Below, piece by piece: positions 1-37,326 of a stretch of DNA of 37,326 bases. The translations under genes were made by a program, and so were the position numbers. The notes below the pieces were generated by a model. That model did not search any database. It was not told where the DNA came from and was given only the letters and a program-made list of their open reading frames with translations. The stretch spans positions 1 through 37,326 of IMG/VR virus record IMGVR_UViG_3300028892_000792. One strand, given 5' to 3'. How positions within the stretch are numbered: the stretch's first letter is position 1; each line of letters starts with the position of its first letter. The stretch comes from a virus.

Positions 1-55
1 GGCTTGCATATCACTCATTGTAGATAATTTCACCGGTCATGACTTTCATATAAGT

Positions 56-84
56 ATTATACCATAGGGGGCGGCTCTTGGCAA
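56..84 (-). promoter_or_regulatory. sigma70-type promoter firing leftward off the window edge
   Basis: Read on the minus strand this is TTGCCA, a 17-base spacer, then TATAAT, which is close to the consensus. Transcription would start near position 48 and leave the window. The only start codons ahead are an ATG at 40-38, opening a 9-codon frame (MTGEIIYNE), and an ATG at 18-16 that stays open to the edge. The gene it serves therefore lies mostly outside. Confidence 0.6.
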
Positions 85-242
85 GAAGAGGTGGGGAGAA
101 GAGGGGAGAAAAATAAAAAAATAAAAAAATTTGAAAATTTGGTCAGATAGGTTCTGTACGTATAAACTGAATAGAACACTACCCCCCTTTTTTTCCGCCC
201 CCCCTTCCTATATGGCCCCCTCCTGGTTTTCAGGACCAAGGC

Positions 243-273
243 AAAAGAAAACCCCCCGCCCGAAGGCGAGGGG
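243..273 (-). terminator. rho-independent terminator of the leftward 63-aa/59-aa unit
   Basis: On the minus strand CCCCTCGCC and GGCGGGGG form a nine-pair stem with one wobble, closed by a TTCG tetraloop and followed by GTTTTCTTTT. It stands 37 bases after the stop of the 59-residue gene. Apart from this hairpin, 85-309 shows only homopolymer-rich sequence (A-rich near 110-135, C and T runs near 180-205) and no supported gene. Confidence 0.85.
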
Positions 274-309
274 TATCCCTTCACATGAGCCAGAGGATAA
301 ACCAAAGCA

Positions 310-489
310 TTATGCTACCTCCCTGCCAGCAAGCCTTGCCTTCTCATATCGATAGTGGCTCAAGCCTTGGCGCGCAATGTAGGCTTGGTAGGGGCCGGTC
401 AGTTTATGAATGGGATGCTTTGCCAAGCCCTGGCGGATGAAGGTTTGGGCCGCGATACGTGCGGCCTTCTTGATATCGCGGCCCATCAT
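310..489 (-). CDS. small basic protein, 59 aa, unknown function
   Basis: The frame begins ATG ATG GGC at 489, three bases after the stop of the upstream 63-residue gene, with AGGGG a few bases before the start. The product is basic and rich in Arg, Lys, Ala and Tyr, with no membrane segment, and could bind nucleic acid. The tight junction and the strong terminator that follows support a real gene. I do not recognise the family. Confidence 0.7.
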   Translation of the reverse strand: MMGRDIKKAARIAAQTFIRQGLAKHPIHKLTGPYQAYIARQGLSHYRYEKARLAGREVA

Positions 490-492
490 CCC

Positions 493-684
493 CTAGGCCT
501 CGACCGGCTGGAACACGTTCACGCCAACCCGAACCTGCTTACCGTCTAGGGCCACGGGCTGATTGCCGGCAGTGGTGGAGCGGATGACTGACTTGCCGGA
601 CGATGAGATGGGTGCGTCATCCCCATTCTTATAGGGAAGGGTAATGGTGATTTGGGTCTTGTCGCGGTTCAAAGATACTTCCAT
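493..684 (-). CDS. 63-aa small protein, copy A of a tandem pair
   Basis: The product is about 80% similar by eye to the protein at 993-1184. They share LNRDK, ITLPYK, GDDA, SGKS and NQPVALDG, and VRVGVN followed by FQPVE. The pattern of alternating polar and beta-prone segments suggests a small beta-sheet protein. Its promoter is at 736-763, and AAAGGAA precedes the ATG. It is probably cotranscribed with the 59-residue gene that follows. The function is unknown; strong promoters on both copies suggest high expression. Confidence 0.85.
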   Translation of the reverse strand: MEVSLNRDKTQITITLPYKNGDDAPISSSGKSVIRSTTAGNQPVALDGKQVRVGVNVFQPVEA

Positions 685-735
685 GATGGGAAGGTTCCTT
701 TAGTCTGTGTCACGGCCCAAGGTGGCCGATGCCCT

Positions 736-763
736 ATTGTACCATGGAACCGCGAAACCGCAA
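736..763 (-). promoter_or_regulatory. promoter of 63-aa gene copy A
   Basis: The minus strand reads TTGCGG, 16 bases, TACAAT. The string GGTACAATAGGGCAT is identical in the promoter of copy B, so the duplication carried the promoter with it. Here the leader runs about 45 bases to the ATG at 684 and includes a Shine-Dalgarno sequence, whereas copy B has its ATG directly after the shared string. Confidence 0.65.
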
Positions 764-820
764 CCGCCCCCGCGAAAGCAAGAGAAGACCGCACCCGCGC
801 ACGTACACACACAAGTGGAG

Positions 821-866
821 TGAACTAAACTGACCTAACTGAACTGAACTGAACTGGACTGACTGG
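821..866. repeat. short tandem AACTG repeats between the two 63-aa genes
   Basis: The segment is built of GAACT/AACTG units, with three perfect units near 840-856 and degenerate ones on both sides. A shorter version (GGACTGAACTGAACTCAACTG) lies near 1285-1307 upstream of copy B. Both sit about 70 bases or more upstream of a promoter, so the repeats seem to be part of the duplicated unit. Confidence 0.6.
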
Positions 867-870
867 AGAC

Positions 871-910
871 AAAAGAAATCCCCCATCCCAGCGTGCTACT
901 GGGACAGGGG
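871..910 (-). terminator. rho-independent terminator of 63-aa gene copy B
   Basis: On the minus strand TCCCAG and CTGGGA pair around a 7-base loop. The stem is lengthened by CCCC against GGGG with small mismatches, and ATTTCTTTTG follows. It ends the unit driven by the promoter at 1190-1217. Confidence 0.75.
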
Positions 911-926
911 ACAGGGAGTGGTGGGG

Positions 927-979
927 TCTCAGGCTGGCCTAGCATGGTGACTGCGTCCAGTCTCGTACCTAGCCTGAGA
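927..979 (-). repeat. nested inverted repeat in the 3' region of copy B
   Basis: TCTCAGGCT (927-935) and AGCCTGAGA (971-979) are perfect 9-base arms. Between them GACTG and CAGTC (949-962) form a second hairpin with a 4-base loop. It lies between the stop of the 63-residue gene and its terminator, so the transcript would have a branched 3' structure. It may protect the RNA or act as an operator. Confidence 0.55.
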
Positions 980-992
980 TACCGTGAGTCAA

Positions 993-1184
993 CTACTCTA
1001 CCGGTTGGAAGATGTTGACACCCACCCGGACTTGCTGTCCGTCAAGGGCTACCGGCTGGTTTCCACCAGTGGACGCTCTGATCAGGGACTTACCTGAAGC
1101 GGAGATTGAGGCATCGTCACCGGCCTTGTAAGGCAGGGTAATGGTGACCTCGCTCTTGTCACGGTTCAACGTAACGTTGACCAT
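993..1184 (-). CDS. 63-aa small protein, copy B of a tandem pair
   Basis: This is a paralogue of the product at 493-684, aligning along its whole length (VTLNRDK.EVTITLPYK.GDDA; NQPVALDGQQVRVGVN). The alignment fixes the start at the ATG at 1184. That ATG lies only five bases after the -10 box of its promoter, leaving no room for a Shine-Dalgarno site, so the mRNA should be leaderless or nearly so. It is a stand-alone unit with its own terminator. Function unknown. Confidence 0.85.
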   Translation of the reverse strand: MVNVTLNRDKSEVTITLPYKAGDDASISASGKSLIRASTGGNQPVALDGQQVRVGVNIFQPVE

Positions 1185-1189
1185 GCCCT

Positions 1190-1217
1190 ATTGTACCACG
1201 AAATCGCCGGACGTCAA
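1190..1217 (-). promoter_or_regulatory. promoter of 63-aa gene copy B, predicted leaderless
   Basis: The minus strand reads TTGACG, 16 bases, TACAAT, then AGGGC and the start codon. With a normal discriminator of six or seven bases, transcription would begin at or within the ATG. Confidence 0.7.
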
Positions 1218-1541
1218 ATCGCCCTGGAATATGGAGAATGGCCTGCATATGGAGAAGATGGGCGGGCGTGAGTGGAGGGAACAGGACTGAACTGAACTCA
1301 ACTGCCTTAAATGCCAGCTGCCCCCCGAAACCAACCTATTATGTGTCATTTGAGTGTGATTTGGAGGGGAAAGAGAGAGGAGATGGGGCAATATCACCCA
1401 TATTTCACCCATTTCCCTGTGATAAATGGCTCAAACCATCACATTTCCCTGTGATTGCCCAATTCTCCCCAATTCACCCATTCTAAATGCGATCCAGCCG
1501 CATAAATATCATCACCAACACAAATAACTGCAACCATTCTA
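1218..1541. other. regulatory-looking stretch with direct repeats
   Basis: CATTTCCCTGTGAT occurs twice (1410-1423 and 1442-1455), 32 bases or about three helical turns apart. TCACCCAT occurs near 1395, 1405 and 1472. This pattern suggests a regulator binding upstream of copy B. A 32-codon minus-strand frame (1439-1537, MVAVICVGDD...) covers one repeat; it has no clear ribosome binding site and is not called as a gene. Confidence 0.45.
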
Positions 1542-1655
1542 TCAACTTACCAGCCCGCCCTCATCATCCCACCTACTCAATTCGGCTGGCTCAGGGGGCA
1601 GATCATCCCCTTTCTTGGGCTGTTGGGTGTCATCTCCACACTTCGGACGCGCCAT
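1542..1655 (-). CDS. possible 37-aa acidic, proline-rich peptide
   Basis: The frame starts ATG GCG CGT CCG inside the end of the 98-residue gene, with AGAGG about ten bases before it. The product is hydrophilic (MARPKCGDDTQQPKK...), rich in Asp, Pro and Lys, with a single Cys. Overlapping junctions are normal in this block, which supports it, but length and composition alone do not prove coding. Confidence 0.4.
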   Translation of the reverse strand: MARPKCGDDTQQPKKGDDLPPEPAELSRWDDEGGLVS

Positions 1656-1926
1656 CCGCTATTAGCCTCTGCAATCTAACGATCCAAGCCTTTATAGTAG
1701 ACTTACGATCAACTAATATTCCTCTCCCATCCTTAAACGCCCACCCATGTTGTTCAGCATACTCAAGCCAGTTTAGCCCAATCTCCAGATATTCTATAGG
1801 AGGTAGAGCATTAATAGTAATGCTGTCCTCAGTATGACGTATGGTTGGACCAACTATCACCGGCTTACGATCACCCATTACCGGCTTATTATACATCAAC
1901 TGTTCAATCTCTTCCTTCTTACTCAT
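1630..1926 (-). CDS. 98-aa protein, paralogue of the 62-aa gene at 2116
   Basis: The chosen start is the ATG at 1926 (MSKKEEIEQLMY), because it overlaps the upstream stop as ATGAGTAA and has GGGAAAG before it. The C-terminal half (PIEYLEIGLNWLEY ... TIKAWIVRLQRLI) matches PIDLIEVGIDWLEH ... MIDGWIKRLKAI of the gene at 2116. The repeated pattern is two amphipathic helices around a WLE core. Both genes are probably versions of one small helical protein. Function unknown. Confidence 0.7.
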   Translation of the reverse strand: MSKKEEIEQLMYNKPVMGDRKPVIVGPTIRHTEDSITINALPPIEYLEIGLNWLEYAEQHGWAFKDGRGILVDRKSTIKAWIVRLQRLIADGASEVWR

Positions 1927-2101
1927 TTCTCTTTCCCTTAAAGTACAAGTATAGACGGTACGCTCCCCATCCAAATCCCAACACACTAACAGCCCACACT
2001 GCAATGGCTAAGACTGGGTAGCTTGCCATCCACGCCGCTACATTGAAACCAAACACACTTAACACCACCGAAGCCGCCGGAATATAACAAGCTGGACACA
2101 T
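1919..2101 (-). CDS. 60-aa membrane protein
   Basis: The product starts MCPACYIPAASVV, with a CxxC pair at residues 2 and 5, and has two hydrophobic stretches: about residues 8-20, and residues 28-52 (VLAIAVWAVSVLGFGWG). A basic tail, YLYFKGKRNE, follows. It is probably an inner-membrane protein with one or two passes. Its stop overlaps the next start. A role in takeover or superinfection exclusion is possible but not shown. Confidence 0.65.
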   Translation of the reverse strand: MCPACYIPAASVVLSVFGFNVAAWMASYPVLAIAVWAVSVLGFGWGAYRLYLYFKGKRNE

Positions 2102-2115
2102 ACTCTTACTCCTTC

Positions 2116-2304
2116 TTACACTAAGATGTCAATAGACTCCATGGCCTTGTTGTCATCTCTAATTGCTTTCAACCGCTTAATCCACCCATCAATCATTGCA
2201 TACTTGTCCTTCATATCACCGCCGTTCGGAGGGTGTTCAAGCCAGTCAATCCCAACCTCAATTAGGTCAATCGGGTCATCCCATACTAATCTCATTCCAC
2301 TCAT
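2116..2304 (-). CDS. 62-aa small helical protein, paralogue of the 98-aa gene
   Basis: The start overlaps the stop of the 75-residue gene. The sequence PIDLIEVGIDWLEHPPNGGD and the helix IDGWIKRLKAI match the C-terminal half of the product at 1630-1926, which carries extra N-terminal residues. The pair is separated only by the 60-residue membrane protein gene. It is acidic and hydrophilic. Function unknown. Confidence 0.7.
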   Translation of the reverse strand: MSGMRLVWDDPIDLIEVGIDWLEHPPNGGDMKDKYAMIDGWIKRLKAIRDDNKAMESIDILV

Positions 2305-2528
2305 TCACGGTAGGGCAAGCCCGTCACCTCGCCATCCTTCCATTCCTTACCAACAATTACACCTTTACCAATGGCTTCATGTGGAACCATGATCTTTAGG
2401 CCATCAGGCGCTAGATACAAGCGAACAATATGACCTCCAGCCAAATGTAACCTACCCAAAGCGTGATAGATCAACTCACCACTGTCAAGTACTTTATCGA
2501 ATTCAAACGCATCTTTGTGTTTACTCAT
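2301..2528 (-). CDS. 75-aa protein, first gene of the leftward early-type operon
   Basis: The ATG at 2528 comes five bases after the TATAAT of a near-perfect promoter, so the message should be leaderless. The product (MSKHKDAFEFDKVLDSGELI..., ending VTGLPYRE) is predicted to be a small mixed alpha/beta protein and is not recognised. A strong promoter at the head of a run of tiny genes is typical of early phage genes that alter the host, but no direct evidence is present. Confidence 0.75.
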   Translation of the reverse strand: MSKHKDAFEFDKVLDSGELIYHALGRLHLAGGHIVRLYLAPDGLKIMVPHEAIGKGVIVGKEWKDGEVTGLPYRE

Positions 2529-2533
2529 CCTGT

Positions 2534-2562
2534 ATTATACCCTAATCTAAGCAATCCGTCAA
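2534..2562 (-). promoter_or_regulatory. strong leftward promoter, predicted leaderless
   Basis: The minus strand reads TTGACG, 17 bases, TATAAT, ACAGG, ATG. It should drive the 75-, 62-, 60- and 98-residue genes. The 254 bases between it and the rightward promoter at 2817 hold no supported gene. Confidence 0.8.
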
Positions 2563-2816
2563 GAGCCCAGCCATCAATCTTCAAGCAGAAGTCCGTCCTA
2601 CTTAGCCACCAACTTCCAACGTCACCTCCATATTGACCAGATGCTGAGAAAATTTTTCTGCTCCTACTCTTCTGCTCGTACCCTAGCCAAGATCAGGGCT
2701 TACAGAAAAATTGCAAGAAACGTGCCAAAATCTTGAATTACGGCGAAAATGCGGCAGCACGTTGAAATCATTGACGAATTTCGTTTGAAAATATCTTTAA
2801 AATACCTTATTTCGCC

Positions 2817-2845
2817 TTGATTTTGCCACATTTCGCGCTCATAAT
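2817..2845 (+). promoter_or_regulatory. rightward promoter before the structured RNA region
   Basis: TTGATT, 17 bases, CATAAT. Four ATTTCG motifs (about 2777, 2809, 2830 and 2856) and the inverted pair GGCGAAA/TTTCGCC surround it and could be operator sites. Transcription would start near 2852, just before the first GC-rich stem of the putative RNA. Confidence 0.5.
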
Positions 2846-2851
2846 CGAAAA

Positions 2852-3465
2852 TCGAATTTCGCCCCGCCACTGGGGCAGTTCGATACCCGCCACTGTCCGC
2901 TGGGCCAGACGGGTCGTTCGGAAGCCTCGTTATCCGGTGCTTAGACGCTCCCCACATTGTGGGACTGCACTGGAGACACAAGGACACTACGCTATGTTGG
3001 CTAACTCCAATGGGCCTCTGCGTAGTCACGACCTAGACTTCCCAGCCTTGTACGAGGTGTCAGCGTTGAGATGCCCACCAGTTAGCCCCCACGCTTGTGG
3101 GATAGCGCGAAGCGGATGTGCTACCGACACACCCTTCAGGGTAAGGAAGGGCGGAAGTCAGAGTTCAAATATCTGACTGAGGTGGCCGCGAAAGGTATAC
3201 AGTGGGTTGACCCCCACACCGACGTAGGTTGCCCTCGGGACAAGCCCCCGTGAAGCATTAACCCACTCCGTATCCTTCTACGCTTAGATGTTCACCGTCA
3301 TGCGGTACTGCGTACAAGGTAAGATAGAGTGGTGCGGTGTGAAGAACGGATGAAGGATGTTCTGATAATTGGGGGAACCACTGCTGTTGACTGGTATTTC
3401 TATACCTATTGAGATAGGGGGAGCGTGGTGTGTTTTAACGCCTCCCCCTAATCTCTATATTTCAT
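2852..3465 (+). ncRNA. large structured noncoding RNA candidate, about 610 nt
   Basis: The region is GC-rich next to its flanks and full of nested complementary arms. Seen by eye: GCCCC/GGGGC (2862-2877); ACCCG/CGGGT (2884-2913); CCCAC/GTGGG (2951-2963); ACTACGC/GCGTAGT (2986-3026), enclosing TTGG/CCAA; CCCAC/GTGGG (3088-3100); GTGTC/GACAC (3057-3130); AGTCAGA/TCTGACT (3157-3179) with a T-loop-like GTTCAAATA; AGTGGGTT/AACCCACT (3201-3267), extended by ATAC/GTAT and AAGG/CCTT; CCTTcTACGC/GCGTAcAAGG (3274-3319), enclosing ACCG/CGGT; AGTGGT/ACCACT (3329-3381), enclosing AGAAC/GTTCT; GGTAT/ATACC; and a long terminal hairpin. Size, branching and phage setting recall the GOLLD and ROOL RNAs, but I cannot confirm membership. 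Confidence 0.7.
3411..3455 (+). terminator. 3' terminal hairpin of the structured RNA
   Basis: GAGATAGGGGGAGCG pairs with CGCCTCCCCCTAATCTC through about 15 base pairs with two single-base bulges. TATATTTCATTTATC follows, only moderately T-rich. It may be a terminator or simply the closing helix of the RNA, with partial read-through into the 3518 gene. Confidence 0.55.
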
Positions 3466-3517
3466 TTATCTATTTATCTACCCCCTGAAACAGGTTATTT
3501 ATGTAAAAGGATAGGTT

Positions 3518-3715
3518 ATGCACCTATATGTAAAGGCCACCACCAAATATGGCACTATCAGCTGGGCCACTTTCAGTTTAGGTGGTGCTGTCAATCTCTA
3601 CCATCATATGAAGAGTAAGCCTGAGTATAAAGAGGTTCATATCCTTGACTATCACAGCAATGATGTTACTGAGGAAATGATTGATGTACACAGTACACTC
3701 GCACATTCAAGGTAG
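3518..3715 (+). CDS. 65-aa protein, paralogue of the following 54-aa gene
   Basis: The ATG follows AAAAGGATAGG. The product (MHLYVKATTKYGTISWATF...) has the pattern GTISWATFSLG...YHHMKS...VHILDYHSNDVTEEM, which recurs in the next gene. It looks like a small alpha/beta protein with no membrane segment. Family not recognised. It is the first rightward gene after the structured RNA and leads into the amidoligase block. Confidence 0.65.
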   Translation: MHLYVKATTKYGTISWATFSLGGAVNLYHHMKSKPEYKEVHILDYHSNDVTEEMIDVHSTLAHSR

Positions 3716-3848
3716 GGTTGTAACCTACTACTTCTCAGAGTGGTTCGATGTCATGAACCACGCTAAATACCAGAATAAACTCTCTTGTGTCTATCTGGTG
3801 ACAGTAATTGATAAGCACGGCAAGGATGTGACAGGAGATATGAAATGA
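3684..3848 (+). CDS. 54-aa protein overlapping the 65-aa gene
   Basis: The frame starts at ATG 3684 with GAGGAA just upstream, overlaps the previous gene by 32 bases in another frame, and ends in an ATGA overlap with the amidoligase start. The product (GRVVTYYFSEWFDVMNHAKY ... VIDKHGKDVTGDMK) aligns with the previous protein along GTISW..F......N..H.K and D...DVT..M, so the two are diverged tandem duplicates. Function unknown; coupling to the amidoligase suggests a shared role. Confidence 0.7.
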   Translation: MYTVHSHIQGRVVTYYFSEWFDVMNHAKYQNKLSCVYLVTVIDKHGKDVTGDMK

Positions 3849-4774
3849 CAACCCTGCGAGAGTATGCCCCCACTAAATACTTCACCGACGAAGCCCTGGA
3901 CAGGGTGGAGGTGGGATTTGAGTGTGAGTTTGCTGTCCCTAAACAGTTTGATGTGAATGAAATTGAAGGCCGTCTCAAAGCCATTAAGCCCGGTCTGATC
4001 CATCACTGCTACGAAGATGGCCCTGCCGAAGTGGGATACAGGCCTGTTGAGGCAGTAACCAATTGGTGGAGTACCTCCGAAGCGTTAGAGAACCTACACT
4101 TGATCTTGGATGGTATCAGGAAGCTGGAGGCCAAAACCCACCAAAATTCCTCATGCCATGTGAATATCACTCATACAAGCCATGAATTCAATCTCAACAA
4201 CTTTTGGGACAAGGAGAGATGTCAGACCCTTGGTATGGCCTTCCCTGCAGTTGGTATTCATCAGTATTTGGATCGGCCCTCCTTGCATGCTTGGTGTCCT
4301 TCCATCACTCATCAAGTCGCCTCCAAATTATACAAAACCAAAAAGCGAGGCAACTTTGACTCAAAGGCAATAGACCATATCAATTCTACTCTCCACCCTT
4401 GGGCTAGAAATGCAGTTTCCTTCAACTCCACCTATCAACATGATGAAACAACTCGGATTGAGTTCCGTGTCCCCGGCGGCGAAGGGTATCACACCGAAAA
4501 GGGAGAGGAACGTATCAAAGCCGTTGTCAAGACTTGCGCCGCTTACATCCTCGGTATGATCGAGCAGCCTAAACTGATGACCTTTCTTGCAAGGCAAAAC
4601 ATAGCTTTGGCAAATAACCTTTCTAATCACCCTATCAGTAGTTATGAATATATTCCTAAAGCAAGGTATGTTGAGGAAGATGAGTGGTGTGATGATATGT
4701 GTGGTTGTGGTTATGATGAGGGAAACTGCGAATATTGTAGTGAGTGTGATTACTGCGGGTGTGAGTGTGAATGA
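3845..4774 (+). CDS. amidoligase-family (COOH-NH2 ligase) protein with Cys-rich tail
   Basis: The core carries the glutamine-synthetase-fold amidoligase signature: an acidic first strand, VGFECEFAV (about residues 22-30), then SCHVNIT (about 102-108) and RIEFRVPGG (about 204-212). These correspond to the GxExE, HxHxS-like and ExR positions that bind ATP and metal in this superfamily. Such enzymes join a carboxylate to an amine. The last 31 residues hold nine cysteines in CxC and CxxC spacings, which may bind metal or serve as a substrate. It starts in an ATGA overlap and ends in another, so expression is coupled to both neighbours. It is the first of two amidoligases in the block. Confidence 0.7.
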   Translation: MTTLREYAPTKYFTDEALDRVEVGFECEFAVPKQFDVNEIEGRLKAIKPGLIHHCYEDGPAEVGYRPVEAVTNWWSTSEALENLHLILDGIRKLEAKTHQNSSCHVNITHTSHEFNLNNFWDKERCQTLGMAFPAVGIHQYLDRPSLHAWCPSITHQVASKLYKTKKRGNFDSKAIDHINSTLHPWARNAVSFNSTYQHDETTRIEFRVPGGEGYHTEKGEERIKAVVKTCAAYILGMIEQPKLMTFLARQNIALANNLSNHPISSYEYIPKARYVEEDEWCDDMCGCGYDEGNCEYCSECDYCGCECE

Positions 4775-5031
4775 CAACCAATCTTAAAGACACACTCAAG
4801 CTTGGCTACTCAGCCCGGGTGGGCTCCAACATTGTCCATTACCCCACATTCCCTCGTGGTATGACTGTTACTGGATTTCATTCCGCATCGAACACTGGAT
4901 GGGGATCAACTGGCCATAAGCGAGGCCGATCACTCAAGGGTACACCAGAGTATGTTACCCTTGTCAAATATTATGAGGAATTATATGACACTGAACATTC
5001 GATGCCTCGAACCAATAACGACCGACGATAA
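4771..5031 (+). CDS. 86-aa protein downstream of the amidoligase
   Basis: It begins in an ATGA overlap with the amidoligase stop (MTTNLKDTLKLGYSARVG). The middle is rich in Gly, Ser, Thr and His; the end is polar and basic (PRTNNDRR). No motif is recognised. The strict coupling suggests that it works with the amidoligase. It might be a substrate or partner, but this is inference from position only. Confidence 0.65.
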   Translation: MTTNLKDTLKLGYSARVGSNIVHYPTFPRGMTVTGFHSASNTGWGSTGHKRGRSLKGTPEYVTLVKYYEELYDTEHSMPRTNNDRR

Positions 5032-5230
5032 AAAATATCTGCCTGTAGTTGAGCTTATATTCGACTGCGGAATTGTGTGGACTTGGAAGTATTCCAAATC
5101 TTATTGGGGTATTACCGAAGCATGGAAAGTTGGTAGACAGATTGCTACCTCTTTAAGGAAAGAGGGATACTTACTATCCGATATGCTGCGTGAGGCCAAT
5201 ATTACCTCTGATCAATCAGTAATCATTTAA
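4985..5230 (+). CDS. 81-aa protein of unknown function
   Basis: I chose the ATG at 4985 (MTLNIRCLEPITTDDKKYLP) because GAGGA stands five bases before it. This gives a 47-base overlap with the previous gene in another frame. The protein has beta-type segments (PVVELIFDCGIVWTWKYSK) and a helical C-terminus (AWKVGRQIATSLRKEGYLLSD). Not recognised. Confidence 0.6.
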   Translation: MTLNIRCLEPITTDDKKYLPVVELIFDCGIVWTWKYSKSYWGITEAWKVGRQIATSLRKEGYLLSDMLREANITSDQSVII

Positions 5231-5245
5231 CAAAGGAAACCTGTT

Positions 5246-5449
5246 ATGAAGATGTCTAACCTTCCCTCTCATGCTCAAGCTCGTTTTGCTATTGGCAATA
5301 TCGTTAAGTCCCCCGGTTTCCAGTCGGTGACCGATGTGACTGGTAAGACCTATGACAAGGACGACCGAAAGGAATTCTGGGCTGACCTTCTACGATATCA
5401 GCAAGTGAAAGTCGCCGGTAATGGTCTTACCGTTCGGTTATCCTTCTAA
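5246..5449 (+). CDS. 67-aa protein of unknown function
   Basis: AAAGGAAA precedes the start, and the stop shares a base with the next ATG (TAATG). The product (MKMSNLPSHAQARFAIGNIV...) is basic and ends in a beta-like segment (VKVAGNGLTVRLSF). No family is recognised. Confidence 0.65.
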   Translation: MKMSNLPSHAQARFAIGNIVKSPGFQSVTDVTGKTYDKDDRKEFWADLLRYQQVKVAGNGLTVRLSF

Positions 5450-5652
5450 TGCAAACACATTCAATCACAATCCCTTTGAAGAAGGTTCGAGAGTTAGTCA
5501 GGGAGTATGCCAAAACCATTTCTATGGTAAATCCCAACCTCCTCCATTGGAAGCTAGAAAATACCGGAGAAGGTGAAAATCCTATTCTTGCCTGTGTTAC
5601 GTTAAGTAACCATTCCAGTACCGAAGTACGAATTCCGTACAAAGACGACTGA
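5449..5652 (+). CDS. 67-aa protein of unknown function
   Basis: The start overlaps the previous stop (TAATG). An N-terminal helix (PLKKVRELVREYAKTISM) is followed by a beta-rich half (LHWKLEN...NPILACVTLSN...EVRIPYKDD). It may be a small DNA- or protein-binding alpha/beta protein. Not recognised. Confidence 0.65.
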   Translation: MQTHSITIPLKKVRELVREYAKTISMVNPNLLHWKLENTGEGENPILACVTLSNHSSTEVRIPYKDD

Positions 5653-5668
5653 TTCAGGGGAGGGAGAG

Positions 5669-5863
5669 ATGCGCAAACCTAGTCGAGACCGTTCGATAAA
5701 GAGGATGAAGGGTCACAATAGGTTTGCGCACTCTCTTGAAGACCCCTTCTTTAGACATAAGAGAATATCCTCTCAAAAATTATATACTAGGAAAATTAAG
5801 CACCCTGGCCGATTGGATCGGGGGGCAGAGCACGTTGAGAGTGAAAAGGACCTACCCAAATGA
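5669..5863 (+). CDS. 64-aa highly basic protein
   Basis: GGGAGGGAG precedes the ATG. The N-terminal two thirds is rich in Arg, Lys and His (MRKPSRDRSIKRMKGHNRFA), suggesting nucleic-acid contact. It contains one copy of the octamer GGGGGCAG at 5821. The stop lies in an ATGA overlap with the next gene. Confidence 0.6.
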   Translation: MRKPSRDRSIKRMKGHNRFAHSLEDPFFRHKRISSQKLYTRKIKHPGRLDRGAEHVESEKDLPK

Positions 5864-6027
5864 TTGAAATGCGTTGGTACCAAGATGTACCTAATGCCAG
5901 TTTATATACTAAGGCACCACGACTTCAGTTTCGGTACAGAATTAACCTATCTGATGATACAGTTTGGTCTGATTGGAAGGAAGTTCCTTTCGTCAGTGAT
6001 TCTAACAGATATGAGGACCTCCCCTAA
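5860..6027 (+). CDS. 55-aa small protein in an overlapping chain
   Basis: The frame starts in the ATGA overlap at 5860 (MIEMRWYQDVPNASLYTKAP) and ends in TAATG, overlapping the next start. Both junctions argue for this frame over a longer competing one that begins at 5864. The product is aromatic and charged with a WSDWKEVPF segment. Function unknown. Confidence 0.7.
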   Translation: MIEMRWYQDVPNASLYTKAPRLQFRYRINLSDDTVWSDWKEVPFVSDSNRYEDLP

Positions 6028-6347
6028 TGCCCTTTTACCAACACAGCAAAACCCGAGAAAGAATCGAATGCTCACAAGAGGTGTTCGATTATCTAAAGGC
6101 AGGCGGCATAATCTCTGTCGCCAAAGTAGGCTCACGCGAGTGTGAGTTGTGGGGCTTCCCCAAAGAGTCCCACTTACCTGTCTTGGTTTACCAAGGCACA
6201 AACAACTTTGAACCTCTCTCCGAGGAAGATCAGATGTTAGAACCGGTTGTAGACTTATCAGAAGAGCCTTCTGCCTTTGCTCAACTCAAATCTGACAACA
6301 CCGATGATTGGGATGGTGTTGACTTCTGCTTAATGATTAAGGAGTAA
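6027..6347 (+). CDS. 106-aa protein of unknown function
   Basis: The product (MPFYQHSKTRERIECSQEVF...) begins with a segment resembling the short beta-hairpin openings of small zinc or SH3-like phage proteins, but no full motif is seen. The middle is mixed and the C-terminus is strongly acidic (SDNTDDWDGVDF). Its stop lies two bases before the large amidoligase start, consistent with cotranslation. Confidence 0.65.
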   Translation: MPFYQHSKTRERIECSQEVFDYLKAGGIISVAKVGSRECELWGFPKESHLPVLVYQGTNNFEPLSEEDQMLEPVVDLSEEPSAFAQLKSDNTDDWDGVDFCLMIKE

Positions 6348-6349
6348 TA

Positions 6350-7762
6350 ATGCCCACATCTTCACATCTTGTGAATCGACAAAGCTTAGTTGCAAACATT
6401 TTAGCAGCTTCCATTAGCTTATCCCCATCTGACAAAGTCCAGATAACAATAATAGTTACCGATCTTATTCCAGATGAAGATCAATGTCCCATTTCTCACA
6501 GTTGGTTTGCCGATAAAATTACTGTAATAAGTAGATTAACTTCTATATCAAGCAACGAAATTATAACAATGGTTTCAGAATTCATAGTTGTAGCATTCTG
6601 CAATAATTGTGGGGAGCCTGTTAATGCTCCTTTTGAAATGGCCTATGTAGAAGAACCTATTTGTTTGTCCTGTCGTGAGAGTTACTATATCTATAACGAG
6701 GATGAAGAAACCTATGTATCAAGGCATGATACTGAACATTACGAAAATAGTGAGACTCAGAGTGTCTACGCATATGATGCAAATCCCCTTAGATACTTAC
6801 CAAACTGCATTTTGTCTACTCGTGAAGAAAAACGCAATCTCAAAGACCAATACCATCCTGTTTTGCTGGGAGTTGAGATAGAGGTAGAACGTAAACCTAA
6901 CATAGACCCCGAAAGCACCTCAAAATTGGCAGAGTATGTTAAGACTTGGTGTATTCTGAAGGGTGATGGTACTCTTAGTAACGGTTTCGAGATAGTGTCT
7001 GCTCCCGCTAGTTTTGAGTGGCATAAGTATGGTTATGGGGCTGGCAAGAAGGGGGCAGTTGGCCCTTGGAAAGAGCTGCTTAACAACCCGCTCATTCGTG
7101 ACAATTTTACATCGTGGAATACTGGTACTTGTGGTGTTCATGTCCATGTCAGTCGGGCGGCAATTACTCCACTTCAAACCGGTAAGATTATGGTGTTTCT
7201 CAACGCTGTCGAGAACTTTGAGGTAATTGCAGCTATTTCTGGGCGCGGTGATACAGAATATGCTCGGCATCAGGCTAATTCCAACATATTTGAACCTATT
7301 CGTACTGGTAGGACACGGAGTGATCGCTATGTCTGGTTCAATCTTACCAACAAAGCCACGGTAGAGTTTAGAATGTTTCGGGGCAATACCAAATATGAAG
7401 GGTTCATGCGTTACCTGGAGTTTGTTCAGGCCACAGTAGAGTTCACTAGAGATGCAAGTATCCGCCATCTTCACATCAAGAACTTCTGTAAGTGGCTCAA
7501 AAAGGCTGAAAACCATTCCCGCTTCAACATTCTGTATGCCTTTATGTATAGAAAATGGAGTGCTTACTTTGACACTATTGATGTTCGTAAGTCTATGTTG
7601 AAGAAATCTAAGCCTGCCAGAATTGATGACGGGTATATATTGGTTGTCAAACCCTATAAAGCCAAACCAAAGCCCAGAGTTTCTCGTAGTGCTAGACACA
7701 TCATTAGATATTGGCCTGAGCAAGTCAATCTCTACACTGTTCAATCTAAAATCCCCCTGTAG
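6350..7762 (+). CDS. amidoligase with an N-terminal zinc-ribbon-like segment
   Basis: The 470-residue protein has two parts. Residues about 80-108 carry a CNNC...CLSC ribbon. From about residue 170 the amidoligase domain runs: LLGVEIEVE (acidic ATP/metal strand), GDGTL, FEIVSAP, CGVHVHVS and VEFRMFRG. These are the hallmarks of the COOH-NH2 ligases described in phages such as phiEco32, which couple a carboxylate and an amine using ATP. A C-terminal region of about 100 residues ends basic (KPKPRVSRSARH). It is longer than the amidoligase at 3845 and not closely similar to it, so the two may act on different substrates in one pathway. The amidotransferase follows 22 bases later. Confidence 0.8.
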   Translation: MPTSSHLVNRQSLVANILAASISLSPSDKVQITIIVTDLIPDEDQCPISHSWFADKITVISRLTSISSNEIITMVSEFIVVAFCNNCGEPVNAPFEMAYVEEPICLSCRESYYIYNEDEETYVSRHDTEHYENSETQSVYAYDANPLRYLPNCILSTREEKRNLKDQYHPVLLGVEIEVERKPNIDPESTSKLAEYVKTWCILKGDGTLSNGFEIVSAPASFEWHKYGYGAGKKGAVGPWKELLNNPLIRDNFTSWNTGTCGVHVHVSRAAITPLQTGKIMVFLNAVENFEVIAAISGRGDTEYARHQANSNIFEPIRTGRTRSDRYVWFNLTNKATVEFRMFRGNTKYEGFMRYLEFVQATVEFTRDASIRHLHIKNFCKWLKKAENHSRFNILYAFMYRKWSAYFDTIDVRKSMLKKSKPARIDDGYILVVKPYKAKPKPRVSRSARHIIRYWPEQVNLYTVQSKIPL

Positions 7763-7783
7763 TAGTTGTGAAGGAGAAATATT

Positions 7784-8872
7784 ATCTGCCTAATCATTGT
7801 TGATTCAGAGTCAAAAGGCGTGGAAGAAGATTTAATTCATGCTGCATACGAAAACAATCCCGATGGGTTTGGTGTAATGATGCCAGTTGGTAGGGGAAAG
7901 ATTCATGTCCATAAGATACTTCCCAAAAAGTGGGAAGACTGTTGGAATACTTATCAGAAGTATGTTGGAAAACCTATTGCACTACACTTCCGTCTAAATA
8001 CCCAAGGAGACACTGACAAAGCTAATTGTCATCCCTTCAAGGTGCTAAGTAAAAAGCAGCATGGCAGAGATTGTTGGCTTATGCACAATGGACCTTACAT
8101 CACCTCCCCTTCTATCGATGTAACCAAATCCGACACATGGCACTTTGTGGAATACATTCTAAAGCCTATTCTAGTCCGCAATCCTGATTTGTTGGAAGAT
8201 ACAGTTCTCCTCAATATCCTTGAAAACCTTGCCATTCAAGACCGTCTAACTATTCTTGATGGAAAGAAAGAGACCTTCCTTAACACTAACTTTGATGATA
8301 AGGATGTGTTTGATGGATTGGCTCTTTCCAACACTTATAGCCTTCACAGAGGTACAGGCCTGGAGTATGATCCTGCAACGGGAGTCAGTTCCTTTCGCAA
8401 CAAAAACTCTTACACCTCTTCAAATTATGTATATGGTTTCGAAAGAGCTAATAACTACTATGATCAGTATGATACCTATGCAGATTGTGCGGGTCCACTC
8501 AGTAAAGAAGAAGTACCTGTCATTATGGATGTCTTTGAAAGCATCCTTAAAGCTATGAATGAGGGTTCCTTTAAGAATGATAACCCCGTCAGACTAGAGA
8601 TAGAAAGCTACATTAATCTAGATAATGAAGCTATTGATCTCACTTTTGAAGACATTGATGAGACTGGTCAAGCATTTAAGGATGCCAAAATGTGGGAAGA
8701 AGATAAGAATAATCCTGACTTCGTAATGGGTAGTGTACCTACAAACGATAAATTAGATGTGTCCAAACTTGACGGTCTCGATAAAATAAAGGAAATGTCA
8801 GAATCTGAATTGTATGACTGGGTTACTCAGTCCCCTGAAGAGGCTTGTAATGTTTTAACGGAGATTTTATAA
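7784..8872 (+). CDS. class II (Ntn) glutamine amidotransferase with a non-ATG start
   Basis: The domain hallmarks are present: NNPDGFGVMM, ALHFRLNTQGDTD, NCHPF and MHNGP, which shape the glutamine pocket. Class II enzymes need Cys as the first residue after Met removal. The frame provides TGC at 7787, preceded by ATT ATC with AAGGAG at 7771-7776; an in-frame TGA at 7769 closes it upstream. No ATG, GTG or TTG exists before the Cys, so initiation at ATC (7784), giving Met-Cys-Leu-Ile-Ile, is the best reading. A GTG at 7820 would remove the nucleophile. The enzyme would release ammonia from glutamine for the ligases beside it. The C-terminal 200 residues are acidic and unassigned. Confidence 0.8.
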   Translation: MCLIIVDSESKGVEEDLIHAAYENNPDGFGVMMPVGRGKIHVHKILPKKWEDCWNTYQKYVGKPIALHFRLNTQGDTDKANCHPFKVLSKKQHGRDCWLMHNGPYITSPSIDVTKSDTWHFVEYILKPILVRNPDLLEDTVLLNILENLAIQDRLTILDGKKETFLNTNFDDKDVFDGLALSNTYSLHRGTGLEYDPATGVSSFRNKNSYTSSNYVYGFERANNYYDQYDTYADCAGPLSKEEVPVIMDVFESILKAMNEGSFKNDNPVRLEIESYINLDNEAIDLTFEDIDETGQAFKDAKMWEEDKNNPDFVMGSVPTNDKLDVSKLDGLDKIKEMSESELYDWVTQSPEEACNVLTEIL

Positions 8873-9222
8873 TGGCTTCAATCGAAGAACAAACTGACTT
8901 CCTCTTACAATTAGACCTTTTCTTGAAGAGCATTGATGACTTCAAAACCCTTCCAGAAATAATTGCAAAAATAAGAATTAAAACCCATATTGCTAAAATT
9001 AATGGTAACCAAGACTATGAAGATGAGGTACTGTTTGCTACTGTACCAAATAAAGATTTTCCAAGCCCTTGGACCAAAATGCATAATATAAAAGAAGAAA
9101 CTTGGTCAGTTGTTAGTAATACCAGCGAAGGCGCTTTGGATGTCGGATCAGGCTTTTCAAAGTTTGTAGCTGCCTTTCTTTGTTCCCGAGCAAATCACCA
9201 AAATTGGAGAATCTCTAAATGA
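8872..9222 (+). CDS. 116-aa protein in the amidoligase block
   Basis: The start overlaps the amidotransferase stop (TAATG). The product has a helical N-terminus (IEEQTDFLLQLDLFLKSIDD) and a mixed remainder, with a Gly-Ser rich turn (EGALDVGSGFSKF). It overlaps the next start by four bases (ATGA). Not recognised; the position suggests a pathway partner. Confidence 0.65.
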   Translation: MASIEEQTDFLLQLDLFLKSIDDFKTLPEIIAKIRIKTHIAKINGNQDYEDEVLFATVPNKDFPSPWTKMHNIKEETWSVVSNTSEGALDVGSGFSKFVAAFLCSRANHQNWRISK

Positions 9223-9749
9223 AATTAGTTGTCACTAATGATCTTAACTACTTTGAAATCAATGCAGACGGTTTTATGATAGCTCTTGATGTACAGCGTC
9301 CCCTTATGTTAGAAGATGTAACCTTTCGATACAATTTTAGCACTATCTTAAGCAATCCTCTTATCATTGAAGGGATACCTTCTTCACAGTTCACAGCCCT
9401 TTCTGCCCTGACATGTTGGGATAGTATGATGGGAGAGTCAATCAATGGTAATATGGAAACATTCCATGCTGCAGGTTGGCGCAAGTTAAAATGCCATACT
9501 TTCGCAACTACATGGATTTGGATTGCTGATCCTGTCTCTGAATATGATGGAAGGGAAATACATAGGGATGATGGAAACACTTCATTTTCTGTTAAGCCCC
9601 AAAATCACACTGTTTTGAGTGCAGATGCTCTTATGTTAAGTGGCGCTAATAATGGCACCACTCTTTTACATAATAATATTGGACTACAATTTGTGAAAAA
9701 CCCTGTAGTAGCCAATGGTTGTGCCTATCAAGACCTCTTAACTACCTAA
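9219..9749 (+). CDS. 176-aa protein in the amidoligase block
   Basis: It begins in an ATGA overlap. The product (MKLVVTNDLNYFEINADGFM...) appears beta-rich with a central WRKLKCHTFATTWIWIADPV segment and scattered His and Asp residues (REIHRDD, QNHTVL). A cupin- or jelly-roll-like fold is possible but no metal motif is clear. It is the last gene before the symmetric repeat region. Function unknown. Confidence 0.65.
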   Translation: MKLVVTNDLNYFEINADGFMIALDVQRPLMLEDVTFRYNFSTILSNPLIIEGIPSSQFTALSALTCWDSMMGESINGNMETFHAAGWRKLKCHTFATTWIWIADPVSEYDGREIHRDDGNTSFSVKPQNHTVLSADALMLSGANNGTTLLHNNIGLQFVKNPVVANGCAYQDLLTT

Positions 9750-9752
9750 AGC

Positions 9753-9948
9753 ATTTCCGAATGAACCCCGAATAAACCCCGAATGACCCGAATCAACGAA
9801 ATATGACCCTCCTACCCCTCCTTTAATTAATATAATAAACTACATAATAATAATGTAATATATATATATTTATATAGAGGGGGTTGGGAGGGGCCAAAGT
9901 CGCTCATTCGGCCCATTCGGGGTTCATTCGGGGGTTATTCGGAAATCC
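9753..9948. repeat. mirror-symmetric CCGAAT repeat array with AT-rich core; candidate origin
   Basis: Four CCGAAT units start at 9757, 9768, 9779 and 9788 (spacing 11, 11, 9). Four inverted copies (ATTCGG) start at 9906, 9915, 9926 and 9937 (spacing 9, 11, 11). The two arms also share complementary CCCTCCTACCCCTCC and GGGGGTTGGGAGGGG inner parts, so about 70 bases on each side form an imperfect inverted repeat. The core, about 9822-9878, is almost pure A and T. Iterons one helical turn apart next to an AT-rich stretch are typical of replication origins. A transcriptional regulatory site or a cruciform is also possible. Confidence 0.6.
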
Positions 9949-9966
9949 CCCTACTAGGAGAAGTAA

Positions 9967-10818
9967 ATGAGAAAACGATTGTGGTGCGCCCGCCCTTCGG
10001 TTACAGCAGATAACCTTGCCAGAACGATGGGATTACTGAAACTGTCTCGGACTATATGTTCATTCCATCCGAGACGAGAGGATAAAATATTGAATTGGGG
10101 TTCTTCTAGTGTTCCCAGAACTACAATTGGAGCTTTTATAACTCATCCCTTAACCTGGATAAATAAGCCTGGAAATGTCTACAATGCTGTAAACAAGATA
10201 GAAACCTTTCGGATACTGAAAGAAGCAGAAATCCGCACCCCCGCCTGGACTACTGATGAGAATGAGGCTTTAGTTTGGTTACTGGATGAGGAAAGGTCAG
10301 TAGTCTGTAGATCCATTGTCAATGGTCACAGAGCAGAGGGTCTAGACATTATTAATCCAGGTGACTATGACGAAGGAGAAGGCCTTCCATACCTACCACC
10401 CTGCCCCCTTTACACCAAGTATATCAAGAAAGAGCATGAGTATCGCTTACACGTTATGCGTGTGCCCTCTAATTACAGTATATATTGGATGGATGAAGAC
10501 CTTTATACAGTCATATATACCCAAAAGAAGCTCCGCCGCCGCGCCACCCCTGACAGTGAGGTAAATTGGCAGGTCAGAAACCATGCCAATGGGTTCATCT
10601 ATGCTATGGTTGATCCTCTCTTAATGAGTCGGGATAATGGTGCCCCTAAGATGGCCTGTGATGCAGTCAAAGCCCTCGGACTTGACTTTGGTGCGGTGGA
10701 TATGGTACAAACACACTCAGGTAAATTCTTTGTACTGGAAATTAATAGTGCCCCAATGTTGGTGAACCGCTCCCTTGACATTTACGTTGACAATTTTAGG
10801 AGATTCTATGCCCTTTAA
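9967..10818 (+). CDS. ATP-grasp ligase (RimK/YheCD-like)
   Basis: The C-terminal half carries the ATP-grasp signature: YTKYIKKEHEYRLHVMR (the KxHE...R strand that binds nucleotide) and LDFGAVDMVQTHSGKFFVLE followed by INSAPML, whose acidic and Asn residues hold magnesium. Members form amide or peptide bonds through acyl phosphates. The N-terminal part has the Asn-Lys region (WINKPGNVYNAVNKIETFRI) usual before the grasp domain. AGGAG lies seven bases before the ATG. With two amidoligases and a glutaminase upstream, it fits a peptide- or amide-building pathway. The specific substrate cannot be read from the sequence. Confidence 0.8.
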   Translation: MRKRLWCARPSVTADNLARTMGLLKLSRTICSFHPRREDKILNWGSSSVPRTTIGAFITHPLTWINKPGNVYNAVNKIETFRILKEAEIRTPAWTTDENEALVWLLDEERSVVCRSIVNGHRAEGLDIINPGDYDEGEGLPYLPPCPLYTKYIKKEHEYRLHVMRVPSNYSIYWMDEDLYTVIYTQKKLRRRATPDSEVNWQVRNHANGFIYAMVDPLLMSRDNGAPKMACDAVKALGLDFGAVDMVQTHSGKFFVLEINSAPMLVNRSLDIYVDNFRRFYAL

Positions 10819-11149
10819 TCCCAATACATATCGGCTAAACCTATCTTCACACTACAAAGACGCTCTTGACCGAGCCATAGACAACGATGCTGGGGTGTTT
10901 ATTCCGTGTGGGTCCAAGGAAGATGCCATGTATTTACGCATGAACTTGGGTAAATATCGGAAGGCACATGAAATTCAACATTTGACGGCAAAGATGTCTG
11001 CTGACATCACCTATAAATATGCCTATATCTCTATGGATTGCATTCTCCGAGAGTCAATCTGGGGAATTAAATGTCATGTGGTGACAGGAACCGATCCCCA
11101 TAAAAAACTTACATTAATTGATCCACAAACAGGAAAGAGCCTTGATTGA
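10808..11149 (+). CDS. 113-aa protein of unknown function
   Basis: The ATG at 10808 (MPFNPNTYRLNLSSHYKDAL) follows TTAGGAGA and overlaps the ATP-grasp stop. An in-frame ATG at 10775 has no ribosome site. The product combines helices (YKDALDRAIDND) with a short beta pattern (GVFIPCGSKEDA) reminiscent of small nucleotide- or DNA-binding phage proteins. Not recognised. Confidence 0.65.
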   Translation: MPFNPNTYRLNLSSHYKDALDRAIDNDAGVFIPCGSKEDAMYLRMNLGKYRKAHEIQHLTAKMSADITYKYAYISMDCILRESIWGIKCHVVTGTDPHKKLTLIDPQTGKSLD

Positions 11150-11678
11150 CTTAAAAAAGAGTAACATTCTTACTAACGCCAAGGTTGCACAACTCAAACT
11201 TTTACCGTCTACTACCATACAAGCCCCTGATCAAATTTCAACAAGGCGTTTAATGAAGTTGGCTACAGAATTTGGAGCTGCCTATTATTGGTCTAGACGC
11301 CCTTACCAAGCTGTAGAGGAAGTGCGAAGTCACAATTATAATCTTGGAAACTATAGTAAAGGTAAGAATTTTTGGTCCTTTCGTATTGGTCGCCGGATTG
11401 TATTAGTGGATACACAGCAAGTCAAACTTCCAAAATCAAAGGTGAGTTTAAGAGGTCCAGCCTATCCAAATGAAGGTCCACCCGCTCACTTTAATGGTGA
11501 AGCCATAGGACATAGAGATAGTTCCTCTATAAGGGAACGTCCTTTTAATGTCAGGCGATTGAGTGATGGAGAAATAGTGTATGAGGATGATGGTGTAGAG
11601 TTTACATCAGACTTTCTCTCTGCTATTACTAGAGGCCATACAACAGATTATCCACACCGTGGAGAAGAAGAAGAGTGA
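11142..11678 (+). CDS. 178-aa protein of unknown function, TTG start
   Basis: TTG at 11142 has AGGAAAG a few bases upstream and overlaps the previous stop (TTGATTGA); another TTG at 11118 has none. The product is basic in its N-terminal half (ATEFGAAYYWSRRPYQAVEE, KGKNFWSFRIGRRIVLVDTQ) and acidic at the end (HRGEEEE). The RIGRRIVLVD segment looks like a beta strand pair. No known family is seen. Confidence 0.6.
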   Translation: MIDLKKSNILTNAKVAQLKLLPSTTIQAPDQISTRRLMKLATEFGAAYYWSRRPYQAVEEVRSHNYNLGNYSKGKNFWSFRIGRRIVLVDTQQVKLPKSKVSLRGPAYPNEGPPAHFNGEAIGHRDSSSIRERPFNVRRLSDGEIVYEDDGVEFTSDFLSAITRGHTTDYPHRGEEEE

Positions 11679-11884
11679 AGTATCTAAATTATGTCGTCTT
11701 TACATTTGCCCTTCTATTTATTCCCATCATGTGTACCACCAACCTAATAGTATCTGAAAGAGAGACCCCAAATGAGCAGAGGTTTGTTAGTAACACACCG
11801 CAGAATTACCAAGGATTGGAGTCAGTCTCCTATAGAGAGGTATCACAACCCGAATGGAGGGCCTCGATACATTGGAGTATCTAA
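11675..11884 (+). CDS. 69-aa secreted or lipoprotein-like protein
   Basis: GTG at 11675 overlaps the previous stop (GTGA). The N-terminus is a signal-like hydrophobic stretch, LNYVVFTFALLFIPIMC, ending in a Cys that could be a weak lipobox. A polar remainder follows. The last 113 bases overlap the next gene in another frame. Such nesting is seen in spanin pairs, but the overlapping partner has no membrane segment, so a lysis role is only a suggestion. Confidence 0.5.
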   Translation: MKYLNYVVFTFALLFIPIMCTTNLIVSERETPNEQRFVSNTPQNYQGLESVSYREVSQPEWRASIHWSI

Positions 11885-12017
11885 GGAGACAGTTACTAGA
11901 GTTCTAGAAGGTATAACCCGTAGGGATGTAAAGGCCCATCTAAAATGGCTTAAAACTCGGTGGAAGGGTATTAAGTGTCCCACTCCCACCCAAATAGAGA
12001 CTATGAGATATGAATGA
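11772..12017 (+). CDS. 81-aa basic protein, possible DNA-binding
   Basis: The product starts MSRGLLVTHRRITKDWSQSP and holds NPNGGPRYIGVSKETVTRVLEGITRRDVKAHLKWLKTRW in pieces that suggest helix-turn-helix-like or HNH-related AP2-type contacts (GVSKETVTRVLEG). It ends in an overlap with the next ATG (GAATGATG), which supports the frame. Basic charge fits nucleic-acid binding. No catalytic motif is visible. Confidence 0.6.
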   Translation: MSRGLLVTHRRITKDWSQSPIERYHNPNGGPRYIGVSKETVTRVLEGITRRDVKAHLKWLKTRWKGIKCPTPTQIETMRYE

Positions 12018-12244
12018 TGGATGACCTCAAAGAGCTATTGGAACAAATCGCCCATACTGATTTGAGGACAGGCGGGCTACCGGCCCATACATTTGATACA
12101 TCTAAGGAAGCCGCCGAAGCCCTAACGTCTAAGGACGCGGAGATAGCCGCCCTTAAGAAAGAGCTTATGGTAGCTGATAAGTATCGGTTAGGTTCTGATG
12201 AATGGGACAAGAAGTGGCGGGATCAAGAGGCAAATGGTAACTAA
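12014..12244 (+). CDS. 76-aa coiled-coil-like protein
   Basis: The start overlaps the previous stop. The product is helical and charged (MMDDLKELLEQIAHTD ... SKDAEIAALKKELMVADKYR) with heptad-like Leu/Ile spacing. It is probably a small coiled-coil protein. Function unknown. Confidence 0.65.
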   Translation: MMDDLKELLEQIAHTDLRTGGLPAHTFDTSKEAAEALTSKDAEIAALKKELMVADKYRLGSDEWDKKWRDQEANGN

Positions 12245-12497
12245 GAAATTCACCCTTGACGACAAGTCCTTAGAGGCGTATAATAGTGAGAAGAAGTTCA
12301 TGGAGGGCCTCAACGACCTCATTGAAACACACAAGGAGACACTGGACAAATCTCGGATGGCAGTAACCCTGTTAGACGTTGCACACGATATACTGCTTAC
12401 CGAGAAGGGTCCTTATCAATCCCTTATCATAGCAACAGGCATCCTCCACGGTTTCAGCCAGCGAGGATTGTTCTTTGACCCGGAGAAACTACACTGA
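12234..12497 (+). CDS. 87-aa helical protein
   Basis: ATG at 12234 (MVTKKFTLDDKSLEAYNSEK) has AGAGG directly upstream and overlaps the previous stop region by 11 bases. The body is helical (FMEGLNDLIETHKETLDKSR, MAVTLLDVAHDILL). The stop overlaps the next start as TGATG. Not recognised. Confidence 0.65.
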   Translation: MVTKKFTLDDKSLEAYNSEKKFMEGLNDLIETHKETLDKSRMAVTLLDVAHDILLTEKGPYQSLIIATGILHGFSQRGLFFDPEKLH

Positions 12498-12655
12498 TGA
12501 ACTATATGCAGACTGTAAATCATCCCAACTACCAACAAGCCAATCTACAGGTACGCAGCGCCGTCCGGCTGTTACAGGCCCTTGGCATGACACAAGACGA
12601 GGCCCGCCAACTTGTACGTGATTGGACCTCAGGAGCAGGAGACGGAGCAGCATGA
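12497..12655 (+). CDS. 52-aa small protein in an overlapping chain
   Basis: It starts in TGATG at 12497 and ends in ATGA at 12652-12655, so both ends are coupled. The product (MNYMQTVNHPNYQQANLQVR, then SAVRLLQALGMTQDEARQL) contains a helical segment like a small helix-turn-helix or UBA-type helix pair. Function unknown. Confidence 0.7.
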   Translation: MNYMQTVNHPNYQQANLQVRSAVRLLQALGMTQDEARQLVRDWTSGAGDGAA

Positions 12656-12900
12656 CAAAGAAAGCAGATAAACTGAACCCCGCCGATTTGGTGGAGGTAA
12701 CAGGACTGTTCGACCGTGATCTGGAGGAGTTGGCAGATGATAAGCCAGCCCTGGAGAAGATCATAACGCACCTACGGAAGCAGCGTGAGAATGTAGCTGC
12801 TGCTGAACAAGCGGGTAAAAGAATCACAAAGAAGGTAGCGACTGGTAAGGCCAGCAAGCCCTTCTCACTTGATAGCCCACTCTCTTTATTAGGACAATAA
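12652..12900 (+). CDS. 82-aa basic helical protein
   Basis: It starts in an ATGA overlap (MTKKADKLNPADLVEVTGLF). Acidic and basic helices alternate (DRDLEELADDKPALEKIITH), followed by a Lys-rich region (GKRITKKVATGKASKPFSLD). It may bind nucleic acid. Not recognised. Confidence 0.65.
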   Translation: MTKKADKLNPADLVEVTGLFDRDLEELADDKPALEKIITHLRKQRENVAAAEQAGKRITKKVATGKASKPFSLDSPLSLLGQ

Positions 12901-12901
12901 T

Positions 12902-13180
12902 ATGATTACTACTGGATTTATCACCGTTGCCACTGTTGCGTGGCTCTTACAAGTCTTACTCTTTCCCTTGAATCCTATGGACAATGGCATGGTTGCAACT
13001 GTTGCGCAACGCTTTGATACAAAGAAAGAGTGTCTTCAGGCAGCTCCCTCTATAATTCCTCAGATAATTAATGACTATATGAAGTCTAAATTTGAGCGGC
13101 CTAAAGAAGTCAAATTTATCTGTGTCTTGGAAAATGCTATGCTCCCCGGCACGGAAGAAACGCGCCCGGACCCCATATGA
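12902..13180 (+). CDS. 92-aa membrane or secreted protein
   Basis: The N-terminus, GFITVATVAWLLQVLLFPLN, is a signal peptide or membrane anchor. A soluble part with two Cys (KKECLQAAPS and KFICVLENAM) follows and could form a disulfide outside the cytoplasm. The stop overlaps the next tiny frame as ATGA. The envelope function is unknown. Confidence 0.65.
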   Translation: MITTGFITVATVAWLLQVLLFPLNPMDNGMVATVAQRFDTKKECLQAAPSIIPQIINDYMKSKFERPKEVKFICVLENAMLPGTEETRPDPI

Positions 13181-13227
13181 TTAGTTTTTGGGACTGGTTC
13201 TTCTGGCCCTTGCATTGGCTGTTCTGA
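13177..13227 (+). CDS. possible 16-aa aromatic peptide bridging two genes
   Basis: The frame MISFWDWFFWPLHWLF starts in an ATGA overlap with the previous gene and ends in a TGATG overlap with the next. Half of its residues are Trp or Phe. It may be a membrane-active micropeptide or simply a translational-coupling leader for the hydroxylase. Chance cannot be excluded at this length. Confidence 0.4.
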   Translation: MISFWDWFFWPLHWLF

Positions 13228-13784
13228 TGGATAATTTTTACCGGATACCGGAGTTAAAGTTTGACATTGACAAACTTCAAGAGGCTACTAATCAAGTGAT
13301 AAGTAGGGTTCCATTTGAGGGGGATGATCCTAGTATTATGTTGACACACATACCAGGAGACCTTAAGTCCACAACAGGAGACAACTTGGTTGGCCAGTAC
13401 TGGACTAATCCTGACCACGACGAGAACGAGATTTCTGTAGAGAAGGAAATTCAAGAGGAACTGTACACAGAAATCAGACCTGAGTTTGAGGATACATACT
13501 TCAAGTATGTCTATAATAAATGTTCAGAGAAGTTCCGACTAGGTAGGGTGCGCTTACTGTTACGAACTTACTGCACCATGCAGGACTGGCACCGAGACCC
13601 TGAGCCGCGCCTCAATATTCCTATAACAACTAATCCTGGAGCGCTGATGATCATTGACACAGAAGCAAGACACTTACCGGCTGATGGCTATGCTTGGCTT
13701 ACTAACACGGTAAATTATCATACTGCCATCAATGGTGGACGTAAAGATAGAATACATCTTATTGCTACAGTGTTCGATAAGTAG
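13227..13784 (+). CDS. aspartyl/asparaginyl beta-hydroxylase-like Fe(II)/2-oxoglutarate protein
   Basis: The C-terminal half reads MQDWHRDPEPRLNIPITTNP, then GYAWLTNTVNYHTAINGG and RKDRIHLIATVFD. The first His, the Asp two residues on, the later His in YHTAIN and the final Arg match the double-stranded beta-helix hydroxylases, which use iron and 2-oxoglutarate to hydroxylate side chains or small molecules. I start at ATG 13227 because it is coupled to the preceding frame. An upstream GTG/TTG extension would add a hydrophobic leader (VLLALALAVL). In this context the enzyme could tailor the product of the amide ligases. Confidence 0.65.
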   Translation: MDNFYRIPELKFDIDKLQEATNQVISRVPFEGDDPSIMLTHIPGDLKSTTGDNLVGQYWTNPDHDENEISVEKEIQEELYTEIRPEFEDTYFKYVYNKCSEKFRLGRVRLLLRTYCTMQDWHRDPEPRLNIPITTNPGALMIIDTEARHLPADGYAWLTNTVNYHTAINGGRKDRIHLIATVFDK

Positions 13785-13788
13785 ATGG

Positions 13789-13914
13789 ATGAGAATATTT
13801 ATCGTTATGATCCTGCTATTCTGGGTAGGATTAACCGCATATACAAACCTCATTCTACCTTTGCACCCCCAGGTTGGAAGCCTACGATCCTTATTAGGAT
13901 TAAATGAACGTTAA
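13789..13914 (+). CDS. 41-aa single-pass membrane peptide
   Basis: The frame MRIFIVMILLFWVGLTAYTN has a clear hydrophobic helix and a short tail. A competing frame starts at ATG 13785, directly after the hydroxylase stop (MDENIYRYDPAILGR, 40 residues). Neither has a strong ribosome site, so only one of the two is likely to be real. I favour the membrane peptide for its composition. Confidence 0.4.
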   Translation: MRIFIVMILLFWVGLTAYTNLILPLHPQVGSLRSLLGLNER

Positions 13915-13958
13915 AAAGCTAATTGAAACATCCCCTAACTTTTAAGATAGGAATGTAA

Positions 13959-14204
13959 ATGATCTATAACACTCACACCAACAGTTTTAGTGATACATTG
14001 GAAGAAGAAGCGCCTATACCTACTTTGGGAGAAGAAATGTCGGAGGAAGACCAAGCATCTAGAATAGCAAAAATAGCGGACGAAATAGAGTGGGCCTTTA
14101 CTTGGACAGAAACTGAGATAGGTAGTAATTATTGGATGGACGTAGTTCAAAACTTGATGGAAGTGTCTACAGTTATTAGGAATAGTGAAGGGAGAAGGGG
14201 GTAA
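13959..14204 (+). CDS. 81-aa acidic protein, first of a tandem pair
   Basis: The ATG follows AGGAATGTAA. The product opens MIYNTHTNSFSDTLEEEAPI and has a helical core, RIAKIADEIEWAFTWTE, followed by GSNYWMDVVQNLMEV. The next gene repeats the plan MIYN..TNSFS, RIA..., W..T..GS.YW, so the two are tandem duplicates. Strongly acidic overall. Function unknown. Confidence 0.7.
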   Translation: MIYNTHTNSFSDTLEEEAPIPTLGEEMSEEDQASRIAKIADEIEWAFTWTETEIGSNYWMDVVQNLMEVSTVIRNSEGRRG

Positions 14205-14205
14205 G

Positions 14206-14439
14206 ATGATCTACAATTCAGAAACCAACAGCTTTTCAGAGCAAGGCCCTTCGACAACTAGAACCGGAAGGGCTGCTCCTAGTGGACAGCGCTTTAGAAT
14301 AGCTGCTGACGCTATCAATGTTTTTCATTGGAACAGTACAGATCAGGGCTCTAGATATTGGGGAGATATCTATGAAGAATTAATGGTAATGCATAATGAC
14401 CTTCTTCGTAATGAAGGCAGTAGTGATGGGCCAGATTAA
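14206..14439 (+). CDS. 77-aa protein, second of a tandem pair
   Basis: ATG at 14206 follows GGAGAAGGGGG and starts MIYNSETNSFSEQ, matching the opening of the gene before. The core FRIAADAINVFHWNSTDQGS and RYWGDIYEELMVM aligns with the other copy. The linker is less acidic. The stop overlaps the nuclease start (TAATG), so the pair is likely cotranscribed with the nuclease. Confidence 0.7.
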   Translation: MIYNSETNSFSEQGPSTTRTGRAAPSGQRFRIAADAINVFHWNSTDQGSRYWGDIYEELMVMHNDLLRNEGSSDGPD

Positions 14440-15356
14440 TGGAGGATACACTAGGTGAACACAAATTCCAAAAGTATATTGGTGGTAGACAAATTGTTTG
14501 GGACGCATCCAGTTTTAGCACAGTGCAGGCCTGTCCCCAACTCTACCGATACAAACTCGAAGGCTATCGGTCCAAGGTAGAATCTATTGATCCCCTATGG
14601 GGTAGCGCCGTACATCGAGGAATGGAAGTCTTGGACACCCACCGGTTTTACGGCCACTCAAAGGATGAAGCCGTTTCAGACGCTGTTCAAACAATTCTGG
14701 CTGAGTTTTCAGCCCTGGGACAGAGTACGGATAACAAGAAAAACATGGAAACGGCCATCCGCGCCATCGTCTGGAGAGGAGAAGAGTTCTATTCTACAGA
14801 CCTCATGAAGATAGCCGCCCTCCCCAATGGGGACCCGGCGTTGGAAGTTAGGTTTGAGATACCCTTCCCTGGTACTGAGTTCAGAGTATCAGGGAAGATA
14901 GATAAGGTAGTGTGGTGGGAGAACGATCTCTATATTGTAGATACTAAAACCACTAAGTCAGGACTGGGTGATTGGTACTTCAACTACTTCGCCCCGGCGG
15001 TGCAGACTACCTGTTATATCTGGGCCACCAGGGATGTGTTAGGGATGCCAGTGAAGGGTTTCATTGTGGATGCCATCCAAACAGGAGTAAACTTCACTCG
15101 CTTTGGACGAGCCCCTTTCACTGTTACCCCTTCTCAGGTAGATGAGTGGCTTACTGACACAGCTATTACCTTAGGACAAGTTGAAAAGTATCATGAGTTA
15201 GATCACTGGCCCCGCAACTTCAATTCTTGTGGGAACTATGGGGGCTGTGTTTTCAGGGGGGTTTGCCGTAATGATCGTAGTCATAGGTCGGCCTTCCTTG
15301 ACGCGGACTTTAACTTCAAGCCCTACTTGGGTACACCATATCATGAGGAAACTTAA
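14439..15356 (+). CDS. Cas4/RecB-like PD-(D/E)XK nuclease with Fe-S cysteines
   Basis: The RecB-family motifs are present: AVHRG (motif I His), LEVRFEIP, GKIDKVVWW with its Asp, and IVDTKTTKSG (motif III D...K). A Cys in VQACPQLY near residue 31, and three more in NSCGNYGGCVFRGVC near the C-terminus, match the four-Cys 4Fe-4S clamp of Cas4 and AddB nucleases. Such phage enzymes process DNA ends for recombination or degrade host DNA. It sits upstream of a Sak4-like ATPase, a usual partner. Together with the phage IscU and IscA genes, it is a possible client for iron-sulfur assembly. Confidence 0.8.
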   Translation: MEDTLGEHKFQKYIGGRQIVWDASSFSTVQACPQLYRYKLEGYRSKVESIDPLWGSAVHRGMEVLDTHRFYGHSKDEAVSDAVQTILAEFSALGQSTDNKKNMETAIRAIVWRGEEFYSTDLMKIAALPNGDPALEVRFEIPFPGTEFRVSGKIDKVVWWENDLYIVDTKTTKSGLGDWYFNYFAPAVQTTCYIWATRDVLGMPVKGFIVDAIQTGVNFTRFGRAPFTVTPSQVDEWLTDTAITLGQVEKYHELDHWPRNFNSCGNYGGCVFRGVCRNDRSHRSAFLDADFNFKPYLGTPYHEET

Positions 15357-15391
15357 ATGGAAATAACTTATAATACAGGAGTTAATACATA

Positions 15392-15553
15392 ATGAGTTAT
15401 ATGTTGCCCTTACTGCTTATTTATTTTATTTGGCAGCTTATAAAACCAGCAAAAAACATCTTACGTACTCCTTTGTTTGGATGCTCTTTGGATTATTATA
15501 TTATTAAAGCATGTAAGCCAGACGAGAGGTTTAGTATGGAAAGATACCAGTAA
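15392..15553 (+). CDS. 53-aa single-pass membrane protein
   Basis: AGGAG lies ten bases before the ATG. The product begins MSYMLPLLLIYFIWQLIKPA, an N-terminal membrane helix, and ends polar with two Cys (FGCSLDYYIIKACKPDERF). A preceding 11-codon frame (15357, MEITYNTGVNT) may be a leader. Function unknown. Confidence 0.55.
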   Translation: MSYMLPLLLIYFIWQLIKPAKNILRTPLFGCSLDYYIIKACKPDERFSMERYQ

Positions 15554-15589
15554 TTAACATCTTAGAGAGTAGAGCAGGAGGAATGTGTA

Positions 15590-15673
15590 ATGGAAGTAAT
15601 TATAATATTCACTGTAATGGGTGCGATATGCGGGGTATTTTTTGGTTCATCTAAGGAGAGAGAGAAGCCATAA
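15590..15673 (+). CDS. 27-aa membrane micropeptide
   Basis: A strong GGAGGA stands nine bases before the ATG. The product MEVIIIFTVMGAICGVFFGS is a single hydrophobic helix with a charged tail (SKEREKP). The excellent ribosome site is the main support. Confidence 0.55.
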   Translation: MEVIIIFTVMGAICGVFFGSSKEREKP

Positions 15674-15689
15674 ACACCAAGGAGGGAAA

Positions 15690-15947
15690 TTGAACAGAAA
15701 TGATTGGTTAGAATACATTGGTGAGCACAGCGATGATGTCGAAGACAAGGACAAAATGATAGAACGACTCAAAGATGAAATCGTAGACATCACACACCCT
15801 GAGTTTGGTTCTATGTGGGATACGGTAAGGGAAGAGTGTGCAAAGGAGAGGGAGGCTTGTGCAAAAGTGGCAGATGACGAAGATGATCGCCGTCACGGTA
15901 TAGCAAATAACATTTCCATCATCATCAGAGCGAGGGGAAATGAGTAG
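15690..15947 (+). CDS. 85-aa charged helical protein, TTG start
   Basis: AAGGAGGG lies just before the TTG at 15690 (MNRNDWLEYIGEHSDDVEDK), whereas the in-frame ATG at 15621 lies inside the previous gene and has no ribosome site. The product is acidic and helical; the segment VREECAKEREACAKVADD is a form common in small phage proteins of unknown function. Confidence 0.6.
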   Translation: MNRNDWLEYIGEHSDDVEDKDKMIERLKDEIVDITHPEFGSMWDTVREECAKEREACAKVADDEDDRRHGIANNISIIIRARGNE

Positions 15948-16194
15948 GGCCAAGCGCGAAAAGAAAGTCAAGCACACCTACCACAACCTAAAATTTACAA
16001 TGAAGGAACATAGGGAACTCAACGCCCTCAACCAAATGCATTCCCTATGGTACATCAGTGATGTTACCAAGGGTCAGCACGGCACAATAGTGGGAAGATT
16101 TAGGCTAATTACCTTGGCCGAAGTAGCATTGGATGCATTGAATAAGAGGTGGCCCCTCAGAAACAAGCGCAAATATATAAGGAGAAATCCATGA
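15940..16194 (+). CDS. 84-aa basic protein
   Basis: The ATG follows GAGGGGAA and overlaps the previous stop. The product is very basic at both ends (MSRAKREKKVKHTYHNLKFT; NKRWPLRNKRKYIRRNP), with the middle MHSLWYISDVTKGQHGTIVG. It may be a nucleic-acid-binding protein. Not recognised. Confidence 0.65.
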   Translation: MSRAKREKKVKHTYHNLKFTMKEHRELNALNQMHSLWYISDVTKGQHGTIVGRFRLITLAEVALDALNKRWPLRNKRKYIRRNP

Positions 16195-16412
16195 ATAGTG
16201 ACTCACGGCTCAATATATTGGAGGAAAAGTTTGAGTGCTTAATGGACTGCCATAAGGACATACAAGACGCACTTAGCAATTTTGAGTCCTTGATTGCACA
16301 CTTTGACTCCGAAATACTCAACTTGAAAAGTAACGGATACGAATATGAGCCAAGAATGCGCATGGAACTAAAAGAGGAACTGGAACTGGAAGAGGAACTA
16401 GAAAATGAGTGA
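16191..16412 (+). CDS. 73-aa coiled-coil protein with acidic tail
   Basis: ATG at 16191 follows AAGGAGA and overlaps the previous stop (ATGA). The product MNSDSRLNILEEKFECLMDC is helical with heptad spacing and ends in a Glu/Leu-rich run (ELKEELELEEELENE). Its basic neighbour may be a partner. Confidence 0.65.
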   Translation: MNSDSRLNILEEKFECLMDCHKDIQDALSNFESLIAHFDSEILNLKSNGYEYEPRMRMELKEELELEEELENE

Positions 16413-16776
16413 CGTAATTGATTTCACACCTAAACTAAAAGAGAAACACCTCGATAAGATGATGGCCGAGGCCGCCGAAACTCCCGCCGCCGAGTGGACA
16501 CCAATCCAGGCACTAGATCAAGCCCGTGAGTGGGCGGCGGCTCGGGGGGCAGACAAGTGTATTGTTATATGGACCGAGGCCCCACCCCCTGATCCAGTTA
16601 TAACCAAAGACGATGGCACAAGAGTTGTGCTTTCTGATGGCGTAGAGACCCCGACGGGTATGGTTGGACCAGTACAGTCTCAGTCAGTCTACTACATGAT
16701 CTCAAACATGGACCGATCAGACGCGCTCGCCCTAGTGGTACACCTTGGAAAGAAACTGATAACGGAGTGGTTTTAA
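16405..16776 (+). CDS. 123-aa protein of unknown function
   Basis: The start overlaps the previous stop. A helical N-terminus (KEKHLDKMMAEAAE, IQALDQAREWAAARGADKC) is followed by strands (CIVIWTEAP, TRVVLSDGVETPTG) and a final helix (ALALVVHLGKKL). Many phages carry a protein of this size with a similar W-T-P...A..WA pattern, but I cannot name it. Contains one GGGGGCAG octamer at 16545. Confidence 0.6.
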   Translation: MSDVIDFTPKLKEKHLDKMMAEAAETPAAEWTPIQALDQAREWAAARGADKCIVIWTEAPPPDPVITKDDGTRVVLSDGVETPTGMVGPVQSQSVYYMISNMDRSDALALVVHLGKKLITEWF

Positions 16777-16949
16777 TGACTAGAGTAAACGATGTAGGAA
16801 TGATTACAGAGGCTGTAGAAAAGTTAGCCCGCAGTATGGAAGTTTTAGATCTTGAGGAGTGCTTTATACGACATGAACTTGAGCATTACTTAAATAAAGC
16901 ACCTAAGGCAGAGGTAGAGCAGCTCATTATTGATTGGATGGGGAAATGA
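16776..16949 (+). CDS. 57-aa helical protein
   Basis: It starts in TAATG (MTRVNDVGMITEAVEKLARS) and is entirely helical and acidic (LEECFIRHELEHYLNKAPKA, EVEQLIIDWMG). The stop overlaps the next start (ATGA). Function unknown. Confidence 0.6.
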   Translation: MTRVNDVGMITEAVEKLARSMEVLDLEECFIRHELEHYLNKAPKAEVEQLIIDWMGK

Positions 16950-17134
16950 AGTACAGAATTATCGATGATGGAAGTAGGTTTTGGGACGTACCCATCCGAA
17001 TAGAAGAACTGTGCACAGTAACCGGTTGGAATTTTAAAGGTTGTTTCTTCACATACTGGGGCGCTCGCCACGGTTTAAAGAAGCTAATGAAGCTACCTAA
17101 AGAAAAGATTGTGCTGTATGAGACAGAGAATTGA
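16946..17134 (+). CDS. 62-aa protein of unknown function
   Basis: ATG at 16946 (MKYRIIDDGSRFWDVPIRIE) lies in an ATGA overlap. A mixed alpha/beta body with several aromatics (GCFFTYWGARHGLKKLMKL) and two Cys is seen. It overlaps the cyclotransferase-like gene by four bases. Confidence 0.6.
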   Translation: MKYRIIDDGSRFWDVPIRIEELCTVTGWNFKGCFFTYWGARHGLKKLMKLPKEKIVLYETEN

Positions 17135-17535
17135 AAAAGATATTTGTTTATGGTACACTTAAGAATGGTTACCCTCTAAACAGTTGGTTAGAGAGGGAGG
17201 AACTATTGGACCCCGACTATATCACCCACGAAGCTCACTACGATCTCTATGATCTTGGGGGAGCTCCCGGTATGAAGTGGGTGGGTGATGGAGGCTATCA
17301 GATACGGGGCGAAGTGTGGAGTATGAACGATTTGACCGAGAACAATCTGGGCCTTGTTGAGGGGAGCGCATACAAGTTACGCCACCTGCCCCCCGATCCA
17401 AACCTACACTTTTTTGAGTTCCAATATCTTGGAAAATTTATACCACCAATAGGCCATAGATTAAAGGAGTGGACATGGTCGAGTTACAGGTCTATCGAGA
17501 CGGAAAGCGAGAGGGGTCTATCAAGATTAACATAG
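17131..17535 (+). CDS. gamma-glutamylcyclotransferase-like (GGCT/AIG2) protein
   Basis: The start is TTG, overlapping the previous stop. The product opens IFVYGTLKNGYPLNSWLE, the YGTLKxG loop that binds the gamma-glutamyl group, and later has VEGSAYKLR, whose Glu is the usual catalytic acid/base. The strand RGEVWSM and the closing FEFQYLGK complete the fold. Family members release 5-oxoproline from gamma-glutamyl amines or amino acids. Together with the amidoligases this suggests that the phage makes and trims gamma-glutamyl-type bonds. The C-terminus overlaps the next gene by 61 bases. Confidence 0.75.
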   Translation: MKKIFVYGTLKNGYPLNSWLEREELLDPDYITHEAHYDLYDLGGAPGMKWVGDGGYQIRGEVWSMNDLTENNLGLVEGSAYKLRHLPPDPNLHFFEFQYLGKFIPPIGHRLKEWTWSSYRSIETESERGLSRLT

Positions 17536-17642
17536 ACTTCTTCGATTTACAAAAAGGGCTGACAGTCCCCGTCAAGAATGAGATGGGAATCATTCAGTTC
17601 CGAGCCAGAAGGGGGTTTATCGTTGAAATAATGCACAACTAG
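17475..17642 (+). CDS. 55-aa beta-rich protein
   Basis: AAAGGAG stands five bases before ATG 17475. The product (MVELQVYRDGKREGSIKINI, then LTVPVKNEMGIIQFRARRGF) looks like a small beta barrel. It overlaps the cyclotransferase-like gene in another frame and stops two bases before the next promoter. Unknown function. Confidence 0.65.
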   Translation: MVELQVYRDGKREGSIKINIDFFDLQKGLTVPVKNEMGIIQFRARRGFIVEIMHN

Positions 17643-17644
17643 GC

Positions 17645-17673
17645 TTGACAAAATATTAAAAGCGGCGTATAAT
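17645..17673 (+). promoter_or_regulatory. consensus promoter of the recombination/replication operon
   Basis: TTGACA, 17 bases, TATAAT: a full consensus. The leader of about 45 bases holds a small hairpin (GCGT/ACGC, about 17689-17702) and AAGGAGGG before the ATG at 17727. It should drive the Sak4-like and putative SSB genes strongly. Confidence 0.85.
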
Positions 17674-17726
17674 GGGAGGACATAAAGCGTTGAACTACGC
17701 CAAACCGTTCATTATAAGGAGGGCTC

Positions 17727-18509
17727 ATGCCCGCATATACCGATCACACCGTGGGGTCGAGAACTAAACTCCTTCTCTGTGGAGATTCAGGTTCCGGTAA
17801 GACCTCATCCCTCGCCACATTAGCCAACGCAGGCTACAATCTCAGGATCGCAGACTTTGATGCCGGTCTAGATGTTCTAGGAAACTATCTAGAGGGTGAT
17901 GCTGCGTCCCGAGTACACTATGTTACACTTCGTGACTCTATGAAAAACGCAACAGCCTTCCAGGATTTTTCCAAGCTGCTCACTATAGGCTGGGAAGATT
18001 TTGGATTGCCCAAAGATTGGGGAGATAATGATGTCCTGGTTATCGACAGCCTTACATTCCTTGCGAACTCAGCTATGCGTCGGATACTCCAACGAGACGG
18101 AAAGAAATTCACAGACCAGCCCGCCATCCAACACTGGGGGGAGGCAGGGAGGGACATTGAACTTCTCATTCAGTGGCTTACATCCGATGAACTACCATGT
18201 AACTTGGTCGTCACCACACATGTCCAATATTATGATGAGCCAGGGGGAGGTAGTCGGGCCTATCCAGTGGCTCTCGGACGGAAGCTTCCGACTATTATTG
18301 GACGATACTTTAATACGGTACTTCGCATCGATGTTAAACCGTCAAAAACAGGAGGGTCCCGCATCCTAAGGACTGCCAGTGATTACAAAATGGACCTCAA
18401 AAATCCAGCACCAAAACAAATAGACCCCGAGGTTGACTTAGACCTCAACCTCATATTCAAGGGCATACAACAACGTGCCAAAAATTCTACCAACCAGAAA
18501 AAGGAGTAA
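17727..18509 (+). CDS. Sak4-like RecA-fold recombination ATPase
   Basis: The Walker A motif is LLLCGDSGSGKTSSLATL (about residues 12-29), with DVLVIDSLTF as Walker B (about 107-116) and LVVTTHVQY as the sensor-like strand. Length and motif order fit the Sak4 group of phage single-strand annealing/recombination ATPases. It lies under a consensus promoter and directly before a putative ssDNA-binding protein, the common arrangement of this module, and downstream of a Cas4-like nuclease. Confidence 0.75.
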   Translation: MPAYTDHTVGSRTKLLLCGDSGSGKTSSLATLANAGYNLRIADFDAGLDVLGNYLEGDAASRVHYVTLRDSMKNATAFQDFSKLLTIGWEDFGLPKDWGDNDVLVIDSLTFLANSAMRRILQRDGKKFTDQPAIQHWGEAGRDIELLIQWLTSDELPCNLVVTTHVQYYDEPGGGSRAYPVALGRKLPTIIGRYFNTVLRIDVKPSKTGGSRILRTASDYKMDLKNPAPKQIDPEVDLDLNLIFKGIQQRAKNSTNQKKE

Positions 18510-18512
18510 TAT

Positions 18513-18971
18513 ATGGTTGATCTTTCTAACTTCGTTTCTATGTCGTTCGGGGCTGTTCCCGAGCAGAAGCTGCTAGCTGAGGGCATCTATGAGATGGTCA
18601 TCAGTGGGTACTATGATACCCAGTATGAGAAGGACGGTGAGACCCGGACTATCATTAACATCCGTCTCAAGGCCGCAGAGGTTGTTGAAGCAGACTTTGA
18701 GGAGGAGGACCTTGACGTGTCGGAGCCTGTGCGTATGACCTTCTTCTGTACCGGTCCGGCCCTTGCTCAGAAGAGTCCGGTGATTTCTGTTCGTGCCTTT
18801 GTGCGGGATATTCTTGACCTGTCTACTGATGAGGTGGACCAGCTGGATGTTGGCCCCGCACTAGAGATGTTGACTGGTCGCCGCTTCCGTGCAGTCCTTC
18901 GCCATGAGATGGGCGGGAAAAACAAGGACGTGAAGGAAGCCAAGGTTGCGAAGATTCTCGAAGTAGTTTAA
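18513..18971 (+). CDS. putative ssDNA-binding protein (DUF669-like)
   Basis: The product (152 residues) is beta-rich with an acidic stretch (VVEADFEEEDLDVSEPVRMT) and follows the Sak4-like ATPase by three bases. The phrase LAEGIYEMVISGYYDTQYEK and the later ALEMLTGRRFRAVLRHE resemble the OB-like proteins that replace SSB in many phages. There is no long acidic tail. The assignment rests on layout and pattern, not on a decisive motif. A terminator follows directly. Confidence 0.55.
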   Translation: MVDLSNFVSMSFGAVPEQKLLAEGIYEMVISGYYDTQYEKDGETRTIINIRLKAAEVVEADFEEEDLDVSEPVRMTFFCTGPALAQKSPVISVRAFVRDILDLSTDEVDQLDVGPALEMLTGRRFRAVLRHEMGGKNKDVKEAKVAKILEVV

Positions 18972-18984
18972 CTCTGGGGGGAGG

Positions 18985-19014
18985 AGAGGGGTCCTTTCAG
19001 AAGGGGACCCCTCT
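18985..19014 (+). terminator. rho-independent terminator after the putative SSB gene
   Basis: AGAGGGGTCC and GGACCCCTCT form a perfect ten-pair stem around a ten-base loop, followed by TTCATTT. The short T run suggests partial read-through, which would lower expression of the glycosylase/exonuclease gene starting ten bases later. Confidence 0.8.
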
Positions 19015-19024
19015 TTCATTTGCC

Positions 19025-20098
19025 ATGAGCACATCATTAGTATTAAATCCTGTCGGCCCTCATCTACCCACCTCAAATCCTAGTCGCCTCGCATTTGTGG
19101 GGGAAGCCCCCGGTGCGCAAGAGATTATGGCAGGGGAACCTTTCGTAGGTAAGGCTGGGGAGGAGTTCAATCGGTGGCTCCATCATGCTGGACTCAAGCG
19201 TGAGGAACACCTCATCACCAACGTCTTCAAGTACAAACCGGTACAAAACAAGATTGCAACTTTCTTTGTCAAGAAAACTGCGGCCAAGAGGATAGAGGGA
19301 TGGAAGCCTCTGTTTCCGTACCATTCCACCCAAGGGTTTTGTATACAAGAGAGGGAGCCTGATCTACTCATACTAAGGGAGGAGTTAAGAAGTGCCAACA
19401 TCAAAGTCGTGGTCGGAATGGGAGCAACAGCGCTATGGGCTTTTACAGGCCTATCAAAAATCACTGCTCACCGGGGAACTATTTTCACTTCGGAGTTCTT
19501 TGACAGAATACTGTTCATACCCACTTTCCATCCCTCATATATCCAACGCGGGAACTTCGACAAGCGGTCCTTTGTTATGGCCGATATTCTCAAAGCCAAA
19601 GGAGAACTAGACTCTGACGCAGTGACTTATACTGAGCGGGAGATACGAACCGAACCCACCTTTGATGATGCTTTATATGAGTTGGGAATGATGGTAGGTA
19701 TTGAAGAGCCTATAGCCTGTGATATTGAGACAGGCTGGGATCAGATAACTTGCATAGCTTTTTCACCTACCCCAACTCAGTCATTAGTAATCCCTTTCTG
19801 GGACAGTAGTAAGCCAAACAATTGTTACTGGGACTCGGAACTGCGCGAAACCATGGTGTGGGATTCAGTTAAGGCTTTACTTGAAAGTGATACCACTTTC
19901 ATCTTTCACAACGGGGCCTATGATATCATGTGGCTCAAGGAACGAATGGGCATCAATGTCCACACCCCCTTTGAAGACACCATGCATATGCACCACGCGA
20001 TGCAACCTGAATTACCCAAGGCCCTCGGGGTTTTAGGATCATTGTACACCAAGGAAGCTAGCTGGAAACATTTGGTCAAACACGTAGAGGAGAAATGA
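19025..20098 (+). CDS. uracil-DNA glycosylase fused to the N-terminal part of a PolA 3'-5' exonuclease domain
   Basis: Residues 1-190 are a family 4/5-type uracil-DNA glycosylase: VGEAPGAQE (26-33) and FHPSYIQRGN (HPS at 169-171). The four cluster cysteines of family 4 are absent; only Cys106 is in the domain. Residues about 225-350 begin the DnaQ-like exonuclease of a family A polymerase: ACDIETG (Exo I) and FHNGAYDIMW (Exo II). The chain stops after WKHLVKHVEEK, before Exo III. The missing motif is at the start of the polymerase at 21729, about 1.6 kb away. No clear ribosome site precedes the ATG. Confidence 0.8.
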   Translation: MSTSLVLNPVGPHLPTSNPSRLAFVGEAPGAQEIMAGEPFVGKAGEEFNRWLHHAGLKREEHLITNVFKYKPVQNKIATFFVKKTAAKRIEGWKPLFPYHSTQGFCIQEREPDLLILREELRSANIKVVVGMGATALWAFTGLSKITAHRGTIFTSEFFDRILFIPTFHPSYIQRGNFDKRSFVMADILKAKGELDSDAVTYTEREIRTEPTFDDALYELGMMVGIEEPIACDIETGWDQITCIAFSPTPTQSLVIPFWDSSKPNNCYWDSELRETMVWDSVKALLESDTTFIFHNGAYDIMWLKERMGINVHTPFEDTMHMHHAMQPELPKALGVLGSLYTKEASWKHLVKHVEEK

Positions 20099-20373
20099 TG
20101 TTAAGAATAACGCTTGAACTAACTGATCGAACCTTAGGGCCTGTCCTAGCTACAAAGAGTGTAGCAGTAGACGGATTCTATATAATCGTTATGTCTGACG
20201 GAACAAAGTTGAGCACCCCTATGAACCGCATTGTGGTAATTAAGGAGGAACCGGTTGATGTCTCAAACACCAATGATGTCCGCTCTGGAAACAGTGACAA
20301 GACAGCTGTCGTTCTGGGTGATAGCGGCAACGTTCAGTCTCTGGTGGATACCGGAAGTGGCCCCGACTCTTAA
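20095..20373 (+). CDS. 92-aa protein, first gene inside the polymerase split
   Basis: It starts ATGATG, overlapping the exonuclease stop. The first half is beta-rich (LRITLELTDRTLGPVLATKS, VDGFYIIVMSDGTKLSTP). The second half is Ser/Asp-rich and overlaps the next gene in another frame. Not recognised. Confidence 0.55.
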   Translation: MMLRITLELTDRTLGPVLATKSVAVDGFYIIVMSDGTKLSTPMNRIVVIKEEPVDVSNTNDVRSGNSDKTAVVLGDSGNVQSLVDTGSGPDS

Positions 20374-20458
20374 GGCCGCTCTCTGGATTAACTGGCCCTA
20401 CCTATTGATGGCATTTGGGTGGGGGTATATAGTGAGGCGGGGATTCAATAAGCTGTGA
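20258..20458 (+). CDS. 66-aa membrane protein, holin-like
   Basis: AAGGAGGA precedes the ATG at 20258. Two hydrophobic segments (LSFWVIAATFSLWWIPEVAP and ALWINWPYLLMAFGWGYIV) and a short basic tail (RRGFNKL) are seen. Its stop overlaps the GTG of a small lipoprotein. The pair recalls lysis or envelope accessory genes, but this is inference. Confidence 0.6.
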   Translation: MSQTPMMSALETVTRQLSFWVIAATFSLWWIPEVAPTLKAALWINWPYLLMAFGWGYIVRRGFNKL

Positions 20459-20541
20459 AGTATCTATCACTTCTCCTACTAAGTGGATGCGCCTTCCTCC
20501 CTGCCCCCTTTTCCCAACTGTCTAATATAATCAATGCCTAA
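20455..20541 (+). CDS. 28-aa lipoprotein
   Basis: The GTG start overlaps the previous stop (GTGA). The product MKYLSLLLLSGCAFLPAPFS has a short signal peptide with a classical lipobox, LSGC, so the mature chain would be only 17 residues. It may be an outer-membrane spanin-like partner of the membrane protein before it. A nine-codon frame (MAEYVEDIK) follows before the IscA-like gene. Confidence 0.6.
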   Translation: MKYLSLLLLSGCAFLPAPFSQLSNIINA

Positions 20542-20580
20542 CAATTAATGGCTGAATATGTAGAGGATATAAAATAAGAT

Positions 20581-20907
20581 ATGGATATTACAATTTCTGA
20601 TAATGCGGCGAAGCGTATCTCTGAGCTAGTCGCCAAGGATGGAAGGTCTGAACTAATGCTTAGAGTCTTAATCTCTGGCGGTGGGTGCTCGGGCTTCACA
20701 TGTGAATTTAGTCTAGAAGAGAAACAGACTAACCTAGACATAGAATTTATACATCAGGGCAGCAAGGTCGTTGTGGATATGGTGTCTCTGGGTTATGTTA
20801 AGGGTTCAGAGTTAGACTTCGTAGATGAAGTTATGGGATCGTATTTCTCCCTCAAAAATCCTAATGCCAAATCTACCTGTGGATGTGGTGCTTCCTTTGC
20901 TGTATGA
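20581..20907 (+). CDS. IscA/ErpA/HesB-like A-type iron-sulfur carrier
   Basis: The 108-residue protein is full length for the family. It has ISDNAAKRISEL at the start, LISGGGCSGFTCEF (first conserved Cys) in the middle, and STCGCGASFAV (the CxC pair) at the end: the three Cys that bind iron or a cluster. A-type carriers move Fe-S clusters from a scaffold such as IscU to client proteins. The same window carries iscU. The gene sits inside the stretch that splits the polymerase, upstream of an independent promoter. Confidence 0.9.
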   Translation: MDITISDNAAKRISELVAKDGRSELMLRVLISGGGCSGFTCEFSLEEKQTNLDIEFIHQGSKVVVDMVSLGYVKGSELDFVDEVMGSYFSLKNPNAKSTCGCGASFAV

Positions 20908-20940
20908 AAACGTCAAAATTTACTAAAAATTTCTGGAGAC

Positions 20941-20969
20941 TTGACGGGTTTTGAAATCCATGGTATAAT
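20941..20969 (+). promoter_or_regulatory. strong promoter, predicted leaderless
   Basis: TTGACG, 17 bases, TATAAT, then six bases (CTCTGG) and the ATG of the 94-residue gene. No Shine-Dalgarno site can fit. It should also transcribe the DUF3310-like and polymerase genes. Confidence 0.8.
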
Positions 20970-20975
20970 CTCTGG

Positions 20976-21260
20976 ATGAAGAGACCTTATATATTCTCAC
21001 AGATTCCCATTCCGCCGGGTACAATTCAGGTGGAGAAAGAGATTAGACTTTGGCGAGCTGTCCTTGACCAAGCGTTACAAGACTACCTGCATGATCCTGT
21101 AACAGCAGAGGAAGAGGAGATTAAGGAGGTCGCTAAAGTTTGGCTGCGGGGAGACACGGATTACTTTCATCAGATATGTGAGAGGGCTATGCTTAGTAAG
21201 AGAGAGGTGATGATACGCATTGAATACAAGATTGGAAACTTATGGGAGTTATATAGGTAA
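20976..21260 (+). CDS. 94-aa small phage protein of the LWRAVL...WL.GD type
   Basis: The product MKRPYIFSQIPIPPGTIQVE is followed by IRLWRAVLDQALQDYLHD and VAKVWLRGDTDYFHQICERA. This helix pair is common in phage proteins of unknown role that sit near replication genes. It is the first gene after the leaderless promoter; its stop overlaps the next ATG (TAATGG). Confidence 0.7.
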   Translation: MKRPYIFSQIPIPPGTIQVEKEIRLWRAVLDQALQDYLHDPVTAEEEEIKEVAKVWLRGDTDYFHQICERAMLSKREVMIRIEYKIGNLWELYR

Positions 21261-21751
21261 TGGCATATGACTGGGACTACGGCGATGCATGGGATACGGA
21301 CTACAATATACCCGGTCCTGATCCTGAGAACCCTACATTAGGATCAATTACGTTTACAGAAGAGAGCGTAGGTACTGAACCCACTGGCTTCAGTTCAGAC
21401 TACTACCAGTTACCGGATAATGCAACTGAACTCCAAGACCTAATTGAATACAAGGAAATGAACTTTGCGCTTGGAAATATCTTCAAGGCTTGCTACCGAT
21501 GTGGCTCAACTAAGACACCTATCTATGATCTTGAAAAGATTCTATGGTTTGCAGAAAGAGAACTCGAAAGACTTCATCCAGAAGCTATCCGCTGCGACAT
21601 CCCCGAAGACGCTACGGAAGAGGATATCCCGGCCATCGCAGACCGAATAGCAAAAGAGATTCAGATAAAATTAGACAAGCGTATTGTAAACGAGACATCC
21701 GATAAGTTGATAGGATTCAGAGGGGCCTATGCAGGTAAGGAAAAATACTGA
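21260..21751 (+). CDS. DUF3310-like protein
   Basis: The segment ELQDLIEYKEMNFALGNIFK, then RCGSTKTPIYDLEKILWFAE, matches the DUF3310 pattern in which a GN.FK core precedes a DL.K...W helix. The family is found in many phages near replication or nucleotide genes; its function is unknown. An acidic N-terminus and a C-terminal extension (IPAIADRIAKEIQIKLDKRI) surround it. It overlaps the polymerase start by 23 bases. Confidence 0.65.
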   Translation: MAYDWDYGDAWDTDYNIPGPDPENPTLGSITFTEESVGTEPTGFSSDYYQLPDNATELQDLIEYKEMNFALGNIFKACYRCGSTKTPIYDLEKILWFAERELERLHPEAIRCDIPEDATEEDIPAIADRIAKEIQIKLDKRIVNETSDKLIGFRGAYAGKEKY

Positions 21752-23270
21752 CGACATCAGCGACCTTACAAAGCAAGAAGTTCTTTGGCACTACTGTGGT
21801 ATAGATGCTGCAGTAACTAGAGAACTTTTTGATAATTTTAAACCGAACGTAGAACAAAACTGCAAGCGCACCTATGAGTTTGAGATGGCTATGCTTGGTC
21901 CGGCCTTCAGTATGATGCGACGGGGACTTAGGGTGGACAAAGAGGGGATGAAGATAGTTCATAGAACCCTAAGAGCTAAGGAAAGTAAGCTTGGTAGTCT
22001 ATGGCAAACAATAACTCATCCCTTAAGTGATGGAGATATTAATCCTGCCAGTGGTAAACAATGTATGGAACTACTCTATGGTACATTGGGTATCCCTACC
22101 ATGTATCAGCGGACTGGTTCGGGGGGCAGCCCACGTCCAACCCTAAATAGGGCCGCGCTTGAGAGGATCATAGACAAATATCCCAGGGGTAAGCTCCTCG
22201 CTCGCATTCTGCTGACACTCAGGGATTTGGCTAAAAAGTTACAGGTTTGTAAAACTAAACTCGATCCAGACGGTAGGTTACATACCTCCTTCAAGGTGGC
22301 TGGCACCAATACATGGCGCTGGTCCTCTAGCAGTACAGCCTTCCGCACCGGCACCAACATGCAGAACATTACGAAAGAACTGCGCCGCATGTATGTGCCA
22401 GACCCTGGATATAAGTTCTTCTATGCGGATTTAGATCAGGCTGAGTCGCTGGCCGTGGCCTACCTGTCGGAGGATGAGAACTATATAGCAGCGTGTGAGT
22501 CACCCGACCTGCACACTGCCATCGCCAAGCAGATTTGGCCTGACATTGTGACGGACAGGGACACCGCAGAGCTACCTTACCTACACGGCCTCAGTTACAG
22601 GGACTTAGCTAAGCGGGCTGGCCACGCCACCAACTACGGCTTGACCCCTGGCTCACTGCAGAACCATCTGAACTTGAAGCTCAGGGATGCATGGAAGTTT
22701 CACCTTAATTATATTGGGGGTGCAATTCCTTGTGATCAGATTAAACGTTGGCATGATCAAGTACCTGAGGATGGTTTTGACAAGATGGGGGATTTTGGGG
22801 ATGGGGTTGGAATGCTAGAGGTTGAAGGTGCTTTCCCTGGTATTAGGCAGTGGCATAAGGGTGTGTTAGCTAAACTTTATAAAGATGGTAGTCTTACCAC
22901 CCCCTTAGATTTTACCCGCCGATTCTGGGGCAATCCCGCTGCCCATAAGGTAATCAGAGAAGCCATTGCGTTTGTTCCCCAGTCCACTATCGCATGCCTC
23001 CTACACATAGGTATGTATAGGGTGTGGAGGGAACTGGACCCCAAGGATGTGCAAATATTATGTAATGTGCATGATGCTATCCTTGGACAGATAAGGGAGG
23101 AAGTGTTTGATGAGTGTATTGAGGATGTACTTACTTGCATGCGTAATCCTATTCCTATTTTGGATAGGACTCTTAACGTACCTGTTAGCGTAGAGGTGGG
23201 GTATAACTGGTCGCCAGTTGACCCACACAAAAAGATATTCGCTGACGGAAACCCGGATGGATTAGGATAG
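21729..23270 (+). CDS. polA: family A DNA polymerase carrying the Exo III remnant
   Basis: The 513-residue chain opens with LWHYCGIDAAVTREL (Exo III: Tyr22, Asp26), the last motif of the proofreading domain whose first two motifs are in the glycosylase fusion at 19025. The polymerase motifs follow: WRWSSSSTAFRTGTNMQNI (about 197-215), motif A ADLDQAESLAVAYLS (Asp234), motif B RDLAKRAGHATNYG (about 291-304) and motif C NVHDAIL (His448, Asp449). By eye the residue matching E. coli Phe762 is His, and the Glu after the catalytic Asp of motif C is Ala. GAGGGG precedes the ATG. The two chains probably assemble into one enzyme. Confidence 0.9.
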   Translation: MQVRKNTDDISDLTKQEVLWHYCGIDAAVTRELFDNFKPNVEQNCKRTYEFEMAMLGPAFSMMRRGLRVDKEGMKIVHRTLRAKESKLGSLWQTITHPLSDGDINPASGKQCMELLYGTLGIPTMYQRTGSGGSPRPTLNRAALERIIDKYPRGKLLARILLTLRDLAKKLQVCKTKLDPDGRLHTSFKVAGTNTWRWSSSSTAFRTGTNMQNITKELRRMYVPDPGYKFFYADLDQAESLAVAYLSEDENYIAACESPDLHTAIAKQIWPDIVTDRDTAELPYLHGLSYRDLAKRAGHATNYGLTPGSLQNHLNLKLRDAWKFHLNYIGGAIPCDQIKRWHDQVPEDGFDKMGDFGDGVGMLEVEGAFPGIRQWHKGVLAKLYKDGSLTTPLDFTRRFWGNPAAHKVIREAIAFVPQSTIACLLHIGMYRVWRELDPKDVQILCNVHDAILGQIREEVFDECIEDVLTCMRNPIPILDRTLNVPVSVEVGYNWSPVDPHKKIFADGNPDGLG

Positions 23271-23350
23271 GAGGCTTGATAGTGGGGACTGAACACCTAG
23301 GCGAACCGCTACCACCCGTACACAGTTATACTGAACAGGAAGGAAAACAT

Positions 23351-23494
23351 ATGAGAGGTGAGCGACAGAAAGATAACTCCAATCAATACAAAAATGGTTA
23401 TGATAGTATTGATTGGAGTGTGAAGGTGAAGCCTGTTGATAAGGACAATCTTGAAACAAAGGAAGCAACATTTAGTAAGAGGGGATGGTTCTAA
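23351..23494 (+). CDS. 47-aa charged protein
   Basis: AGGAAGGA lies before ATG 23351 (MRGERQKDNSNQYKNGYDSI). A longer frame from a TTG at 23276 exists but has a weaker site. The product is hydrophilic and basic. Its stop overlaps the next ATG (TAATGG). Function unknown. Confidence 0.55.
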   Translation: MRGERQKDNSNQYKNGYDSIDWSVKVKPVDKDNLETKEATFSKRGWF

Positions 23495-23751
23495 TGGACC
23501 TTTATGGAGGGGTACACTCATATAGGGGGGACCCGATACGCTCGCGCAATGATTCTAGATATCTAGCAAACTTTATTCAAGCTTACTATGATGATAAGGG
23601 ACAACATGGTGTGCGCTGTGTAGTGATACAAAAGTATAGGCCCATTGAACACTTCGCCATCAGAAGTAACCTTCGCTTTGATGCCTTGGATGCTGATGCA
23701 TCAGTAACTGAGTATTTGATTAGGCGAGCAAAGGTAGAGGATGTCACGTAA
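23494..23751 (+). CDS. 85-aa protein of unknown function
   Basis: It starts in TAATGG (MDLYGGVHSYRGDPIRSRND). The body has basic and aromatic residues (ANFIQAYYDDKGQHGVRCVV), and it overlaps the helicase/primase start by 11 bases. No motif is recognised. Confidence 0.6.
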   Translation: MDLYGGVHSYRGDPIRSRNDSRYLANFIQAYYDDKGQHGVRCVVIQKYRPIEHFAIRSNLRFDALDADASVTEYLIRRAKVEDVT

Positions 23752-25042
23752 TCATGGGAATTTTATCAAGGCTTGTTCGGAGGCCCTCAAAGATTCTGCC
23801 ATCCCAGAAATCTACCGCACATGGAGTGCCATTTCAATCGTGGCGGGAGCTTTGGGGCGGCGGGTCTGGTACGACTTCGGAGCCTACGAAGTCAGACCTA
23901 ACCTCTACATCGTCCAAATTGGAGGACCAGGGAGCGGCAAGTCCCTTAGCCTCATCCTCCCAATTGACAAACTCTTTCGAAAACTCACGACTGAACCTGG
24001 CACGAAAGAGGGGCAGGATGCGTTCAATGCTGAACTCTCCAAGTACGGACTTCAAAAATCTCCGCTCTACTTGGTTACGGATAGGATTACTCCTGAGAAA
24101 CTCTCTAAAGTTATAGCTCAAACGCAACGAGAGAACTTAACTCTCTCCACTTTCTCGGATAAGTTCATTGAGAGTCCCCTCACGCTAGTGACTTCCGAGT
24201 TCGGAACACTAGTGAACAGAGCTGATAATTATCTGCAGATGTTCTTGACTGGCATCTGGGACTCACCTATGAGTTACACCTATCGCACCAAGACCTCAGG
24301 GGAAGACTTCCTTAAGGGCCCCTGTATGAACTGGATTGCCTGCGCTACGGCTGATCAGTTCGTCACCCATCTACCAGAAAATGCTCGCACTCAAGGTTTA
24401 TTGTCACGTATGATCTTAGTATACTATGATGGTGATCCACTTCCTCAGTCAATCTATTATCCATCACCAAACTACGGTCAGTTAGAGTTGTTGCGTGAAG
24501 ACCTTGCTGCAATAGCTAGTATGACTGGAGAGATGAAATTTGAGGAAGGGCTTAGGGAGGAAGTTGCTGCCGAAGTTGAAGACGGTATCAGTCCTGAACC
24601 CACGGACCCAAACCTCTCGGAATACCTGAGGCGAAGGCCATCGCATTTCGTTAAGGTCGCTCTATCAGTAAGTGCAGCTAAGTCTGATGGGCTTGTAATT
24701 ACCCGAGAGGATTGGGAAGATACTAAGCAGCTGATGTTCAACGCTGAGAAGTATATGCCTGCCGCCCTCGCTCACTTCGGTGTAGGTAAGGCTGGCCGCT
24801 TGGCTGTTGACATGCAGGATTTCCTTAACTACATCACATCTACTCAGGATAGATACGGTATACCCCTCAAGATATTTAAGCAAGAGCTTATGAGGAAGGT
24901 CTCAAACCCCCTGGAGGTGGAGCAGATGGTGAAGGTAATGGAAGAGTCCGGTCTCATCAATGTTGAGGGACCAATAGTTATTCCCAACGTGATAAAAAAG
25001 CCAACGAAATCAAAGGGAGTTGCTACCCCTAAAGTTACGTGA
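23741..25042 (+). CDS. DUF3987-like helicase/primase-type P-loop ATPase
   Basis: The opening, FIKACSEALKDSAIPEIYRT, then WSAISIVAGALGRRVWYDFG and IVQIGGPGSGKSLSLILP (Walker A about 75-84), follows the layout of DUF3987/YfjI-type replication ATPases. Further on come LVTSEFGTLVNRADNYLQMF (Walker B-like) and a winged-helix-like tail (LEVEQMVKVMEESGLINVEG). These proteins act as replicative helicases or helicase-primases in many phages. Placement between polymerase and ribonucleotide reductase supports the call. No zinc ribbon or Toprim domain is seen, so priming would need another protein. Confidence 0.7.
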   Translation: MSRNHGNFIKACSEALKDSAIPEIYRTWSAISIVAGALGRRVWYDFGAYEVRPNLYIVQIGGPGSGKSLSLILPIDKLFRKLTTEPGTKEGQDAFNAELSKYGLQKSPLYLVTDRITPEKLSKVIAQTQRENLTLSTFSDKFIESPLTLVTSEFGTLVNRADNYLQMFLTGIWDSPMSYTYRTKTSGEDFLKGPCMNWIACATADQFVTHLPENARTQGLLSRMILVYYDGDPLPQSIYYPSPNYGQLELLREDLAAIASMTGEMKFEEGLREEVAAEVEDGISPEPTDPNLSEYLRRRPSHFVKVALSVSAAKSDGLVITREDWEDTKQLMFNAEKYMPAALAHFGVGKAGRLAVDMQDFLNYITSTQDRYGIPLKIFKQELMRKVSNPLEVEQMVKVMEESGLINVEGPIVIPNVIKKPTKSKGVATPKVT

Positions 25043-25048
25043 TATAAT
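25020..25048 (+). promoter_or_regulatory. promoter of the ribonucleotide reductase gene
   Basis: TTGCTA, 17 bases, TATAAT, overlapping the end of the helicase/primase gene. The leader then forms a perfect hairpin: GAGCTAGT (25051-25058) and ACTAGCTC (25065-25072), loop GGACGT, near its very 5' end. GGAGA precedes the ATG at 25104. Confidence 0.65.
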
Positions 25049-25103
25049 TAGAGCTAGTGGACGTACTAGCTCCACCCTTTAACCCACATTCTGGAGATTT
25101 AGT

Positions 25104-26801
25104 ATGCCATACGGACCCACTTTGCCCATCTCTATCCGTACCCACACAGAAAAATACAGGCAAGATGGTGAAAGCTTTGAAGAGTTATGTGCGCGGCTGG
25201 CTGCTGCTCTCAGTGACAGTGAACGCCACCGTAAATCCTTAAAGGAAATCCTACTAGACCAGCGCTTTTTACCTGCCGGACGTATCCAGGCAGCGGTTGG
25301 TGCTGTGCGTAGGGTAACCCCTTACAACTGCTACGTTAGTGGCACCATCATGGACTCCATGGACGACATCATGGAGAAAGCGAAGGAGGCTGCGCAGACA
25401 ATGAGAATGGGAGGTGGCATTGGATATGATTTCAGTACTCTTCGGCCTGACGGTAACCGTATTGTTTCTCTGAATAGTAGCGCTAGCGGTCCTATCTCTT
25501 TCATGGAGATATACGACTCCGTTTGTAATACTGTACGCTCTGCTGGTCATCGCCGTGGCGCTCAAATGGGAGTCCTTAGGGTAGATCACCCTGATATAGA
25601 AGCCTTCATCCGATCCAAACAGAACTCCAACCGCCTTACCAACTTCAACATCTCAGTTGGTATCACCGATGAGTTTATGAACTGCATTAAGAAGGATCGC
25701 CCCTTCCAACTCCGCTTCCGTGGTCAGGTGCAAAAGGAAGTGAACGCTAAGGAATTGTGGGAAGGAATTATGCGGGCCAACTGGGACTGGGGTGAGCCCG
25801 GCGTCCTGTTCATGGACGTGATCAACCGCAAGAACAATCTATGGTACTGTGAGACTATCGCCGCTACTAATCCTTGTGGTGAACAGCCTCTGCCTCCCTA
25901 TGGTGCGTGTTTACTGGGGAGCTTTAACCTTACTAGGTATATCCAATCTAATGCTCACCATGATAGACATGAATTTGACTATGAAGTATTTGCCTCTGAC
26001 ATAGCAGAGGTGGTGCGGGCCATGGATAATGTAATTGACAACGCTATTTATCCCTTACCTCAACAGGAACATGAGGCCCGCAGCAAGCGGCGTATGGGAC
26101 TAGGTGTTACAGGGGTGGCTAATGCTATAGAGATCATGGGCTTTAGCTATGGCAGTAATCCGTTCCGTGCTGTATTAGAGGACATTCTTAAGACGTTAAG
26201 GGATGTAGCCTATTACACCAGTGCGCAGCTGGCTAAAGAAAAGGGAGCCTTTCCACTCTTCCGTCCAGCTTACTGTGATGGACCTTTCATTCAGACACTA
26301 CCCAAGGTGCAGCGAGAGATGATCCGTAAACATGGCATCCGTAATAGTCACCTACTCTCCATTGCTCCCTGTGGTACCATCAGCCTATGTGCTGACAACA
26401 TTAGCTCAGGTATTGAACCGGTGTTCAGGCATGAGTACTCACGGGTGATCATCGAAGAGGGTGGACCTAAAGAGTATGAGGTGTCTGATTATAACTTCAG
26501 GGTATACAATCTCAAGGGCAAGACAGCAGACAAGGTGACACCTAATGAGCATGTCAAGGTGTTAACCCTTTCACAGAAGTATATGGATAGTTCAGTCTCC
26601 AAGACATGCAACGTGGGGTCTGATGTAACCTGGGATGAGTTCAATAATATTTATTTCCAGGCATATGAGGGCGGTGCTAAAGGATGCACCACCTTCCGTG
26701 ACAGTGGAAAACGAGAGGGAATATTAAAAGAAAGGAAAGAAGAGAATGGAACAGCATGCTACATCGATCCAGACACCGGAACAAAAACCTGTGATGAGTG
26801 A
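25104..26801 (+). CDS. nrdJ: class II (B12-dependent) ribonucleotide reductase
   Basis: Diagnostic segments are VTPYNCYVSG (first redox Cys), AAQTMRMGGGIGYDFSTLRP, SAGHRRGAQMGVL, NPCGEQPLPPYGACLLGSFN (thiyl-radical Cys and catalytic Asn/Glu) and SIAPCGTISL. The C-terminus, ACYIDPDTGTKTCDE, supplies the final Cys pair reduced by thioredoxin. There is no N-terminal ATP-cone, and at 565 residues it is at the short end, as usual for phage enzymes. The absence of a neighbouring small subunit and the motif layout point to the adenosylcobalamin class. It converts ribonucleotides to deoxyribonucleotides for phage replication. Confidence 0.85.
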   Translation: MPYGPTLPISIRTHTEKYRQDGESFEELCARLAAALSDSERHRKSLKEILLDQRFLPAGRIQAAVGAVRRVTPYNCYVSGTIMDSMDDIMEKAKEAAQTMRMGGGIGYDFSTLRPDGNRIVSLNSSASGPISFMEIYDSVCNTVRSAGHRRGAQMGVLRVDHPDIEAFIRSKQNSNRLTNFNISVGITDEFMNCIKKDRPFQLRFRGQVQKEVNAKELWEGIMRANWDWGEPGVLFMDVINRKNNLWYCETIAATNPCGEQPLPPYGACLLGSFNLTRYIQSNAHHDRHEFDYEVFASDIAEVVRAMDNVIDNAIYPLPQQEHEARSKRRMGLGVTGVANAIEIMGFSYGSNPFRAVLEDILKTLRDVAYYTSAQLAKEKGAFPLFRPAYCDGPFIQTLPKVQREMIRKHGIRNSHLLSIAPCGTISLCADNISSGIEPVFRHEYSRVIIEEGGPKEYEVSDYNFRVYNLKGKTADKVTPNEHVKVLTLSQKYMDSSVSKTCNVGSDVTWDEFNNIYFQAYEGGAKGCTTFRDSGKREGILKERKEENGTACYIDPDTGTKTCDE

Positions 26802-27036
26802 GTTTGGTTACTCTTACGATTTAGACTTTACGGTTATCCCTAAGAAGCATAGGGAGGGGGTAGAGAATACCTTTAGCACTATGTATAAGACAATGGCTGC
26901 ACTATACGAACATATGATTATGGAACATGGAGTACCTGAGAAGATGGCCTCTCAACTTTTACCACGCGGGCTCCATGTTAAATTTAAAATAGCATCGTCA
27001 CAAACTTCTTTTGATTTCAGCTTGACAAACGCCTGA
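26794..27036 (+). CDS. 80-aa protein overlapping the reductase end
   Basis: The frame MSEFGYSYDLDFTVIPKKHR is helical in the middle (FSTMYKTMAALYEHMIMEHG). The start is uncertain: ATG 26794 gives a short overlap of eight bases, while ATG 26746 has the better ribosome site (AAAGGAAAGAAGAG) but overlaps by 56 bases. Unknown function; coupling suggests a role near the reductase. Confidence 0.6.
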   Translation: MSEFGYSYDLDFTVIPKKHREGVENTFSTMYKTMAALYEHMIMEHGVPEKMASQLLPRGLHVKFKIASSQTSFDFSLTNA

Positions 27037-27050
27037 AATTAGAGTATAAT
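27022..27050 (+). promoter_or_regulatory. consensus promoter of the iscU unit
   Basis: TTGACA, 17 bases, TATAAT: a full consensus, overlapping the last codons of the previous gene. It begins a leader of about 170 bases with several hairpins. Confidence 0.85.
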
Positions 27051-27055
27051 TAAAT

Positions 27056-27204
27056 CATACTCGTTGATGAGTATGCAGCTTCGGTTGGTGAGGGGGGCAG
27101 AAGCCTTATACCTGAACTGTTTGGCAGTACAATATTACCGTACACCGGCAGGGATGCTTAAGGTCCATTCACTGGATAATGGGGGGTATCAAAGGGTACC
27201 CCCC
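27056..27204 (+). ncRNA. structured leader or small RNA upstream of iscU
   Basis: CATACTC/GAGTATG (27056-27075) forms a hairpin right at the expected 5' end. GCTTC/GAAGC (about 27078-27105) and a GTAC/GTAC arm inside CCTG/CAGG follow. The stretch closes with GGGGGGTA/TACCCCCC (27181-27204, loop TCAAAGGG), then ATTAATTTGATT. It may be a stand-alone small RNA or a regulatory leader with an attenuator-like hairpin just before the iscU ribosome site. It matches no riboswitch I know. Confidence 0.55.
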
Positions 27205-27226
27205 ATTAATTTGATTAGGAGAAAGA

Positions 27227-27607
27227 ATGTCATATAGCGACAGCGTTATAGATCACTACGAAAATCCACGCAATGTAGGGTCCTTTGACAAGAACGATAC
27301 CTTAGTTGGTACTGGACTGGTTGGAGCCCCGGCCTGTGGTGACGTTATGAAACTGCAGATCAAGGTGGTTGACAATATTATAAAGGATGCCAAGTTCAAG
27401 ACCTTCGGATGCGGCTCAGCTATTGCGGCCAGCTCCCTCTTAACTGAGTGGGTTAAAGGCCGAACCCTAGACGAGGCCACCGAAATTAAGAACACAGATA
27501 TTGTTGAGCATCTATCCCTTCCACCTGTTAAGATTCATTGTTCTGTGTTAGCTGAGGATGCAATCAAGGCTGCCATCGCTAACTATAAGAGTAAGAATGG
27601 CAATTGA
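27227..27607 (+). CDS. iscU: IscU-type iron-sulfur scaffold protein
   Basis: Full-length IscU at 126 residues: YSDSVIDHYENPRNVGSF at the start, GAPACGDVMKLQI (first Cys and the following Asp), FGCGSAIAASSLLTEWVKG (second Cys) and LPPVKIHCSVLAEDA (third Cys). The LPPVK string just before the third Cys is the segment bound by the HscA chaperone in bacteria, so the phage protein may use the host Isc machinery. Expressed from its own consensus promoter behind a structured leader, with AGGAGAAAG before the ATG. With the IscA-like carrier at 20581 it gives the phage two steps of Fe-S assembly. Confidence 0.93.
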   Translation: MSYSDSVIDHYENPRNVGSFDKNDTLVGTGLVGAPACGDVMKLQIKVVDNIIKDAKFKTFGCGSAIAASSLLTEWVKGRTLDEATEIKNTDIVEHLSLPPVKIHCSVLAEDAIKAAIANYKSKNGN

Positions 27608-27791
27608 AAATTCCAAGTACGACACCATAGCGATGTCGATATACGAGACCCATCACCGGGCCCATCCTGAATGGCCAGCCTTCTTTAATATGAAGCGCAA
27701 GGAGAGGGATTATTGGCGTGGATTGGGGGAGATAGCACAAAAAAATAACCTCTGGAACCCCCCAGATGATGTGGATATCCTTACCACTTAA
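27597..27791 (+). CDS. 64-aa protein downstream of iscU
   Basis: ATG at 27597 overlaps the iscU stop. The product (MAIENSKYDTIAMSIYETHH, then EWPAFFNMKRKERDYWRGLG) is rich in aromatics and charge with a helical core. Unknown family; it is the last rightward gene. Confidence 0.6.
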   Translation: MAIENSKYDTIAMSIYETHHRAHPEWPAFFNMKRKERDYWRGLGEIAQKNNLWNPPDDVDILTT

Positions 27792-27806
27792 CACACTATG
27801 TAGACA

Positions 27807-27837
27807 GGTCCTCTAGATTTAAGGACCGTACAGTTTT
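27807..27837 (+). terminator. possible weak terminator of the rightward transcripts
   Basis: GGTCCT (27807-27812) and AGGACC (27822-27827) pair around a nine-base loop; the T run (27834-27837) lies seven bases on, so termination may be weak. Confidence 0.45.
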
Positions 27838-27857
27838 GGAGGTACTCCTGGTACCCT

Positions 27858-27883
27858 AAAAGTAAAGGCCCCTCTGAGGGGCC
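27858..27883 (-). terminator. terminator of the leftward late-type operon
   Basis: GGCCCCT and AGGGGCC form a seven-pair stem with a CTG loop. On the minus strand it is followed by TTTACTTTTA. It lies between convergent transcription units, 29 bases after the stop of the DUF1353-like gene. Confidence 0.75.
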
Positions 27884-27911
27884 CTTACAATGCCAGTCAA
27901 CAGCAGTAAAA

Positions 27912-28328
27912 TTAGAATTTATCGAAGACTTCCTTCACATTGGAGGAGTCTGCGAACGATCCGTGGGTAAGGTACAAGCCTTTTCTCCACCACCATCGTC
28001 GGGGTGCCCACATGCCACGCTCCTTGAGCATGTTATCCAGTAACCGGTTGGCTGCATCCACATTGTGGAAGCCTACCAATCCCATCCGCATCAACTGAGC
28101 GAACGCATCATGCACCAGCGAGGGTGTGTAGGTAGCGTCAGTGTCCCAGGTCGGGCCGCTGGCTCCATCCCATGCGTAGCCCTTTTTGATAACGAGGTCA
28201 CCGTTAAGTGCAAGGATCAGAAAGTGGGTGTTTACCCCACTACGTCCTATATCAATGGGCATGATACCAGTATGCAGCTGTATATACTCTTTGTCCAGCT
28301 GGTACTTGTATCCTTTCGTAAATTTCAT
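27912..28328 (-). CDS. DUF1353-like phage protein, 138 aa
   Basis: The product has FLILALNGDLVIKKGYAWDG, then ASGPTWDTDATYTPSLVHDA, followed by LLDNMLKERG. The KGY.wDGASgP....D......vHDa pattern is that of DUF1353 proteins, found in phages near lysis and structural genes; their function is unknown. The invariant His-Asp pair and the several Trp residues are present. It overlaps the gene before it by four bases and ends at a terminator. Confidence 0.7.
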   Translation of the reverse strand: MKFTKGYKYQLDKEYIQLHTGIMPIDIGRSGVNTHFLILALNGDLVIKKGYAWDGASGPTWDTDATYTPSLVHDAFAQLMRMGLVGFHNVDAANRLLDNMLKERGMWAPRRWWWRKGLYLTHGSFADSSNVKEVFDKF

Positions 28329-28540
28329 ACCCCGCCTAAGAAGTGACCGAACTTGACCAACATATTACCGATCCCGGCCAGCCCCTCGGGAGAGATGCCG
28401 AACACACCTGCCCCCAGAGCCAGCAAGCTGCCGACAGCGGTGTTAGTCTTGGGGTTCTTGTCAGCCGCGCCGCCGATCCAGTTGGCTCCGCTTCCAACAG
28501 CTCTGAAGAGAGGGCCTGCAAATTTGAATATTCTAGTCAT
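28325..28540 (-). CDS. 71-aa holin-like small protein
   Basis: GGAGA stands before the ATG at 28540. The chain (MTRIFKFAGPLFRAVGSGAN) has a Gly/Ala-rich hydrophobic stretch (TAVGSLLALGAGVFGISP) and a second amphipathic part (GLAGIGNMLVKFGHFLGGV). Size, basic N-terminus and position beside a muramidase-like gene suggest a membrane lesion protein, but Gly richness makes prediction uncertain. Confidence 0.5.
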   Translation of the reverse strand: MTRIFKFAGPLFRAVGSGANWIGGAADKNPKTNTAVGSLLALGAGVFGISPEGLAGIGNMLVKFGHFLGGV

Positions 28541-28552
28541 TGGTATTCTCCT

Positions 28553-29083
28553 TTATCTGTAAGCTTCTGATAACCGTTTCATTTGATCTGCCATTCGTTC
28601 ACTCCCAATTCCTGTGTAGTGTGCCTCTTTAGATACTACGTCTGGATCAGGATTAATAGACACTAACTCTTTCCTTAGGCTAGGAAATTTTTTACGATTA
28701 AACTTATTGCCTCCTAGATTGTGAGCCATGGTACTTAACACCATTTTCTGATCATGTTTAAGTGAGTCCCATTTAGGACCAATAAAACGCTCAGCTTCTT
28801 TTATTGCTGCTTTGGTACGACTTACTCCCATCACAGAAACTTCTTCAGCACTACCAGTCCAGTCTTTAGGGACTCGATTTCCATGTCCTACAACATAACC
28901 TACAAGCTCACCATCTACATTCCGATCTTCTACAGCTTTATAAGTTCCATTCTTCTGCAACCCCGACACTCCTTCCTTGCCATGAATATATTGAGTAGTA
29001 TCCTCATAGAAAAAGGGAGAAGTCGTGCCAGTTAGATCACTAAGGTATGATGCAAGTCTATTTAATCCACTTGGTTCAGCCAT
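28553..29083 (-). CDS. muramidase-like (lysozyme-fold) protein, 176 aa
   Basis: The segment TQYIHGKEGVSGLQKNGTYK has a Glu at the place of the catalytic acid. GYVVGHGNRVPKDW resembles the TIGYGH strand, and WDSLKHDQKMVLSTMAHNLG matches the L...Q...L....NxG helix of phage lysozymes. ATG 29083 has AGGA six bases upstream; a GTG at 29119 would add a hydrophobic MLLKELVIIGLT leader. It may be the endolysin or an injected virion muramidase. It shares the leader sequence and the Q/E...MAH.LG helix with the gene at 29168, so the two are diverged duplicates. Confidence 0.6.
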   Translation of the reverse strand: MAEPSGLNRLASYLSDLTGTTSPFFYEDTTQYIHGKEGVSGLQKNGTYKAVEDRNVDGELVGYVVGHGNRVPKDWTGSAEEVSVMGVSRTKAAIKEAERFIGPKWDSLKHDQKMVLSTMAHNLGGNKFNRKKFPSLRKELVSINPDPDVVSKEAHYTGIGSERMADQMKRLSEAYR

Positions 29084-29167
29084 TGTCAATCCTATTATAA
29101 CCAGTTCTTTAAGCAACACTCACCAGTGTCCTATGCGATTCATAGCGCCAACTGCCCCCTGAACCAG

Positions 29168-29731
29168 TCATCGCCAAGCTGGTACATTGTTACGGATATT
29201 GTTACGGTCAGCCTCATCAATAGGATCACGTTTATGATACTTTGACCATAGATTTGCTCGAACTCCTGTTTGACCTGCTCCTTCAGCAATTTGTTTTAGC
29301 ATCAGGCTACTTCCAACATCATCTCCTGAAACTCTACTAGCACCCAGCATGTGAGCAAGAGCCATAATACCTTGTTCATCATCACTTCGTTTATAAGCTA
29401 ACTCTTTTCCCCATTTGTCTCTTGTGTCCTTATCTATTGTCCCTAAATTATATGCTCGATTGGCGGCAGTTTTTGTAGAGTTTTTAGTTATAGAATAGTA
29501 CCCACTTTTATCTGTGTCACCAAATGGTTGCAAATTTGTGTTAGTAGATTCTAGGTCACGCATCTGTCCCATATATGAACGGAGATTTTGAATGTGATCA
29601 TAAGTAGGTTCTTCCCATCCCCTACGTTTCCAACCTGTTCTAACAGTCTTAGTAAAGGAATCAGGTGATCCAATTATATCACGGACGACACTCATTACTC
29701 GTCCCATGCTCCAATCATTATTTTCTGGCAT
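29168..29731 (-). CDS. 187-aa paralogue of the muramidase-like protein
   Basis: The part KWGKELAYKRSDDEQGIMAL followed by AHMLGASRVSGDDVGSS aligns with the HDQKMVLSTMAHNLGGNKF helix of the gene at 28553. The catalytic Glu region is replaced by TDKSGYYSITKNSTKTAANR, so enzymatic activity is doubtful. AGGA precedes ATG 29731; a GTG at 29779 would add MLLKTLIIIGLVIGTA. A 19-codon frame (29109-29171, ending LVSVA) follows it and copies the 3' end of the exonuclease gene. Confidence 0.55.
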   Translation of the reverse strand: MPENNDWSMGRVMSVVRDIIGSPDSFTKTVRTGWKRRGWEEPTYDHIQNLRSYMGQMRDLESTNTNLQPFGDTDKSGYYSITKNSTKTAANRAYNLGTIDKDTRDKWGKELAYKRSDDEQGIMALAHMLGASRVSGDDVGSSLMLKQIAEGAGQTGVRANLWSKYHKRDPIDEADRNNIRNNVPAWR

Positions 29732-29768
29732 AGCAGTTCCTATAACTAATCCTATTATAATAAGCGTT

Positions 29769-30524
29769 TTAAGCAACACCCACCAAGATATGTTCTTTCT
29801 TGTCCTTACTCAGACAGTTGGTACGCTGTCTCATCCATGCATGACAGGACATACATTGTATCCGTCGATAGCTCATTGTCTTAGTATGTGCCTCACCTCT
29901 GAACTGCAGGTGATCTGACCCACAGCTAATACACACTGGCTCACCTATGTCTTTATAAAGAGCATGGTTCGGATGGCCCTTGATCCAAGGTTTAATCCTA
30001 TCATACACCCTCTCTAATAGTATCACATCTCCCTTATTATATTTCTCCATGGTCTTCCATGAAGCTGGGTCCCCGTTCATACACCCAGTCCAGAGAGGCA
30101 TACCCTTATGTGACACTTTGGAGCCCAGCCCCAGGAACTGTGCCACATAATCAAGCTTGTTAGAAGGCAGCCTGAACTGTTGACGCATGGTCCGCAGCAG
30201 ATCGATCTGGTGATAGGGGGCAGGGGGCGGCATCGACTCCTGCAAGAACTCCTTATTTAGTGTAGGCATGTCAAACTTAGTTCCGTTGTAGTGTACCACC
30301 GCATCCGCCTCGGAGATCAGATCATGTACCTCCTCTAACATCCCTTTCTCATTACCACCCACCACACTGGCGAAGTGCATCTTCTTTTTGTTGTACCATT
30401 TCGCGGCCCAGCACAGGGTATACCCCGGCTCCACAATCTGGTTAATTCCTATGTTCTGATCCCAAAGACCCCAGGTGTAAACTTTATGTGGAGCCGTCTC
30501 GATATCGAGCATGAGGATTTTCAT
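29769..30524 (-). CDS. DnaQ-like 3'-5' exonuclease with C-terminal zinc ribbon
   Basis: The opening MKILMLDIETAPHKVYTWGL contains Exo I (Asp, Glu). ADAVVHYNGTKFDMPTLNKE is Exo II, and NKGDVILLERVYDRIKPWI holds the last acidic residue. After the RNase H-fold part, a ribbon CISCGSDHLQF...IQCMSCHAWMRQR provides two CxxC pairs. Similar proteins occur in many phages outside the polymerase and may resect or recycle DNA. The last codons (LVGVA) lie in the sequence repeated before the muramidase-like gene. The start overlaps the previous stop. Confidence 0.8.
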   Translation of the reverse strand: MKILMLDIETAPHKVYTWGLWDQNIGINQIVEPGYTLCWAAKWYNKKKMHFASVVGGNEKGMLEEVHDLISEADAVVHYNGTKFDMPTLNKEFLQESMPPPAPYHQIDLLRTMRQQFRLPSNKLDYVAQFLGLGSKVSHKGMPLWTGCMNGDPASWKTMEKYNKGDVILLERVYDRIKPWIKGHPNHALYKDIGEPVCISCGSDHLQFRGEAHTKTMSYRRIQCMSCHAWMRQRTNCLSKDKKEHILVGVA

Positions 30525-30961
30525 TAAATCTCCTTGAATAAGTTACCCATGTACCCTACAGTAGCAACGAATGCAGACTTTGGCAAGTAGAATTGAGCTA
30601 TTTCACATTCATTATTTTTTCGCTTGCTAATTAACATGATTGCACTTCTCTGTGGATTCTCTATTACTACTGTTTCGGTAGGTCTTAATACGATATAGGC
30701 ACCTACGGCGTTTAGAATTATTACCTGTGTGTTAGGCATTTGCTCTGGTGTGTACGCCTTGAGAAATGTATGGAGAAACATTTCCAGGTCTTCTTTTTTC
30801 CAGTAGTCTACAAAAATAAGCCCCGGTACGATTTTAAGTAGATCAGTAGCAACTTCCAGCAAGGGCTTGCGCTCACAGATTTCCTCTTCTGAGTCAGCTT
30901 GGACCACCGCAGAACTGAACAGAACTGCGAAAGCTACCAGGATGGCCCGTATTAAATTCAT
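30524..30961 (-). CDS. 145-aa secreted protein with Sec signal peptide
   Basis: The N-terminus LIRAILVAFAVLFSSAVVQA is a typical signal peptide with an AxA-like cleavage site. The mature part has two Cys (EEICERKPLLEV and KNNECEIAQF), which could pair in the periplasm, and a helical then beta layout. The ATG lies five bases after a promoter -10 box, so the message should be leaderless. Not recognised; a periplasmic or virion role is possible. Confidence 0.65.
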   Translation of the reverse strand: MNLIRAILVAFAVLFSSAVVQADSEEEICERKPLLEVATDLLKIVPGLIFVDYWKKEDLEMFLHTFLKAYTPEQMPNTQVIILNAVGAYIVLRPTETVVIENPQRSAIMLISKRKNNECEIAQFYLPKSAFVATVGYMGNLFKEI

Positions 30962-30966
30962 TTGTT

Positions 30967-30995
30967 ATGTTACCACAAATAAGATTACCTGTCAA
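30967..30995 (-). promoter_or_regulatory. leftward promoter inside the 3' end of the polyvalent gene
   Basis: The minus strand reads TTGACA, 17 bases, TAACAT, AACAA, ATG. It overlaps the final codons of the large gene and places the start codon at the expected transcription start. Confidence 0.65.
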
Positions 30996-33900
30996 GCACC
31001 TTGTTGTACCTTGCTTCTATCCTCTGCATCTGTCTACGCAGTCGGCGCGGCATTCTCCGTCCAGTGCCGGGCGATAGTCTATCTCTCGTTGCCCGGGTGA
31101 TGGTACGAATTCTAGGGTTAATGATGTGCTCTGGCCTAGCTGTTTGGTTATGTTCAAACACTTCTGCCATGATAGCATTCATATCGGCCCTAATATCTAC
31201 TTGCTCTGCAACATTTCCAGCCTGTATAGCGTGGATCAAATCAACATTGAGGTTGGTCAGCTGCTTTGTGACTCTGTTTTGGTAGCTGGAGTTAGCTCGG
31301 ATCAAACTCTGCCGGACAAATTCTAGCTCTCTAGCCTTCCCCAGTTTGGTGGAGTTGAAGCCGAAGAATTTCTTAGCTTGATCCATGATATCAACTTCTT
31401 CAGGCGTTAGGAGTTGGTGACCTGACAAGCTCTTGACACCGTACCTACCCATGAACACCGATTCAGCTGCATTGCGTAATGCAACAGGTAAAATACGCAT
31501 GATAGCCTCGCCGCCCCTACCATCTTTCCACAACTGGAAGGCGTCTCGTGGGTTGCCGAAGATCAGAGACCCTGGCACACCCATGGTATCGTAGATGTCA
31601 CCACGCATACCAGCCACCGCCTTAACAAGGGGGATGCCGGGGAGGGTGATGGCTAACCTACGTTGTACATCCATACCAGTATAGGTGTTGATGGCCCCCT
31701 TCTCAAGGAAGTCTGCAATGTGTCCAGGCAATCCTGCCTCTTCAACCAGTTCCTTGAAGACTAGACTAAGGTCATGGTCAAGACCATCTCCAAACACACG
31801 CCTACCAAATCGTACTATTTCATCAATGTCATCAACACCAGGGATACCTCTAGCCCCCGATGCTAAGAAGATCATGAGAAGCATAAGGGCAGCTGCCTTC
31901 TTACCTTCCTTACCGTGGGCTCCTCTAAGCAATCTAAAGACCAACTCTGTAGTTGCCCATGAGTAGTGGGCGAACTGGAAGATGGATGCACCAATGGGGC
32001 CACGCATGAACATTGCCCGGTTCTCCTTACCGAACTGTTGGAAGACCTCTTCAACACCATACAAAGAAATATCACTGGCATTAGGCTCGGTTCGATCAGC
32101 AAAGGCTATGGAGTTTTTGAGGATGTTAGACGAGTCCTTGAACACTGCCCTAGCTCTGTTTAGATTTTCCTTGTTCTGCATCAATCTATACATAGCTAAA
32201 CTTAGAATCATCCGTGACGATGTTTCCATAGTACTAAACATACCTGAGATAGCTACCTGAGTTACGTGATCAACAGACAGTCCATGTTTATTGAGGGCTA
32301 TGTTCAACATATGGGGGGAGGAACCAATGCCACTTTCTTGCACCAAAGAGTAAGCTTTTAGAATACCGTTTTCAATTCCTCTAAGGAGAAATGCTTTTTC
32401 ATCATCGGTGCCTTGAAACTTTTCCATGTTCAGTAGCACGTCACGCCAAGACCTACCTGAAGATAAGTCAAACATCTTCATGACGTCAATACTAGCTTTG
32501 GCAAGCTCCGCAGCCCCTACATGGGCTTTGGAGACACCAGTAATCATCGTCATCCACGGCAGACCAATCATAGGTATGGTCACCGTCTGCAAAATGGCCG
32601 AGGAGAAGTTCAGTCCGATGTACATAATGAAGCCAGCGAGTCGGAGGTGGCGTGCCTCTTGTGCTGGGTCCATGACATACTGCATGGTTTTCTCAGCATA
32701 GACTTTCATCTTGCCGCTCAGCTCAAGGATGGCATCATTAGCGCGATGAGAGTATTTCATTTCGGCGGCAAGTTTAGCCATACCCGAAGCGTATATTTCG
32801 ATGGACTTAGATATGTCCAACTCATATCCTGCTACCAGCCTACGGTCCTGTAGGAGACCATCAATGCCCCTCTCACCTAATATCTTAAGTAAGGCTTTAC
32901 GAGTTGCTGTTGCTGATACCTGCTCTGAGGCAGATAGCATAGAGAATAACGTATCGACATTAACCTGGGCGGCCTGTAGTCCTTGCTTAGTGGCATCACG
33001 ATCTGACGATCCTGCCTTAATTTCAAATTCCTCTTCTGGATATTTTTCGCGTAGCTCCATCATTTTCTGACGAACGATACGCTCTTTCTGCTTCTGGGTT
33101 ATATCAAACAGTTTAAATTTTATCTGTTGGTATTCTATGGCTGAGTTAGGGGAGGGACCTTCCTGGCCGGAGGTTTGATTCCATACCTTTTTACTCCATA
33201 CTCCTACATAATGGCTACCCTCACGAATAACATTCATGAAGTCTTTCTTTTTGAAGTTCTCAATCTGTTCCATTTGTCTGTTGATGCGCTTCATATTCTC
33301 TAGAGTCTCGGTTAAATCTGTGAACCTTGCCCTATCCTTAGAACTAAACTGACCAGTGGGAATTTGGACACCGCCTGCAATAGCTGCATGCCTAGCTGCA
33401 ATCATCTCTTCATCTGACTTAAGAATTAGGTCTAAGAAGGACTGTTGCAGGGCGCGTTCATTATCGAAGAGTACCTGGGCGGCATAGTTCTCAGTAGGTC
33501 GGGGTTTATCTGACAGTGTCTTACGTTCCCCCAGTCCCTCTACCAGTCTTTCTACTTTGGTGGAGAATTTATAGATAGGCATATCCCGATGGGCTGTGTT
33601 GGCAGTGGCTGTAAGCCAACCATACTTAAATGCCAGCTCTCTTAAATCAGGATCACCCATATACTTAGTCTCTAACTTAATCCACGCATGCTCTGAAGGC
33701 TTAATGCTTAAGTTGAGGGCAGCCATATTCCATAGGGTTTGCAGCTGACTTTGTATGTTAGCCAGTTCCACATCGGTGCCAGCTGTGTCCATATTCTGCT
33801 CACCAAACTTATCAACCAATTGAGCTGTTTGCTCACCCTCCAACTCTCGAACGGGGATGCCGTCAAAGGTACTGGTACCCTTTGGAATGAAACTCAGAGC

Positions 33901-36900
33901 TTGGTTGAGTATGTCTTCTGACTGGATAAGGCTGCCTGTCCTAACCTTATCAATCAGATGTAGATACATTTCCTGCATTTGAACATAGGCTCTGGCTTCG
34001 GGACCGGCGAGGAGGATAGTCTCTCCACCCACCAACGTGCTGCCCTTACCTCGGCCTACAGCATCTACCATAACGCCATCTACTTCTATCTGAGAGTTGA
34101 CAATCTCTATGGTAGCGCCCTTCCAATAGTCCTCGGATAGTTGTGCCTCGGGGCCGTCCTTTTCTCTGGCCTTAGCTATTTCAGTATCGTAGTCTGCATA
34201 CTGACCAAAAGCCTGGGGCCTATACCGCTTACCCTGCAACAGGGCAGCTTCAATAGCCCGTGTTAAGCTCAACCACTGCGTATCATCAGTTTTAATTGCA
34301 GAAATGTCCGTTAAGTATTTTAGGAGGCCTTCCGTAGTTTTCTGTGTATCCTTTCGGATGCGATCAATCAAGGCCCAGAACTTAGCGAACCCTGGATGCT
34401 TGTCAGCTAAGTGTCGGGAGGTGTTCATGATGCTATTGAACCAAGTGAAGTTATCCACGCCAGTAATCTTGGCGGCATCATCTAATTCCTTGTCTCCTGA
34501 AACACGGGTGTGCAGTTTACCAAGGGCATCCGTTAAGTATTGGACCGCCCAGTGTCTATCAATTGGCGGCGCATCGTTGTGAACATTTTCCGAGATACGG
34601 GAGCGCGAATGCATAGCATCATTGATGGCTCCGAAATCGGCATTGTATATTGACTTAACCTGCCATGGATCAAAAACCATGTAGGAGTTATGGAACTGTT
34701 GGAGCCTCTCACTGGTCTCTACCTCAATGGTGTTCTTGTATATAAACCCATCGTACCCCTTAGCTTTTAAGTGAGACCGGATGATGTTGTTTCGTTGAGC
34801 CTGGGTTTTGTCTCCCCTCAGCTTACTGAGTATAACTGCCCCTTCTTCTGCACTGAAGACAGGAATGACATCAGCCATGGCCTGCTCAACCAACGCCTCC
34901 ACCTCGGCTTCATCTAACTTAGGATTGTTCTTAGTTATCTTCCGAGACAACTCTAACCTGAGTACAGTCATCTCCTCTGTATGGAAACCCTCGGTCAACA
35001 ACTTGACTATCTGGGATGGGTTCCACTTATTCATATCCGGCATGCGTAAGGGATTTTTAATATGCAAGAAAACAGGAAAGATGTTGAATCCCTGTCTTGC
35101 TGCTATATATTCATCTACACGCTTGTTGAAAAACTTGTTGATGGCTACAGTTTCTGGGGTTATAATATCTGTATCCAGCGCGGCGGCTATGGATTCCAGG
35201 CCCATGGCCTCTTCCATGTCTCTCCGCACATCCCGCCTAGCCGCGCTCTCTAAGACAGACCCACCCTGAATCTTGTTAGCATGATCAGATGTACCAAAGT
35301 GAACACCTAGCTCAGGTCCTCTGTTAAATCTGATGACACTTCCAAGGGGCCCCCAGCTAGCAGGATCAAAGGTACCGTGGAACATGACCATGGGATACCC
35401 ACCGATAGTTCGCACAATACTTGCGCCGAACCAGTTGCCCAGCTTCTTAAGTCTTTCGGGGGTTCCTGGCTCTCCAATGCTCCACTTCTCTCCTGGGAGT
35501 TCTAACTTCTCCTTGGTCAATCGGGGCCGCATACCCACTAGGCCTGACTCAATCCGACCAAAGATGTCCTCGGCGGTATCGAACCCCTGATTGGTTACGG
35601 CCTCTAGTATGTTCTGTAGGAAGTCCTTGATGCGTTGGAAGAGGCCATGGACAGGCGATTTCGAGGGGAGGGAGGAGGGTGAGCCGGTCCAGTTCTCAAA
35701 GGCAACAGCGATAGCTTCTTCGTTCAGCTGCTCGTTAGTGAGGTTGTCCTCAGCATACAGAGCGTCAATGTCATACAGCTTACGCCAGCCCTTAGACATA
35801 CGCTTCAGGGTCAGCCACTCAGTCTTGGTGAACAGTCCCATCTCTTTCATGGCGTGAATGACTTCGTGCTTAGCGGTGCCCAGCCGGTTTGGATTGTTCA
35901 TAGCAATCTCAATCAGGCCGCGTGTCCAGTTACCCATGATCCGGGAGTTGGGATCGGTATTGAAGTTAGGGTCAAGGAGTTCCCACGGCATAGCCAGTGT
36001 AACGTCCTTAAGGCCGATAGTGTCTAGCCACGCCCTCACTTGGTCGAAGGCGTTCTCCAGCTTTTCAATCTTCTCTTGATGAGCGGGTATTCTGGACTTT
36101 TGGCCCCACCTCTCATACTTTTGAGCACTCTTAGAAGGCGTAGCTGCTTCAGGTAGGGGCTTCTTAGGAGTTGTTGGAGAGCCCGGTCCTCGTTCCTTCA
36201 GCTTAGCAGCTATGTATTCTGCTTCAGTGAGAGTGCGCCCCTCACTGGCAGGGCCTGCTGACCATACCATCTCAAACCCCTCGCCTGCGGCAGGTGCTCT
36301 ATAACCTGGACGCCCAGCGTCAACCATCTCAATGGTGGCAGCGTCGGCAAAGTTCAGGGGAAATTCTAGGGCCTTACTTTCAGGCTCGGTCCCGGCATTG
36401 ACAGCCTGCTTAGACAGGACAGCCCGCATAGCTAAGCCTCTGTCTCTAACAGATAAGGCTACTGCTTGCTTAGCTCCTGCTGAAAGTCTGTGCTCATTCC
36501 TAAGAAACCAAGGATAGAACTCATCCATGAAGCGTTCATTATCTACAGCGGTATTGGGATACAGCCGCTGAAGATACTCATCCATGATGAGGGCATTGCG
36601 AGGTAGAATTCCAGCCTCAATACCCTCTTGAGGAGTTAGGTGTTGTGTGGTGCCATCACTTACCTCGGCTCCCTCTACCTTAGGAAGATTGACCTCCACT
36701 GATGGGTCGGGCACACCTGGAATAGGCATGGCGGCACCCAGCGCGGGCAACTGCCGCAGGTCCTCGGCTAATCCAGGACTGGCTTGGGGGGCAGAGGGCG
36801 TTTCTGCCTGGGCCAGACTCTTCGCTTTTAGTTGGACATTGATGTCCCTCATCTTTTGGGCAAGTAGTCCTCGGCCCTCTGTGTCCCCTTCCGGGAGCGC

Positions 36901-37326
36901 ATCATACTCCACTTCAACACTATCCCATAGCTTACTCAGGTCCTCATGGGACATATTTTCGTACAGAGCTTCTTGCGGGTCTAGGCGGGCGGCCTTCTTC
37001 TTTTGGAACTCCTTAGTGACCTCATCTATGCGATCCTCTAGGGGAGCCCAGACTTCTTCATCAGTCGCGGCTTCATGCTCATCACTAAGCGTCCTGTGTA
37101 GGTCTTGAAGCTCCGACTCAGATAAGAGGGCAAGGTCCTGCTGAGCAACTTGCTGGGCCTGGGCTAGATCGGCCTCAACCTCCTGTATTTGGGGAATTGT
37201 GACCGCCTCCTGCCCCCTCTCATCAGTCGGAACCTGAACTGGTTCTATTTCGGCTTCATCTATAGGAGCGGTGACGGGACCGGTATCGAAGGGGATATCA
37301 CCTAGATCAGCCTGCTCCTGTCCTTT
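30985..37326 (-). CDS. very large polyvalent protein with metallopeptidase-like and ADP-ribosyltransferase-like domains (5' end beyond the window)
   Basis: The frame stays open to the right edge, 124 codons past the Met at 36954, so the product exceeds 2113 residues. Numbered from that Met: a metallopeptidase-like segment HEVIHAMKEMG (363-373) with NEEAIAVAFENW (411-422); an ADP-ribosyltransferase-like domain with MVMFHGTF (about 523-530), LGVHFGTSDHAN, PVFLHIKNPLRMPD, GYDGFIYKN and SYMVFDPWQVKSIYN; long helical stretches; hydrophobic segments (IMYIGLNFSSAILQTVTIPM; AALMLLMIFLASGA); and a C-terminal LPD38-like region (about 1700-1900). The layout is that of polyvalent proteins, which are packed in the virion and injected with the DNA. 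The N-terminus in the window is Gln/Glu-rich. Confidence 0.75.
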   Translation of the reverse strand, partial: KGQEQADLGDIPFDTGPVTAPIDEAEIEPVQVPTDERGQEAVTIPQIQEVEADLAQAQQVAQQDLALLSESELQDLHRTLSDEHEAATDEEVWAPLEDRIDEVTKEFQKKKAARLDPQEALYENMSHEDLSKLWDSVEVEYDALPEGDTEGRGLLAQKMRDINVQLKAKSLAQAETPSAPQASPGLAEDLRQLPALGAAMPIPGVPDPSVEVNLPKVEGAEVSDGTTQHLTPQEGIEAGILPRNALIMDEYLQRLYPNTAVDNERFMDEFYPWFLRNEHRLSAGAKQAVALSVRDRGLAMRAVLSKQAVNAGTEPESKALEFPLNFADAATIEMVDAGRPGYRAPAAGEGFEMVWSAGPASEGRTLTEAEYIAAKLKERGPGSPTTPKKPLPEAATPSKSAQKYERWGQKSRIPAHQEKIEKLENAFDQVRAWLDTIGLKDVTLAMPWELLDPNFNTDPNSRIMGNWTRGLIEIAMNNPNRLGTAKHEVIHAMKEMGLFTKTEWLTLKRMSKGWRKLYDIDALYAEDNLTNEQLNEEAIAVAFENWTGSPSSLPSKSPVHGLFQRIKDFLQNILEAVTNQGFDTAEDIFGRIESGLVGMRPRLTKEKLELPGEKWSIGEPGTPERLKKLGNWFGASIVRTIGGYPMVMFHGTFDPASWGPLGSVIRFNRGPELGVHFGTSDHANKIQGGSVLESAARRDVRRDMEEAMGLESIAAALDTDIITPETVAINKFFNKRVDEYIAARQGFNIFPVFLHIKNPLRMPDMNKWNPSQIVKLLTEGFHTEEMTVLRLELSRKITKNNPKLDEAEVEALVEQAMADVIPVFSAEEGAVILSKLRGDKTQAQRNNIIRSHLKAKGYDGFIYKNTIEVETSERLQQFHNSYMVFDPWQVKSIYNADFGAINDAMHSRSRISENVHNDAPPIDRHWAVQYLTDALGKLHTRVSGDKELDDAAKITGVDNFTWFNSIMNTSRHLADKHPGFAKFWALIDRIRKDTQKTTEGLLKYLTDISAIKTDDTQWLSLTRAIEAALLQGKRYRPQAFGQYADYDTEIAKAREKDGPEAQLSEDYWKGATIEIVNSQIEVDGVMVDAVGRGKGSTLVGGETILLAGPEARAYVQMQEMYLHLIDKVRTGSLIQSEDILNQALSFIPKGTSTFDGIPVRELEGEQTAQLVDKFGEQNMDTAGTDVELANIQSQLQTLWNMAALNLSIKPSEHAWIKLETKYMGDPDLRELAFKYGWLTATANTAHRDMPIYKFSTKVERLVEGLGERKTLSDKPRPTENYAAQVLFDNERALQQSFLDLILKSDEEMIAARHAAIAGGVQIPTGQFSSKDRARFTDLTETLENMKRINRQMEQIENFKKKDFMNVIREGSHYVGVWSKKVWNQTSGQEGPSPNSAIEYQQIKFKLFDITQKQKERIVRQKMMELREKYPEEEFEIKAGSSDRDATKQGLQAAQVNVDTLFSMLSASEQVSATATRKALLKILGERGIDGLLQDRRLVAGYELDISKSIEIYASGMAKLAAEMKYSHRANDAILELSGKMKVYAEKTMQYVMDPAQEARHLRLAGFIMYIGLNFSSAILQTVTIPMIGLPWMTMITGVSKAHVGAAELAKASIDVMKMFDLSSGRSWRDVLLNMEKFQGTDDEKAFLLRGIENGILKAYSLVQESGIGSSPHMLNIALNKHGLSVDHVTQVAISGMFSTMETSSRMILSLAMYRLMQNKENLNRARAVFKDSSNILKNSIAFADRTEPNASDISLYGVEEVFQQFGKENRAMFMRGPIGASIFQFAHYSWATTELVFRLLRGAHGKEGKKAAALMLLMIFLASGARGIPGVDDIDEIVRFGRRVFGDGLDHDLSLVFKELVEEAGLPGHIADFLEKGAINTYTGMDVQRRLAITLPGIPLVKAVAGMRGDIYDTMGVPGSLIFGNPRDAFQLWKDGRGGEAIMRILPVALRNAAESVFMGRYGVKSLSGHQLLTPEEVDIMDQAKKFFGFNSTKLGKARELEFVRQSLIRANSSYQNRVTKQLTNLNVDLIHAIQAGNVAEQVDIRADMNAIMAEVFEHNQTARPEHIINPRIRTITRATRDRLSPGTGRRMPRRLRRQMQRIEARYNKVLDR

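Follow-up and report, generated by a model that had tools for sequence, protein, structure and literature searches.

A candidate large structured non-coding RNA with a duplicated module in the longest intergenic interval of an environmental phage

Introduction

Does the widest gap between the genes of an otherwise gene-dense phage genome encode a structured RNA, and if so, of which kind? The question is raised by a locus in the IMG/VR virus record IMGVR_UViG_3300028892_000792, of which positions 1 to 37,326 were analyzed here (the window). A first-pass annotation had proposed a branched structured RNA of about 610 nt at positions 2852-3465, which might be a divergent GOLLD or ROOL RNA or else represent a new class. 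To our knowledge, very few large structured RNAs of phages have been described. ROOL is a homo-octameric RNA cage, and GOLLD, which is induced during lysis, is a homo-14-mer cage. The formation of RNA cages by both families has been reported, as has the size of many GOLLD members, which exceed 800 nt and carry a conserved 3' region (PMC12286853). In addition, kayvirus phages have been shown by RNA-seq to produce lncRNAs in abundance, with lengths from about 525 nt upward (PMC9241854, PMC7698491).

Results

The candidate element lies in a gap between divergent gene blocks

The window originates from a phage in an environmental virus survey. Five replication proteins were identified (a PD-(D/E)XK exonuclease, a Sak4-like protein, a UDG/exonuclease, a DNA polymerase A and a DUF3987 protein), and Caulobacter phage Kuura encodes relatives of all five in matching order, with identities of about 27-34%. 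DNA polymerase A is split into a UDG plus 3'-5' exonuclease protein (19025-20098) and a polymerase protein (21729-23270), which are separated by several small genes. Candidate IscA/HesB-like and IscU-like iron-sulfur cluster proteins, which would be unusual phage cargo, were noted by eye at 20581-20907 and 27227-27607. The minus strand encodes a very large protein of at least 1989 aa (30985-37326), whose frame is still open at the window end; its Pfam match to ART-PolyVal is below threshold, and its matches in PHROG are of unknown function. The left, minus-strand block further contains two paralogous 63-aa proteins (493-684 and 993-1184) sharing the pattern ..SGKS[VL]IR..GNQPVALDG[KQ]QVRVGVNVFQP..; a search of PHROG and Pfam with one of them returned no match. 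A strong inverted repeat, AGAGATGCGCAAACCTA ... TAGGTTTGCGCACTCTCT, occupies a gap without a codon-supported gene at 5653-5745, and no 200-nt fold of the contig is more extreme than the one that contains it (z -7.6).

The codon log-odds gene map, trained on 12 clear genes, is empty between 2529 and 3517, and with 989 nt this interval is the longest non-coding one of the contig by a factor of two. It is bounded by a minus-strand block ending at 2528 and by a plus-strand early block starting at 3518. Two ORFs cross the candidate element (2817-3176 and 2700-3029), both with negative codon log-odds (-0.09 and -0.13, whereas the short flanking genes tested scored +0.10 to +0.29), and neither matched Pfam or PHROGs at E = 1. 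As far as can be told from its letters, 2852-3465 is non-coding. Its G+C content is 54.6%, compared to 46% for the whole window and 41.8% just upstream. The location between divergent blocks, the absence of a credible gene and the high G+C content had all been put forward in the first-pass annotation and were borne out. The element lies where the G+C skew changes sign, a position that would also suit an element acting as DNA, e.g., an origin of replication or a divergent control region of the early genes in which the inverted repeats matter at the DNA level; however, the region is G+C-rich and not A+T-rich, and we regard such a role as quite improbable.

A duplicated module shows covarying helices

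The best new evidence for a structured RNA, and the main support for this reading, is a duplicated covarying module, a duplication that the first-pass annotation had not pointed out. A direct repeat (2939-2968 and 3282-3311) belongs to one structural module present in two copies on the plus strand. Module A (2933-2974) comprises an 8-bp helix, a 10/3-nt internal loop (UUAGACGCUC opposite ACU) and a 5-bp hairpin with a triloop. Module B (3274-3319) has the internal loop UUAGAUGUUC opposite ACU, and when folded alone both copies adopt the same arrangement of outer helix, 10/3-nt internal loop, 5-bp helix and triloop. The two internal loops share the consensus UUAGAYGYUC facing ACU and differ solely by two C/U changes. 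In the helices, by comparison, 6 of the 13 pairs are changed on both sides, and 96% of pair cells are standard; sliding the partner strand destroys the pairing, leaving at most 54% paired at every offset. Forcing the outer helix of module B costs 0.7 kcal/mol; its CCUU is shared with a long local helix at 3192-3277 (see below).

These copies were compared with shuffled sequences, counting 30-nt repeats that share helices and carry both-side changes. A 10-bp version of the module, with five both-side changes, was equaled or beaten by one of 3000 shuffles, and none of the other pieces of the same contig reached five such changes. The test was framed after the repeat had been seen and the direct repeat is not significant by sequence score alone, standing out only in combination with the shared pairing, and we therefore rate the module as good, not conclusive, evidence. 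The simplest reading of the sequences would be that the module was duplicated and that the copies then drifted within the limits set by pairing. On the plus strand, both copies have one G-U pair, the counterpart of which on the opposite strand is an A-C mismatch; this favors the plus strand and argues against a DNA-level element.

Local hairpins are stable, while the overall fold is established only partly

Outside the module, several local elements of the plus strand are predicted with high pairing probability. A hairpin at the putative transcript start (2851-2884; -17.8 kcal/mol, z -4.1, pairing probability 0.92-1.0) is followed by a second, CCCG/CGGG hairpin (2886-2913; 0.99). Further hairpins were predicted at 3088-3101 (CCCAC/GUGGG; 0.98, z -2.6), at 3132-3151 (CCCUUC/GAAGGG with an 8-nt loop; 0.98, z -2.7) and at 3393-3406 (GGUAU/AUACC; 0.96). 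The T-loop-like hairpin of the first-pass annotation, AGUCAGA-GUUCAAAUA-UCUGACU (3156-3178), was recovered with a pairing probability of 0.98 (z -2.3), its likeness to a T-loop resting on sequence only. The 3' boundary is probably marked by a closing hairpin at 3411-3455 (-25.8 kcal/mol, z -5.3), as strong as previously proposed. By these predictions, module A is well supported, as are the two terminal hairpins (5' and closing) and four internal ones (3088-3101, 3132-3151, 3156-3178 and 3393-3406).

The long-range arms fared differently. Those proposed earlier at 2986-3026, 3057-3130, 3201-3267 and 3329-3381 are truly complementary, but have near-zero probability in the minimum-energy fold, which pairs them with other partners. 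One such competitor is a long-range helix between GGCUAACU (2999-3006) and AGUUAGCC (3080-3087) with a pairing probability of 0.99. In a nested fold it competes with the arms at 2986-3026; a pseudoknot, a type of structure beyond the reach of the folding program, could accommodate both 2986-2992/3020-3026 and 2999-3006/3080-3087. The long local helix AAGG-U-AUACAGUGGGUU / AACCCACU-CC-GUAU-CCUU (3192-3277; z -2.1) is likewise an alternative to the global fold, its 8-bp core being forced at a cost of 7.4 kcal/mol. As forcing each of the earlier arms costs only 3.9 to 8.9 kcal/mol out of about 229, single-sequence folding cannot choose between these folds, and the modeled overall shape of the candidate RNA is established only partly. 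A partial repeat with a spacing of 125 nt (3054 and 3179) was judged by eye to be due to chance.

Pairing exceeds chance modestly

The folding z score of the whole element ranged from -1.8 to -2.8, varying with the chosen ends and the shuffles, and was similar for the opposite strand; 614-nt pieces across the contig gave a mean of -0.75 (sd 1.3), and 200-nt folding windows within the element were unremarkable. For calibration, the L. salivarius ROOL RNA, located by its Rfam model, scored -1.5 on the match strand, phage K lnc001 -1.9, and two 650-nt parts of lnc002 -2.9 and -4.4. Since genuine ROOL and phage K lncRNAs reach only about -1.5 to -4.4, the folding z score has little power, and the support from folding energy is the modest but not unfavorable result of a weak test. 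Counts of Watson-Crick arms, compared with dinucleotide shuffles, were modestly above chance: six perfect arms of at least 7 bp lie within 80 nt (2.2 +/- 1.4 in shuffles; 8 of 300 reach six), and 175 arms of at least 5 bp occur at any distance (142 +/- 11; 1 of 300 reaches 175).

A whole-element score of about -2 to -2.8 against that contig background would also be compatible with a non-functional or decayed sequence whose arms arose mostly by chance, as would the lack of evidence for conservation in the homolog searches described below. Against such decay stand the size of the gap, the largest in a gene-dense genome, the excess of arms and the covarying module with its frequency of about 1 in 3000, and we consider it improbable. 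The equal stability of the opposite-strand fold would also fit a DNA-level element. The earlier proposal of a structured RNA of about 610 nt holds for the most part, including its non-coding nature, its wealth of arms and its closing hairpin, but draws only modest support from the folding z score, and several of its listed arms are unsupported in the minimum-energy fold.

Transcription signals leave room for a cis-acting leader

A promoter had been predicted in the first-pass annotation; a sigma-70-like site (TTGATT-17-CATAAT, 2817-2845, plus strand) is present upstream of the element but weak, matching 9 of 12 consensus positions. Its predicted start, at about 2852, coincides with the foot of the 5' hairpin. 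The heptamer ATTTCGC occurs four times in 37 kb, and three of these copies (2809, 2830 and 2856) cluster around the promoter-like site on the plus strand, where they may serve as operator repeats (2809-2862). Two copies of CGAATTTCG, at 2775 and 2853, form together with this cluster a possible operator of an early regulator (2775-2862). The clustering of ATTTCGC would be in line with a DNA-level control element; however, the repeats are located at the promoter and not spread through the 600 nt. Stronger sigma-70 promoters are present on the contig at 17645 (12/12) and at 2562 on the minus strand (11/12), which suggests that the phage uses the host polymerase. The former, a perfect consensus (TTGACA-17-TATAAT, 17645-17673), lies upstream of the gene for the Sak4-like protein.

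At the other end, the closing hairpin is not followed by a T run and is not a canonical terminator, so that the element may not be separated from the early mRNA. The early gene at 3518 begins about 60 nt past this hairpin on the same strand, and a promoter search of 3440-3517 yielded nothing convincing (best 7/12). These features would be expected of the main rival explanation, a long structured 5' leader acting in cis to control translation, stability or read-through of the first genes of the early operon at 3518 instead of forming a separate RNA. Its length would, however, be very great for a leader, stable hairpins stand at both ends, and a cis-regulatory match in Rfam is absent. We consider a leader somewhat unlikely.

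Searches identified no relatives and no known RNA class

IMG/VR searches with the neighboring proteins led to two other records, one containing the same phage and the other a distant relative (IMGVR_UViG_3300020215_000086). The former, IMGVR_UViG_3300023215_000876, differs by 2 mismatches and one gap across 17.6 kb on the left side and is fully identical to window positions 2600-3600, and thus adds no comparative information. In the distant relative, a DNA search found no counterpart of the RNA and the module descriptor had no match; DNA searches of Kuura and of MW202733 were also negative. Nucleotide searches of INPHARED and PLSDB with the RNA returned chance-level matches of at most about 45 nt. 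Scanning IMG/VR and 84,980 genomes (GTDB) for patterns identified no homolog except the near-identical record: matches read in context lacked the module structure, alignments of the RNA to the loci were at chance level, and others shared a stretch of at most 20 nt. As such scans pick up only exact matches over short stretches, so that diverged relatives would escape them, this absence is weak evidence.

A scan of the element with the whole Rfam library was empty at the gathering threshold and at E = 10, and covariance models for GOLLD, ROOL, OLE and HEARO gave no match, those for GOLLD and ROOL also on the whole contig at E <= 10. In a positive control for ROOL, the same ROOL model recovered the L. 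salivarius RNA at 130.4 bits. A 23S-rRNA-like string on the reverse strand, CATCTAAGCG, was dropped as it had no rRNA model match. A divergent GOLLD or ROOL RNA missed by the Rfam models would fit the published class descriptions in size, phage origin and non-coding nature (PMC12286853). ROOL (RF03087; about 500-660 nt, ornate, phage-associated) and GOLLD (RF02032; a large ornate phage RNA) do resemble the element; however, neither model matches at E up to 10, and ROOL RNAs often, though not always, and many GOLLD RNAs lie near tRNA islands (PMC12286853), whereas the window contains no tRNA genes. We consider membership, as raised by the first-pass annotation, very improbable. OLE and HEARO are likewise structured bacterial RNAs of hundreds of nucleotides, but had no Rfam match here, and no partner gene of either, including HNH/IsrB-type, was found among the neighboring proteins tested.

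The kayvirus lncRNAs, two per genome (phage K lnc001 and lnc002; vB_SauM-515A1 lncRNA1 and lncRNA2), are comparable in several respects: they are about 525-1150 nt long, intergenic in phages, without an Rfam class (the phage K lncRNAs match nothing in Rfam beyond tRNAs) and similar in folding z score. In contrast to the G+C-rich element, they are tRNA-adjacent, A+T-rich and demonstrated by RNA-seq. The INPHARED searches revealed no sequence similarity between them and the element.

Discussion

The most likely assignment of the element is a discrete ncRNA of the phage, from a class not yet described, whose functionally nearest counterparts would be the kayvirus lncRNAs, GOLLD and ROOL. We give roughly an even chance to the proposal that about 2852-3455 of the plus strand encodes a discrete, large, structured ncRNA that acts in trans as a stable scaffold. 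Early transcription of such an RNA would start from the regulated promoter region at 2809-2862; a stable hairpin would bound it at either end, and several hairpin domains together with the twice-used helix/internal-loop/hairpin module would make up its body. The two near-identical internal loops might be equivalent docking sites for a protein or for another copy of the RNA, and the whole may function as a scaffold as GOLLD, ROOL and the kayvirus lncRNAs may. Transcription, the exact ends, action in trans and the docking role are what we infer from the locus. Counted against a discrete ncRNA were the weak promoter, the lack of a canonical terminator, the modest z scores, the lack of a homolog and the lack of nearby tRNA genes. 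A bolder version, in which, early in infection, copies of an RNA from a new ornate phage class unrelated to GOLLD and ROOL use the duplicated docking module to assemble with one another or with a protein of the phage or the host, appears rather unlikely.

We file the element as a candidate new RNA within the known kind of large phage ncRNAs; our confidence that it is a discrete RNA is moderate, and for any function it is low. It represents a concrete candidate missed by the current family libraries. An independent RNA of the size of GOLLD or ROOL with a reused internal-loop module would add another case to the question of why phages make such RNAs, and would also bear on whether multimerization is general among them.
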